From Gammaproteobacteria bacterium (GTDB lineage: Bacteria; Pseudomonadota; Gammaproteobacteria; AKS1): DNA of 44,461 nucleotides. How positions within the stretch are numbered: the first letter of the stretch is position 1; every line of letters starts with the position of its first letter. The notes under the pieces were generated by a model. It was not told where the DNA came from. It was given only the letters and a program-made list of their open reading frames with translations, and searched no databases. The stretch spans positions 6,920 through 51,380 of the forward strand of contig JALTKS010000070.1 of the NCBI GenBank assembly GCA_027006175.1, given 5' to 3'. This document shows positions 1 through 44,461 of the stretch, piece by piece. Both the position numbers and the translations under genes were made by a program.

Positions 1-259
1 CAATATCTTGTAATGCCAAAGCACTAAGGCGGATATAGGCGGTTTCATAATCTGCCCTTTTATAAGCAAACAAAGCATCATCGAGCATCTGTTTCAAGAT
101 TGGCTGAGAGGATTGTGTTGGCACACGCGACAAGATGGCGGCATCGACACTACCGGCAACAATCAAGCTGACCAATAACAGGATAAATGAAAGAAGTGAT
201 CGGCGGCTTTTCCAATCAAATCGCTGAGATTTAGCTACTAGTATTTCTGTTTTACGCAT
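1..259 (-). CDS. Partial secreted protein, possibly TPR/Sel1-like
   Basis: The gene runs off the left edge; 86 codons are visible. The start is an ATG at 259, preceded by a strong AGGAGG about six bases upstream. The product begins with a long basic n-region (about 20 residues with several Arg and Lys), then a hydrophobic stretch at about residues 21-37 and an Ala-rich site near residues 40-41, which together read as a Sec signal peptide. The visible mature part contains LFAYKRADYETAYIRLSALA, which resembles the helix pairs of TPR or Sel1 repeats. That resemblance is only suggestive in so short a piece. It diverges from argA. The function is unknown. Confidence 0.7.
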   Translation of the reverse strand, partial: MRKTEILVAKSQRFDWKSRRSLLSFILLLVSLIVAGSVDAAILSRVPTQSSQPILKQMLDDALFAYKRADYETAYIRLSALALQDI

Positions 260-409
260 TTCAAACCTCCTACCCACGGGATGACATTTCTTGCGTAGTC
301 ACTAACTTTATCGACCCTATAGGCAACTTCTTTAATCAGGAATATTGCCAAGCTATTGATTTTATTTAATTGATTGTCACAAATTGTTACGTGTTGATGT
401 AATTAAAGC

Positions 410-415
410 TATAAT
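410..415 (+). promoter_or_regulatory. Possible -10 element of argA
   Basis: An exact TATAAT lies 25 bases before the argA start. No well-spaced consensus -35 accompanies it: TTGTTA at 384-389 would need a 20-base spacer. This is a weak suggestion of the argA promoter, possibly activator-dependent. Confidence 0.3.
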
Positions 416-439
416 CTCAACAGATCAAGGAGTAACAAC

Positions 440-1762
440 GTGAGTAATACCCCGCAGCACCCACAATTCGTTGACTGGTTTCGCCAATCATCACCTTATA
501 TACATGCCTTCCGTGGACGTATGTTTGTGGTGGCGTTTGGGGGTGATGTTGTCGCCGGAGAAGGCTTTGCCCATCTGGTGCATGATTTGGCGTTGTTAAA
601 TAGCCTCGGAATCAAGCTGGTGCTGGTACATGGTGCACGACCACAAATCGAACAGCGCCTGAAAGAAGCCGATGCCAGGATTGATTATATTCACCATTTA
701 CGTGTGACCGATGACAAGGCATTGCCCTGCGTAAAACAGGCGATTGCCAGTGTTCGGGTAGAAATTGAAGCCCTGCTGTCAATGGGACTGGCAAACTCTC
801 CCATGGCGGGGGCACGGATACGGGTTGCCTCGGGTAATTTTGTTACGGCGCAACCACTCGGTATTCATAATGGGGTGGATTACCAGCATACAGGCAAAGT
901 ACGGCGGATCGATGTAGACGGTATTGAACAACAACATGCGCATAATTCCATTGTGCTGTTGTCACCGCTGGGCTATTCACCCACTGGGGAAATTTTTAAC
1001 CTCAGTTTAAACGATGTCGCCTGTTCCGCTGCGGTGCAGTTACAGGCAGATAAACTTATCTATTTAACCGAGCATTATGGCAGCAAGGCTTCGCGTAAAA
1101 AATTCTTACGCCAGTTTTCAGTCAGTGAGGCAGAAACATTTTTACAAAAACAAAATAAGCCAGATGAAACCTATAGCCGCGATATGCAAAGCGCGGTTCA
1201 TGCTTGTCGGCATGGCGTGCAACGTGCGCATTTAATCGATAGGAACATTGATGGTGGTTTACTGCTCGAACTGTTTACCCGTGATGGTGTGGGCAGTTTA
1301 ATTACAGATGATATTTACGAAGGCATCAGACAAGCCGACATAAATGATGTCGGTGGCATTATCGAGCTCATTAGTCCATTGGAAGAAAATGGCACTCTGG
1401 TAAAACGTTCACGTGAGCATCTTGAAACCGAGATAGAACAGTTTACGGTGGTTGAACGTGACGGCATGATTATCGCCTGTGCTGCCGTTTACCCCACCAG
1501 TAAAAAAACCATGGTTGAGCTTGCCTGCCTGGCGGTGCACCCTGACTACCAGAATGAAGGGCGCGGTGATCACCTGCTAAGCTGGATTGAACAACAGGTT
1601 AACGTCATGGGTGGCGAACAATTATTTGTACTCACTACACGCACGGCTCATTGGTTTAGAGAACGTGGCTTTAAGCCTGCCGATTTAAAGGCTTTACCGG
1701 GTAAGCGGCGCTCGTTGTATAACTATCAGCGGAATTCAAAGATCTTTATAAAAAGGCTATAG
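440..1762 (+). CDS. argA: N-acetylglutamate synthase (amino-acid acetyltransferase)
   Basis: The 440-residue protein matches the usual length of classical ArgA, which acetylates glutamate with acetyl-CoA in the first step of arginine biosynthesis in the cytoplasm. The N-terminal part (about residues 20-285) is an amino-acid-kinase fold with the glycine-rich VHGARPQ segment; in ArgA this domain carries arginine feedback inhibition rather than kinase activity. The C-terminal part (about 295-440) is a GNAT acetyltransferase with the acetyl-CoA loop QNEGRG at 371-376. The start is GTG, with AAGGAG seven bases upstream. It is convergent with rppH, with only nine bases between the stops and no obvious terminator. 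Confidence 0.95.
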   Translation: MSNTPQHPQFVDWFRQSSPYIHAFRGRMFVVAFGGDVVAGEGFAHLVHDLALLNSLGIKLVLVHGARPQIEQRLKEADARIDYIHHLRVTDDKALPCVKQAIASVRVEIEALLSMGLANSPMAGARIRVASGNFVTAQPLGIHNGVDYQHTGKVRRIDVDGIEQQHAHNSIVLLSPLGYSPTGEIFNLSLNDVACSAAVQLQADKLIYLTEHYGSKASRKKFLRQFSVSEAETFLQKQNKPDETYSRDMQSAVHACRHGVQRAHLIDRNIDGGLLLELFTRDGVGSLITDDIYEGIRQADINDVGGIIELISPLEENGTLVKRSREHLETEIEQFTVVERDGMIIACAAVYPTSKKTMVELACLAVHPDYQNEGRGDHLLSWIEQQVNVMGGEQLFVLTTRTAHWFRERGFKPADLKALPGKRRSLYNYQRNSKIFIKRL

Positions 1763-1771
1763 AAACCTGTT

Positions 1772-2248
1772 TTATTTGGGAAATAAGATTGGCTCAAATT
1801 CTTTCATTGCCATTTCGTAAACATCTCGCTTGAAATAAATAACTTCCTCAAGGGGATGCCAATAATCTACCCAGCGCCAGTGATCAAACTCTGGCTCGCC
1901 ATGCGTATCCAGCCGTACATCCTGATCATTGGCTGTTAAGCGAAGCAAGAACCAGCGTTGTTTCTGACCAATACAAAGCGGCTTGCTGTCATGTCTAATA
2001 AGCTGTTTCGGTAGATGGTATCGCAACCAGTCATTACTCTGGCAAAGGATTTCTACATGGTGCGGTTGTAAACCAACTTCTTCATCAAGTTCACGATACA
2101 GGGCTTGTTCAGCTGTCTCGTCTTCGTTAATGCCACCTTGCGGGAATTGCCACGCATTTTGGCCAATACGACGCGCCCACAATAAGCGGTTTTCTTGATT
2201 ACAGAGGATAATGCCAACATTGGCTCTAAATCCCTGTTCATCTATCAC
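1772..2248 (-). CDS. rppH: RNA pyrophosphohydrolase
   Basis: RppH removes pyrophosphate from the 5' end of mRNA and so starts RNase E-dependent decay. A complete Nudix box (G-x5-E-x7-REUxEExGU) occupies residues 38-60, with the catalytic run RELDEEVGL. The N-terminus [12 protein letters not shown] is typical of the family. I place the start at the GTG at 2248, because GAGGTG lies about six bases upstream; the in-frame GTG at 2257 would fall inside that site. The resulting 158 residues are slightly shorter than the E. coli protein. It diverges from the HAD phosphatase across the inverted-repeat region. Confidence 0.93.
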
Positions 2249-2331
2249 GGCGCACACCTCATCAAATCATTTGTTACATCTAGAATGATTGTCACATGAT
2301 TAAGGTTAACCATCAATTAGCAAATCATGGG

Positions 2332-2422
2332 GTAGCCTGCTGTCAGTCATTAGATGATGGTGAATCGAATCGACCGCAGGGAGATTCCCTGAGCCAGCAG
2401 CTAATGACTGACAGCAGGCTAC
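2332..2422. repeat. Palindromic element with 22-bp perfect inverted repeats
   Basis: The left arm at 2332-2353 begins GTAGCCTGCTGTCAG and is the exact reverse complement of 2401-2422. The 47-base centre contains a second hairpin, CAGGGA-GAT-TCCCTG, at 2377-2391. The element lies between divergent genes (rppH and the HAD gene), so it does not sit where a terminator for either would be expected. Its size and form resemble a REP/MITE-like palindromic element, though it could be a large operator or a structured leader. No second copy was noticed in this window. Confidence 0.8.
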
Positions 2423-2497
2423 AGATAGCATCAATATAGTGATTGTCCTTTGGTCACGGGTTTCTTATGCTATTACCCTTATATAAGGAGAAGTATA

Positions 2498-3157
2498 TTG
2501 AGTTTGGCAATTTTTGATTTGGATAACACCCTTCTGGCAGATGACAGCGACTACTTATGGGGCTGCTTTCTGGTTAAGTTAGGCGTTGTTGATCCTGAGC
2601 TCTATGAGTCTGAAAACCAACGCTTTTATGATGATTATAAGGCAGGTAGTCTGGATATTTTTGAGTTCCTCGCTTTTTCTCTCAAGCCCTTATCTGAACA
2701 TGATATCCCAACACTACAGCAATGGCGTGAGCAATTTATGGACGAGGTGATTCGCCCACTTATGCTGCCCAAAGCGCAGGCATTGGTAAACAAACACCGC
2801 GAAAATGGTGACACCTTGCTGATTATTACCGCAACCAACCGATTTGTGACCGAACCCATTGCCGCGGCATATGGCATTGACAATTTACTCGCCACAGAGC
2901 CAGAAATGATCGCTGATCGCTATACTGGCAAGGTTGCTGGAACACCTTGCTTCCAGGAAGGCAAAGTAGAACGCCTGCATGAATGGCTACAAACCAACCA
3001 GCACAGTCTTGAGGATAGCTACTTCTATTCTGATTCCCAGAACGATCTGCCCTTACTCAATTTGGTGACACACCCTGTTACTGTCGATGCTGACGAGACC
3101 CTTATTGCCTATGCAAAGAAGAACCATTGGCAACAAATTAGCTTGCGAGATGCCTAG
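2498..3157 (+). CDS. HAD-superfamily subclass IB phosphatase (SerB-like)
   Basis: This is a 219-residue haloacid dehalogenase-type hydrolase. Motif I is FDLDNTLL, with nucleophile D7 and acid D9; motif II is the threonine of ITATN; the lysine is in QEGK; and motif IV is SDSQNDLPLL. The cap insertion after motif I and the IB-type spacing place it with phosphoserine-phosphatase-like enzymes. The true substrate cannot be told, and it may not be SerB itself. The start is the TTG at 2498, with AAGGAG seven bases upstream; the upstream in-frame extension lacks such a site. It is followed closely by the GGDEF/EAL gene. Confidence 0.85.
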   Translation: MSLAIFDLDNTLLADDSDYLWGCFLVKLGVVDPELYESENQRFYDDYKAGSLDIFEFLAFSLKPLSEHDIPTLQQWREQFMDEVIRPLMLPKAQALVNKHRENGDTLLIITATNRFVTEPIAAAYGIDNLLATEPEMIADRYTGKVAGTPCFQEGKVERLHEWLQTNQHSLEDSYFYSDSQNDLPLLNLVTHPVTVDADETLIAYAKKNHWQQISLRDA

Positions 3158-3216
3158 CGTAGTATCACCATAAAGATAGGGATATAATTATAAATACGAA
3201 CAAACGAGGGAGTCTC

Positions 3217-5601
3217 GTGAAATTTAAACTACCCGCTACACTTCGTGGACGTCTTGTTCTTGCCTTCACATTAATACAGGTGCTGGCGATAACCCTGCTT
3301 GGTTTTTTCCTTGTTACCCAGGCGGCACGCACCGAAATTCAATCTCAACGAAATTTAGCGAAAAACCTCATGACACTGGCAGAGCCAAATGTACGCCGCA
3401 TGCTCAGTGCCCGTGATGCTGCCGGTTTAAAAAAATACCTTGATAACCTCATTGAAAATACCGCCATTGCTGGTGTCTTCGTGAGTAACCCACCCGGCAC
3501 ATTAATTTATTCACTGGATCAAAACGAACCACCACCCAACAAATTTATTCAATTCTTTATCACCGAAGATGAAGCTAATATCGTGCTCGAATCTTCTTTA
3601 TATGAAAATAATATTAGTAAGGGCACATTAGAGATAAAACTCTCCAATTTACCCATTAGCCAACAACTCACCCGAATACTGATTAATAATTTATTTATTC
3701 TGATTGGTCTGTTGTTAGTGAGTTCAGCTATTACCTACAGGGTCATTACCGGGTTCACAACACCGTTAAAACGTCTCGTCAAAATTGCTTCGCATATTGG
3801 GCGTGGTGATTGGCAGCAACATATCGTGACGCCTAAAACAAGCTACAACGAAATTCAGGAATTAGGGAATGCACTGACTGAAAGTGCTCGCCTCATGTCA
3901 GAACAAATTAATAACCTGCAACGTACTCAAGATAAATTACTCACTAATGAGCAGCAACTACGTTCGCTCGTTAATAATATGCGAGAAGCCATGTTTGAGC
4001 TTGATAGCAAGGGTATTATTTCTTTTCTCAACCCGGCATGGCAACAATTGACGGGCTACAATGCAACCGATACCTTTGGTAAGTATTTCTCTGATTTTTT
4101 ACCTGAATTGGAAAACAGAGAACTCTTCAAAAAGGATCAGTTACACAAACTGGATATTAATAGCGCAGAAATTGAAATACGTTCTTCCGGTAGCAAACCC
4201 ATTCGCGTCGAACTGGATGCACATGCCACCTTTAATAATCATGGCAAACTGATTGGCGTGGTTGGTCGCTTTCATGACATCAGTGAACGTTATGAACTAA
4301 CCCAAACCCTGCAACGCCATCGCCGCCAGCTTTATAAAATTTCTATTACCGATGAACTAACCGGGCTTTATAACCGCCGTCACTTTGAAAAAATACTTGT
4401 TAAAAAATTAGCCCAGGAACTGGAAGAAGGTAAATCACTCTGTTTAGCCCTGGTTGATATTGATGGCTTTAAATTCATTAATGACACCTACGGACACCTG
4501 GTTGGCGATCAAGTCCTTAAGACAACCGCCGGTATCCTACGTAGCTTACTTCGACAAGACGATATTGTTGCTCGACTCGCAGGCGATGAGTTTGCATTGT
4601 TATTCCCAGAAACATCGATTGATGAAGCAAAAGAGATTTGCCAACAGGCACTTGATGCCTTACATGACGCCAAGGTTCGGCTCACGGTGGGGCATCTGCA
4701 ACTTCAGGCGAGTATCGGCATGTCTATTGCCCCTTTCCACGGCAATTCCATACAAGAACTAATTGGCGCGGCTGACGTGGCGCTCTATCAAGCCAAACGT
4801 CGCCACCGTGGCAATATTGAAGTGCTTTCTATCGACATCAGTCAAGGGATTATGGAAGTCTTTAGCCGTGGTTTTGAGCTGCGTAATGCCATTGAAGGTG
4901 GTGATATCATTCCAACCTTCCAACCGATTACTGATTTAAACACCGGCGAACCGATTGCTTATGAGGTGCTTGCCACCATGAAGCGTGGTGATGCGCTACT
5001 CTCTGCATCTGAGTTCATTATGGTGGCAGAAGATCTTGGTTTGGTTCGTGAAATTGATTTATGCGTCATCGGCATGGCACTTGAATTAGCGCCTGCAGGT
5101 ATTGAGCTATTTATGAATATCAGTCTTACTTCCTTTAATGATAATAACTTTGGTAAAGAATTATTAAAATTAGTCCAACCTGCCTGTGAAGCCGGCCGCC
5201 CCGTTACCATCGAGATTACTGAACGTGAAACCATTAATCTCACCGACAGTTTGCTCGATGATATTCAGGCGTTGCGTGATGCCGGTTGTAAGCTCGCATT
5301 AGATGATTTTGGACAAGGTTACTCAACCTACAATTATCTGCGACTATTCCGCCCTGAATATCTGAAAATTGATGGTGATTTTGTTAGCAAGATGCTCGAT
5401 AGTCATGCCGATCATACCATTATTGAACACATTCATGCATTGGCATGTTCCTTTGGTGCCGTTAGCATCGCCGAAAGTATTGAAAATGAAACCTTACGTG
5501 AAGCGGTTCTTCATATCGGGGTGAATTGTGGTCAGGGTTATCATTATGCTCGCCCTGCGATTGCGGAAAAAGCCTTTGTCAAAACCGGCTCTGCCGCCTG
5601 A
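3217..5601 (+). CDS. HAMP-PAS-GGDEF-EAL membrane signalling protein
   Basis: The 794-residue bifunctional cyclic-di-GMP protein has TM1 at about 11-33, a periplasmic sensor region, TM2 at about 157-178, a HAMP segment, a PAS domain (about 245-350), then GGDEF and EAL domains. The cyclase signature is AGDEF at 455-459, an accepted active variant. The phosphodiesterase signature reads EVL (E583) instead of EAL, but the other metal and catalytic motifs remain: NIS, EITERE, DDFGQGYS, the lysine of YLKIDGDF, and AESIE. Both activities are therefore plausible. The start is GTG, with GAGGGAG about six bases upstream. The ligand of the periplasmic domain is unknown. Confidence 0.92.
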   Translation: MKFKLPATLRGRLVLAFTLIQVLAITLLGFFLVTQAARTEIQSQRNLAKNLMTLAEPNVRRMLSARDAAGLKKYLDNLIENTAIAGVFVSNPPGTLIYSLDQNEPPPNKFIQFFITEDEANIVLESSLYENNISKGTLEIKLSNLPISQQLTRILINNLFILIGLLLVSSAITYRVITGFTTPLKRLVKIASHIGRGDWQQHIVTPKTSYNEIQELGNALTESARLMSEQINNLQRTQDKLLTNEQQLRSLVNNMREAMFELDSKGIISFLNPAWQQLTGYNATDTFGKYFSDFLPELENRELFKKDQLHKLDINSAEIEIRSSGSKPIRVELDAHATFNNHGKLIGVVGRFHDISERYELTQTLQRHRRQLYKISITDELTGLYNRRHFEKILVKKLAQELEEGKSLCLALVDIDGFKFINDTYGHLVGDQVLKTTAGILRSLLRQDDIVARLAGDEFALLFPETSIDEAKEICQQALDALHDAKVRLTVGHLQLQASIGMSIAPFHGNSIQELIGAADVALYQAKRRHRGNIEVLSIDISQGIMEVFSRGFELRNAIEGGDIIPTFQPITDLNTGEPIAYEVLATMKRGDALLSASEFIMVAEDLGLVREIDLCVIGMALELAPAGIELFMNISLTSFNDNNFGKELLKLVQPACEAGRPVTIEITERETINLTDSLLDDIQALRDAGCKLALDDFGQGYSTYNYLRLFRPEYLKIDGDFVSKMLDSHADHTIIEHIHALACSFGAVSIAESIENETLREAVLHIGVNCGQGYHYARPAIAEKAFVKTGSAA

Positions 5602-5623
5602 TTATCGTTATTCTCTTCTAAGT

Positions 5624-5655
5624 TCTTGATTTAAGATCAAGATTCTATTCTTTCC
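5624..5655 (+). terminator. Weak intrinsic terminator after the GGDEF-EAL gene
   Basis: A 7-bp perfect stem TCTTGAT / ATCAAGA with a five-base loop (5624-5642) is followed by a T-rich but interrupted tract. It could separate the signalling gene from the riboswitch leader. The stem is AT-rich, so confidence is modest. Confidence 0.4.
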
Positions 5656-5693
5656 TTGACTGCATAGCGCGATCCCCCTAATCTCGCCCCACC

Positions 5694-5894
5694 TGCATCA
5701 GGTGCTCCTGAATATTTTTTCAATATACGGAGTGAAACGGGAAGTCGGTGCGATAGACACAATGCTATCTTATTCCGACGCTGCCCCCGCAACGGTGATC
5801 GAGTTAAAATTTGTCATCCAGCCACTGTGCTAACCGCATGGGAAGGCGACAAATTCAGATAATTACTCGTAAGCCCGGAGACCGGCCCGATGCA
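5694..5894 (+). ncRNA. Cobalamin (B12) riboswitch
   Basis: The conserved elements occur in order: GGTGCTCCTGAA near 5701, the GGGAAGTCGGTG segment near 5740-5753, GCTGCCCCCGCAACGGT near 5780-5797, CAGCCACTG near 5819, GCATGGGAAGGCGA near 5847-5860, and a B12 box AGCCCGGAGACCGGCC near 5872-5887. This is the standard cobalamin aptamer. It lies about 120 bases upstream of btuB, where binding of a cobalamin would be expected to turn off the uptake operon. The remaining 5895-6014 includes GC-rich hairpin-forming sequence that may form the expression platform; the exact switch structure was not resolved. Confidence 0.95.
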
Positions 5895-6014
5895 CTTAGC
5901 AACACGTTGCGGCGGGCGACATTTGTGGGCATTCCCATGTCTCAAACAACTCCCACTACAACTGTTTAACATAATCAACTATGCGGGTTGCGTAGTTTAT
6001 TTTACGGAGTTGTA

Positions 6015-7823
6015 ATGAATACCTTGAATAAATCTTTACTTGCTAGCCTTGTGTTAGCAACAATCAGTCCTGTTTCTGCTGCAGATAAAACCCTCAGCCC
6101 CATTGTCGTCACCGCCACACGTACCGCGCAAACGGTCGATGATTCGCTCGCACCGGTGATTGTTATCACGCGTGAAGAAATTGAACGAAATCAGGCTGTC
6201 GATGTAGCTGAATTACTGCGCTTCCATGCAGGATTAGACATTGCACGAACAGGTGGTGCGGGTTCACAAACCTCCCTGTTTTTACGTGGTACTGAAAGCG
6301 ACCATACGTTAATCATGATCGATGGTGTTAAGTTCAACCCGGGTACAACCGGTGGTGCCGCTTTGCAAAACATCAACCCAGAACAAATCGAACGCATTGA
6401 AATTGTCAAAGGTCCACGCTCCACACTCTACGGTTCTGAAGCGATTGGCGGTGTTATCAACATCATTACTCGCCGTGGCAAAACGAAGGGAACCTACGCC
6501 AGCGGCAGTGTATCATTAGGCGAAGACCGAACACGCAAATTTAGTGCGAACGTGGCACACACAGGTGAGAACTTCCGTGCCGGTTTCGCCGTTGCGATTA
6601 ATAATACCGATGGATTCCCTGCCCGATTAAGCAGTACTGCGGGTAACAATGGCAACCGTAATAACAGCATTAATACGTATGTTGGCACAACGCTTAATAA
6701 TGGTGTTGATATTGAGCTGAGTCACTGGCAAAGCCGTGGTAATAACTCATATTTAAACTTTTCGCTTGCTACTCGTGATCAAGATTTCACGAATAGTGTT
6801 ACCGCGCTAACCGTTAAAGCAGATCCTACGGATATTTGGTCAACAACATTAAAATTAAGTCGTATGGAAGATGATCTTGATCAAAGCCAAACAACGAACA
6901 ATTCAAGAACCACACGTAACGTACTCGATTGGCAAAATGACATTGAACTCAATCAACATCATTTAGTCACGGCGGGAGTTTTATTGTCTTCCGAAAATGC
7001 TACCTCAATCGGATTTTCCAGTTATGATGAAAGTACCAATGTTAATGCTGTTTTTGTTCAGGATAATATCAAATATGGCGACCACCAGTTATTAGTTGCT
7101 GCACGCAATACCGATCATGAAGATTTTGGTAACTACGCGACCTGGAACCTCGAGTATGGATATCAGGCAAGTTCAAAACTGAAATTACTTGCCGGTGTTG
7201 GTACGGCTTTCCGTGCACCAAGTGGTAATGATCGTTATGGCTTTGGCGGCGATCCTGATCTTCAACCAGAAACATCTCGCAATATTGAGTTAGGTTTACG
7301 TTATAAGCTTACCCCGCACCACAATTTCACCGTCAGTGCCTTTGATAATAAAATCAAGAACCTCATTAATCTTATTCAAGTACCGGCAGGTTCCTTTAAT
7401 TTCAACGCGGTGAATGTTGGACGTTCTCGTATCAAGGGAATTGAGTTTGGCTATAATTTCGCTAGAGGACCGTGGCAAGCAAGAGCAGAAGCTATCTTCC
7501 AAAACCCCAGAAATGAAGATACCGATACGTTATTGCTACGCCGTGTTAAACGCAGTCTCACCGCATCAGTTGCCTATACAAAAGGGCGCTACCGAATTGG
7601 CGCTGATATGCTAGCCAGTGGTAAACGCGATGATGCCAGTAATGTTACACTGGCTTCATACACAACCGTCAACATGAATGCCAGCTATACCTTTGCTAAA
7701 GATTGGCGCATACAGGCACGTTTAGAGAACATCTTTGACGAAGAATATGAACTCGTTAATGATTACACCACACCGGGTCGCACGCTGTTAGTTCAGCTGC
7801 GTTTTTCACCCAAAGGGTTCTAA
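6015..7823 (+). CDS. btuB: BtuB-like outer-membrane cobalamin receptor
   Basis: This is a 602-residue TonB-dependent receptor importing vitamin B12 and related corrinoids. The signal peptide ends near residue 22 (SPVSA), followed by a TonB box like that of BtuB (SPIVVTATR). The plug domain contains the typical motifs RGPRSTLYG and GGVINIITR, and the protein ends in a beta-strand with a C-terminal aromatic (RFSPKGF). The ATG at 6015 has GGAG about six bases upstream and gives the correct signal peptide, so the earlier in-frame TTG at 5988 is rejected. The riboswitch directly upstream supports the substrate. Confidence 0.93.
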   Translation: MNTLNKSLLASLVLATISPVSAADKTLSPIVVTATRTAQTVDDSLAPVIVITREEIERNQAVDVAELLRFHAGLDIARTGGAGSQTSLFLRGTESDHTLIMIDGVKFNPGTTGGAALQNINPEQIERIEIVKGPRSTLYGSEAIGGVINIITRRGKTKGTYASGSVSLGEDRTRKFSANVAHTGENFRAGFAVAINNTDGFPARLSSTAGNNGNRNNSINTYVGTTLNNGVDIELSHWQSRGNNSYLNFSLATRDQDFTNSVTALTVKADPTDIWSTTLKLSRMEDDLDQSQTTNNSRTTRNVLDWQNDIELNQHHLVTAGVLLSSENATSIGFSSYDESTNVNAVFVQDNIKYGDHQLLVAARNTDHEDFGNYATWNLEYGYQASSKLKLLAGVGTAFRAPSGNDRYGFGGDPDLQPETSRNIELGLRYKLTPHHNFTVSAFDNKIKNLINLIQVPAGSFNFNAVNVGRSRIKGIEFGYNFARGPWQARAEAIFQNPRNEDTDTLLLRRVKRSLTASVAYTKGRYRIGADMLASGKRDDASNVTLASYTTVNMNASYTFAKDWRIQARLENIFDEEYELVNDYTTPGRTLLVQLRFSPKGF

Positions 7824-7829
7824 ACAAAT

Positions 7830-8516
7830 ATGAATAAAACGATCAGCCTTTTAATACTAGCCTCTGCCGTGATTCATGCGGCAGTGCTAGGGCTGATCGA
7901 TTTTTATTCCCCTACTGTCGCCATTGATGCAGGTTCGCTAATGCGCGTCAGCATACAAAAACCATCACAAAATTCTATTAAAACAACGGCACATAAAAAC
8001 GTTGAAAAACCACTGCAACCCCAAAGACCACCGTCTACTTCAAAAGTTCGCGTGGCACAAAAAACCGTAAAGAAAAAATCAAGTGTTGCCAGGAAAGCGA
8101 TACAAAAAAAACAACTGGCTCAGGCTCGCGTTGAATTACCATCACAAGCAGTCGCTGTCACAACTAAAGCGCCTGCAGCGAAACCTGTAAGTAATGCAAA
8201 CTCGTCACCCTCTGCATTACCTAAAAGTGTTTCGAGCTTATTATATTCGAATTTAGAACGCGCATTTGATTTACATTTTTACTACCCAAGAATCGCAATC
8301 AAACGTGGATGGCAAGGGCAAGTAAAAATAAGTTTACGTGTTGAAGCTGATGGGCATTTAACCCGGGTACGCATTTTAAGCAGTTCTGGTTACAACATGC
8401 TTGATAAAGCCGCCATTGCCAGTATTGATAAAGTTGAAAAATTACCCTCCGCTATTGCCTTACTCGATGGTCGAAGTCTGGATCTTGTTCTACCAGTCGA
8501 TTATATTTTGCTCTAA
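7830..8516 (+). CDS. tonB: TonB-family energy transducer
   Basis: The 228-residue protein has an N-terminal membrane anchor (about residues 5-25), a long Lys/Pro/Ala-rich periplasmic linker (about 45-135) and a C-terminal TonB domain containing YPRIAIKRGWQGQV and VRILSSSGY. It should couple the proton motive force to the receptor encoded just upstream; only six bases separate the two genes, suggesting translational coupling. No exbB or exbD is present here, so it must share those from elsewhere. Its position suggests a transducer dedicated to BtuB. Confidence 0.88.
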   Translation: MNKTISLLILASAVIHAAVLGLIDFYSPTVAIDAGSLMRVSIQKPSQNSIKTTAHKNVEKPLQPQRPPSTSKVRVAQKTVKKKSSVARKAIQKKQLAQARVELPSQAVAVTTKAPAAKPVSNANSSPSALPKSVSSLLYSNLERAFDLHFYYPRIAIKRGWQGQVKISLRVEADGHLTRVRILSSSGYNMLDKAAIASIDKVEKLPSAIALLDGRSLDLVLPVDYILL

Positions 8517-8542
8517 ATAAGCTGTTATTCCGGGAGTCGTTT

Positions 8543-9097
8543 ATGGGTCACCGTTTATCAAAAATTTACACCCGCACCGGCGATAAAGGCGTTACCGGTC
8601 TGGGTGATGGCTCGCGTGTTCCCAAAGATGGGCTGCGTGTTGAAACCTATGGCACCACCGATGAACTCAATAGCATTATCGGTATGATCCTCGCCCACCC
8701 GTTACCGGATGAAATTAGAACCTGTCTTGATGGCGTTCAACATGACTTGTTTGATCTAGGCAGCGAACTTTGTGTTCCTGATTACAGTAAAATTGATATT
8801 GAATACGTCACACGGCTCGAAGCAACACTGGATGATTTCAATGCGGATCTCCCCATGCTGAAAGAATTTATTCTTCCCGCGGGTGGTCATGCAACTTCTG
8901 CTTGCCACCTTGCGCGTACGGTTTGCCGTCGTGCTGAGCGGCGTGCGGTTAGCCTAAATCGTGAAGAACCCCTCTCGCCACATGTCATCAGTTATTTAAA
9001 CCGACTATCGGATTTATTATTTGTTATTGCACGCGTGCTTGCTCGCCACGAGAATGGCAGTGAAGTACTGTGGCAACCAGGGCGGCATAACGACTAA
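8543..9097 (+). CDS. pduO: PduO-type ATP:cob(I)alamin adenosyltransferase
   Basis: The 184-residue enzyme transfers the adenosyl group of ATP to cob(I)alamin or other corrinoids to form the coenzyme form. The family ATP-binding motif YTRTGDKGVTGLGDG is at the N-terminus, the substrate segment ETYGTTDELNS follows, and the C-terminal helix carries the conserved CRRAERR. Its length is normal for the PduO/MMAB type and unlike CobA. The stop codon overlaps the start of the next gene (TAATG). Its place behind btuB and tonB fits salvage of imported B12. Confidence 0.93.
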   Translation: MGHRLSKIYTRTGDKGVTGLGDGSRVPKDGLRVETYGTTDELNSIIGMILAHPLPDEIRTCLDGVQHDLFDLGSELCVPDYSKIDIEYVTRLEATLDDFNADLPMLKEFILPAGGHATSACHLARTVCRRAERRAVSLNREEPLSPHVISYLNRLSDLLFVIARVLARHENGSEVLWQPGRHND

Positions 9098-9780
9098 TGC
9101 CTAAGCAAATCATCCTCAGTTGGAGCAGCGGCAAAGACAGCGCCTGGACCTTGTACCAATTACAACAAGATCCTGATTACGAGGTTATGGGCCTGGTCAC
9201 CACCGTCAATCAAAAATACCAGCGTGTTGCCATGCACGGGGTACGTGAACAAATTCTGCAACAACAAGCCGATGCGGCAGGCTTACCTTTACACGCGCTC
9301 AATATTCCCTCGCCCTGCACTAATAAAGAATATGAAGCTGTGATGCAAAACTTCATTCGCGTAATGCAAAAAAATGGCATTGAATACATGGCATTTGGTG
9401 ATTTGTATCTGGAAGATATTCGTCAGTATCGTGAAAAGCAGCTTGAAGGGTCGGGGATAACCCCTGTCTTTCCGCTTTGGCTGAAACCAACCCGTGCTCT
9501 CGCCAAAGAAATGATAGACGGTGGACTAGAAGCAACCATTACCTGTATTGATCCGAAGAAATTATCAGCCAGTTTTGCCGGACGACGCTTTAACTACGAT
9601 TTCATCAATGATCTGCCTGAGCAGATAGACCCCTGCGGTGAAAATGGTGAGTTTCATAGCTGTGTGCATAATGGCCCTATGTTTCATCACCCTATTGGCA
9701 TAACCACAGGTGATGTCGTTGAACGTGATAACTTTGTATTTGCCGATTTAATTCCTTCGCCAATTCGATATACTGCCTGA
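9097..9780 (+). CDS. DUF71/COG2102 (Dph6-like) ATP-pyrophosphatase
   Basis: The 227-residue protein starts with a PP-loop, SSGKDS at 10-15, typical of N-type ATP-pyrophosphatases that adenylate a substrate before amidation or sulfuration. A C-terminal GENGEFHS motif is characteristic of DUF71/COG2102. The eukaryotic and archaeal member Dph6 makes diphthamide, which bacteria lack. Comparative genomics has predicted a second branch of this family to act in B12 salvage. The overlap with the adenosyltransferase gene, downstream of a B12 riboswitch, places this protein in that branch. The reaction is unknown; amidation of a corrinoid side chain is an inference. Confidence 0.85.
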   Translation: MPKQIILSWSSGKDSAWTLYQLQQDPDYEVMGLVTTVNQKYQRVAMHGVREQILQQQADAAGLPLHALNIPSPCTNKEYEAVMQNFIRVMQKNGIEYMAFGDLYLEDIRQYREKQLEGSGITPVFPLWLKPTRALAKEMIDGGLEATITCIDPKKLSASFAGRRFNYDFINDLPEQIDPCGENGEFHSCVHNGPMFHHPIGITTGDVVERDNFVFADLIPSPIRYTA

Positions 9781-9803
9781 AATATTTTTTAAGGTGATGT
9801 GAT

Positions 9804-10574
9804 ATGAAAGATCCTGTTGTCATTATTGGTATAGGCGAGATGGCCGGTGTTTTTGCACGTGGCTTCTTACGCTTGGGGCATCCGGTTTACCCTGTTACTC
9901 GTGATATGTCTATTGATACCTTTGCCTCAGAATTACCAACACCGGCATTAGTCCTCGTTGCAGTCGGTGAAGCAGATTTACACTCGACTCTCGAACAGAT
10001 ACCCACGCTTTGGCAAGATCGTCTTGGCTTATTGCAAAACGAATTACTGCCTCGTGATTGGCATGCCCATGATTTAAGCAACCCGACCGTTATTTCAGTC
10101 TGGTTTGAAAAGAAAAAAGGCATGGATTACAAAGTGCTGATCCCATCGCCTGTCTTTGGTCCCAGAGCTGAATTAATCGCTGCTGCTCTCGCTGCAATTG
10201 ATATTCCAACCAGCCTTCCCGCCAACAGCGATGAACTTTGTTATGAGTTAGTTAGAAAAAATGTTTATATTTTAACGACCAATATTGCCGGGCTCAAAGC
10301 AGGTGGAACGGTGAGTGAGTTATGGAAAAACCACCAACAACTTGCCCGTGATGTCACCAAAGATGTGATGAAATTGCAAGCATGGCTAACCAACGTCGAA
10401 CATGTCGATGAGGAAAGGTTAATCAACGGTATGCTGGAAGCATTTGAGGGCGATCCTGATCATGGTTGTATGGGACGCAGTGCACCAGTGCGTTTGGCAC
10501 GTGCGCTGGAACTTGCCGATAAGGCGGGTATTGAGTTAACGACCTTGAAACAGATCAGCGCTGAAACCAACTAA
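9804..10574 (+). CDS. Unassigned Rossmann-fold protein in the B12 operon
   Basis: I do not recognise a specific family. The N-terminus VVIIGIGEMAGVFARGFLRLGH has the strand-turn-helix of an NAD(P)-binding Rossmann fold with a changed glycine pattern (GIGEMAG). The remainder (about 150-256) is mostly helical and rich in charged residues, with IAGLKAGGTVSELW and GMLEAFEGDPDHGCMG. The two-part layout recalls ketopantoate reductase or 6-phosphogluconate dehydrogenase-like proteins. It follows the DUF71 gene after 23 bases with an AAGGTGATGTG ribosome site, so it is probably the last gene of the B12 operon. Function unknown. Confidence 0.75.
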   Translation: MKDPVVIIGIGEMAGVFARGFLRLGHPVYPVTRDMSIDTFASELPTPALVLVAVGEADLHSTLEQIPTLWQDRLGLLQNELLPRDWHAHDLSNPTVISVWFEKKKGMDYKVLIPSPVFGPRAELIAAALAAIDIPTSLPANSDELCYELVRKNVYILTTNIAGLKAGGTVSELWKNHQQLARDVTKDVMKLQAWLTNVEHVDEERLINGMLEAFEGDPDHGCMGRSAPVRLARALELADKAGIELTTLKQISAETN

Positions 10575-10583
10575 ACCAGACGT

Positions 10584-11483
10584 TTAATGACCAAAAAGCG
10601 TTAGTGTAATAATAGCGATAATAACAACAAGAATCACAATACTGCGTAGCACCAGGCCCATGACCGCACGTACATGCTGAGGCACATCTTCGCTACTAAC
10701 ATCATCTTCTGTTACGGATGCAGGCATTTGTAAGGCACCTAAACCACCTGCAATCACCGCCAGAGAAGCCGCCTTTTGCCAATCATCCTGCCATTCAGTA
10801 CGGCGTTCACGCCAATGTTGAATCACATCAACAAAGCTACCGGCCATCGCGAATAACAAGGCTACCAAGTGCGCAGGTACCCAGCCCAAAATAGCGTAAA
10901 GACGATTAACTGCTTTAGCAAACGCATCTGACTGCTGTCCGAAACGACTTTGTAAATGACAGGAAATACGATAAAGCACGACACCCAGAGGACCTGAACC
11001 GAGCATTGCAAACACTGTAAACCAGATAATCGGGGATAAAATTTGCTCACTGCCAACAATTAATACCCGTTCAACTAAACTTTGCTGTAGTTCACTCAAT
11101 GCCTCAGGTGGTTTCTCACCCAGAATGTCTGTTGCAGCTTCCTTTGCCTGCGCTTCATCTTCGTTATCCCAGGCGGTTAAAAAACTGTCGAGCTGTTTTT
11201 CGATATCCTGTGGACCAATACAAAGAAACAGTACCGCGGTTGAAAAGACCAGCGAGAACAGCCCAAGAAAAACACCTTCTAGCAAATTATTAATAATAAT
11301 AACCGCTAACACCGGGCCTAAAAGAATCAATAAAACAACAACCGGCCCTTGCCAGCTGCGTTCATCTGACCACTTTTTAATTTTGTCGGTGTATTTATCA
11401 AACCAGTCGAATTGACGATAGTCTCGCAGATGACTAAAAGAACGCTCAAGCACCAAGCTAATTAATATTGCAATCAAACTCAT
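10584..11483 (-). CDS. ampE: AmpE-like inner-membrane protein
   Basis: The protein of about 299 residues has several membrane segments, an N-terminal LERSFSHLRDYRQFDWFDKY stretch and a central LYRISCHLQSRF, as in AmpE, a CbiB/CobD-fold membrane protein proposed to act as a signal transducer next to AmpD. Because the B12 operon lies next door, the related cobalamin enzyme CbiB is the main alternative, but the position directly downstream of ampD and the sequence favour AmpE. The ATG at 11483 is chosen; an in-frame GTG at 11492 sits almost on the AGGGTGA site. Confidence 0.8.
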   Translation of the reverse strand: MSLIAILISLVLERSFSHLRDYRQFDWFDKYTDKIKKWSDERSWQGPVVVLLILLGPVLAVIIINNLLEGVFLGLFSLVFSTAVLFLCIGPQDIEKQLDSFLTAWDNEDEAQAKEAATDILGEKPPEALSELQQSLVERVLIVGSEQILSPIIWFTVFAMLGSGPLGVVLYRISCHLQSRFGQQSDAFAKAVNRLYAILGWVPAHLVALLFAMAGSFVDVIQHWRERRTEWQDDWQKAASLAVIAGGLGALQMPASVTEDDVSSEDVPQHVRAVMGLVLRSIVILVVIIAIITLTLFGH

Positions 11484-11555
11484 ACGAACCACTCACCCTA
11501 CGACATATTTTCCGGCTATTATTATCCCTACAAATACGATAATAAGCTACCACAT

Positions 11556-12098
11556 TTAAGTGGATAACAGCTTTTGCAGCCTGGACCAGTCGAATGCCTC
11601 ACCCGGATCGGTTTTTCGTCCTGGTGCAACATCACTATGCCCGACAATTCTATCCGTAGTAATGGCCGGATAGGCAGCCTGAATACGGGAAATAAGTAAT
11701 GCCAACTGCTGATACTGTTCTTCGGTATAAGCCGTATCATCCGTGCCTTCAAGCTCAATACCGATTGAATAATCGTTACAACACGTTTTGCCTTCAAAGC
11801 TCGACTCACCGGCATGCCAGGCTCGTTGCTCGAAAGGAACATACTGCACAATTTCACCGTCTCGGCGAATCAGAATATGGCTCGACACTCTTAGATGGGA
11901 TATTTGCTTAAAGTAATCATGCTCATCCGGATTAAGCGTGTTGGTAAATAAAGCATCAATCCAGGGACCACCAAATTCACCTGGTGGCAAACTGATACCG
12001 TGCACAATTAAAAGAGAGATATCCTCAGGACGTTCATCACAATTAGGCGAGAATATTTGCCGAGCTCCGCTAACGAGACCCTGTTTTATTTCCATCAT
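11556..12098 (-). CDS. ampD: N-acetyl-anhydromuramyl-L-alanine amidase
   Basis: The 180-residue cytoplasmic zinc amidase cleaves the stem peptide from anhydro-muropeptides during murein recycling; its loss derepresses AmpC in organisms that carry the system. The zinc ligands known for AmpD can be placed at H33, H154 and D164 (VHG, VGHSDV and KTDPG), and the length is normal. The start is the first of two ATGs at 12098, 13 bases after the egtD stop; a longer reading frame overlaps egtD and would add a non-family hydrophobic leader. It lies in an apparent egtD-ampD-ampE transcript. Confidence 0.93.
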   Translation of the reverse strand: MMEIKQGLVSGARQIFSPNCDERPEDISLLIVHGISLPPGEFGGPWIDALFTNTLNPDEHDYFKQISHLRVSSHILIRRDGEIVQYVPFEQRAWHAGESSFEGKTCCNDYSIGIELEGTDDTAYTEEQYQQLALLISRIQAAYPAITTDRIVGHSDVAPGRKTDPGEAFDWSRLQKLLST

Positions 12099-12111
12099 TA
12101 ACGTTAAAAAC

Positions 12112-13101
12112 CTAGGTAGGCGAAGCCAAAACCAAAGAAAAATAATTATTATCAGGAGAAAAATGCTCATCTAAACAAAAACCGGCTTCCTCCAACATAC
12201 TACTCAAAGAAAAAAATGTGAATTTTCGACTAATTTCGGTGAGAATACTATCACCCTTTGAAAAACTGATTTCTTCTTCCAGAACCGGTAATTTCACCGT
12301 TTGTTCTTCTGTTGCAATCAGGTGCATTTCAATCTGTGATTCATCATGATTAAAAAAAGCGTGGTGCTCAAATTTTTCTGAATCAAAATCAGCATCAACT
12401 TCTCTGTTTAAAACATTTAATAAATTCAGATTAAACGCGGCAGTCACACCGGTTTCATCATTATAAGCAGCATTCAGAATACCTTCATCTTTCACTCGGT
12501 CTGCACCCATTAAAAGCATATCTTCACTCGACATGTTTTTTCGTAATTCTGACAGAAAGGCAACACCATCATCATGTTCAAAATTTCCAATGGTTCCTCC
12601 TAAAAACACATACAAACTTTTTCCATCAATACGGGGAAGATGGTCCAGACCCGCATTGTAATCACCGACCAAACCATTCACATCCAACCATTGGTATTCA
12701 TCAACCAAATGCTCTGATGCTTCTCTGACAATTTCTTCACAAACATCAAATGGCCAGTAAGTCACCTGACAACAATGTTGCTCGCAGGCGGTTAATAATC
12801 GTCGTGTTTTACGTGATGTGCCACTTCCTAACTCGATAACATGTTCAGGTTTGCACCGCTCAATAATCTTGCTAGCGGCTGTTTCCAGTAATGAGTCTTC
12901 AGTACGGGTTGGGTAGTACTCTTTTGTATCACAAATTTTGTCAAACAACTGCGAACCATGGTCATCGTAAAAATATTTAGCCGGCAATTTTCTTGGCGTT
13001 TGTAACAAGCCCTTCCGAACATCTTCCAGTAATGAAGACACATCACGTGCCGGTAATACCTTCTGACAGTTAATTCGTTGTTGTTGAAGTGTTAATGCCA
13101 T
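12112..13101 (-). CDS. egtD: L-histidine N-alpha-trimethyltransferase
   Basis: EgtD uses three S-adenosylmethionine to turn histidine into hercynine, the first committed step of ergothioneine synthesis. The 329 residues fit the family. The N-terminal PAKYFYDDHGSQLFD segment and the SAM-binding motif IELGSGTSRKTRRLL are diagnostic, followed by PFDVCEE and LFVFLGGTIGN-like strand motifs. The ATG at 13101 has AGGAG six bases upstream and is preferred to the TTG five codons earlier. It diverges from egtC and egtB, sharing a 136-base control region, and leads into ampD. Confidence 0.93.
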   Translation of the reverse strand: MALTLQQQRINCQKVLPARDVSSLLEDVRKGLLQTPRKLPAKYFYDDHGSQLFDKICDTKEYYPTRTEDSLLETAASKIIERCKPEHVIELGSGTSRKTRRLLTACEQHCCQVTYWPFDVCEEIVREASEHLVDEYQWLDVNGLVGDYNAGLDHLPRIDGKSLYVFLGGTIGNFEHDDGVAFLSELRKNMSSEDMLLMGADRVKDEGILNAAYNDETGVTAAFNLNLLNVLNREVDADFDSEKFEHHAFFNHDESQIEMHLIATEEQTVKLPVLEEEISFSKGDSILTEISRKFTFFSLSSMLEEAGFCLDEHFSPDNNYFSLVLASPT

Positions 13102-13237
13102 ACCCTGCTCCTGCAACCCTGTTCCATATAAATAACAACAGTCATCAATAATGATTTTTAGTTATTGGTTATACTGCTGCGATAGGCTAACATCTACTGT
13201 AAATACTGTCGAACCCAACTATTATAAAGGATATGAA

Positions 13238-14020
13238 ATGTGTCGCATGGCGGCCTATCTTGGGCCTGATATACGCCTCGATCAGTTCCTTACCAGACCA
13301 CCTCATAGCCTGGTGGTTCAATCCTATGCCCCTCAAGAATTAGTTTACGCCAAGGTCAATGCAGATGGCTACGGCTTTGGCTGGTACAACGATGCGCAAC
13401 AACCCTGCCACTACCGTAGCCCAATGCCAATCTGGTCTGACCCCAATTTAGATAATCTGGGGCGCGGTCTCGCCTCTTCACTCTGGTTGGGGTTTATTCG
13501 CAGTGCAACCGAAGGTTCATCTATCAATCATGAAAACACCCAACCTTTTTATGATGACGAGCTATTGTTTATGCATAATGGCTATATTGAAAATTTCAAT
13601 TCTCACGTTCGGCGTAAAATTTCGGATTACCTCAGCAACGATATTCATGCTGCCATTCAGGGTACCACCGACTCTGAATACCTGTTTGCCCTGTTACGTG
13701 AATTATTAAACAACAATGTAGAACTATCTATCGAAGAAGCCTGTGCAGAAATGCAACGACTGTTAGCCCGCTGGTTAGGCGATGAAACCAAAGCGCTATT
13801 AAATTTCATTGTCAGTGATGGTGAATTATTATATGCAATAAGACATGGCATAAACCATGATAGTCCTTCTCTTTATTACACCACAGACGATGAACGGTTT
13901 CCTGATGCGCAGTTGATTGCCTCAGAACCAATGACATCTCAAGAGCTTTGGTTGCCTGTCCCTGATCACCATATTCTGATTTTATCTAACGATGATCCTG
14001 CTGAATTAATATCACTATAA
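13238..14020 (+). CDS. egtC: Class II glutamine amidotransferase, EgtC
   Basis: EgtC hydrolyses the gamma-glutamyl amide of the hercynyl-gamma-glutamylcysteine sulfoxide formed by EgtB. The start is fixed at the ATG at 13238: AAAGG lies seven bases upstream, and only this start gives the catalytic N-terminal cysteine (MCRMAAYLG, Cys2). Further Ntn-amidotransferase motifs are NHENTQPF, FMHNGYIENF and TTDSEYLFALL. The product is 260 residues. The stop is directly followed by the egtB start, so the two are translationally coupled. The main alternative is a generic YafJ-type amidotransferase; the neighbours argue for EgtC. Confidence 0.9.
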   Translation: MCRMAAYLGPDIRLDQFLTRPPHSLVVQSYAPQELVYAKVNADGYGFGWYNDAQQPCHYRSPMPIWSDPNLDNLGRGLASSLWLGFIRSATEGSSINHENTQPFYDDELLFMHNGYIENFNSHVRRKISDYLSNDIHAAIQGTTDSEYLFALLRELLNNNVELSIEEACAEMQRLLARWLGDETKALLNFIVSDGELLYAIRHGINHDSPSLYYTTDDERFPDAQLIASEPMTSQELWLPVPDHHILILSNDDPAELISL

Positions 14021-15208
14021 ATGAATCAACATCTTTTAATACAAATAGGGCAAGTGCATAAAACAATGCATGCCATGGCTAATCAACTCAGTGATGATGA
14101 TTATCGCCGCCAGTACCATCAGGATCTTAGCCCCTTGGGATGGCATGTCGGTCATTGTGTCTTTATAGAAACTTATTGGCTAAGAGAAGTTGTTCTTAAT
14201 GATAATACCATCACATCCAAATTAGAGTGGCTTTATATTCCTGAAAATATATTAAAACCGGAACGTGGCCCGGCGCTACCGCCTATTGAAGAACATTTAC
14301 AGTGGTGTAAACAGTTAGCGGATGAGAATTCTGTTATTTTCCAACAAGCCTCACCAGCGCTAACAGCACATAAATTAAATAAACAAGACTATCTTTTAAA
14401 ATTTATACTGCAACACCATAGTCAACATATTGAAACAATGGCGATGGTGTTGGCTCAGCGTCAGTTACAACTCAAGCCAACAATATCTGTATCTCAGCCG
14501 CTTAAAGAAAATACGAAAATAAGCTACCACTTTAAAAATTATGCGGGTGGGATATTTAATATTGGCAGCCCTCATGAAGCAGAAGCCTTTGATAATGAAC
14601 TCCCCCCACAACAGATTGAACTCAACCCATTTTTACTCGCTGATTCACCCGTAACCAATGCTGATTGGTTAGCATTTATTGAAGATGGCGGTTACCAGCA
14701 AAGAATCTTCTGGGATGACCCTGGTTGGGAGTGGTGTAAAAGCAATAATATTTCGCGACCTGAAACATGGCTTGCTAACCATGATGGCGATTTCTGTGAA
14801 ATTTCATCCATGGGGGCAAAAAATCTGGAACCCGCTGGCGCCGTTTCAGGTGTTAACTATTTTGAAGCCAATGCCTATATTGCGTGGTTACGACACACTT
14901 CAAGTCAATATAAACTCATCCGTTTACCTCATGAACATGAGTGGGAAGTTGCTGACAAATCAGGAACATTAAAACGCACAGGCGAAGTTTGGGAATGGTG
15001 TGAAAACCTGTTTTACCCTTATGACGGTTTTAAGGCTTTTCCTTACGAAAACTATTCCAAACCATGGTTTGATAATAATCACTTTTGTCTTCGCGGAGGA
15101 AGTCAGCATACTCAGGATATCATCCGGCGCAGTAGCTTCCGCAATTTCTACAACCCTGATAAGCGTCATATCTTCTCGGGTCTACGCTTGGCGATGCCGA
15201 CCAACTAA
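14021..15208 (+). CDS. egtB: Ergothioneine sulfoxide synthase EgtB
   Basis: EgtB is a non-haem iron enzyme joining hercynine to the thiol of gamma-glutamylcysteine (or cysteine) with oxygen. The N-terminal DinB-like domain shows WHVGH and HHSQHIE, placing the three iron ligands at H45, H132 and H136 with the family HX3HXE arrangement. The C-terminal part (about 170-395) is a formylglycine-generating-enzyme-type domain with GEVWEWCENLF, CLRGGS and a SGLRLA end. At 395 residues it is slightly short for the family. OvoA and SenA are related alternatives; the egtC partner favours EgtB, probably acting on gamma-glutamylcysteine. Confidence 0.92.
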   Translation: MNQHLLIQIGQVHKTMHAMANQLSDDDYRRQYHQDLSPLGWHVGHCVFIETYWLREVVLNDNTITSKLEWLYIPENILKPERGPALPPIEEHLQWCKQLADENSVIFQQASPALTAHKLNKQDYLLKFILQHHSQHIETMAMVLAQRQLQLKPTISVSQPLKENTKISYHFKNYAGGIFNIGSPHEAEAFDNELPPQQIELNPFLLADSPVTNADWLAFIEDGGYQQRIFWDDPGWEWCKSNNISRPETWLANHDGDFCEISSMGAKNLEPAGAVSGVNYFEANAYIAWLRHTSSQYKLIRLPHEHEWEVADKSGTLKRTGEVWEWCENLFYPYDGFKAFPYENYSKPWFDNNHFCLRGGSQHTQDIIRRSSFRNFYNPDKRHIFSGLRLAMPTN

Positions 15209-15612
15209 TCTCTGCGCCCTGCCATTCCTTTCAGTACCATATCTGTATAACTGACCATACCCACTAATTCTCCTTCATCAACAACAGGAGCTCTTGATAG
15301 GCCGAATTGATCAAATAATCGGGCACAGTAGCGAATATCCATCTTTGCATGCACGGTAATAACCGGTTTTGACATGATTTCGTAAATATTTACCCGTTCA
15401 GGAGCACGATCCTTTGCTAATACATAGCGTGCAATATCTGCTAACAAGACCACGCCATACTCATCATCATCATGTCGTTTGTTAACAATCAATGATTTAT
15501 TTTCAATATGCTGCATTTTATCGAGTGCTTCACTAACAGTAGTAATACCATCAACAAGATCAAACTTGCGCTTCATTACTTCACTGACTCGAACGATAGC
15601 TTTGTCATTCAT
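15205..15612 (-). CDS. Two-CBS-domain regulatory protein
   Basis: The 135-residue soluble protein consists almost entirely of two CBS motifs (about residues 8-65 and 77-132), with the second ending in APVVDEGELVGMVSYTDMV. Such pairs bind adenine nucleotides and gate attached enzymes or transporters. The ATG overlaps the stop of the PII-like gene (ATGA), with GGAGG seven bases upstream. As last gene of the DUF1538 operon it probably senses nucleotide or energy state for the membrane pair. It is convergent with egtB, and the two coding regions overlap by four bases. Confidence 0.85.
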   Translation of the reverse strand: MNDKAIVRVSEVMKRKFDLVDGITTVSEALDKMQHIENKSLIVNKRHDDDEYGVVLLADIARYVLAKDRAPERVNIYEIMSKPVITVHAKMDIRYCARLFDQFGLSRAPVVDEGELVGMVSYTDMVLKGMAGRRD

Positions 15613-15959
15613 AATTTTTCCTCCACAACTTCTGTCAATTCACGTATTTGATGCGCAACACCCACTGCATCCTCCACATCAATTTGAAATGCGATCCCGG
15701 TTCCTGGCCGTTGATCGAACTCACCTATTTCTGAAATTTTTTCCAGTATTTCACGACTCATATGCTCTTCTACCAGAAACAGCAGCATATCCCGTTGTGT
15801 TTCCAGATTCATACCTAGAAATGTTTTTGCTTTCTTGATTCCTTCACCGCGCGCCTGGCTAATAACCGTTGCACCGGTTGCACCGGCCTCTCGTGCTGCA
15901 TCAAGTACTTTATCTGTTTTTTGATCTTCAACCAGGGCAATCAATAATTTAAAATGCAT
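15609..15959 (-). CDS. PII-like signalling protein lacking the modified tyrosine
   Basis: The 116-residue protein has the ferredoxin-like strand pattern of the PII family: MHFKLLIALVED, GATGATVISQARG, a T-loop region about 35-53, and a B-loop-like FDQRPGTGIAF at 81-91. There is no tyrosine anywhere in the sequence, so uridylylation at the classical T-loop position is impossible. This separates it from GlnB and GlnK and groups it with PII-like proteins that sit next to transporters. The ATG at 15959 has AGGAGG about eight bases upstream; a GTG two codons earlier is too close. Likely partner: the DUF1538 proteins encoded upstream. Confidence 0.85.
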   Translation of the reverse strand: MHFKLLIALVEDQKTDKVLDAAREAGATGATVISQARGEGIKKAKTFLGMNLETQRDMLLFLVEEHMSREILEKISEIGEFDQRPGTGIAFQIDVEDAVGVAHQIRELTEVVEEKL

Positions 15960-15988
15960 AATCACACCCTCCTATTAAAATATAATAT

Positions 15989-16789
15989 TTATGTTTTATT
16001 CTCTTCTTTATTTAATTTTTTCACATTACGCTTATAGCGCCACTCACTTAATTGTGCATACGCCATAACGGTAATCATCGGGAATAAACTGGCAAAAGCA
16101 ATTAAACCAAAACCATCAATAATCACACTGCGACCTGGCACGGTTCCAGCCAAACCCAAACCTAATGCCGCAACAAGAGGAACCGTTACCGTGGATGTGG
16201 TGACACCACCCGAGTCATAAGCCAGCGGTATAATCATTTTAGGTGCAAACAGCGTTTGTATAAGTACCAGCACGTAACCGGTAATAATGTAGTAATGCAA
16301 TGGTGTGCCGGTAACAATTCGAAATGTTCCCATTGAAATACCAATGGCAACACCTACCGCAACCGCTATACGTAAACCCCAAACACCAATAGCGCCAGCG
16401 GACACCGCATTTGCCTTAATCGCAACCGCAATCAATGATGGTTCAGCAATGGTTGTAGAAAAACCTATTGCGGCCGCAAATAAATAAACCCAAAGGTAAT
16501 CCCCCCAGTTCAACTTATCTGATACCGCCTCAATGCCGGCATATATAAAAGCAGGATCAGTCAATTGTGTTGCCATTAACTTACCCAGCGGGAACAACGC
16601 TTCTTCCAAACCGACTAAGAAAAAACCTAAACCAAGTAACACATACAGCAAACCCAACAAGATATTTTTTAAATTAGATATTTTTTGTCGTAAAACAATA
16701 ATTTGAAAAAAGAAAATAATCGCAATAATCGGTATCAGATCAAACAGAGTCTGCGTCAAGGTATGAAAAACATGTTCCAGCAATCCCAT
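15989..16789 (-). CDS. DUF1538 integral membrane protein, second copy
   Basis: The 266-residue protein has about seven predicted membrane segments. Conserved loops include FSTTIAEPSLIAVAIKA and [19 protein letters not shown], followed by VIIDGFGLIAFASLFP. These small-residue, Ser/Thr-rich re-entrant-looking motifs suggest a substrate or ion path. It is a paralogue of the protein encoded directly upstream, and its start overlaps that gene's stop by one base (TAATG), which implies a stoichiometric pair. The charged C-terminal tail (RYKRNVKKLNKEENK) is probably cytoplasmic. To my knowledge DUF1538 has no established function; transport is an inference. Confidence 0.85.
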   Translation of the reverse strand: MGLLEHVFHTLTQTLFDLIPIIAIIFFFQIIVLRQKISNLKNILLGLLYVLLGLGFFLVGLEEALFPLGKLMATQLTDPAFIYAGIEAVSDKLNWGDYLWVYLFAAAIGFSTTIAEPSLIAVAIKANAVSAGAIGVWGLRIAVAVGVAIGISMGTFRIVTGTPLHYYIITGYVLVLIQTLFAPKMIIPLAYDSGGVTTSTVTVPLVAALGLGLAGTVPGRSVIIDGFGLIAFASLFPMITVMAYAQLSEWRYKRNVKKLNKEENKT

Positions 16790-17526
16790 TAGTGAATCAC
16801 CATTCCATATCCCATCACAAATATCATTGGTGTTAATGATGCCAAGGCAATTAAACCAAAACCGTCAACCATTGGATTACGCCCGCGAATACTGGATGCC
16901 AGACCCACACCCAATGCTGTTACGAGTGGTACGGTGACTGTTGATGTTGTCACCCCGCCCGAATCATAAGCAATACCAATAATTTCTTTCGGTGCAAATA
17001 CCGTCATTACCACCACGGCGGCATAACCACCAATAATCAGATATTGCAGCGGCCAACCTTTAAGAATACGAATGACACCAATCAAAATGGCAATACCAAC
17101 AGAGAAAGCCACCGTAATACGAAGACCAAAGGCATAACTATCACGGTCAGCAGATGTGTCTGCAATCAGTGCTGCACTGGCGGCAACCTTTGCCGCTTCA
17201 CCAGACACCGCAATCAGTGCCGGTTCCGCAATGGTTGTTCCAAAACCCAGTGCAAAAGCAAATATCAGTAACCAAACCACGCTGCCTTTTTTGGCGAAGG
17301 CATAAGCAATATTTTCACCAATAGGAAACAACGCCATTTGCAAACCTTTAATGAACAGCGCCAAACCAATCACCACGAGCAACGTACCAACAAGAATGCT
17401 GTTCAAATTAGGAATCGGTTGTTGCAGGATAACCAGTTGAAAAAAACCAATAACAATAATAATCGGTAATAGATCGCGGACGCTATCCATTAAGGTTTTA
17501 AAAATATTATTAAACAATTGCGCCAA
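16789..17526 (-). CDS. DUF1538 integral membrane protein, first copy
   Basis: The 245-residue polytopic membrane protein is paralogous to the next gene; both share the blocks TTIAEPxLIAV, [16 protein letters not shown] and DGFGLIAxASLxPM. It opens the operon that ends with the PII-like and CBS genes. The start is TTG at 17526 with AGGA about six bases upstream; no better ATG precedes the first membrane segment. A 64-base gap separates it from the divergent aspartic protease gene. In some genomes the two DUF1538 units are fused in one protein, which supports a heterodimer or two-fold arrangement here. Function unknown. Confidence 0.83.
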
Positions 17527-17590
17527 GGTATTTCCTGAAAGCTATTTACCTAACCTTACACCAATGCAAAGCGAGTGTTAACATGCCAAT

Positions 17591-18121
17591 ATGGATAATC
17601 AGGAATCAAGCAATACTCGCGGCATTGGTATTTCCATGGTCGTATTGGCATGGGTTATATTACTCGGCTTGCTCGTCTGGTGGTTTAACAATTATCAGGA
17701 ATCTCAACGTAACCCCAACCAGCAAATTAATGCCAAATACACCTCGGAAGGTGTACAGGAAATAACCCTAAAGCGAAATCGCTATGGTCACTATGTCGCG
17801 TCAGGCAGGATTAATGGAAAACCGGTTACTTTCTTGCTGGATACTGGCGCAAGTGATGTCTCTATTCCCAATAGTCTCGCTAACAAACTGGGGTTAAAAC
17901 GAGGCGTTAGTCAAACCTACAATACCGCAAATGGTCAAATCACTGCCTATACAACCAGACTTGATCGGATCAGTCTGGGGGGGATTGAATTAAAAGATAT
18001 TAGAGCCAGCATCAATCCATCAACTCAAGGCGATGAGGTTTTATTAGGCATGAGTTTTCTTAAAAATCTGGATTTTACGCAGCGTGGTGACACATTAACT
18101 ATCCATTCACCACGCAAATAA
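17591..18121 (+). CDS. Membrane-anchored clan AA aspartic protease (TIGR02281 type)
   Basis: The 176-residue protein has one membrane segment (about 11-31) followed by a retropepsin-like domain. The catalytic signature FLLDTGASDVSIP and the later EVLLGMSFLKNLDF correspond to the flap and C-terminal half of a single-lobe aspartic protease, which must dimerise to be active. Orientation of the anchor puts the domain in the periplasm. The substrate is unknown. The ribosome binding site before the ATG is weak. It is divergent from the DUF1538 operon and shares a short control region with it. Confidence 0.88.
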   Translation: MDNQESSNTRGIGISMVVLAWVILLGLLVWWFNNYQESQRNPNQQINAKYTSEGVQEITLKRNRYGHYVASGRINGKPVTFLLDTGASDVSIPNSLANKLGLKRGVSQTYNTANGQITAYTTRLDRISLGGIELKDIRASINPSTQGDEVLLGMSFLKNLDFTQRGDTLTIHSPRK

Positions 18122-18245
18122 TACCGGCAACTATCAAGTTAATAAGGTCAAGATTGCATTTATAAAATTTCCCTAAAACTGCAAAACATAATATCGACAG
18201 CATTACTGATACACTAACCAAAAAACAATAATGATCGGAGACACC

Positions 18246-19616
18246 GTGGAACAATTTTTAGCTGACCTCACAGCCACAACCGGAAGTATTGCGAGTGCTT
18301 TATGGGGTATTCCATCCATCGTATTACTGGTAGGAACGGGTCTCTATCTCACTATAAGACTTGGCTTTATACAGTTTCGTGGTTTTAAGCATGCCATCGA
18401 TCTCGTTCAGGGGAAATACGACAAACCGGAAGATGATGGTGAAGTCAGTCATTTTCAGGCCTTATCCACTGCGCTGTCCGCAACCATTGGTACTGGCAAT
18501 ATTGCCGGTGTTGCAACGGCGATCACATTAGGGGGCCCCGGCGCCGTATTCTGGATGTGGATCACCGCACTGGTCGGCATGGCAACAAAATTTACCTCTT
18601 GTACACTTGCGGTAAAATTTCGTGTTGTCCATGAAGATGGCAGCATCTCCGGCGGCCCAATGTATACCCTGGCTCGTGCACTAAACCTAAAATGGCTCGG
18701 TGTTCTATTTGCCATATTTACCCTAATCGCTTCTTTTGGTATCGGTAATATGGTGCAGGCTAATTCGGTTGTTGATGGGCTACGTTACATTTTTCCGACC
18801 ATCAATGATTACCGGCTCTTACTGGGTATCACCTTAGCGGTATTAGTCGGCCTGGTCATTATTGGTGGCATTAAACGTATTGCTAAGGTTGCCTCAACGA
18901 TTGTCCCCTTTATGGCAATTATTTACTGTGGTGCCGCATTGATTATTTTAATCACCCATGCCGCTGAAATCCCCAATGCTTTTTTTACTATTGTTAATCT
19001 GGCTATTAATCCTGAAGCAGTCGGTGGCGGTGCTATCGGAGCTGCGATTCAATATGGCGTTGCCCGGGGTGTCTTCTCCAATGAAGCAGGGCTTGGCTCT
19101 GCCGCAATTGCCCATGCTGCGGCGAAAACCAACGAACCTGTACGAGAAGGCCTGGTCGCAATGCTTGGTCCTTTCATCGACACCATTATTATCTGTAGCA
19201 TGACGGCACTGGTCATTGTGATCATGGGGGCGTGGGGCGATACCAGACCGGAAGCCTATACGGGTGCGGCATTATCTGCCTACGCATTTGAACAATCTCT
19301 GGGGCAGTTTGGCGCATGGGTAGTTGGCTTTGGACTGGTATTTTTTGCCTTCTCAACCATCATTGCCTGGTCTTATTATGGTGATCGCAGTGCTGAGTTT
19401 CTGTTTGGGAAAACAGCCATTATGCCCTACCGTATTCTTTACACACTGCTCATTGTTCTTGGTGCATGGATACCGCTTAATCTGGTTTGGAATATTGCAG
19501 ATATCACCAATATCCTTATGGCGGCACCGAATCTGATCAGTCTGGTTCTACTGGTAGGGCTGGTGAAAAAACTCAGCAACAAATACTTCTCTGAACCGCA
19601 ACAAAAAACACGCTGA
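18246..19616 (+). CDS. AGCS-family sodium:amino acid (alanine/glycine) symporter
   Basis: The roughly 456-residue polytopic inner-membrane protein carries family features of the alanine/glycine:cation symporters: GTGNIAGVATAITLGGPGAVFWMW near the N-terminal third, RGVFSNEAGLGSAAIAHAAA in the centre and WSYYGDRSAEFLFG near the C-terminus. It should import a small neutral amino acid with sodium. I place the start at the GTG at 18246, since GGAG lies six bases upstream; the in-frame ATG at 18231 precedes that site and has none of its own. Confidence 0.9.
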   Translation: MEQFLADLTATTGSIASALWGIPSIVLLVGTGLYLTIRLGFIQFRGFKHAIDLVQGKYDKPEDDGEVSHFQALSTALSATIGTGNIAGVATAITLGGPGAVFWMWITALVGMATKFTSCTLAVKFRVVHEDGSISGGPMYTLARALNLKWLGVLFAIFTLIASFGIGNMVQANSVVDGLRYIFPTINDYRLLLGITLAVLVGLVIIGGIKRIAKVASTIVPFMAIIYCGAALIILITHAAEIPNAFFTIVNLAINPEAVGGGAIGAAIQYGVARGVFSNEAGLGSAAIAHAAAKTNEPVREGLVAMLGPFIDTIIICSMTALVIVIMGAWGDTRPEAYTGAALSAYAFEQSLGQFGAWVVGFGLVFFAFSTIIAWSYYGDRSAEFLFGKTAIMPYRILYTLLIVLGAWIPLNLVWNIADITNILMAAPNLISLVLLVGLVKKLSNKYFSEPQQKTR

Positions 19617-19654
19617 ACTGCGTTATAATTGCGCTAATAAAATCAGGAAAAATA

Positions 19655-20491
19655 ATGACCGAACCAGATTTACACACTATCGTCATTGAGGATGTAAAAC
19701 GCGCCCTTGCTGAAGACATTGGTTCAGGTGATATTACAGCCTCGCTCATTCCTGAATCACAACAATCAACCGCAACCGTCATTAGTCGTGAAGAGGCAAC
19801 ATTAGCGGGCGCAAACTGGTTTAATGAAGTATTTAAACAACTCGATGAATCTATTTCTATTGATTGGCAGGTGTCTGATGGCGATCACATTAAACCGGAT
19901 CAAGTACTTTGCACCTTATCCGGTCCATCACGTGCGTTACTGAGTGGCGAACGTTCCGCACTCAATTTCTTACAAACACTCTCCGCTTCTGCCACAGTGG
20001 CTAGCCAGTATGCCCTTTTGATAAAAGACACACAGACCCGGATCCTCGATACACGAAAAACCATTCCCGGACTACGTCGCGCACAAAAATACGCTGTCAC
20101 CTGTGGTGGCTGTTATAACCATCGTGTTGGACTCTATGATGCCTATCTTATAAAAGAGAATCATATTGCCGCCGCGGGTTCAATTACTAAAGCAGTCACC
20201 AACGCCCGTTCACTCAACCCACAAGCCAAAGTAGAGGTTGAAGTTGAAAACCTTAACGAAGTAAACGAAGCACTAACGGCCAATGCAGATATTTTACTAC
20301 TTGATAATTTTGATCTTAAAATGCTTCGTGAGGCGGTTGCTTTAAATAAAGGACAAGCTATATTAGAAGCCTCCGGCAATGTTACAACAGAAACAGTGCG
20401 CGCCATCGCCGAAACCGGTGTTGATACAATTTCAACTGGCGAGCTCACAAAACATATAAGAGCCATTGATTTATCCATGAGATTTAATTAA
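19655..20491 (+). CDS. nadC: Nicotinate-nucleotide pyrophosphorylase (carboxylating)
   Basis: The 278-residue cytoplasmic enzyme converts quinolinate and PRPP to nicotinate mononucleotide, CO2 and pyrophosphate in NAD synthesis. Family motifs are EDIGSGDITASLIP at the N-terminus, LDTRKTIPGLRRAQKYAV carrying substrate-binding Arg and Lys residues, GGCYNHRVGLYDAYLIKENH, and VEVEVENLNE. Length is standard. The ATG follows AGGAAAAATA. The upstream AGCS gene is 38 bases away on the same strand and acs follows after 39 bases, so read-through is possible though the functions are unrelated. Confidence 0.95.
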   Translation: MTEPDLHTIVIEDVKRALAEDIGSGDITASLIPESQQSTATVISREEATLAGANWFNEVFKQLDESISIDWQVSDGDHIKPDQVLCTLSGPSRALLSGERSALNFLQTLSASATVASQYALLIKDTQTRILDTRKTIPGLRRAQKYAVTCGGCYNHRVGLYDAYLIKENHIAAAGSITKAVTNARSLNPQAKVEVEVENLNEVNEALTANADILLLDNFDLKMLREAVALNKGQAILEASGNVTTETVRAIAETGVDTISTGELTKHIRAIDLSMRFN

Positions 20492-20530
20492 GAATATTTT
20501 TAACCCACACAAGTAAATTTGGAGTCATCC

Positions 20531-22477
20531 ATGAGTGTCAAAAAATATCCCGTTCCTGCTGACATTGCTGCCAATGCCAATATTAATGCGGCTAATTATC
20601 AAGCTATGTACCAACGCTCAATCGATGATCCCGATGCTTTTTGGGCAGAACAGGCCGAAAAATTTCTCGACTGGACAAAACCCTGGGATAACGTCTCTGA
20701 CTGTAGCTTTGATGCCAAGGATCTACATATACGCTGGTTTGAAGGCGGCAAACTAAACCTCACCTATAACTGCATTGATCGTCACCTTGAAAAGCGTGCC
20801 GATCAGGTTGCGATTATCTGGGAGGGTGATGATCCAGACGATGACAAAAACATTACCTACCGGGAACTGCATCAACAAGTAAGCAAACTTGCCAATGTAT
20901 TAAAAGAACGCGGTGTTAAAAAAGGTGATCGTGTTTGTATTTACATGCCCATGATCCCTGAAGCAGGTTATGCCATGCTTGCCTGCGCACGCATCGGTGC
21001 TGTGCATTCTGTTGTGTTCGGTGGATTCTCTCCTGAATCACTCAAAGGCCGTATTCTTGATTCTGATTGTCGCGTTATTATCACTGCCGATGAAGGCGTG
21101 CGAGGCAATAAACATATTCCACTCAAAGCCAATGTTGATGAAGCCGTTGCCGGCTGCCCCAATGTTCACACTGTTTTAACGGTTAAACGTACTGGTGGTG
21201 ATATTCAGTGGAACGAGGCACACGATGTCTGGTATCACGATGCAATGGCAAATGCAGCAACAGAGTGCCCGCCGGAAGAAATGGATGCTGAAGATCCATT
21301 ATTTATTCTTTATACATCAGGCTCAACCGGTAAACCCAAAGGCGTGCTCCATACAACGGGGGGCTACCTTTTATATGCCGCCATGACCACAAAATACACC
21401 TTTGATTTACAGGAAGGTGATGTTTACTGGTGTACCGCCGATGTCGGCTGGATCACCGGACACAGTTATCTGCTATACGGCCCACTCGCCAACGGCGCGA
21501 CCACGGTCTTTTTTGAAGGTATTCCTAATTACCCCGATGCTTCGCGTTTCTGGCAAGTGGTTGATAAACATCAGATCACTGTTTTTTACACTGCCCCTAC
21601 TGCACTACGCGCCTTAATGCGTGAAGGCGATGAGCCCGTTACAAAAACCTCACGACAATCATTACGCTTACTTGGCAGTGTTGGTGAACCTATTAACCCC
21701 GAAGCATGGGAATGGTATTACAACGTAGTTGGTGAAGCGCGTTGCCCGATTGTCGATACCTGGTGGCAAACCGAAACCGGTGGTCACTTGCTGACACCGC
21801 TACCCGGTGCCACCACGCTCAAACCGGGCTCGGCTACACAACCGTTCTTTGGCATTAAACCCGGCATTATTGATAGCACGACCAACACATTAATTGAAAC
21901 AACTGAAGCCAGTGGCGCTTTAGTCATGACCGGTTCATGGCCAGGGCAAATGCGCACTATCTACGGCGATCATAAGCGCTTTGTTGAAACCTATTTTTCA
22001 ACTTACCCCGGTTATTATTTCACCGGCGATGGGGCAAAACGTGACGCGGATGGCGATTACTGGATCACCGGTCGCATGGATGACGTGTTAAATATTTCCG
22101 GTCATCGCATGGGCACGGCCGAAGTTGAATCAGCATTGGTTCTGCACGAGTCAATCGCCGAAGCTGCCGTGGTCGGATACCCGCACGAGATTAAAGGTCA
22201 GGGTATCTATGCTTATGTCACCCCCATTCTTGGTGTAGAACCAAGCGAAGACTTACGACAAGAACTGATTGCCTTAGTACGCAGTGAAATTGGCCCTATC
22301 GCCAAACCTGACATCATTCAATGGGCACCGGGTTTACCTAAAACACGTTCTGGTAAAATTATGCGACGCATTTTACGTAAGATTGCTGAAAATGAGATTG
22401 ATAGCCTCGGAGATACATCCACTCTGGCTGATCCGGGCGTTGTAGAAGACTTAATTGAGAATCGGGCAAATAAATAA
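20531..22477 (+). CDS. acs: Acetyl-CoA synthetase
   Basis: The 648-residue AMP-forming enzyme activates acetate to acetyl-CoA through acetyl-AMP. The adenylate-forming signature [14 protein letters not shown], the WWQTETGG motif, [20 protein letters not shown] and the C-terminal [16 protein letters not shown] are all present; the lysine of SGK is the site that protein acetylation controls in this family. The ATG at 20531 has GGAG about seven bases upstream and is preferred to an in-frame TTG four codons earlier. Length matches E. coli Acs closely. A hairpin follows the stop. Confidence 0.96.
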
Positions 22478-22480
22478 AAA

Positions 22481-22498
22481 ACCAGCCCGAAGGCTGGT
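22481..22498 (+). terminator. Hairpin after acs
   Basis: A perfect 7-bp stem ACCAGCC / GGCTGGT with loop CGAA begins three bases after the acs stop. On this strand the following sequence is only moderately T-rich; on the other strand the stem is followed by six T residues. It most likely ends the acs transcript. Confidence 0.6.
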
Positions 22499-22759
22499 AT
22501 AAAATTTACCATCTAGAGTTAGGAGGAGAATCCCGAACACAGAGATAGTTTATCCGCTTCTTTCAGACCATTCTGCTAAGGTGATCACAAAGAAACTGTG
22601 CACTATTCACATAAATATCACTTCAATAAATACAACAGCACAACCATGAAACAGTAACGTATTGATATTTATACATTTATTGTCAATAAGTTATTGTTTG
22701 TCTATTATCAACAAAGATAGTTGCATTGGCTTGCAAAAAACCTACTATGGTAAGTCTGA
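22499..22759. other. AT-rich intergenic region without a recognised gene
   Basis: Together with flanking signals this belongs to the 341-base gap between acs and the TonB-dependent receptor. No credible open frame was found on either strand. AGGAGGAG at 22521-22528 looks like a ribosome binding site, but no start codon follows at a usable distance. The region probably contains the receptor promoter, which I could not place with confidence. Confidence 0.6.
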
Positions 22760-22794
22760 GTTTTAATAGACAGGCGTCTATAAGCTATTAAAAC
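22760..22794 (+). promoter_or_regulatory. Nested inverted repeats before a TonB-receptor gene
   Basis: GTTTTAATAG (22760-22769) and CTATTAAAAC (22785-22794) are perfect 10-base inverted repeats. Inside, ATAGAC-AGGC-GTCTAT (22766-22781) is a second perfect hairpin that shares bases with the first, so the two structures compete. They end 24 bases before the receptor start. This could be an operator or a leader RNA switch; the identity is unknown. Confidence 0.5.
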
Positions 22795-22818
22795 AATAAT
22801 GAATAACCGGGATTATTA

Positions 22819-24921
22819 ATGCCTTTACTGACAACTCGCATTATTTCAAAGACGATTGCTGCATCGCTACTTCTCTGTGCCGCACCCTTTTCCCTGGCTG
22901 AAACAGATTCTCTCGATGAAGAGGAGTTGTTTGGTGAGATCCCCATGTCACTGACGGCAACCCGTATTTCTCAATCAGTTAAAGATAGCCCTGTTTCTAT
23001 CACAATCATTACACGCGAAATGATCGAGGCTTATGGCGCCACCGAACTCCCTGATGTTTTACGTCTTGTGCCCGGTTTTCAAGTTGCCCATGTTCGAGGT
23101 TACCGTTCATCCATTAGTTATCATGGTCTTGGCGGTGAGTACTCTTCACGCATGCAAGTACAGATTGACGGTCGCTCAGTTTATACGCCAATTCTGGGGA
23201 ATGTAGAATGGCCTGAAATTCCCGTTGAACCAGAAGACATTGAACGAATCGAAGTTATCCGGGGACCCAACGCCGCCAGTTATGGTGCCAACTCGTTTGC
23301 TGCTGTGGTTAACATCATTACCCGCCATGCCTCTGAGACACTTGGCACTTATGCAAAACTCACTCAGGGATCAAGAAATACCCGTCGTTATTTAGCACGC
23401 TTCGGTGGGCATTCTGGTCGCCTCGATTATCGTCTCAGTGCCAGCTATCAACGTGACAGTGGTTTTGATGTTAGCGAATTTCCTGATGACAAAGAAATTC
23501 GTAACTTTAACTATCGTGCCGATTACCAACCTAACCTTGATAATCAATTTGAATTTCAATTTGGTTATCGCAGTTCAATTCGACAAGATGGCGATGTTGA
23601 ACCGTTTAGCGATCAGCAAGTCGATCCGGAACGTGATGTAAAGGGGCGTACCCATTTCCAGTTATTACGCTGGCGCCATGAGGTTGATGACAAAGAAAAC
23701 TTTAGTGTTCAGTTCTATCACAACTACCAACGTATTGATGATGATTTTCAAACTGATTTTCTTGATAGCATTTTAGGCGCTGGCGCATCAACGCTGCTTG
23801 GTGTGCCGAACCAGCGCGTTAACCTGAGTAATACCCGTTTAATGCACCGCTACGATCTCGAATTTCAACACAATATTGAAATGAACGATGATTTAAAACT
23901 TGTTTGGGGTGGCAGTGTCCGTTACGAACAATCAGGCAGTGCGCGTTTATTTGATATGCCTAGTAATAAAGACTTTATCACCAACCGTACTTATCGCCTT
24001 TTTGGTCATACCGAATGGAAACCCGATCCCAGGTGGACAATCAATGCCGGTGCCATGATTGAAAACAATGATATTACCGGTACTGATATTTCACCCAGGT
24101 TTGCTATTAACCATCATTTCTCTGCTAACCACACAGTTCGTGCCAGCGTTTCACGCGCCTATCGTACACCCACTGTTTTTGAATCTAATGCCGATTCTGT
24201 CAGTGAAGCATTCAATGCAAGTGGCGATAGCGTAGAATTAGATCAACTTATTCTTGCTGATCGTCGTTTAGAACCTGAGGAAATGACCTCATTTGAACTC
24301 GCCTATGTTGGTAACTTTCCCAAATATGGTTTAAATGTTGACGCAAAATTATTTTACGACAATATCAAAAACATCATCAGTGATGTCGAAAACCGGGCTT
24401 TCACTGATCCATTAAGTATCATCATTGGGCTACCCGCTAATCAGGATAGAGTTCGTTTTTATGACAATGTTGGTAGTGCCTTATCACAAGGTTTTGAAGC
24501 CCAGCTTCAATACAAAATTAACCCTGAAACCAGTGTCCACATGGCTTATACGAATACACGCGTTAAGGGTAAAGTTTTAAACGAAATCAACAGAGGTGCT
24601 ATAGGTAATCAACGTTTCTCTGATTTATCTGTCGAGGCACCAAGAGTCATTAGCTCTATTCAGCTTATTCATGACTTACAGTCCGATATCCGTGGTAGCG
24701 TTTCAGCACACCACTACAGTCAATATAATTTTGGTGGCGGTAACGAAACAGGGCCGTTCAATATTCTTAATGTTCGTATGGCAAAGAAATTTCGTTACGC
24801 TAACCACAAAGGACAAGTGGCACTGACATTCCAGAATTTATTTGGTGATTACTTTGACTTCGAAAAAGAACAGGTTTTTACGAAACGAATTTATCTATCA
24901 CTAGAGTATGGCTTGAATTAA
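22819..24921 (+). CDS. TonB-dependent outer-membrane receptor, ligand unknown
   Basis: The 700-residue protein has a signal peptide ending near residue 27 (FSLA), then an acidic TonB-box region (DSLDEEELF), a plug with DSPVSITIITREMIE, RIEVIRGPNAASYGANSFA and VNIITRHA, and a beta-barrel with RAYRTPTVFESN and a C-terminal strand LSLEYGLN. These are features of ligand-gated outer-membrane transporters for iron chelates, haem, corrinoids or copper. No substrate-specific signature was recognised. The ribosome binding site is poor (CCGGGA). It is convergent with a Fur-family gene, overlapping it by four bases, which hints at metal control. Confidence 0.9.
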   Translation: MPLLTTRIISKTIAASLLLCAAPFSLAETDSLDEEELFGEIPMSLTATRISQSVKDSPVSITIITREMIEAYGATELPDVLRLVPGFQVAHVRGYRSSISYHGLGGEYSSRMQVQIDGRSVYTPILGNVEWPEIPVEPEDIERIEVIRGPNAASYGANSFAAVVNIITRHASETLGTYAKLTQGSRNTRRYLARFGGHSGRLDYRLSASYQRDSGFDVSEFPDDKEIRNFNYRADYQPNLDNQFEFQFGYRSSIRQDGDVEPFSDQQVDPERDVKGRTHFQLLRWRHEVDDKENFSVQFYHNYQRIDDDFQTDFLDSILGAGASTLLGVPNQRVNLSNTRLMHRYDLEFQHNIEMNDDLKLVWGGSVRYEQSGSARLFDMPSNKDFITNRTYRLFGHTEWKPDPRWTINAGAMIENNDITGTDISPRFAINHHFSANHTVRASVSRAYRTPTVFESNADSVSEAFNASGDSVELDQLILADRRLEPEEMTSFELAYVGNFPKYGLNVDAKLFYDNIKNIISDVENRAFTDPLSIIIGLPANQDRVRFYDNVGSALSQGFEAQLQYKINPETSVHMAYTNTRVKGKVLNEINRGAIGNQRFSDLSVEAPRVISSIQLIHDLQSDIRGSVSAHHYSQYNFGGGNETGPFNILNVRMAKKFRYANHKGQVALTFQNLFGDYFDFEKEQVFTKRIYLSLEYGLN

Positions 24922-25331
24922 ACCGGCAAATTACGAAGCCTGATAATAACATCAACACCATCCATCTCTGTTGCTTCTGGCAATGCAGGTAATTGATCGA
25001 CCAGTAATTCACTCGAACCAATATCACTCAGCTCACCGGTATCGATATTGTAAAAATGATGATGCTCACTGGTATTTGAATCATAAAAAACTTTTGAAGG
25101 GTCAACAATTACTTCGCGAACAAGGCCTTTCTTCGCAAACAAACCAAGCGTGTTATAAACCGTTGCCTTGGAAACCGCCGAGCCATCAACATTCACGGCT
25201 TGTAAAACATTATCTGCTGACAAATGCTGAAATTTATCCAACATCACTTCCGCAATTTTTACTCGCTGTGGTGTCGGGTAAATACTGCAGGCTTCAAGTC
25301 GCTTGATAATTGTTTCTGTGCTTAATTCCAT
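24918..25331 (-). CDS. Fur-family regulator lacking CxxC (Irr/PerR-like)
   Basis: The 137-residue protein has the Fur winged helix (residues about 1-80: PTPQRVKIAEVML, then VSKATVYNTLGLFAKKGLV) and a short dimerisation domain. The hinge reads EHHHFYNIDTGEL, where classical Fur and PerR have a histidine run followed by CxxC; there is no zinc-binding cysteine pair, and the only cysteine is near the N-terminus. Such loss is known in the haem-responsive Irr branch. It may regulate the neighbouring receptor or iron and peroxide genes elsewhere. Which signal it reads cannot be told from sequence. Confidence 0.88.
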   Translation of the reverse strand: MELSTETIIKRLEACSIYPTPQRVKIAEVMLDKFQHLSADNVLQAVNVDGSAVSKATVYNTLGLFAKKGLVREVIVDPSKVFYDSNTSEHHHFYNIDTGELSDIGSSELLVDQLPALPEATEMDGVDVIIRLRNLPV

Positions 25332-25370
25332 AAATGACCTCTGAGGATAAGTATAGGGCTAATTGGCTAG

Positions 25371-26465
25371 CTAATACAAATATCCGGCTGACGATAATTC
25401 AAATGGCTCATCAACAATAATACTTGCCAGCATTGCAGCTGAAGCAGGTCCAAGAATAACACCATTACGAAAATGACCTGTATTAAGGTATAGCCCCTCA
25501 ATATCACGATACGCACCGATAAAAGGAACACCATCAGGTGAACCCGGCCTTAATCCTGCCCAATGCGCTTCAATAGGAAAACCTGCCAGCGCCGGAACAA
25601 TACGCTGAGCCTCTGCTTCTAGTTCTATACGCGCGGCATTGGTGGTTTGTTTCTCAAAGCCCGTATACTCCAGGGTGCTGCCCACCAGAACACGCCCGTC
25701 TCGTCGCGGAATAACATAACGATCTTGATTCAAAATAATCCGCGTTACTGTGTCTGGCTGTGCTTTGTACAACAGCATCTGCCCTCGCACAGGCTCTACG
25801 GGTAATTCAAAACCCACACTTTCCAGTAAACCGGCACTCCAGGCGCCCCCGGCCAAAACAACCTTATTCGCTAAAAGACGCTCGCCGCTTGTGGTTTTAA
25901 CCCCTGTTACCTTCCCCGCATCAATTATAATTTTCTCAGCCGCGGTATTGGTGAGAACGCTTACCCCTAATTTATCAATACTTGCTCTTAAGGCTTTCGC
26001 AAAACGGGGATTACGCACCTGGGCTACTTTAGGTAACCATATCGCCTCTGATTGAGATAATTCCACTGACAGCTCTGGGGCAATATCAGCAACATCACTT
26101 CCTTTAATAAGGTGAAGCTCTGCACCATATTGACGCGCCCACTGTGTTGCTAATTCAATATCCGCGCAACCCAGCATTAATAGGCCACTTTGTGTCCACT
26201 CCACATCAAGCCCTGTTTCCTCTTTTAACGCCTGAACCAAATCGGGGTAAACAGTTTGACTGTATTTTGCCAAATCAGAAATAGCGTTGCTATAACGCCA
26301 GGGATAGAGCGGTGAAAGAATACCCCCACCCGCCCACGTTGATTCACGCCCCGTTTCACCACGCTCAATAAGGCTTACCTGTAAACCAGCCAGCGCCAAT
26401 TCACGCGCTGTCAGCATACCAATAAGGCCGCCGCCGATAATCAGGCAATCTGGGGGGGTCAACAT
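25371..26465 (-). CDS. thiO: FAD-dependent glycine oxidase-type enzyme
   Basis: The 364-residue DAO-family flavoenzyme has the FAD dinucleotide motif IIGGGLIGMLTARELALAG at the N-terminus, a central LAGGAWSAGLL, and the C-terminal WAGLRPGSPDG and NTGHFRNGVILGPASA typical of ThiO. ThiO oxidises glycine to iminoglycine for the thiazole of thiamine. The ATG at 26465 is chosen because it immediately precedes the dinucleotide fold; longer frames add an unrelated leader. No other thiamine gene is nearby. The same gene stands next to the minor pilin operon in Pseudomonas. Confidence 0.87.
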   Translation of the reverse strand: MLTPPDCLIIGGGLIGMLTARELALAGLQVSLIERGETGRESTWAGGGILSPLYPWRYSNAISDLAKYSQTVYPDLVQALKEETGLDVEWTQSGLLMLGCADIELATQWARQYGAELHLIKGSDVADIAPELSVELSQSEAIWLPKVAQVRNPRFAKALRASIDKLGVSVLTNTAAEKIIIDAGKVTGVKTTSGERLLANKVVLAGGAWSAGLLESVGFELPVEPVRGQMLLYKAQPDTVTRIILNQDRYVIPRRDGRVLVGSTLEYTGFEKQTTNAARIELEAEAQRIVPALAGFPIEAHWAGLRPGSPDGVPFIGAYRDIEGLYLNTGHFRNGVILGPASAAMLASIIVDEPFELSSAGYLY

Positions 26466-26600
26466 TAAAAATCTCACTAAAATCAGGCTATACTGGTAAT
26501 TATACCGAAATGAGAATAATAATGACCACCTATCGGGCAAATCCAGCTGTTTATCGGTCTATCACAGACAATTCTCCCAACTAGTGCTAAATAAAGGACT

Positions 26601-27095
26601 ATGAAAGTGAAAAATACATCTCAATTCCGCTCTATGCGCGGGTTTACTGTTTTAGAGCTCATGGTCACCTTGATCATTGCCGCAATATTGCTCTCTATTG
26701 CGGTTCCTAGTTTTACTAGTCTCATTCGCCGTAACCAAATTACCAGTTATGCCAACGAATTTGGTACCAGTGTTAACCTGGCACGCAGTGAGGCTATTAA
26801 ACGAGGGACTGATATTGTGCTCACTTCCAATGCAGGCACAAACTGGAAACAAGGTTGGTCATTGAATGTTGTCTCAACTGGTGAGCTACTACGCTCATCA
26901 CCACCACTTCAAAGTGAAAACACAACCTTTAACAGTGGTACAAATGGATCGGTCACCTTTAATTCTCGTGGTTTCACCACCTTAGGCGCGGAAGAAACCT
27001 GGTCACTTTGTAATGCGAATGTCACTGCAGGTCGTCGCATCCGTATTGCGGTTACGGGTCGAATCAGTGTGAGGGAGATCACGCCATGTCCATAA
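26601..27095 (+). CDS. fimT: Type IV minor pilin, FimT/FimU (GspH) family
   Basis: The 164-residue prepilin has a basic leader ending at G14, the cleavage site G|FTVLE with Glu at mature position 5, and the hydrophobic N-terminal helix. The body contains the GspH/FimT pattern NLARSEAIKRG and a GFTT-type C-terminal half. It begins the operon of minor pilins that prime pilus assembly. Pseudomonas has two such genes, FimT and FimU; here there is one, directly before pilV, so it may act as FimU. Confidence 0.88.
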   Translation: MKVKNTSQFRSMRGFTVLELMVTLIIAAILLSIAVPSFTSLIRRNQITSYANEFGTSVNLARSEAIKRGTDIVLTSNAGTNWKQGWSLNVVSTGELLRSSPPLQSENTTFNSGTNGSVTFNSRGFTTLGAEETWSLCNANVTAGRRIRIAVTGRISVREITPCP

Positions 27096-27619
27096 TAAAA
27101 CGTAAACACCAACATGGTTTTACCATGATTGAAGTATTAATCGCCGCCGTTGTTCTTGGTGTTGGTTTACTCGGTCTTGCAGGGCTACAAGCCCAGAGCC
27201 TACAATTTAATTTCAGTTCCTACCAACGCTCACAGGCAACTATACTTGCTTATGACATTATTGACCGAATGCGTGCGAATCAATCTGAAGTCTTAGCTGG
27301 AAATTATAATCAGGCTCTAACGAATGGCCCAACTAGCAATGTAAATTGCCAAGCAACAACTGCAAACTGTAGTTCTGCTGACATGGCTGCCTTTGATCTC
27401 ACACAATGGGAGTGTTCCTTAGGTAATTGGAATAACAATGCTACCTGCCTTGGTTTTGGTATAGAAGGCCCGCTTGCTGACGGTGATGGTTCTGTGGCTG
27501 TTAATGTTGTCGCAGGCCGGGCGCAAATTACTGTCACCGTCACCTGGTTAGATGATCGAACCCTTGACGCGACAAACCCTAATCGTACCGAAAGCCTTTC
27601 AGTGAGTACGGTATTATGA
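27086..27619 (+). CDS. pilV: Type IV minor pilin PilV
   Basis: The 177-residue prepilin has cleavage site G11|FTMIE and the helix VLIAAVVLGVGLLGLAGLQA, the classic PilV N-terminal sequence. The globular part has several cysteines that can pair. It overlaps the end of the preceding minor pilin by ten bases, and a GGGAG ribosome site lies within that gene, so translation is coupled. PilV joins PilW, PilX and PilY1 in the priming complex at the pilus tip. Confidence 0.88.
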   Translation: MSIIKRKHQHGFTMIEVLIAAVVLGVGLLGLAGLQAQSLQFNFSSYQRSQATILAYDIIDRMRANQSEVLAGNYNQALTNGPTSNVNCQATTANCSSADMAAFDLTQWECSLGNWNNNATCLGFGIEGPLADGDGSVAVNVVAGRAQITVTVTWLDDRTLDATNPNRTESLSVSTVL

Positions 27620-28770
27620 AGCATTCAATCAATATAAAAAAATTATCTGGCTTTACCTTAATCGAACTAATGATTGCCATTGCTATCAGCGTCATTCTCC
27701 TTAACGGTGTACTGCAAATATTTCAAAGCAGTAAACAAAGTTATCGTGTTGCTGACAATCTGGGCCGAACACAGGAAAATGCGCGTTATGCATTGAGTGT
27801 GCTTGCACAAGATATTCGTCAGGCAGGATTTTTACCTTGCCGTATTGCTAAAGACAAAAACAGTGGTGATAGTAAAGTAGCAAATGTACTAAACACGACC
27901 ACCAATGAATTTGACTTCTTTGGTGCTCCTATTGCTGGTTTTGAAGGTGGTGCGAGTATTTTTCCAGCCGAATTTCAGACTGCAGGCTCAACAGCCGGAA
28001 CCCGCCTTGCCGATGCCGATGGATTTAGAGTGTTGCGTGGTGATGGTAATGTTTATAGTGTTGTACAGCATAATGCCTCATCAGCACAATTAAAAATAAA
28101 CACGCCAAACCATAATATTAACCCCAATGATATTCTGCTCATTTGCGACACAGAAAATGCCGCTATTTTTCAGGCAACCAATGCAAGTCCAGGTACAAAC
28201 AACACTATTGTGCATAATGGGGGGGCTGGCTCGCCAGGTAATTGCACTAAAGGTCTTGGCTTTCCTGTTTCCTGCACAGCAAATGGAACACCAAAAACAT
28301 TTGGTCCTGATGCACAGATTGTTAAATTTACATCATCTATCTACTACATCGGTGCCAGCCTCGCAACAAATGGCGATGCCCTACCAACAAACTCTCTTTA
28401 TCGAAGACAACAAGAGAATGTTCTCGGAAACATACAGTTTGGTGCACCACAGGAGTTAGTACAAGGCATTGAGACTATGCAAATCCTTTACGGTGTTGCG
28501 CTAACACCAAATGGTTCCGCTGTACGTTATGTCCCCGCTAATGCTGTTGCGGCAAATGACTGGTCAAACGTTGTTAGTGTCCGTGTTGGTCTCTTATTCC
28601 ACACACCTGAAGAAATATCTACCGCAGTTGACTCAAGCACTTATAACGTTGCTGGAACAATCATGACATCAACTGGCGCGAATTCTTACCCGGCCGATCG
28701 CCGTCAACGTTATGTGTTTTCTGAAACCATTAAAATTCGTAACCGTGGCGAAAGTGTTAAGGCACCCTAG
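27616..28770 (+). CDS. pilW: Type IV minor pilin PilW
   Basis: The 384-residue prepilin has the cleavage site G12|FTLIE followed by MIAIAISVILLNGVLQIFQSSK, then ENARYALSVLAQDIRQAGF, which is a hallmark of PilW and GspJ-like minor pilins. The large C-terminal part carries the PilW-type region near VRVGLLFHTPEE and RYVFSETIKIRN. The start overlaps the pilV stop by four bases. It probably links PilX and PilY1 to the rest of the minor pilin complex. Confidence 0.9.
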   Translation: MKHSINIKKLSGFTLIELMIAIAISVILLNGVLQIFQSSKQSYRVADNLGRTQENARYALSVLAQDIRQAGFLPCRIAKDKNSGDSKVANVLNTTTNEFDFFGAPIAGFEGGASIFPAEFQTAGSTAGTRLADADGFRVLRGDGNVYSVVQHNASSAQLKINTPNHNINPNDILLICDTENAAIFQATNASPGTNNTIVHNGGAGSPGNCTKGLGFPVSCTANGTPKTFGPDAQIVKFTSSIYYIGASLATNGDALPTNSLYRRQQENVLGNIQFGAPQELVQGIETMQILYGVALTPNGSAVRYVPANAVAANDWSNVVSVRVGLLFHTPEEISTAVDSSTYNVAGTIMTSTGANSYPADRRQRYVFSETIKIRNRGESVKAP

Positions 28771-28791
28771 CGTTTACTCAAGGAGCTCATC

Positions 28792-29364
28792 ATGAAATCA
28801 ATGCAACAACAAGGAGCCGTGCTTATCATCAGTATGATTATTTTATTGATGCTAACCATACTGGGGGTAACCAGTATGCGCTCAACCCAGCTCGAAGAAC
28901 GCATGGCAGGTAATGCCCGTGACCGCCATGTTGCTTTTGAAGCAGCAGAAGCTGCACTTGTTGATGCAGAGACCTATGTACAAACCATCGTAACCGCATC
29001 CCCATTTGACCTTAACGGGTCTGATGGACTCTATAGTGACGATCCTAGTCTTATGCCTATAGAAAAGTATGTTGACTGGAGTGGCGCCAATCCAACCCGT
29101 GGCTTCTTAAGTGCAACAAACATTAATACGGGGCAAGGCATTAGCACACCGCCTAAATATGTCATTCAACGAATTGAACAAGGTACTCAAAGTACCCCTG
29201 CAAGTGGCATAAATCCTACAACAGGTGGTGGCTACAATAGACGCTCACCTGCTTCCGTTAAAAATGCAGCAAGCACACTTGTCCGAATTACGGCTAGAGG
29301 AACAGGTGGCTCGGATAATAGCATTGTTTTCCTACAAACTGTTTTTGGCTTGAATAATTTCTAA
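28792..29364 (+). CDS. pilX: Type IV minor pilin PilX
   Basis: The 190-residue protein starts MKSMQQQG with the likely prepilin cleavage G8|A9 and the helix VLIISMIILLMLTILGVTSM, then QLEERMAGNARDRHVAFEAAEAAL, the PilX N-terminal pattern. The usual Glu at mature position 5 is replaced by Ile, a feature shared with the tip pseudopilin GspK, which agrees with a place at the pilus tip. The start has AAGGAG upstream. It lies between pilW and pilY1. Confidence 0.88.
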   Translation: MKSMQQQGAVLIISMIILLMLTILGVTSMRSTQLEERMAGNARDRHVAFEAAEAALVDAETYVQTIVTASPFDLNGSDGLYSDDPSLMPIEKYVDWSGANPTRGFLSATNINTGQGISTPPKYVIQRIEQGTQSTPASGINPTTGGGYNRRSPASVKNAASTLVRITARGTGGSDNSIVFLQTVFGLNNF

Positions 29365-29375
29365 GAAGGAACCTG

Positions 29376-32300
29376 ATGATGAATAATCTCAAATTTACTA
29401 CTTTAAAGAGTCTTGTCAGAAACAGTATTGGGGTTTCTTTAGCTGTAATATCCAATTTATCAGTTTCTGCACCTTTGAATATTTCAAATAACCCTCTCGA
29501 GATTGCTAGTGGTGTTGAACCGAATGTCATGGTACTGAATGATGATTCTGGCAGCATGGATTGGAATCTACTTATCGATGGTGATGAAGATGGTATTTAC
29601 CATATCAATGCTGCTGGTGCGACCGGCAACGGCTTTTTTGGTACATTTTATTTTTACACGATACCCGATGGTGACAACGCTGACGGTAATAATAACGGGC
29701 TTCCAACTCTTTTCACCCTTCCAACTCAAAACCTTTACAATGCATTAGATGCTGACTTTGATTTAGATGCAAGAGGTTTTGACCAAAACTGGAAAGGCGT
29801 GTGGCGTAACCGACTTTCAAATTATAACAAACTTTATTATAACCCTAATGTTGAATATATACCCTGGAAAGGTGTTGATGATGCCGGTAATACTTATACA
29901 AACAGCAATCCTAATAATGCAAGAGTAGACCCTTTTTTGTCTGGGGGTAGCACTATTAACTTAACCAATGATCTTAATTTTGTTGCAATCACGACAAACC
30001 CTACCAATGTAGGCGCACTAGCAGGCTGGAATGACACTATGTATCCTGCTAGATATTACACTTGGGTTGATGATTCAAATACGGGCGGCGCAACTCCTGG
30101 CAACAATGTTGTAGATGTTGATGATACCCATACATTGATTCAAATTCGTACAGGTGGCGGGTGTAATAATGGTGCAACGTGTCCAACCAGCTTTGTTCGA
30201 CAAGGTACCCGCACGGACTGTGGTGGTGACGGTTTAGAAACATCAAGCGTTGTCTGCACGCCAGAGCAAGAATTACAAAACTTTGCGAATTACTATACAT
30301 ACTATCGCCGTCGTGAATTAACAGCAAAAGCAGCCATTACGACTGTATTGGAGCCTATTTCTGACATAAGGGTAGGAATGGCAACTATTAACAATGTTGC
30401 GAATAACCGAATACAGGTTGACTCATTAAACTTAACACCCAAAAACGGCACAAAGAAAACCTTGTTTGATCGCATCTTTCGAACGCAAGCAGGTGGTCGA
30501 ACACCTCTCCGTCAGAACCTTCAAGCAGTCGGTGAATATTTTGCGTGTAATAATGGTAATATTTTTGGCACGGGTAGCAGTACTCCCGGCAGTGCTAACT
30601 GTCCTGTACTAGCATCCCCTGCGGGTGAATGCCAACAGAACTACACCATTCTGATAACCGATGGATTCTGGAATGAAAATGCTCCCAATGTAGGCAATGC
30701 TGATGGTGATGGTCAAGACGGAGGGACACCCCAGGGACCGTTTGACCAGGCATCATTTGCAGATAATTTTAATAACACACTTGCCGATGTAGCAATGCAC
30801 TATTATGAACGCGATCTTCATAACTCCCTGAACGATGGCGTTCCAACCACCGTAAGAGATAAGAACCGTTATAATGGAGCTACTAGCCCATTCGATACAA
30901 TGCATCAGCATATGTCAACTTATACTATCGGTATTGGTGTTAAAGGCGCTTTACCTGTCTACCCAGATGACACCTCAACTAATCCAGCAAAGTTCACTTT
31001 TAATTCGAGCACTGTAACTGGCTGGCCAGACCCATTAACGGCAACCGGTGGTAAAATTGATGATTTACGTCACGCAGCATGGAACGCACGTGGTGATTTC
31101 CTAAGTGCCTCAAATCAAACAGAGTTAACCAATTCATTACAAGTCATCTTTGATGAAATTCAATCTGGTAAAGGCGCGGCTTCCGCTGTTGCCTTTAACA
31201 GCCAAGACCTGCAAAGTGGTGCTCGTGTATTTAGAGCCTTATTTAACGCAAATCAAAATACAGGAAGTTTAATTGCTCAAAATATAAGTGTTACCGGTGT
31301 TATTTCATCTACACAACTATGGAATGCGGGAGAATTACTTGATAGTAAAGCAAGCACTTCTTCAGATACTCGAAATATTATTAGTTATGACTCAAACACA
31401 TTTACTGGAATCCCTTTTCAATGGACATCATTAAATACAACGCAACAAAATGCACTAAAATCACCAACTATTGCTAATAACCCACCAACACCGAATCAAC
31501 TTGGTGAAAATAGACTTAATTACCTTCGAGGGCAAAGTAAAGATGAAGGAAAAGATTTTGATGCGGGTAAATTTAGAGAAAGAGCAAAAGACGAAAGTGG
31601 TCGCCGATTAATACTAGGTGACATAATCCATTCTGCCCCTGTTTTTGTTGGCACACCTCCATTCACAAATTTGGATCAAGCCCCCTTCCCTAATACAACG
31701 GGTAATCTTTATAGTGAATTTGCGTCCACTTTTAAGAACAGAAGAGAGACTGTATATGTTGGTGCAAATGACGGAATGCTGCATGCCTTTGATGCCAATA
31801 ATGGTGAAGAAATATTCGCATTCATGCCCAATAGTGTACTCAGTTCAATAACACAACTCACTGATCCTGATTATAGTCATCGTTATTTCGTTGATATGAC
31901 ATCGGCAATTAATGACGTATATATAACTCCAACAAGTGGAACCAACTCCGGTACAGCAAGTTGGAATACAGTTGCCGTTACAGGCTTGGGTATTGGTGCA
32001 CCTGGATATTTTGCTCTAAATCTCACTAACCCTGCAGATCTAGCAACCGAAGCAAGTGCTGCAACAAATGTAATGTGGGAATTTACACAAGCTGATGATG
32101 TTGGCACAGGCCCCACAAACAACAATCTTAATCTTGGTTCACACATTCGCGAACCTGTAATTGTGATGACAAACATCGATGGTGCAAACGGGCAAAAACG
32201 TTGGGCAGCTATTTTTGGCAATGGCTATAACAGCGCAAGTCCTGATGGCAATGCAGAGTTATATATTCTTTTTCTTGATGGCGGCCTTGATGGAACATGG

Positions 32301-33296
32301 ACCCGTGGCAGTGATTTTGTAAAAATCAACACAAACAATGGTAAAGCGCAAAGTTCAGATGGCACGACACCAAATGGTTTAGGTGCCGTTCAGGCCATTG
32401 ATATAGATGATAATGGCACGGCTGATGTTATTTATGCAGGTGATTATCAGGGTAACCTTTACCGCTTTAATATTTCAAGCACGACAGTAAGCGGATTAAC
32501 TAATAGTGCTAACAAGCCTGTGCAACAACTATTTCAAGCCCGTTACAACAGTACAACTGGACCAATTCAACCTATCACAAATCGTCCTGCTGTTGTCAAA
32601 CACCCTACTCAGAACGGCTATATCGTCATTATAGGTACAGGTAGTTATTTTACCGTCGATGATACCACCAACACAGATATTCAATCTATCTACGGCATTT
32701 GGGATGATTTTGTTGATCCTTCAGATAATGCCATTACGGTTACTTACAACAAGCTGCTCGAGCAGGTATTTACAAATACGGGGATTGTTAATGGACTAAC
32801 AACCCGCAACCTAAGTAACTTACCTATCAACTACGGTGCTAGCACTAAAGGTTGGGTAATTGATCTCGATGTGGTTAATGGGGGAGGTATTGAATTCCCG
32901 GGTGAACGTGCCGTACGTAATATTCTCATTCGTGGTGATTCCGCCTTTGTTAATACAGTCATCCCCAAGAGCAACACATCTTGCTCTGTTGGTCCTGGTA
33001 GTTTTACGATTAGTTTTAAAACTGAAAATGGAGGTGGTGGAACCTCACCAGTATTCGATACCAATAACGATGGAATCTTTGACTCTGACGATAATATTGG
33101 TGCAGCTGATGGAGAAAGCAAAGTGGTCGCCGCCATACGTTCAGATAAGACAACATTAACAGATTCATCAACTATCGGTAATCAACTCGTCTCACAGGGT
33201 GGTGACCAATCTATATCAAGCATTGGTATTAACCCTAAATTACCAAGTGGTAGTGATACTTTAGGCCGCCATTCATGGCGTGAAATTGAAAATTAA
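29376..33296 (+). CDS. pilY1: Type IV pilus tip adhesin and assembly factor PilY1
   Basis: The 1306-residue secreted protein has a signal peptide ending near residue 32 (VSA). An N-terminal von Willebrand-like segment has a DxSxS metal site at D56-S58-S60 (NDDSGSM). The C-terminal half is the PilY1 beta-propeller, marked by RETVYVGANDGMLHAFD, and includes the calcium loop DIDDNGTAD at 1009-1017 known to control pilus extension and twitching in Pseudomonas. A further EF-hand-like loop DTNNDGIFD starts at 1228. The large variable middle is Asn, Thr and Gly rich. It probably sits on the pilus tip. Confidence 0.93.
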   Translation: MMNNLKFTTLKSLVRNSIGVSLAVISNLSVSAPLNISNNPLEIASGVEPNVMVLNDDSGSMDWNLLIDGDEDGIYHINAAGATGNGFFGTFYFYTIPDGDNADGNNNGLPTLFTLPTQNLYNALDADFDLDARGFDQNWKGVWRNRLSNYNKLYYNPNVEYIPWKGVDDAGNTYTNSNPNNARVDPFLSGGSTINLTNDLNFVAITTNPTNVGALAGWNDTMYPARYYTWVDDSNTGGATPGNNVVDVDDTHTLIQIRTGGGCNNGATCPTSFVRQGTRTDCGGDGLETSSVVCTPEQELQNFANYYTYYRRRELTAKAAITTVLEPISDIRVGMATINNVANNRIQVDSLNLTPKNGTKKTLFDRIFRTQAGGRTPLRQNLQAVGEYFACNNGNIFGTGSSTPGSANCPVLASPAGECQQNYTILITDGFWNENAPNVGNADGDGQDGGTPQGPFDQASFADNFNNTLADVAMHYYERDLHNSLNDGVPTTVRDKNRYNGATSPFDTMHQHMSTYTIGIGVKGALPVYPDDTSTNPAKFTFNSSTVTGWPDPLTATGGKIDDLRHAAWNARGDFLSASNQTELTNSLQVIFDEIQSGKGAASAVAFNSQDLQSGARVFRALFNANQNTGSLIAQNISVTGVISSTQLWNAGELLDSKASTSSDTRNIISYDSNTFTGIPFQWTSLNTTQQNALKSPTIANNPPTPNQLGENRLNYLRGQSKDEGKDFDAGKFRERAKDESGRRLILGDIIHSAPVFVGTPPFTNLDQAPFPNTTGNLYSEFASTFKNRRETVYVGANDGMLHAFDANNGEEIFAFMPNSVLSSITQLTDPDYSHRYFVDMTSAINDVYITPTSGTNSGTASWNTVAVTGLGIGAPGYFALNLTNPADLATEASAATNVMWEFTQADDVGTGPTNNNLNLGSHIREPVIVMTNIDGANGQKRWAAIFGNGYNSASPDGNAELYILFLDGGLDGTWTRGSDFVKINTNNGKAQSSDGTTPNGLGAVQAIDIDDNGTADVIYAGDYQGNLYRFNISSTTVSGLTNSANKPVQQLFQARYNSTTGPIQPITNRPAVVKHPTQNGYIVIIGTGSYFTVDDTTNTDIQSIYGIWDDFVDPSDNAITVTYNKLLEQVFTNTGIVNGLTTRNLSNLPINYGASTKGWVIDLDVVNGGGIEFPGERAVRNILIRGDSAFVNTVIPKSNTSCSVGPGSFTISFKTENGGGGTSPVFDTNNDGIFDSDDNIGAADGESKVVAAIRSDKTTLTDSSTIGNQLVSQGGDQSISSIGINPKLPSGSDTLGRHSWREIEN

Positions 33297-33338
33297 CCCA
33301 CCATTAGGTACCAAACAAGACTGGAGATTTTTTACATT

Positions 33339-33758
33339 ATGAAGAAATTTAACTTAAAACAGATTCAACACATCCTACTTGGAATATTCCTGATATTTCC
33401 AGTCATGATTATTAGCACAAATGTTATTGCTGCCGAGGCAATTAAACCTATTCCGATTGATTTACCTGACAAACTAGGTAACAATAAAACTAACTTTTTA
33501 GGAAATTACAAAAAAACAGGCGTACTGACAAAGATTAATCTGGGTGAACGTAGTGTTATTATTAGCGGGAAGAAATATAACTATGGCCTGAACACAAAAG
33601 TATATACTCAACAATCAAATTTTTCTTCAATACAATTAATAAAACAAGGCACAACGGTCGGATTTAATTTTCACCAAAATGATAAATCAGGTCGCTTCCT
33701 GTCTGAAATTTGGGTAATTCCGAAGTCTTCATCACTAATTAATAATCTAGATCTGTGA
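33339..33758 (+). CDS. Small secreted protein in PilY2 position
   Basis: The 139-residue protein has a long basic-hydrophobic signal peptide ending near residue 32 (IAAEA), then a small beta-rich domain: KKTGVLTKINLGERSVIISG, YGLNTKVYT and TTVGFNFHQN. Its place between pilY1 and pilE equals that of PilY2 in Pseudomonas. The pattern of a turn-rich strand followed by a short Tyr-containing strand fits that family loosely, so I give no symbol. The likely role is an accessory to pilus assembly or PilY1 function. Confidence 0.75.
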   Translation: MKKFNLKQIQHILLGIFLIFPVMIISTNVIAAEAIKPIPIDLPDKLGNNKTNFLGNYKKTGVLTKINLGERSVIISGKKYNYGLNTKVYTQQSNFSSIQLIKQGTTVGFNFHQNDKSGRFLSEIWVIPKSSSLINNLDL

Positions 33759-33765
33759 GCTACAC

Positions 33766-34173
33766 ATGAAAAAATCACAAACGGGTTTTACTTTAATTGA
33801 AATAATGATTGCCGTTGTAGTTGTTGCCATTCTAGCGACAATTGCCTTCTCATCATATAAAGACCAAATTGAAAAAACCAGACGAGCCGACGGTAAAGCG
33901 TTACTAACAAGAATGTCACAGCAACTAGAACGCTGTTATACCAAGTATGGACGATATAATAATGCCAATTGCTCAGTTGTAAACGGCGCAGCACAAACAT
34001 CTGAAGATGGGTATTATACCGTCACACCCGCTGGCATCGCAGCAACAACCTATACACTGACTGCGGTACCACAAGGTCCACAAACTTCTGATAAGACCTG
34101 CGGCAATCTTAGCCTGAATCAAGCAGGGCAACAAAGCTATTCTGGCACAGGTACCTCAAACCAATGCTGGTAA
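33766..34173 (+). CDS. pilE: Type IV minor pilin PilE
   Basis: The 135-residue prepilin has cleavage site G7|FTLIE with Glu5, the helix IMIAVVVVAILATIAF, then a type IVa pilin body with LLTRMSQQLERCYTKYGRY and a C-terminal cysteine loop between CGN and the terminal CW. Its size and position next to pilY1 match PilE minor pilins rather than the major PilA. The stop is two bases from the convergent ispH stop, with no visible terminator between. Confidence 0.9.
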   Translation: MKKSQTGFTLIEIMIAVVVVAILATIAFSSYKDQIEKTRRADGKALLTRMSQQLERCYTKYGRYNNANCSVVNGAAQTSEDGYYTVTPAGIAATTYTLTAVPQGPQTSDKTCGNLSLNQAGQQSYSGTGTSNQCW

Positions 34174-34175
34174 AA

Positions 34176-35105
34176 TTATCTTAGCTCTTTAGGTAAGGTA
34201 AACGTCACCGTCTCGGGTTTACCTTCATCTTCATTAATAACATCGGCTCCAAGTTCCTGGAGCCTTTTTATTACATTTTTCACAAGAATTTCGGGGGCTG
34301 ATGCGCCAGCAGTAAGCCCAACAATGTTTTTACCTTCTAACCAGCTTACCTGAATATCATCAGGACCATCAATTAACCATGCCGGAATTCCCTGCGTTTC
34401 TGCGATTTCGCGCAGGCGATTTGAGTTCGAGCTATTCGGTGAACCAACAACCAGTACGGCTTCGCATTTCTCAACTAAACGTTTAATCGCATCTTGCCTG
34501 TTTTGCGTCGCATAACAAATATCATCTTTCTTTGGTCCAATGATATTCGGGAAGCGTTGACGAAGTGCATCAATGACTTTACCTGTATCATCCATCGACA
34601 AGGTTGTTTGTGTGACGAAGGCAAGTTTGTTCTCATCTTTAACAACAAGTTGACTCACATCTTCTGGTGTTTCAACCAAATGCATTACACCTTGTTGTTT
34701 TTCTACCTGCCCCATCGTTCCCTCTACTTCAGGGTGACCGGCATGTCCTATGAGAATACACTCACAATCTGATTTAACATGGCGTATGACTTCCATATGC
34801 ACTTTTGTGACTAACGGGCAGGTTGCATCAAAAACGGTCAGTCCACGTCTATCGGCTTCAGCGCGTACGGCTTTTGAAACCCCGTGAGCACTAAAAATAA
34901 CCGTGGCATTATCCGGCACATCATCCAGTTCTTCAACAAACACGGCACCATGATCACGTAAACAGTTCACCACATAACGGTTATGCACAACTTCATGTCG
35001 CACATAGATGGGCGCAGAAAAAAGTGCCAGGGCACGCTCCACAATTTCAATTGCCCGATCAACGCCGGCACAGAATCCACGAGGGTTGGCTAGTAAAACT
35101 TGCAT
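34176..35105 (-). CDS. ispH: 4-hydroxy-3-methylbut-2-enyl diphosphate reductase
   Basis: The 309-residue cytoplasmic iron-sulfur enzyme performs the last step of the MEP isoprenoid pathway, giving isopentenyl and dimethylallyl diphosphates. The three cluster cysteines are visible: C12 in [11 protein letters not shown], one in [12 protein letters not shown] and one in [10 protein letters not shown]. The ATG at 35105 gives the family N-terminus [14 protein letters not shown]; an upstream in-frame extension overlaps fkpB and is rejected. Only one base separates it from the fkpB stop, so translation is coupled. Confidence 0.96.
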
Positions 35106-35106
35106 A

Positions 35107-35559
35107 TCAATGTATTTCTTCTTCCGCGCCAATGGCGATAACTTCCACATCAAACGTAACTGAATGCCCAGCTAACGGATGATTAAAATCAACAATGACT
35201 AAATCATCATCCGGCATATCCATAATACGTCCCGGTATTTCTTCCCCTGAAGGAGTAGTGAAACCAACAATTAAATCTTTTTCTAATGGCATGTCTTCAG
35301 GAAATTTATCACGCGTTAGCATGTGTACATTCGTCTCATCAGGAAAGCCAAACGCCTCTCTTGGATCTAACTGCAGGCATTGACGCTCACCGACTTTCAT
35401 CCCGATCAACACTGCTTCCAGACTTTCAATAAACGTTCCATCACCTAAGGATAAACGTAATGGATCAGTGCCTTGTGTTGACTCAACTACCGTGCCATTT
35501 TCCAATGCAAGAGTATAGTTAATCAGTACACTGCTTCCTGCTTGTATTGATTCAGTCAT
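35107..35559 (-). CDS. fkpB: FKBP-type peptidyl-prolyl isomerase SlpA
   Basis: The 150-residue cytoplasmic FKBP isomerase and chaperone has the domain split by an insert-in-flap region as in SlpA and SlyD. Motifs are [33 protein letters not shown], and the chaperone insert region with [13 protein letters not shown], ending in [17 protein letters not shown]. It lacks the His-rich metal tail of SlyD. The start overlaps lspA by eight bases, with GGAAAAG upstream. The lspA-fkpB-ispH order is conserved in gammaproteobacteria. Confidence 0.94.
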
Positions 35560-36064
35560 TATCTTTTCCTTTTAATCCAAACAGTCCTTCTAAAATCATA
35601 ATAATCGCACCACCCACAATCGCCATATCTGCAATATTAAATGCCGGCCAATTACATTGCGTGCCACTAAAGTAAAAACCAGGAAGACAACTCTCTGCTA
35701 CATAATAGAATTGAATAAAATCGACAACATAGCCATGCATAGCACGATCAACCACATTACCAATAGCTCCGCCTAAAATAAGTGCTAATGACAAAGCCAA
35801 CCATTTTTGATCACGCGGCAAGCCTTTAAGCCAAATAACAATCACGATACTGACAATACTAGCGAGGCCAACGAAGAACCAACGCTGCCAACCACCCGCT
35901 TCACTGAGAAAACTGAATGCAGCCCCCGTATTATGCGCCAGAAACCAGTTCAACGATGACATCACCTTAACCGGAATAGCGTATTGCAATTCAGCGGTTG
36001 CCCAGAACTTACTCGCCTGATCCAGCGCCACCACAACAATAGAGAGCCACAACCATTTCAACAT
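35552..36064 (-). CDS. lspA: Lipoprotein signal peptidase
   Basis: The 170-residue inner-membrane aspartyl protease removes signal peptides from prolipoproteins. It has four membrane segments, with ALDQASKFWA near the N-terminus and the NTGAAFSF loop. The catalytic aspartates are D115 in GYVVDFIQ and D146 in FNIADMAI; the segment between them has an extra loop with two cysteines. The start follows AAGGA nine bases upstream, within 15 bases of the ileS stop. Confidence 0.95.
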   Translation of the reverse strand: MLKWLWLSIVVVALDQASKFWATAELQYAIPVKVMSSLNWFLAHNTGAAFSFLSEAGGWQRWFFVGLASIVSIVIVIWLKGLPRDQKWLALSLALILGGAIGNVVDRAMHGYVVDFIQFYYVAESCLPGFYFSGTQCNWPAFNIADMAIVGGAIIMILEGLFGLKGKDND

Positions 36065-36079
36065 AATTAATTTATTTCC

Positions 36080-38908
36080 TTAAGCAAAACGTCGTGACTC
36101 GCCATCACCGTCAATGTTTTCTATGCAGCGTCCGCATAATTCAGGGTGATCACTGTGTTTACCGACATCATCCCGATGATGCCAACAACGTACACATTTC
36201 TCATTACTTGACGCCGCAACAGATACCCATATTTCATCACCACTACCAAGGGTGTAGTGCGCGGCTTCAACAGGCGGTTCACCTGCTAAATAAGTACGCG
36301 CATCTGATGTTATTAGAACAAAACGCAATTCATCTTCCAGTGCATTCAATTTATCAAGAATCTCACGACCACAATATAAACCGACTTCTGCATTCAGTGC
36401 TGAACCAATCACACCTGCTGTACGTGCCTTCTCCAGTTCCTTATTGACTGCATCGCGTACTTCGATAATCTGCGACCAATAATCCAGCCCCATCCCTTCT
36501 CTTAATGGCATAGCCGGAAATTCGTGCCATGTAGAGAAGAAAACCGACTCGGCACGATCACCGGGAATATGCTGCCAGAGTTCTTCCGCCGTAAAGGTTA
36601 AAATGGGTGCCAGCCAACGCGTCAGTGCTTCAACAATATGATACGCCGCGGTTTGTGCTGAACGTCGTGCAATACTATTGGCGGGCATGGTGTATTGGCG
36701 ATCTTTGGTAATATCCAGATAAAAACCACCTAGCTCAACCGAACAAAAATTATGCACCAGTTGATAGATGCGATGGAACTCATAGCTTTCGTATGCCGCC
36801 TGCACATCTACCTGCACTTGCTCTGCGCGCATAACGGCCCATTGATCCAGTGCCAACATATCGGATGCATCAACCTGATCGGTAACAGGGTCAAAGTCAT
36901 TAATGTTGGATAACAGATAACGAGCGGTATTTCGCAAACGACGATAGGTATCGGCTGAGCGCTTCAGAATTTCATCTGACACCGTCATTTCTTTACTGTA
37001 GTCGGTTGCTGCCACCCATAAACGCAAAATATCTGCGCCGAGATTTTTAATCACTTTCTGTGGTGCGACCACATTGCCCTTTGATTTGGACATTTTGTGA
37101 CCCTTCGCATCGACTGCAAAACCATGTGTTAATACATTCTTATAGGGTGCTTCGCCGCGTATAGCGATAGACGATATTAATGATGTCTGGAACCAGCCAC
37201 GATGTTGATCAGACCCTTCAAGGTACAAATCAGCCGGGCAAGACAGTTCGTTACGATCGTCCAGCACGGCGTAATGAGAAACCCCGGAATCAAACCACAC
37301 ATCTAAAATATCATTAACGCGATCATAATCATCGGCATCATCAATAAATTCAGCGGCATCGGTTTCAAACCAGCCATTAACACCCTCTGCTTCAATACGC
37401 TTGGCGACTTTTTCAAAAACAGTTTTGGTATCAGGGTGTAACTCACCTGATGTTTTATGCACAAAAATAGGAATCGGTGGTCCCCAGGTACGTTGGCGTG
37501 ACACACACCAGTCAGGACGGTTCGCCACCATGGTTTCGATACGTGCTTGCCCCCACTCCGGAAACCACTGCACTTGCTTAATCGATTTATTCACCGCATC
37601 GCGCAGACCATTTTGCGTCATGCTCACAAACCATTGTGGCGTAGCACGGAAAATGATCGGGGTTTTATGACGCCAACAATGCGGGTAACTATGACGCAAG
37701 GCTTCATGATGCATTAACTTACCATGCGCTTTAAGCACCTCAAGCACTTTGTCGTTGGCTTTAAAGACATGCTCGCCACCAAACAACGGGGTGTCTGGTA
37801 AGAAACAACCATTACTCCCCACTGGATTATCGACCTTTAATTTATAACGCATGCCGACACTGTAATCGTCTTGACCATGTCCTGGCGCAGTATGCACACA
37901 GCCGGTACCCGCATCAGTGGTGACATGATCACCAAGGATAATGGGGACTTCACGTTCATAAAAAGGGTGAGCACATTTAACACCTTCTAAATCACTGCCC
38001 TTGCAGTAAGCAATAACGCGATAGTCATTAATGTCATAACGCCCCATCGCATCCTTCAGTAAAGCCTCTGCTATGACTAAGCGTTCCTGGCCCAATGCGC
38101 TTTCACATTGCACCACTACATAATCAAGATCAGGATGCACACACACCGCCTGATTTGCCGGTAATGTCCACGGTGTGGTTGTCCAGATTAATACCGACAT
38201 AGGGCCGGTGCCCTTGTTATCCGTATTATCGCAACGGGCAAATAAGGTTTCTTCTTCAAGCACAGAAAAGCGCACATCAATGGCAGGTGAGGTCTTATCT
38301 TCGTACTCCACTTCGGCTTCAGCCAGTGACGAACCACAATCGGTACACCAGTGCACCGGCTTAACACCTTTATGCAGGTGGCCATTATCCACAATCTTAC
38401 CCAGAGCACGCACGATATCGGCTTCGTACTTGTAGTTCATAGTTAAGTACGGGGTGTCCCAGTCAGCAATAATACCCAGACGTTTAAAATCTTCACGCTG
38501 TTTATCGACCTGTTTACCCGCATAGGTTCGACAGGCATCACGGAAGGTCTTTGCATCAACCTTAACGCCAGCCTTGCCCACTTTCTTTTCAACATTAAGT
38601 TCAATCGGCAGGCCATGACAATCCCAACCCGGTACATAAGGCGTGTCGAATCCGGACAAGGTTTTTGACTTGGTAATAATATCCTTAAGAATTTTATTTA
38701 CCGCATGACCGATATGAATATCACCATTCGCGTACGGTGGACCATCATGCAGAATGAATTTCTCTCGTCCCGCTGAATGCTCGCGCAGCTTTTGGTAAAT
38801 ATTGGTTTCTGCCCAACGCTTTAATAATTCTGGTTCACGGTTAGCCAGATTCCCTTTCATTGGGAATTTGGTAGACGGAAGATTTAAGGTTTTTTTATAA
38901 TCAGTCAT
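36080..38908 (-). CDS. ileS: Isoleucyl-tRNA synthetase
   Basis: The 942-residue class I synthetase charges tRNA-Ile with isoleucine. The HIGH motif is at 65-68 (GDIHIGHAV) and KMSKS at about 603-607 ([11 protein letters not shown]), with the large editing domain between (including [13 protein letters not shown]). The C-terminal zinc finger has paired cysteines in CVRCW and CGRC, the eubacterial IleS type 1 arrangement. Nine bases separate it from ribF, in the ribF-ileS-lspA order known from E. coli. Confidence 0.97.
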
Positions 38909-38917
38909 GTCTTGTCT

Positions 38918-39853
38918 TTAGCTGTTTCGTTTTAAAAAATAATCTCGTGCCTGCTCTGCATCAAGATCAATCTGTTTCTTTAGTTCTTCAAATGAATCAA
39001 ACTTTGTTTCGTCTCTTAATTTTTTTACAAATTCCACATGTACATATTCGCCGTATATTTCTTCTGCAAAATCGAATAAATGCACCTCTAATAAACTGCG
39101 CGTGCCATCGACCGTGGGTCGTGTACCGACGTTTGCTACACCCGCAACCGGTTCACCTTTAATCCCAAATAACTCAACCGCAAATACACCTTTGACGGGT
39201 GTTTTCTTTCGGTGTAAATGGATGTTCGCAGTTGGAAAGCCAATCGTGCGCCCACGTTTATCACCGTGCGCCACGCGCCCACACATGCGGTAAGGACGCC
39301 CAAGTAACTTTTCTGCCGCCGACATGTCACCAACTTCGAGTGCCTTACGTACCCGCGTACTACTGACCCTTTCCTGTTCAATACTGAAGGTATGCAAATG
39401 CACCACTTCAAAACCGCGCTGTTTACCAACTTCTTCTAACAAGGCAAAATCACCGGCGCGTTGATGACCAAACCGAAAATCATCACCCACCACCAAATAA
39501 CGTACATCTAAACCGTCAATCAATACCTTATCGATAAACTCACGTGCCGGTTGTTCGGCAAATTTTTTATCAAATCGTAAACACAGCATTCTATCTACTG
39601 AGTAACGACTTAGCGCACGTACTTTTTCACGCAAGCGCGTTAATCTTGCCGGTGCTTTTTCTGCAGCAAAATATTCCATCGGATAAGGTTCAAAACTAAT
39701 CACCACCGATGGCACGCCTAACTCTGCCGCCTTATCTGCCAACTGACCCAACACCGTTTGATGCCCGAGGTGGACACCATCGAAATTCCCAATGGTCGCC
39801 ACACAGCCACGATGCTGTGGTTTTAAATTGTAAAAACCGCGAATCAGTTCCAT
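38918..39853 (-). CDS. ribF: Bifunctional riboflavin kinase / FAD synthetase
   Basis: The 311-residue cytoplasmic enzyme makes FMN and then FAD. The N-terminal nucleotidyltransferase domain (about 1-180) has IGNFDGVHLGHQ, VVGDDFRFGH and SSTRVRKAL. The C-terminal flavokinase domain contains GDKRGRTIGFPTANI and GVANVGTRPTV. The length is standard. It lies between murJ (78 bases upstream) and ileS. Confidence 0.96.
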   Translation of the reverse strand: MELIRGFYNLKPQHRGCVATIGNFDGVHLGHQTVLGQLADKAAELGVPSVVISFEPYPMEYFAAEKAPARLTRLREKVRALSRYSVDRMLCLRFDKKFAEQPAREFIDKVLIDGLDVRYLVVGDDFRFGHQRAGDFALLEEVGKQRGFEVVHLHTFSIEQERVSSTRVRKALEVGDMSAAEKLLGRPYRMCGRVAHGDKRGRTIGFPTANIHLHRKKTPVKGVFAVELFGIKGEPVAGVANVGTRPTVDGTRSLLEVHLFDFAEEIYGEYVHVEFVKKLRDETKFDSFEELKKQIDLDAEQARDYFLKRNS

Positions 39854-39931
39854 ATTAATCGAGTGTTACCTAAAACGAGCTATTATAAGGTGCGCGTGGC
39901 AAAAATGCTCTAGAAACAAGCACCAAGACCG

Positions 39932-41497
39932 CTATTTTGTGCGTAAATCAGCAATGCGTAAGCCACAGATGAGTAGCACCACTAAATATCCCGCTGCGGC
40001 GATGGCAATCCAAAGCAATAATTGGCTAACACGTTGCGTCCACTCCCAGCCTGACCAAATTACCTGAGCATCAACACCCCACATCAGGATGCCAGCCATA
40101 ACGATAAGCCCTGCCAATACTTGCCAGATCAGTTTCCCCCAACCCGGTTGCGCTTGAAACAGACCTTGCTGCTGTAAACCACGCCAAAGTAACCAGGCAT
40201 TTAACCACGCGGCTAAACCGGTTGCTAACGCTAGCCCGGCATGGGGGCCGGTCATGCCGAAATAAATCATCGGCACAACAAAAACACCATTCAGCGTAAT
40301 ATTTAACAGCATCGCCTTAATCGCAATTTTGACCGGTGTTTTAGTGTCCTGTCTTGAATAATAGGCAGGTGCGAGAACCTTAATCAAAATAAAGGCGGGT
40401 AAGCCTATCGAGTACGCCATCAATGCCAAACCCGCCATACTCACATCGCTGGCCGCAAAATCACCATATTCAAACAAGCTGGTCAAAATTGGTTCAGCAA
40501 GCAAAAAAAGCCCCAGTGTTGCCGGTAAACCAACCACCAGCGCTAATCGCAATGCCCAATCCAGCGTTTTAGCAAACTGTTCAGGGTCTGACTCCGCATG
40601 CTGGCGCGACAGGGTGGGTAAAATCACCGTACTCAAGGCGATCGCAAATACGCCAAGAGGAAATTCAACCATGCGATCAGCGTAATACAGCCACGTGACA
40701 CTCCCGGTGAATAAGAATGAGGCGATAATCGTGTCGATCACCAAATTAATTTGCAGTACCGATGAGCCGATAATCACTGGCAACATCAAGCGCATGATTT
40801 TACGCACACCAGCGTGTGCTTGCCCCCATTTAGGCCACCCCAACATGCCAATACGGGCTAAAAATGGCAGTTGAAAAGCTAGCTGGGCTAATCCTGCCAT
40901 GAACACACCCCATGCGAGCGCTACCACGGGCTTATCCATCAACGGTGCCAACCAAATCGCGGCGCCAATAAGACTTAGATTCAATAATACCGGTGTAAAA
41001 GCGGCAACGGCGAAGCGACCAAAGCTATTCAGCACGGCGCCAGCTAAACCGGTCAGTGAAATAAGTAATAAATAAGGGAAGGTAATCCGCAACATCTGTA
41101 CCGTGAGATCGTATTTCTCACCGCCTTCAAGATAAAAACCGGGGCCAAATACAATAATCAGCCAAGGTGCGGCAAGTTCCGCCAACAAGGTGAGCAACAC
41201 CAAAAAGCCGCCCAGTGTACCAATGGTATGAACGATTAATGCCTTGGTTTCGCTTAAATCATCCTTATCATTCACCTTGGTTTCAGCCAAAACCGGCACA
41301 AATGCCTGTGAAAATGCGCCTTCTGCGAAGAGTCTTCTGAAAAAGTTCGGGATCTTGAAGGCAACAAAAAAAGCATCTGTTGCCGCGCCCGCACCAAAGA
41401 AACGAGCAATAACGATGTCTCGCGCCAGCCCAAGCACCCGAGAAATCAGCGTATTTCCCCCAACAATGACTGTGGATTTAAATAATCGACCACTCAT
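39932..41497 (-). CDS. murJ: Lipid II flippase MurJ
   Basis: The 521-residue MOP-superfamily membrane protein with about 14 membrane segments moves lipid II across the inner membrane for peptidoglycan synthesis. Characteristic stretches are the N-terminal LFKSTVIVGGNTLISRVLGL and RDIVIARFFGAGAATDAFFV, FFRRLFAEGAFSQAFVPV with the essential arginines, and YYADRMVEFPLGVFAIALST. It is divergent from rpsT and is probably the first gene of the long leftward operon. Confidence 0.96.
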   Translation of the reverse strand: MSGRLFKSTVIVGGNTLISRVLGLARDIVIARFFGAGAATDAFFVAFKIPNFFRRLFAEGAFSQAFVPVLAETKVNDKDDLSETKALIVHTIGTLGGFLVLLTLLAELAAPWLIIVFGPGFYLEGGEKYDLTVQMLRITFPYLLLISLTGLAGAVLNSFGRFAVAAFTPVLLNLSLIGAAIWLAPLMDKPVVALAWGVFMAGLAQLAFQLPFLARIGMLGWPKWGQAHAGVRKIMRLMLPVIIGSSVLQINLVIDTIIASFLFTGSVTWLYYADRMVEFPLGVFAIALSTVILPTLSRQHAESDPEQFAKTLDWALRLALVVGLPATLGLFLLAEPILTSLFEYGDFAASDVSMAGLALMAYSIGLPAFILIKVLAPAYYSRQDTKTPVKIAIKAMLLNITLNGVFVVPMIYFGMTGPHAGLALATGLAAWLNAWLLWRGLQQQGLFQAQPGWGKLIWQVLAGLIVMAGILMWGVDAQVIWSGWEWTQRVSQLLLWIAIAAAGYLVVLLICGLRIADLRTK

Positions 41498-41610
41498 GAT
41501 TTTAGAGTCCGATAGAAGTGCTTATAACTAACTGTTTTTGTTTCATTTTTCATTGGCTCTAGCATAGCATGGTCAGTCTCAACCCCAAAATAACGACTTT
41601 GCAAGATAAT

Positions 41611-41639
41611 TTGACAAATGCGCATAAAATCAGCATAGT
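41611..41639 (+). promoter_or_regulatory. Promoter of rpsT
   Basis: A perfect -35 TTGACA (41611-41616) and a -10 CATAGT (41634-41639, four of six matches) are separated by 17 bases, about 45 bases before the rpsT start. This fits a sigma-70 promoter for a ribosomal protein gene. Confidence 0.65.
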
Positions 41640-41683
41640 TACGCGCTTTCTCGAACACGAAACAAGACAGGATACAGGCAACA

Positions 41684-41947
41684 ATGGCTAACTCAGCACA
41701 AGCAAAGAAACGCGCTCGTCAGGCGGAAAATCACCGTCAGCACAACGCCAGCATGCGTTCATTAATGCGTACGCGCATCAAAAACGTCGTTAAGGCAATT
41801 GCTTCAAATGACAAAGACGCAGCTGCAGCTGCTTACAAGCTCGCTGTTCCAGCGATTGACCGTATGGTTAGCAAGGGCTTAGTGCACAAGAACAAAGCTG
41901 CACGTCATAAGAGCCGTCTTAACAATCACGTCCGCAGCATGGCGTAA
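41684..41947 (+). CDS. rpsT: 30S ribosomal protein S20
   Basis: The 87-residue highly basic protein starts [15 protein letters not shown], with [11 protein letters not shown] in the middle and IHKN-type [17 protein letters not shown] at the end, exactly the S20 pattern. It binds 16S rRNA early in 30S assembly. A strong promoter lies upstream and a strong terminator 21 bases downstream, so it is monocistronic. It diverges from murJ, an arrangement common in gammaproteobacteria. Confidence 0.98.
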
Positions 41948-41967
41948 GCGTTTAAAGATATGCATTA

Positions 41968-41995
41968 AAAAAGCCGCTCTAATGAGCGGCTTTTT
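41968..41995 (+). terminator. Intrinsic terminator of rpsT
   Basis: A 12-bp perfect stem, AAAAAGCCGCTC / GAGCGGCTTTTT, with the loop TAAT has its T-tract built into the right arm. Because the stem is flanked by A on one side and T on the other, it may also end the leftward cluster transcribed toward it. Confidence 0.9.
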
Positions 41996-42018
41996 CATGC
42001 CTCGAACCTCACTCAAAA

Positions 42019-42522
42019 CTACCAGGGCATAAAGCTATTTATTTTGTTCATAGGACGAGACACGCTGTAGTTCATCACCGCCATGTCATGGCTCATCTTA
42101 TTTATTGACTGATTCATGGCATTCATATTATTCACCATTTTTTGCATTGCTTCAGTCTGATTATTCGTATTCTGCGACACTAAAATCATGCTCTCGGAAA
42201 TTACCGTCATATTCTCTGATATGGTTTGCATATTTTTGGCCATTTGATGGGCATCTTCGGTCAGGCTAAAGATCAAATAAAACCCGTAACCCGCCAATAA
42301 AATGAAGGCAAATAAAGAAGGATAAACAATCATTTCCCAACGACGAGCACTTGCGGTGAAGGTTTTCGACAGCGTTTCCATGCTGCGTCCCATGCATTCT
42401 TCCATGGATTTTTTCTCAGCAATCGCTGGATCCTGACACTTCTCACAATCCGGTGCACCACAATCACCATCATCACATGAGGCGGCTATGTCTTTGTCTG
42501 TCGCGCTATCATTACTACTCAT
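42019..42522 (-). CDS. Cys-rich, Met-rich single-pass coiled-coil protein, unknown
   Basis: I do not recognise this family. The 167-residue protein has an acidic N-terminal segment with cysteines at 16, 21, 26, 29 and 43 (CDDGDCGAPDCEKC), a single membrane helix at about 64-86, and a C-terminal part of about 75 residues with 13 methionines and many Asn, Ser and Ile in heptad-like spacing, probably a coiled coil. The cysteines could bind a metal; the methionines may be core residues or a copper-type site. It is last in the leftward DUF302/TPR cluster, 93 bases behind the DUF302 gene. Confidence 0.75.
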   Translation of the reverse strand: MSSNDSATDKDIAASCDDGDCGAPDCEKCQDPAIAEKKSMEECMGRSMETLSKTFTASARRWEMIVYPSLFAFILLAGYGFYLIFSLTEDAHQMAKNMQTISENMTVISESMILVSQNTNNQTEAMQKMVNNMNAMNQSINKMSHDMAVMNYSVSRPMNKINSFMPW

Positions 42523-42615
42523 TGCAAACTCCTAAATATATACTAAATCAATAAGTTACTGCGCAGACCTCCACTCCACAAACAGCCCATACTCTATGTC
42601 TAACTTTTATTGTTT

Positions 42616-43203
42616 TTAAAAATCACCATCAGCACCGCGGTGCATGATAGCAAGAATTGTCTCCTTAACCTTGATTGCTTCCTTTTTAAGATCCGCGGGT
42701 AAGGTTTTACCGCCGTAAATCATTAAATCCATATTCAAGGTATAGAGCCAAACTTTACCCTGTTTATCTTCAACCATTGCGACTCGACAAGGCAGGTAAG
42801 CAGAAAAGGCATCACTGTAATCGAGCATTTTAACGGCTGTTAATGGATCACAGAACATATAAATCTTGAGGGTTCGGTAATCCTTACCGGTCATCAGTGC
42901 TACTTGCTTACTGAGTGGCAGTTCACCTACATTTTTTATATTGTATTCATTCGCAACGGCTTTCATCGCTTCTTCTGCATCGGCAGGACTGACACCATCA
43001 GAAAGTGGTACACGCCAAACGGTTGCTTCTGCCGCATTACCTGTTTCTAAAACCGTGCTCATCATCTTCATGTAAACATCAGCGGCCTTTTCATCAAACT
43101 GCTGCATCGCCTGAATTTCTTTTTGAAAATACAAGCCGCAAACAACCGCAATAACTACGACGACAAATCCTATTAGTGCAAAAAATCGACCCAAAATACC
43201 CAT
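42616..43203 (-). CDS. Membrane-anchored DUF302-domain protein
   Basis: The 195-residue protein has an N-terminal membrane helix (about 5-26) followed by a domain that looks like DUF302: the strand IYMFCDPLTAVKMLDYS, then YLPCRVAMVEDKQGKVWLYT. The two cysteines C118 and C139 fall in these conserved strands. DUF302 proteins are small beta-alpha folds of unproven role, often linked to sulfur or redox metabolism by context. Orientation suggests the domain is periplasmic. It lies between the TPR genes and the Cys/Met-rich gene. Confidence 0.75.
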   Translation of the reverse strand: MGILGRFFALIGFVVVVIAVVCGLYFQKEIQAMQQFDEKAADVYMKMMSTVLETGNAAEATVWRVPLSDGVSPADAEEAMKAVANEYNIKNVGELPLSKQVALMTGKDYRTLKIYMFCDPLTAVKMLDYSDAFSAYLPCRVAMVEDKQGKVWLYTLNMDLMIYGGKTLPADLKKEAIKVKETILAIMHRGADGDF

Positions 43204-43222
43204 ACTACGACTCCCTGAATTT

Positions 43223-43672
43223 TTAAGAGTTACTTTCCTGTTTACTATTTAAGTTACGCAAATGTTCATTTATTCTCGCGGACTGTTCTTGATCCATCTG
43301 ACTAACCAGACGATGAAAAAATTGCGCACGTTGCATTTCTTTCTTATCAATTAAACGCAAGGCAACCTCGGCATACGCTCTCGCCGCATCTTTCCATCTC
43401 GCCTGCATATAATAGAGATTACCAAGCTCACCCCATGCATCCATATCTGCATTGTCTGACTTCGTTATGATGCGATATAAACGCTCTGCTTTAAGTAAAT
43501 CTCTTTCCCAAAATGCTTTTCGTGCCTCAGTGATTGAACTCGAACTCGCCTCAGCATCTTCCGAAGACACCAGCATCCCGTGTTCAGAACCATTACCAAA
43601 ATAAATAAGCGCCACAATCATCGCCAGAATAAAACCGGCAGCTATTAATAATGTGCTTCGCATTGACATCAT
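43223..43672 (-). CDS. Membrane-anchored TPR protein, short paralogue
   Basis: The 149-residue protein has an N-terminal membrane helix (about 6-25) and a TPR-like module: ARKAFWERDLLKAERLYR, then WGELGNLYYMQARWKDAARAY and a basic last helix. It is clearly related to the C-terminal part of the protein encoded directly upstream, pointing to tandem duplication. Three closely spaced ATGs are possible starts; AGGGAG sits just before the first, so the second (43669) may be the one used. It is 19 bases ahead of the DUF302 gene. Probably a scaffold; partner unknown. Confidence 0.75.
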   Translation of the reverse strand: MMSMRSTLLIAAGFILAMIVALIYFGNGSEHGMLVSSEDAEASSSSITEARKAFWERDLLKAERLYRIITKSDNADMDAWGELGNLYYMQARWKDAARAYAEVALRLIDKKEMQRAQFFHRLVSQMDQEQSARINEHLRNLNSKQESNS

Positions 43673-43679
43673 TCTCTCC

Positions 43680-44461
43680 CTAACGATTTAGTGGTGCTTG
43701 TAAGGCTTTAACACGTTCATCTATTCGTTTTACCTGAACAGGATCCAACCCCATCACGATATAACGCATAAACATTGCCTGCGGAAAATCCCCCTTATCC
43801 AATAAAAGCAATGCAGCTTCCGTATATGCCCTGGCTGCAAGCTGCCACTTTGCTTGCAAGTAATAAATATTACCAAGCTCTCCCCAACTATTGGCGTTAG
43901 CATGAGCCGTTTCAATTTGTTGTTTATATAGCGCTTCTGCTTTTGGTAAATCACGCTGCCAAAATGCCTGTCGTGCCTGTGCAAGATCAATTTCCTGCTT
44001 CGCTTTTACAGGTGCAGGTTCTTTAACTTGCTCTTGTTTCACTACTGCTGGTTCTGTCGCTTCTATGAATGTTGCTTGTACAACCGATTCTGTTTCTTCA
44101 ATAACATCATGCGGCGCTTCTGTTTTTATTGCCGGTTCTTCAATCTCAGCGGTTACTGTTTCAATATCATTTTTTTCAGGTTCAGAAGGCGCTTCTACAA
44201 CACTTGCTGTGACGACTGTTTCAGTAATATCTTTATCTTCTGATTCAACACCGTTTTTTTCTTCTACTTCGATGACTTTTACAGGCTCGCTTTTCACAAC
44301 GGGAGTAGCAACGGCAACAACTTCTTCAGCATCATCTTTATCTGATTCAGAATCCTCAAGTGCATGCGGCATCGGTGCTGCCATCGGATCCACTTTTTCA
44401 GGCGTCATGAAGTCATGCATCATTGTCTGTGCTTGTTGATAGGTTTGCTGTACCTGTGGCA
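43680..44461 (-). CDS. Partial acidic TPR protein, long paralogue
   Basis: The frame stays open to the right edge, so the start lies outside the window: upstream of the Met at 44423 there is no stop and no ribosome binding site. About 120 visible residues form a low-complexity Glu/Val/Pro/Thr-rich linker, followed by a TPR module, ARQAFWQRDLPKAEALYK and WGELGNIYYLQAKWQLAARAY, which aligns with the next gene's product. No membrane helix is visible in this part; one may precede it. Function unknown. Confidence 0.75.
   Translation of the reverse strand, partial: PQVQQTYQQAQTMMHDFMTPEKVDPMAAPMPHALEDSESDKDDAEEVVAVATPVVKSEPVKVIEVEEKNGVESEDKDITETVVTASVVEAPSEPEKNDIETVTAEIEEPAIKTEAPHDVIEETESVVQATFIEATEPAVVKQEQVKEPAPVKAKQEIDLAQARQAFWQRDLPKAEALYKQQIETAHANANSWGELGNIYYLQAKWQLAARAYTEAALLLLDKGDFPQAMFMRYIVMGLDPVQVKRIDERVKALQAPLNR

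Follow-up and report, generated by a model that had tools for sequence, protein, structure and literature searches.

The right-hand end of the window—the whole 44,461-nucleotide stretch of DNA analysed, from a Sulfuriflexus genome—carries four consecutive genes for membrane-anchored proteins, all read leftwards, and the question it raises is what these genes do together. The first-pass annotation had grouped them as a cluster specifying one complex at the inner membrane, with a redox or metal process in mind. Their adjacency is real, with intervals of 93, 19, and 7 bases between the open frames exactly as had been described, but the operon to which they belong is longer, and they make up only its downstream half (Table 1).

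The right edge of the window coincides with an assembly gap of 100 N (L006:6382-6481) that falls inside TPR1. As the two flanks of the gap carry an identical 127-base overlap, TPR1 is read as a single gene across it. The start ATG lies at L006:6765 (genome C70:51764), approximately 50 codons further out, giving a protein of about 312 aa in total that gains a short cytosolic stretch and a membrane helix; a start at 44423 was wrong, the gene running on past the window edge. Contig G000:C70 (L006) then carries the operon onward on the same strand as the four genes, and the sequence beyond the edge, to which the first-pass annotation had pointed, holds the most informative genes; those for ParA, a PF17228 protein, and an RND exporter lie there. 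In the direction of transcription, the operon runs from the RND exporter through secreted proteins (including one of PF17228 type), a LolA-like carrier, ParA, TPR1, TPR2, and DUF302m to CC. Most of these genes overlap or almost touch, and a single transcript is therefore likely; shared transcription and inner-membrane anchoring, both proposed earlier, are supported. At the downstream end, the stem-loop faces rpsT (41684-41947, plus strand), which lies back to back with the operon. A scan for promoter patterns returned sites less often than in shuffled sequences.

Table 1. Features of the operon in the window and on contig C70 beyond its right edge (unprefixed positions refer to the window).
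Feature	Position	Strand	Description
Stem-loop with T-run	41967..41995	.	Operon end; sequence read
CC	42019..42522	-	Single membrane helix and Met-rich coiled coil; N-terminus cytosolic, C-terminus RPMxxMNSFMPW conserved
DUF302m	42616..43203	-	N-terminal membrane helix and DUF302 domain; Cys118 and Cys139 invariant
TPR2	43223..43672	-	N-terminal membrane helix and TPR; TPR1 paralogue
TPR1	43680..44461	-	Inner-membrane anchor, long acidic linker, C-terminal TPR; cut by window edge (open frame 43680-44459)
ParA	C70:51783-52406	Same as operon	Next gene out from TPR1
106-aa secreted protein			First gene outward past ParA
253-aa secreted protein			Second outward
Gly/Asn/Trp-rich secreted protein			Third outward
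117-aa secreted protein			Fourth outward
Proline-rich repeat protein			Fifth outward
RND exporter	Contig end of C70	Same as operon	Last 63 codons only

Sulfur globules are among the best-known bacterial inclusions, and it is mainly their coat proteins that have been described. The Gly/Asn/Trp-rich protein of the operon scores 26.7 bits against PF17228 (sulphur globule protein), which is exactly the gathering cut-off for these low-complexity proteins; matches in relatives score 30.9 bits (L017) and, for an in-operon protein, 64.9 bits (L210, in a second class of the phylum). Like SgpA and SgpB, the PF17228 proteins are rich in Gly, Asn, Trp, and Tyr, possess a signal sequence, and match the profile, but here the gene shares one operon with an exporter, ParA, and membrane proteins, and the Sulfuriflexus operon copy matches only at the cut-off. 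For the 253-aa secreted protein, Foldseek comparison of a good model indicates a fold of LolA/RseB type (E down to 1.2e-7, probability 1.0), albeit with a TM-score of only about 0.35-0.4. ParA has the deviant Walker A motif KGGxGKS (alignment A4), and ParF is its nearest solved chain. Elsewhere in the analysed genome, a second PF17228-type gene (L222:15468-16028 and 16061-16423, G000:C27) contains two PF17228 matches in one frame and adjoins a cysteine-bearing ArsR-type regulator; the pairing recurs in G043, with L196:16823-17901 listed as well.

Judged from its published description, the locus that comes closest to this neighbourhood is that of sgpD in Allochromatium vinosum (Alvin_2515): sulfide strongly induces sgpD, the adjacent genes encode a two-component regulator and an HAE exporter, and the gene product is found on globules (PMC10386293). 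As described, the locus would share with the operon a gene for a secreted globule-envelope protein next to genes for a regulator and an exporter of RND type (HAE), likewise in a sulfur oxidiser, but neighbours of the ParA, TPR, coiled-coil, GTPase, or DUF302 kind do not appear in the description.

The genes had been expected to be neighbours in related genomes, and so they are: gene order is common to all four Sulfuriflexus genomes, and the island recurs in many families. In distant relatives, it comprises a PAS/sigma-54 regulator, an MFP, the RND exporter, proline-rich and other secreted proteins, a PF17228 protein, a LolA-like protein, ParA, a membrane TPR protein, CC, a dynamin-like GTPase, and sometimes DUF302m. 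Strong matches to ParA (E at most 1e-70) were found in 58 of 370 Gammaproteobacteria genomes, belonging to 28 families, with weak matches in 5 more; the GTPase is present in 88 of the 370. ParA also occurs in 10 families of the second class, where the island (L210-L221) is shorter and consists of MFP, RND, secreted proteins, LolA-like protein, PF17228 protein, ParA, and CC. CC is retained in most islands of both classes.

The GTPase of these relatives contains a Dynamin_N domain and resembles EHD proteins among solved chains. It differs from EHD and dynamin-like membrane GTPases in its predicted C-terminal membrane hairpin, in its absence from Sulfuriflexus (no match in three of the genomes, including the analysed one), and in occurring alone in other genomes; the same family is found without the island in many other Gammaproteobacteria (L060, L063, L073, L080, L081, and L085). 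Two island proteins of approximately 245 aa (L013:11499-12242 and L014:13695-14426) resemble the membrane part of the GTPase and lack a GTPase domain, the L013 protein occupying the place where the GTPase would be expected.

Sulfuriflexus is a sulfur oxidiser, and dsrA and soxB are both present in the analysed genome. With one genome taken per family, dsrA or soxB accompanies ParA in 24 of 24 families, compared with 44 of 124 others (p 5e-10), in hand-transcribed tables and as an association that is partly phylogenetic. Among sulfur oxidisers chosen by the analyst for the PF17228 search, and with the same reservations, PF17228 genes occur outside the island in 43 of 56 ParA-positive genomes versus 7 of 83 ParA-negative ones (p 4e-17), or 17 of 24 versus 4 of 42 when one genome per family is counted (p 4.5e-7). 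All 7 ParA-negative sulfur oxidisers carrying PF17228 genes have the GTPase, and none of the 59 sulfur oxidisers with neither ParA nor GTPase carries one. The GTPase without ParA was considered as a sulfur marker in its own right and dropped, because with one genome per family its association with dsrA or soxB is not significant (9/14 versus 59/134, p 0.17). The association of the operon with sulfur oxidation and globule-type proteins is well supported and is held with confidence; in Sulfuriflexus, it is seen at the level of genes.

The genes are linked with sulfur oxidation and sulfur-globule proteins, not with metals. Of the earlier redox or metal hint, sulfur stands, whereas the conserved cysteines expected of CC are absent: they are present only in Sulfuriflexus, L013, and L014, are missing from L015-L018, and alignment A2 contains zero invariant cysteines. 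Given this distribution, a metal or redox role for CC is poorly backed by conservation, and a metal role was set aside. It is very improbable that the four genes by themselves account for an inner-membrane redox or metal complex; their shared orientation, their small gaps, and the two invariant cysteines of DUF302m would fit such a complex, but the genes belong to a longer operon, DUF302m often lies elsewhere, and TPR2 is a lineage-specific addition found only near Sulfuriflexus. TPR matches in the Sulfuriflexus proteins are weak and below the Pfam cut-offs, and in a relative they rise above a cut-off; the earlier claim that the two TPR modules are paralogous is upheld by a 48% match between TPR2 of G001 and TPR1 of the analysed genome.

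Complete operon RND exporters are mostly 1210-1423 aa in length, owing to a C-terminal tail that is of low complexity and mostly rich in lysine. In an alignment of ten exporters, GIRLK is invariant close to the end of this tail, the rest of which cannot be aligned; the tail is disordered and carries RRGI(R/K/Q)LK. When scanned with the pattern (R/K)GI(R/K/Q)(L/I)(K/N), all 47 ParA-positive genomes with a complete readable tail (27 families) possess the motif, and it is absent from 8 of the 9 ParA-negative genomes with an operon RND exporter—four genomes of family f74, G318, G287, G298, and G133, the last with a degenerate KSVRIK. The sole exception is G084, which has the motif and in which ParA was not found; its contig stops after the RND gene. 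A stricter pattern recovered the motif in 17 of 19 tails versus 0 expected, and shuffled tails never produced it. Tail-less RND paralogues of the same genomes show no motif. In G056, the motif lies in an overlapping frame, with its sister G184 having it in frame, and in the second class, whose shorter island shares the RND tail motif, the exporter of L221 reads RRGIRLR. Both motif-bearing and motif-less states occur within families f69, f124, and f131; hence, loss of the motif and ParA has occurred more than once.

Members of the ParA/MinD family position cargoes such as carboxysomes (McdAB) and plasmids (ParF-ParG). The joint loss of tail motif and ParA points to the RND tail as the peptide partner of ParA, a reading in which we are fairly confident. 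In ParA/MinD systems, the ATPase holds its cargo through a partner whose disordered terminal peptide is positively charged (PMC10241942); the described peptides are N-terminal, whereas the candidate peptide of the RND exporter is C-terminal. The operon resembles known positioning systems in having a small deviant-Walker-A ParA and a co-encoded candidate partner whose terminal tail is basic and disordered, and differs from them in that this candidate is an RND exporter and the proposed cargo is periplasmic. The membrane TPR protein was rejected as a general ParA partner, because outside Sulfuriflexus, where its cytosolic tail is long, that tail amounts to a few residues.

A co-varying pair of ParA and exporter could also be accounted for if ParA, like BcsQ or TadZ, places or activates the RND export machine, for example at the pole, with the secreted Gly/Asn/Pro-rich proteins forming a sulfur-handling matrix on the outer surface rather than an intracellular globule coat. 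The weak matches of ParA to BcsQ models agree with this, as do the signal sequences of the secreted proteins, which could allow them to leave the cell. We regard such an arrangement as unlikely, since the further PF17228 genes of these genomes speak for globules and SgpD, whose gene has a similarly described neighbourhood, is located on globules inside the cell (PMC10386293).

The explanation we favour, and consider probable, is that the four genes provide membrane accessories at the downstream end of a sulfur-globule operon in which ParA binds the RND tail and spreads exporters and globule-assembly sites. We infer the physical binding by ParA, the positioning, and the individual roles of the four genes from sequence. 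Coat proteins of the sulfur-globule type, a periplasmic LolA-like carrier, and the RND exporter would come from the upstream genes. ParA would bind the disordered cytosolic C-terminal tail of the exporter, with its RRGI(R/K/Q)LK, and in this way spread exporter complexes, along with the sites of globule assembly in the periplasm, across the nucleoid or membrane and share them between daughter cells. Sulfur globules are located in the periplasm (PMC10386293), and the inner-membrane exporter would link the cytosolic ATPase to the periplasmic assembly site. The TPR and coiled-coil proteins—and, in relatives, the dynamin/EHD-like GTPase—are envisaged as organising the membrane around this site, the TPR proteins by binding other proteins, CC as a possible structural link across the membrane, and the GTPase perhaps by bending it; DUF302m would act on the periplasmic face.

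With a LolA-like carrier encoded beside the exporter, lipids or hydrophobic coat components are plausible as its substrate. The same combination of RND pump, HlyD-type adaptor, and LolA-like carrier would suit detoxification efflux of sulfide-related or other hydrophobic toxic compounds, and the link to sulfur oxidisers would fit this too, with the low-complexity proteins being incidental. Efflux of this kind seems decidedly unlikely, however, as it leaves ParA, the conserved tail motif, the GTPase, and the globule-protein link unexplained.

As coat-type proteins, an exporter, ParA, and, in relatives, the GTPase are united in one operon, the island may be machinery that builds and places sulfur granules, and we are moderately confident that it positions globules. 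Counting against the favoured explanation, family f74 keeps an otherwise intact island with no ParA gene between those for the LolA-like and TPR proteins, and 11 ParA-positive genomes have no match to PF17228 at all. Globules are reported in 'Ca. Thioglobus', from which dynamin is reportedly absent (PMC6509183), and the complete island is thus not required for globules. A more ambitious version, in which the island is a dedicated positioning and membrane-shaping system—ParA holding its cargo via the C-terminal RND peptide, and the EHD/dynamin-like GTPase with TPR and coiled-coil proteins forming a periplasmic pocket—is put forward tentatively, its chances being a little short of even. If true, it would, to our knowledge, be without precedent both as a positioning system for an inclusion in the periplasm and in its use of an RND exporter as a ParA partner, and it would extend ParA-type positioning to a membrane exporter and periplasmic cargo. 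For the assembly, placement, and inheritance of globules, the island offers candidate genes, a predicted interaction between ParA and RRGI(R/K/Q)LK, and natural losses. Within the portion of the open-access literature covered, no report was found that links DUF302, ParA, MinD, dynamin, or nucleoid positioning with sulfur globules, nor any account of the ParA, GTPase, TPR, CC, and DUF302 parts or of the tail motif.

The DUF302 assignment, for which a profile search had been named beforehand as the test, withstands it (PF03625 in Pfam, 47 bits versus a cut-off of 23, E 2.4e-12). The AlphaFold model of DUF302m matches the solved DUF302 folds 1q9u and 1j3m with a Foldseek probability of 1.0, although the model is of low confidence (pLDDT 57.6), and a sequence search of the PDB gave no match; with that search empty and the model poor, no active site is proposed. 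The domain probably faces the periplasm. Since both cysteines are invariant across six sequences, DUF302m may have a thiol role, and, more speculatively, it may contact polysulfide or a carrier protein. Its identity is 78-100% across all four Sulfuriflexus genomes. The gene is frequent but mobile: the ParA-positive genomes that were searched hold 31 full-length copies, of which 20 lie, by coordinates, beside ParA or the GTPase. In Thermithiobacillus, a DUF302 protein suggested to be periplasmic is encoded between soxA and soxB in the sox cluster (PMC5037610); it shares with DUF302m a length of about 190 aa, a sulfur-oxidising host, and the suggested location, but DUF302m sits in a globule-type operon rather than beside sox genes. 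Full-length relatives of DUF302m also lie in unrelated neighbourhoods of the sulfur oxidisers G036 and G119, which are without ParA (L105:1501-2088 and L116:1492-2079). The analysed genome additionally encodes a cytochrome c-like protein that has a DUF302 domain at its C-terminus (L222:4120-5184), adjoined by a second DUF302 protein (L222:3677-4123).
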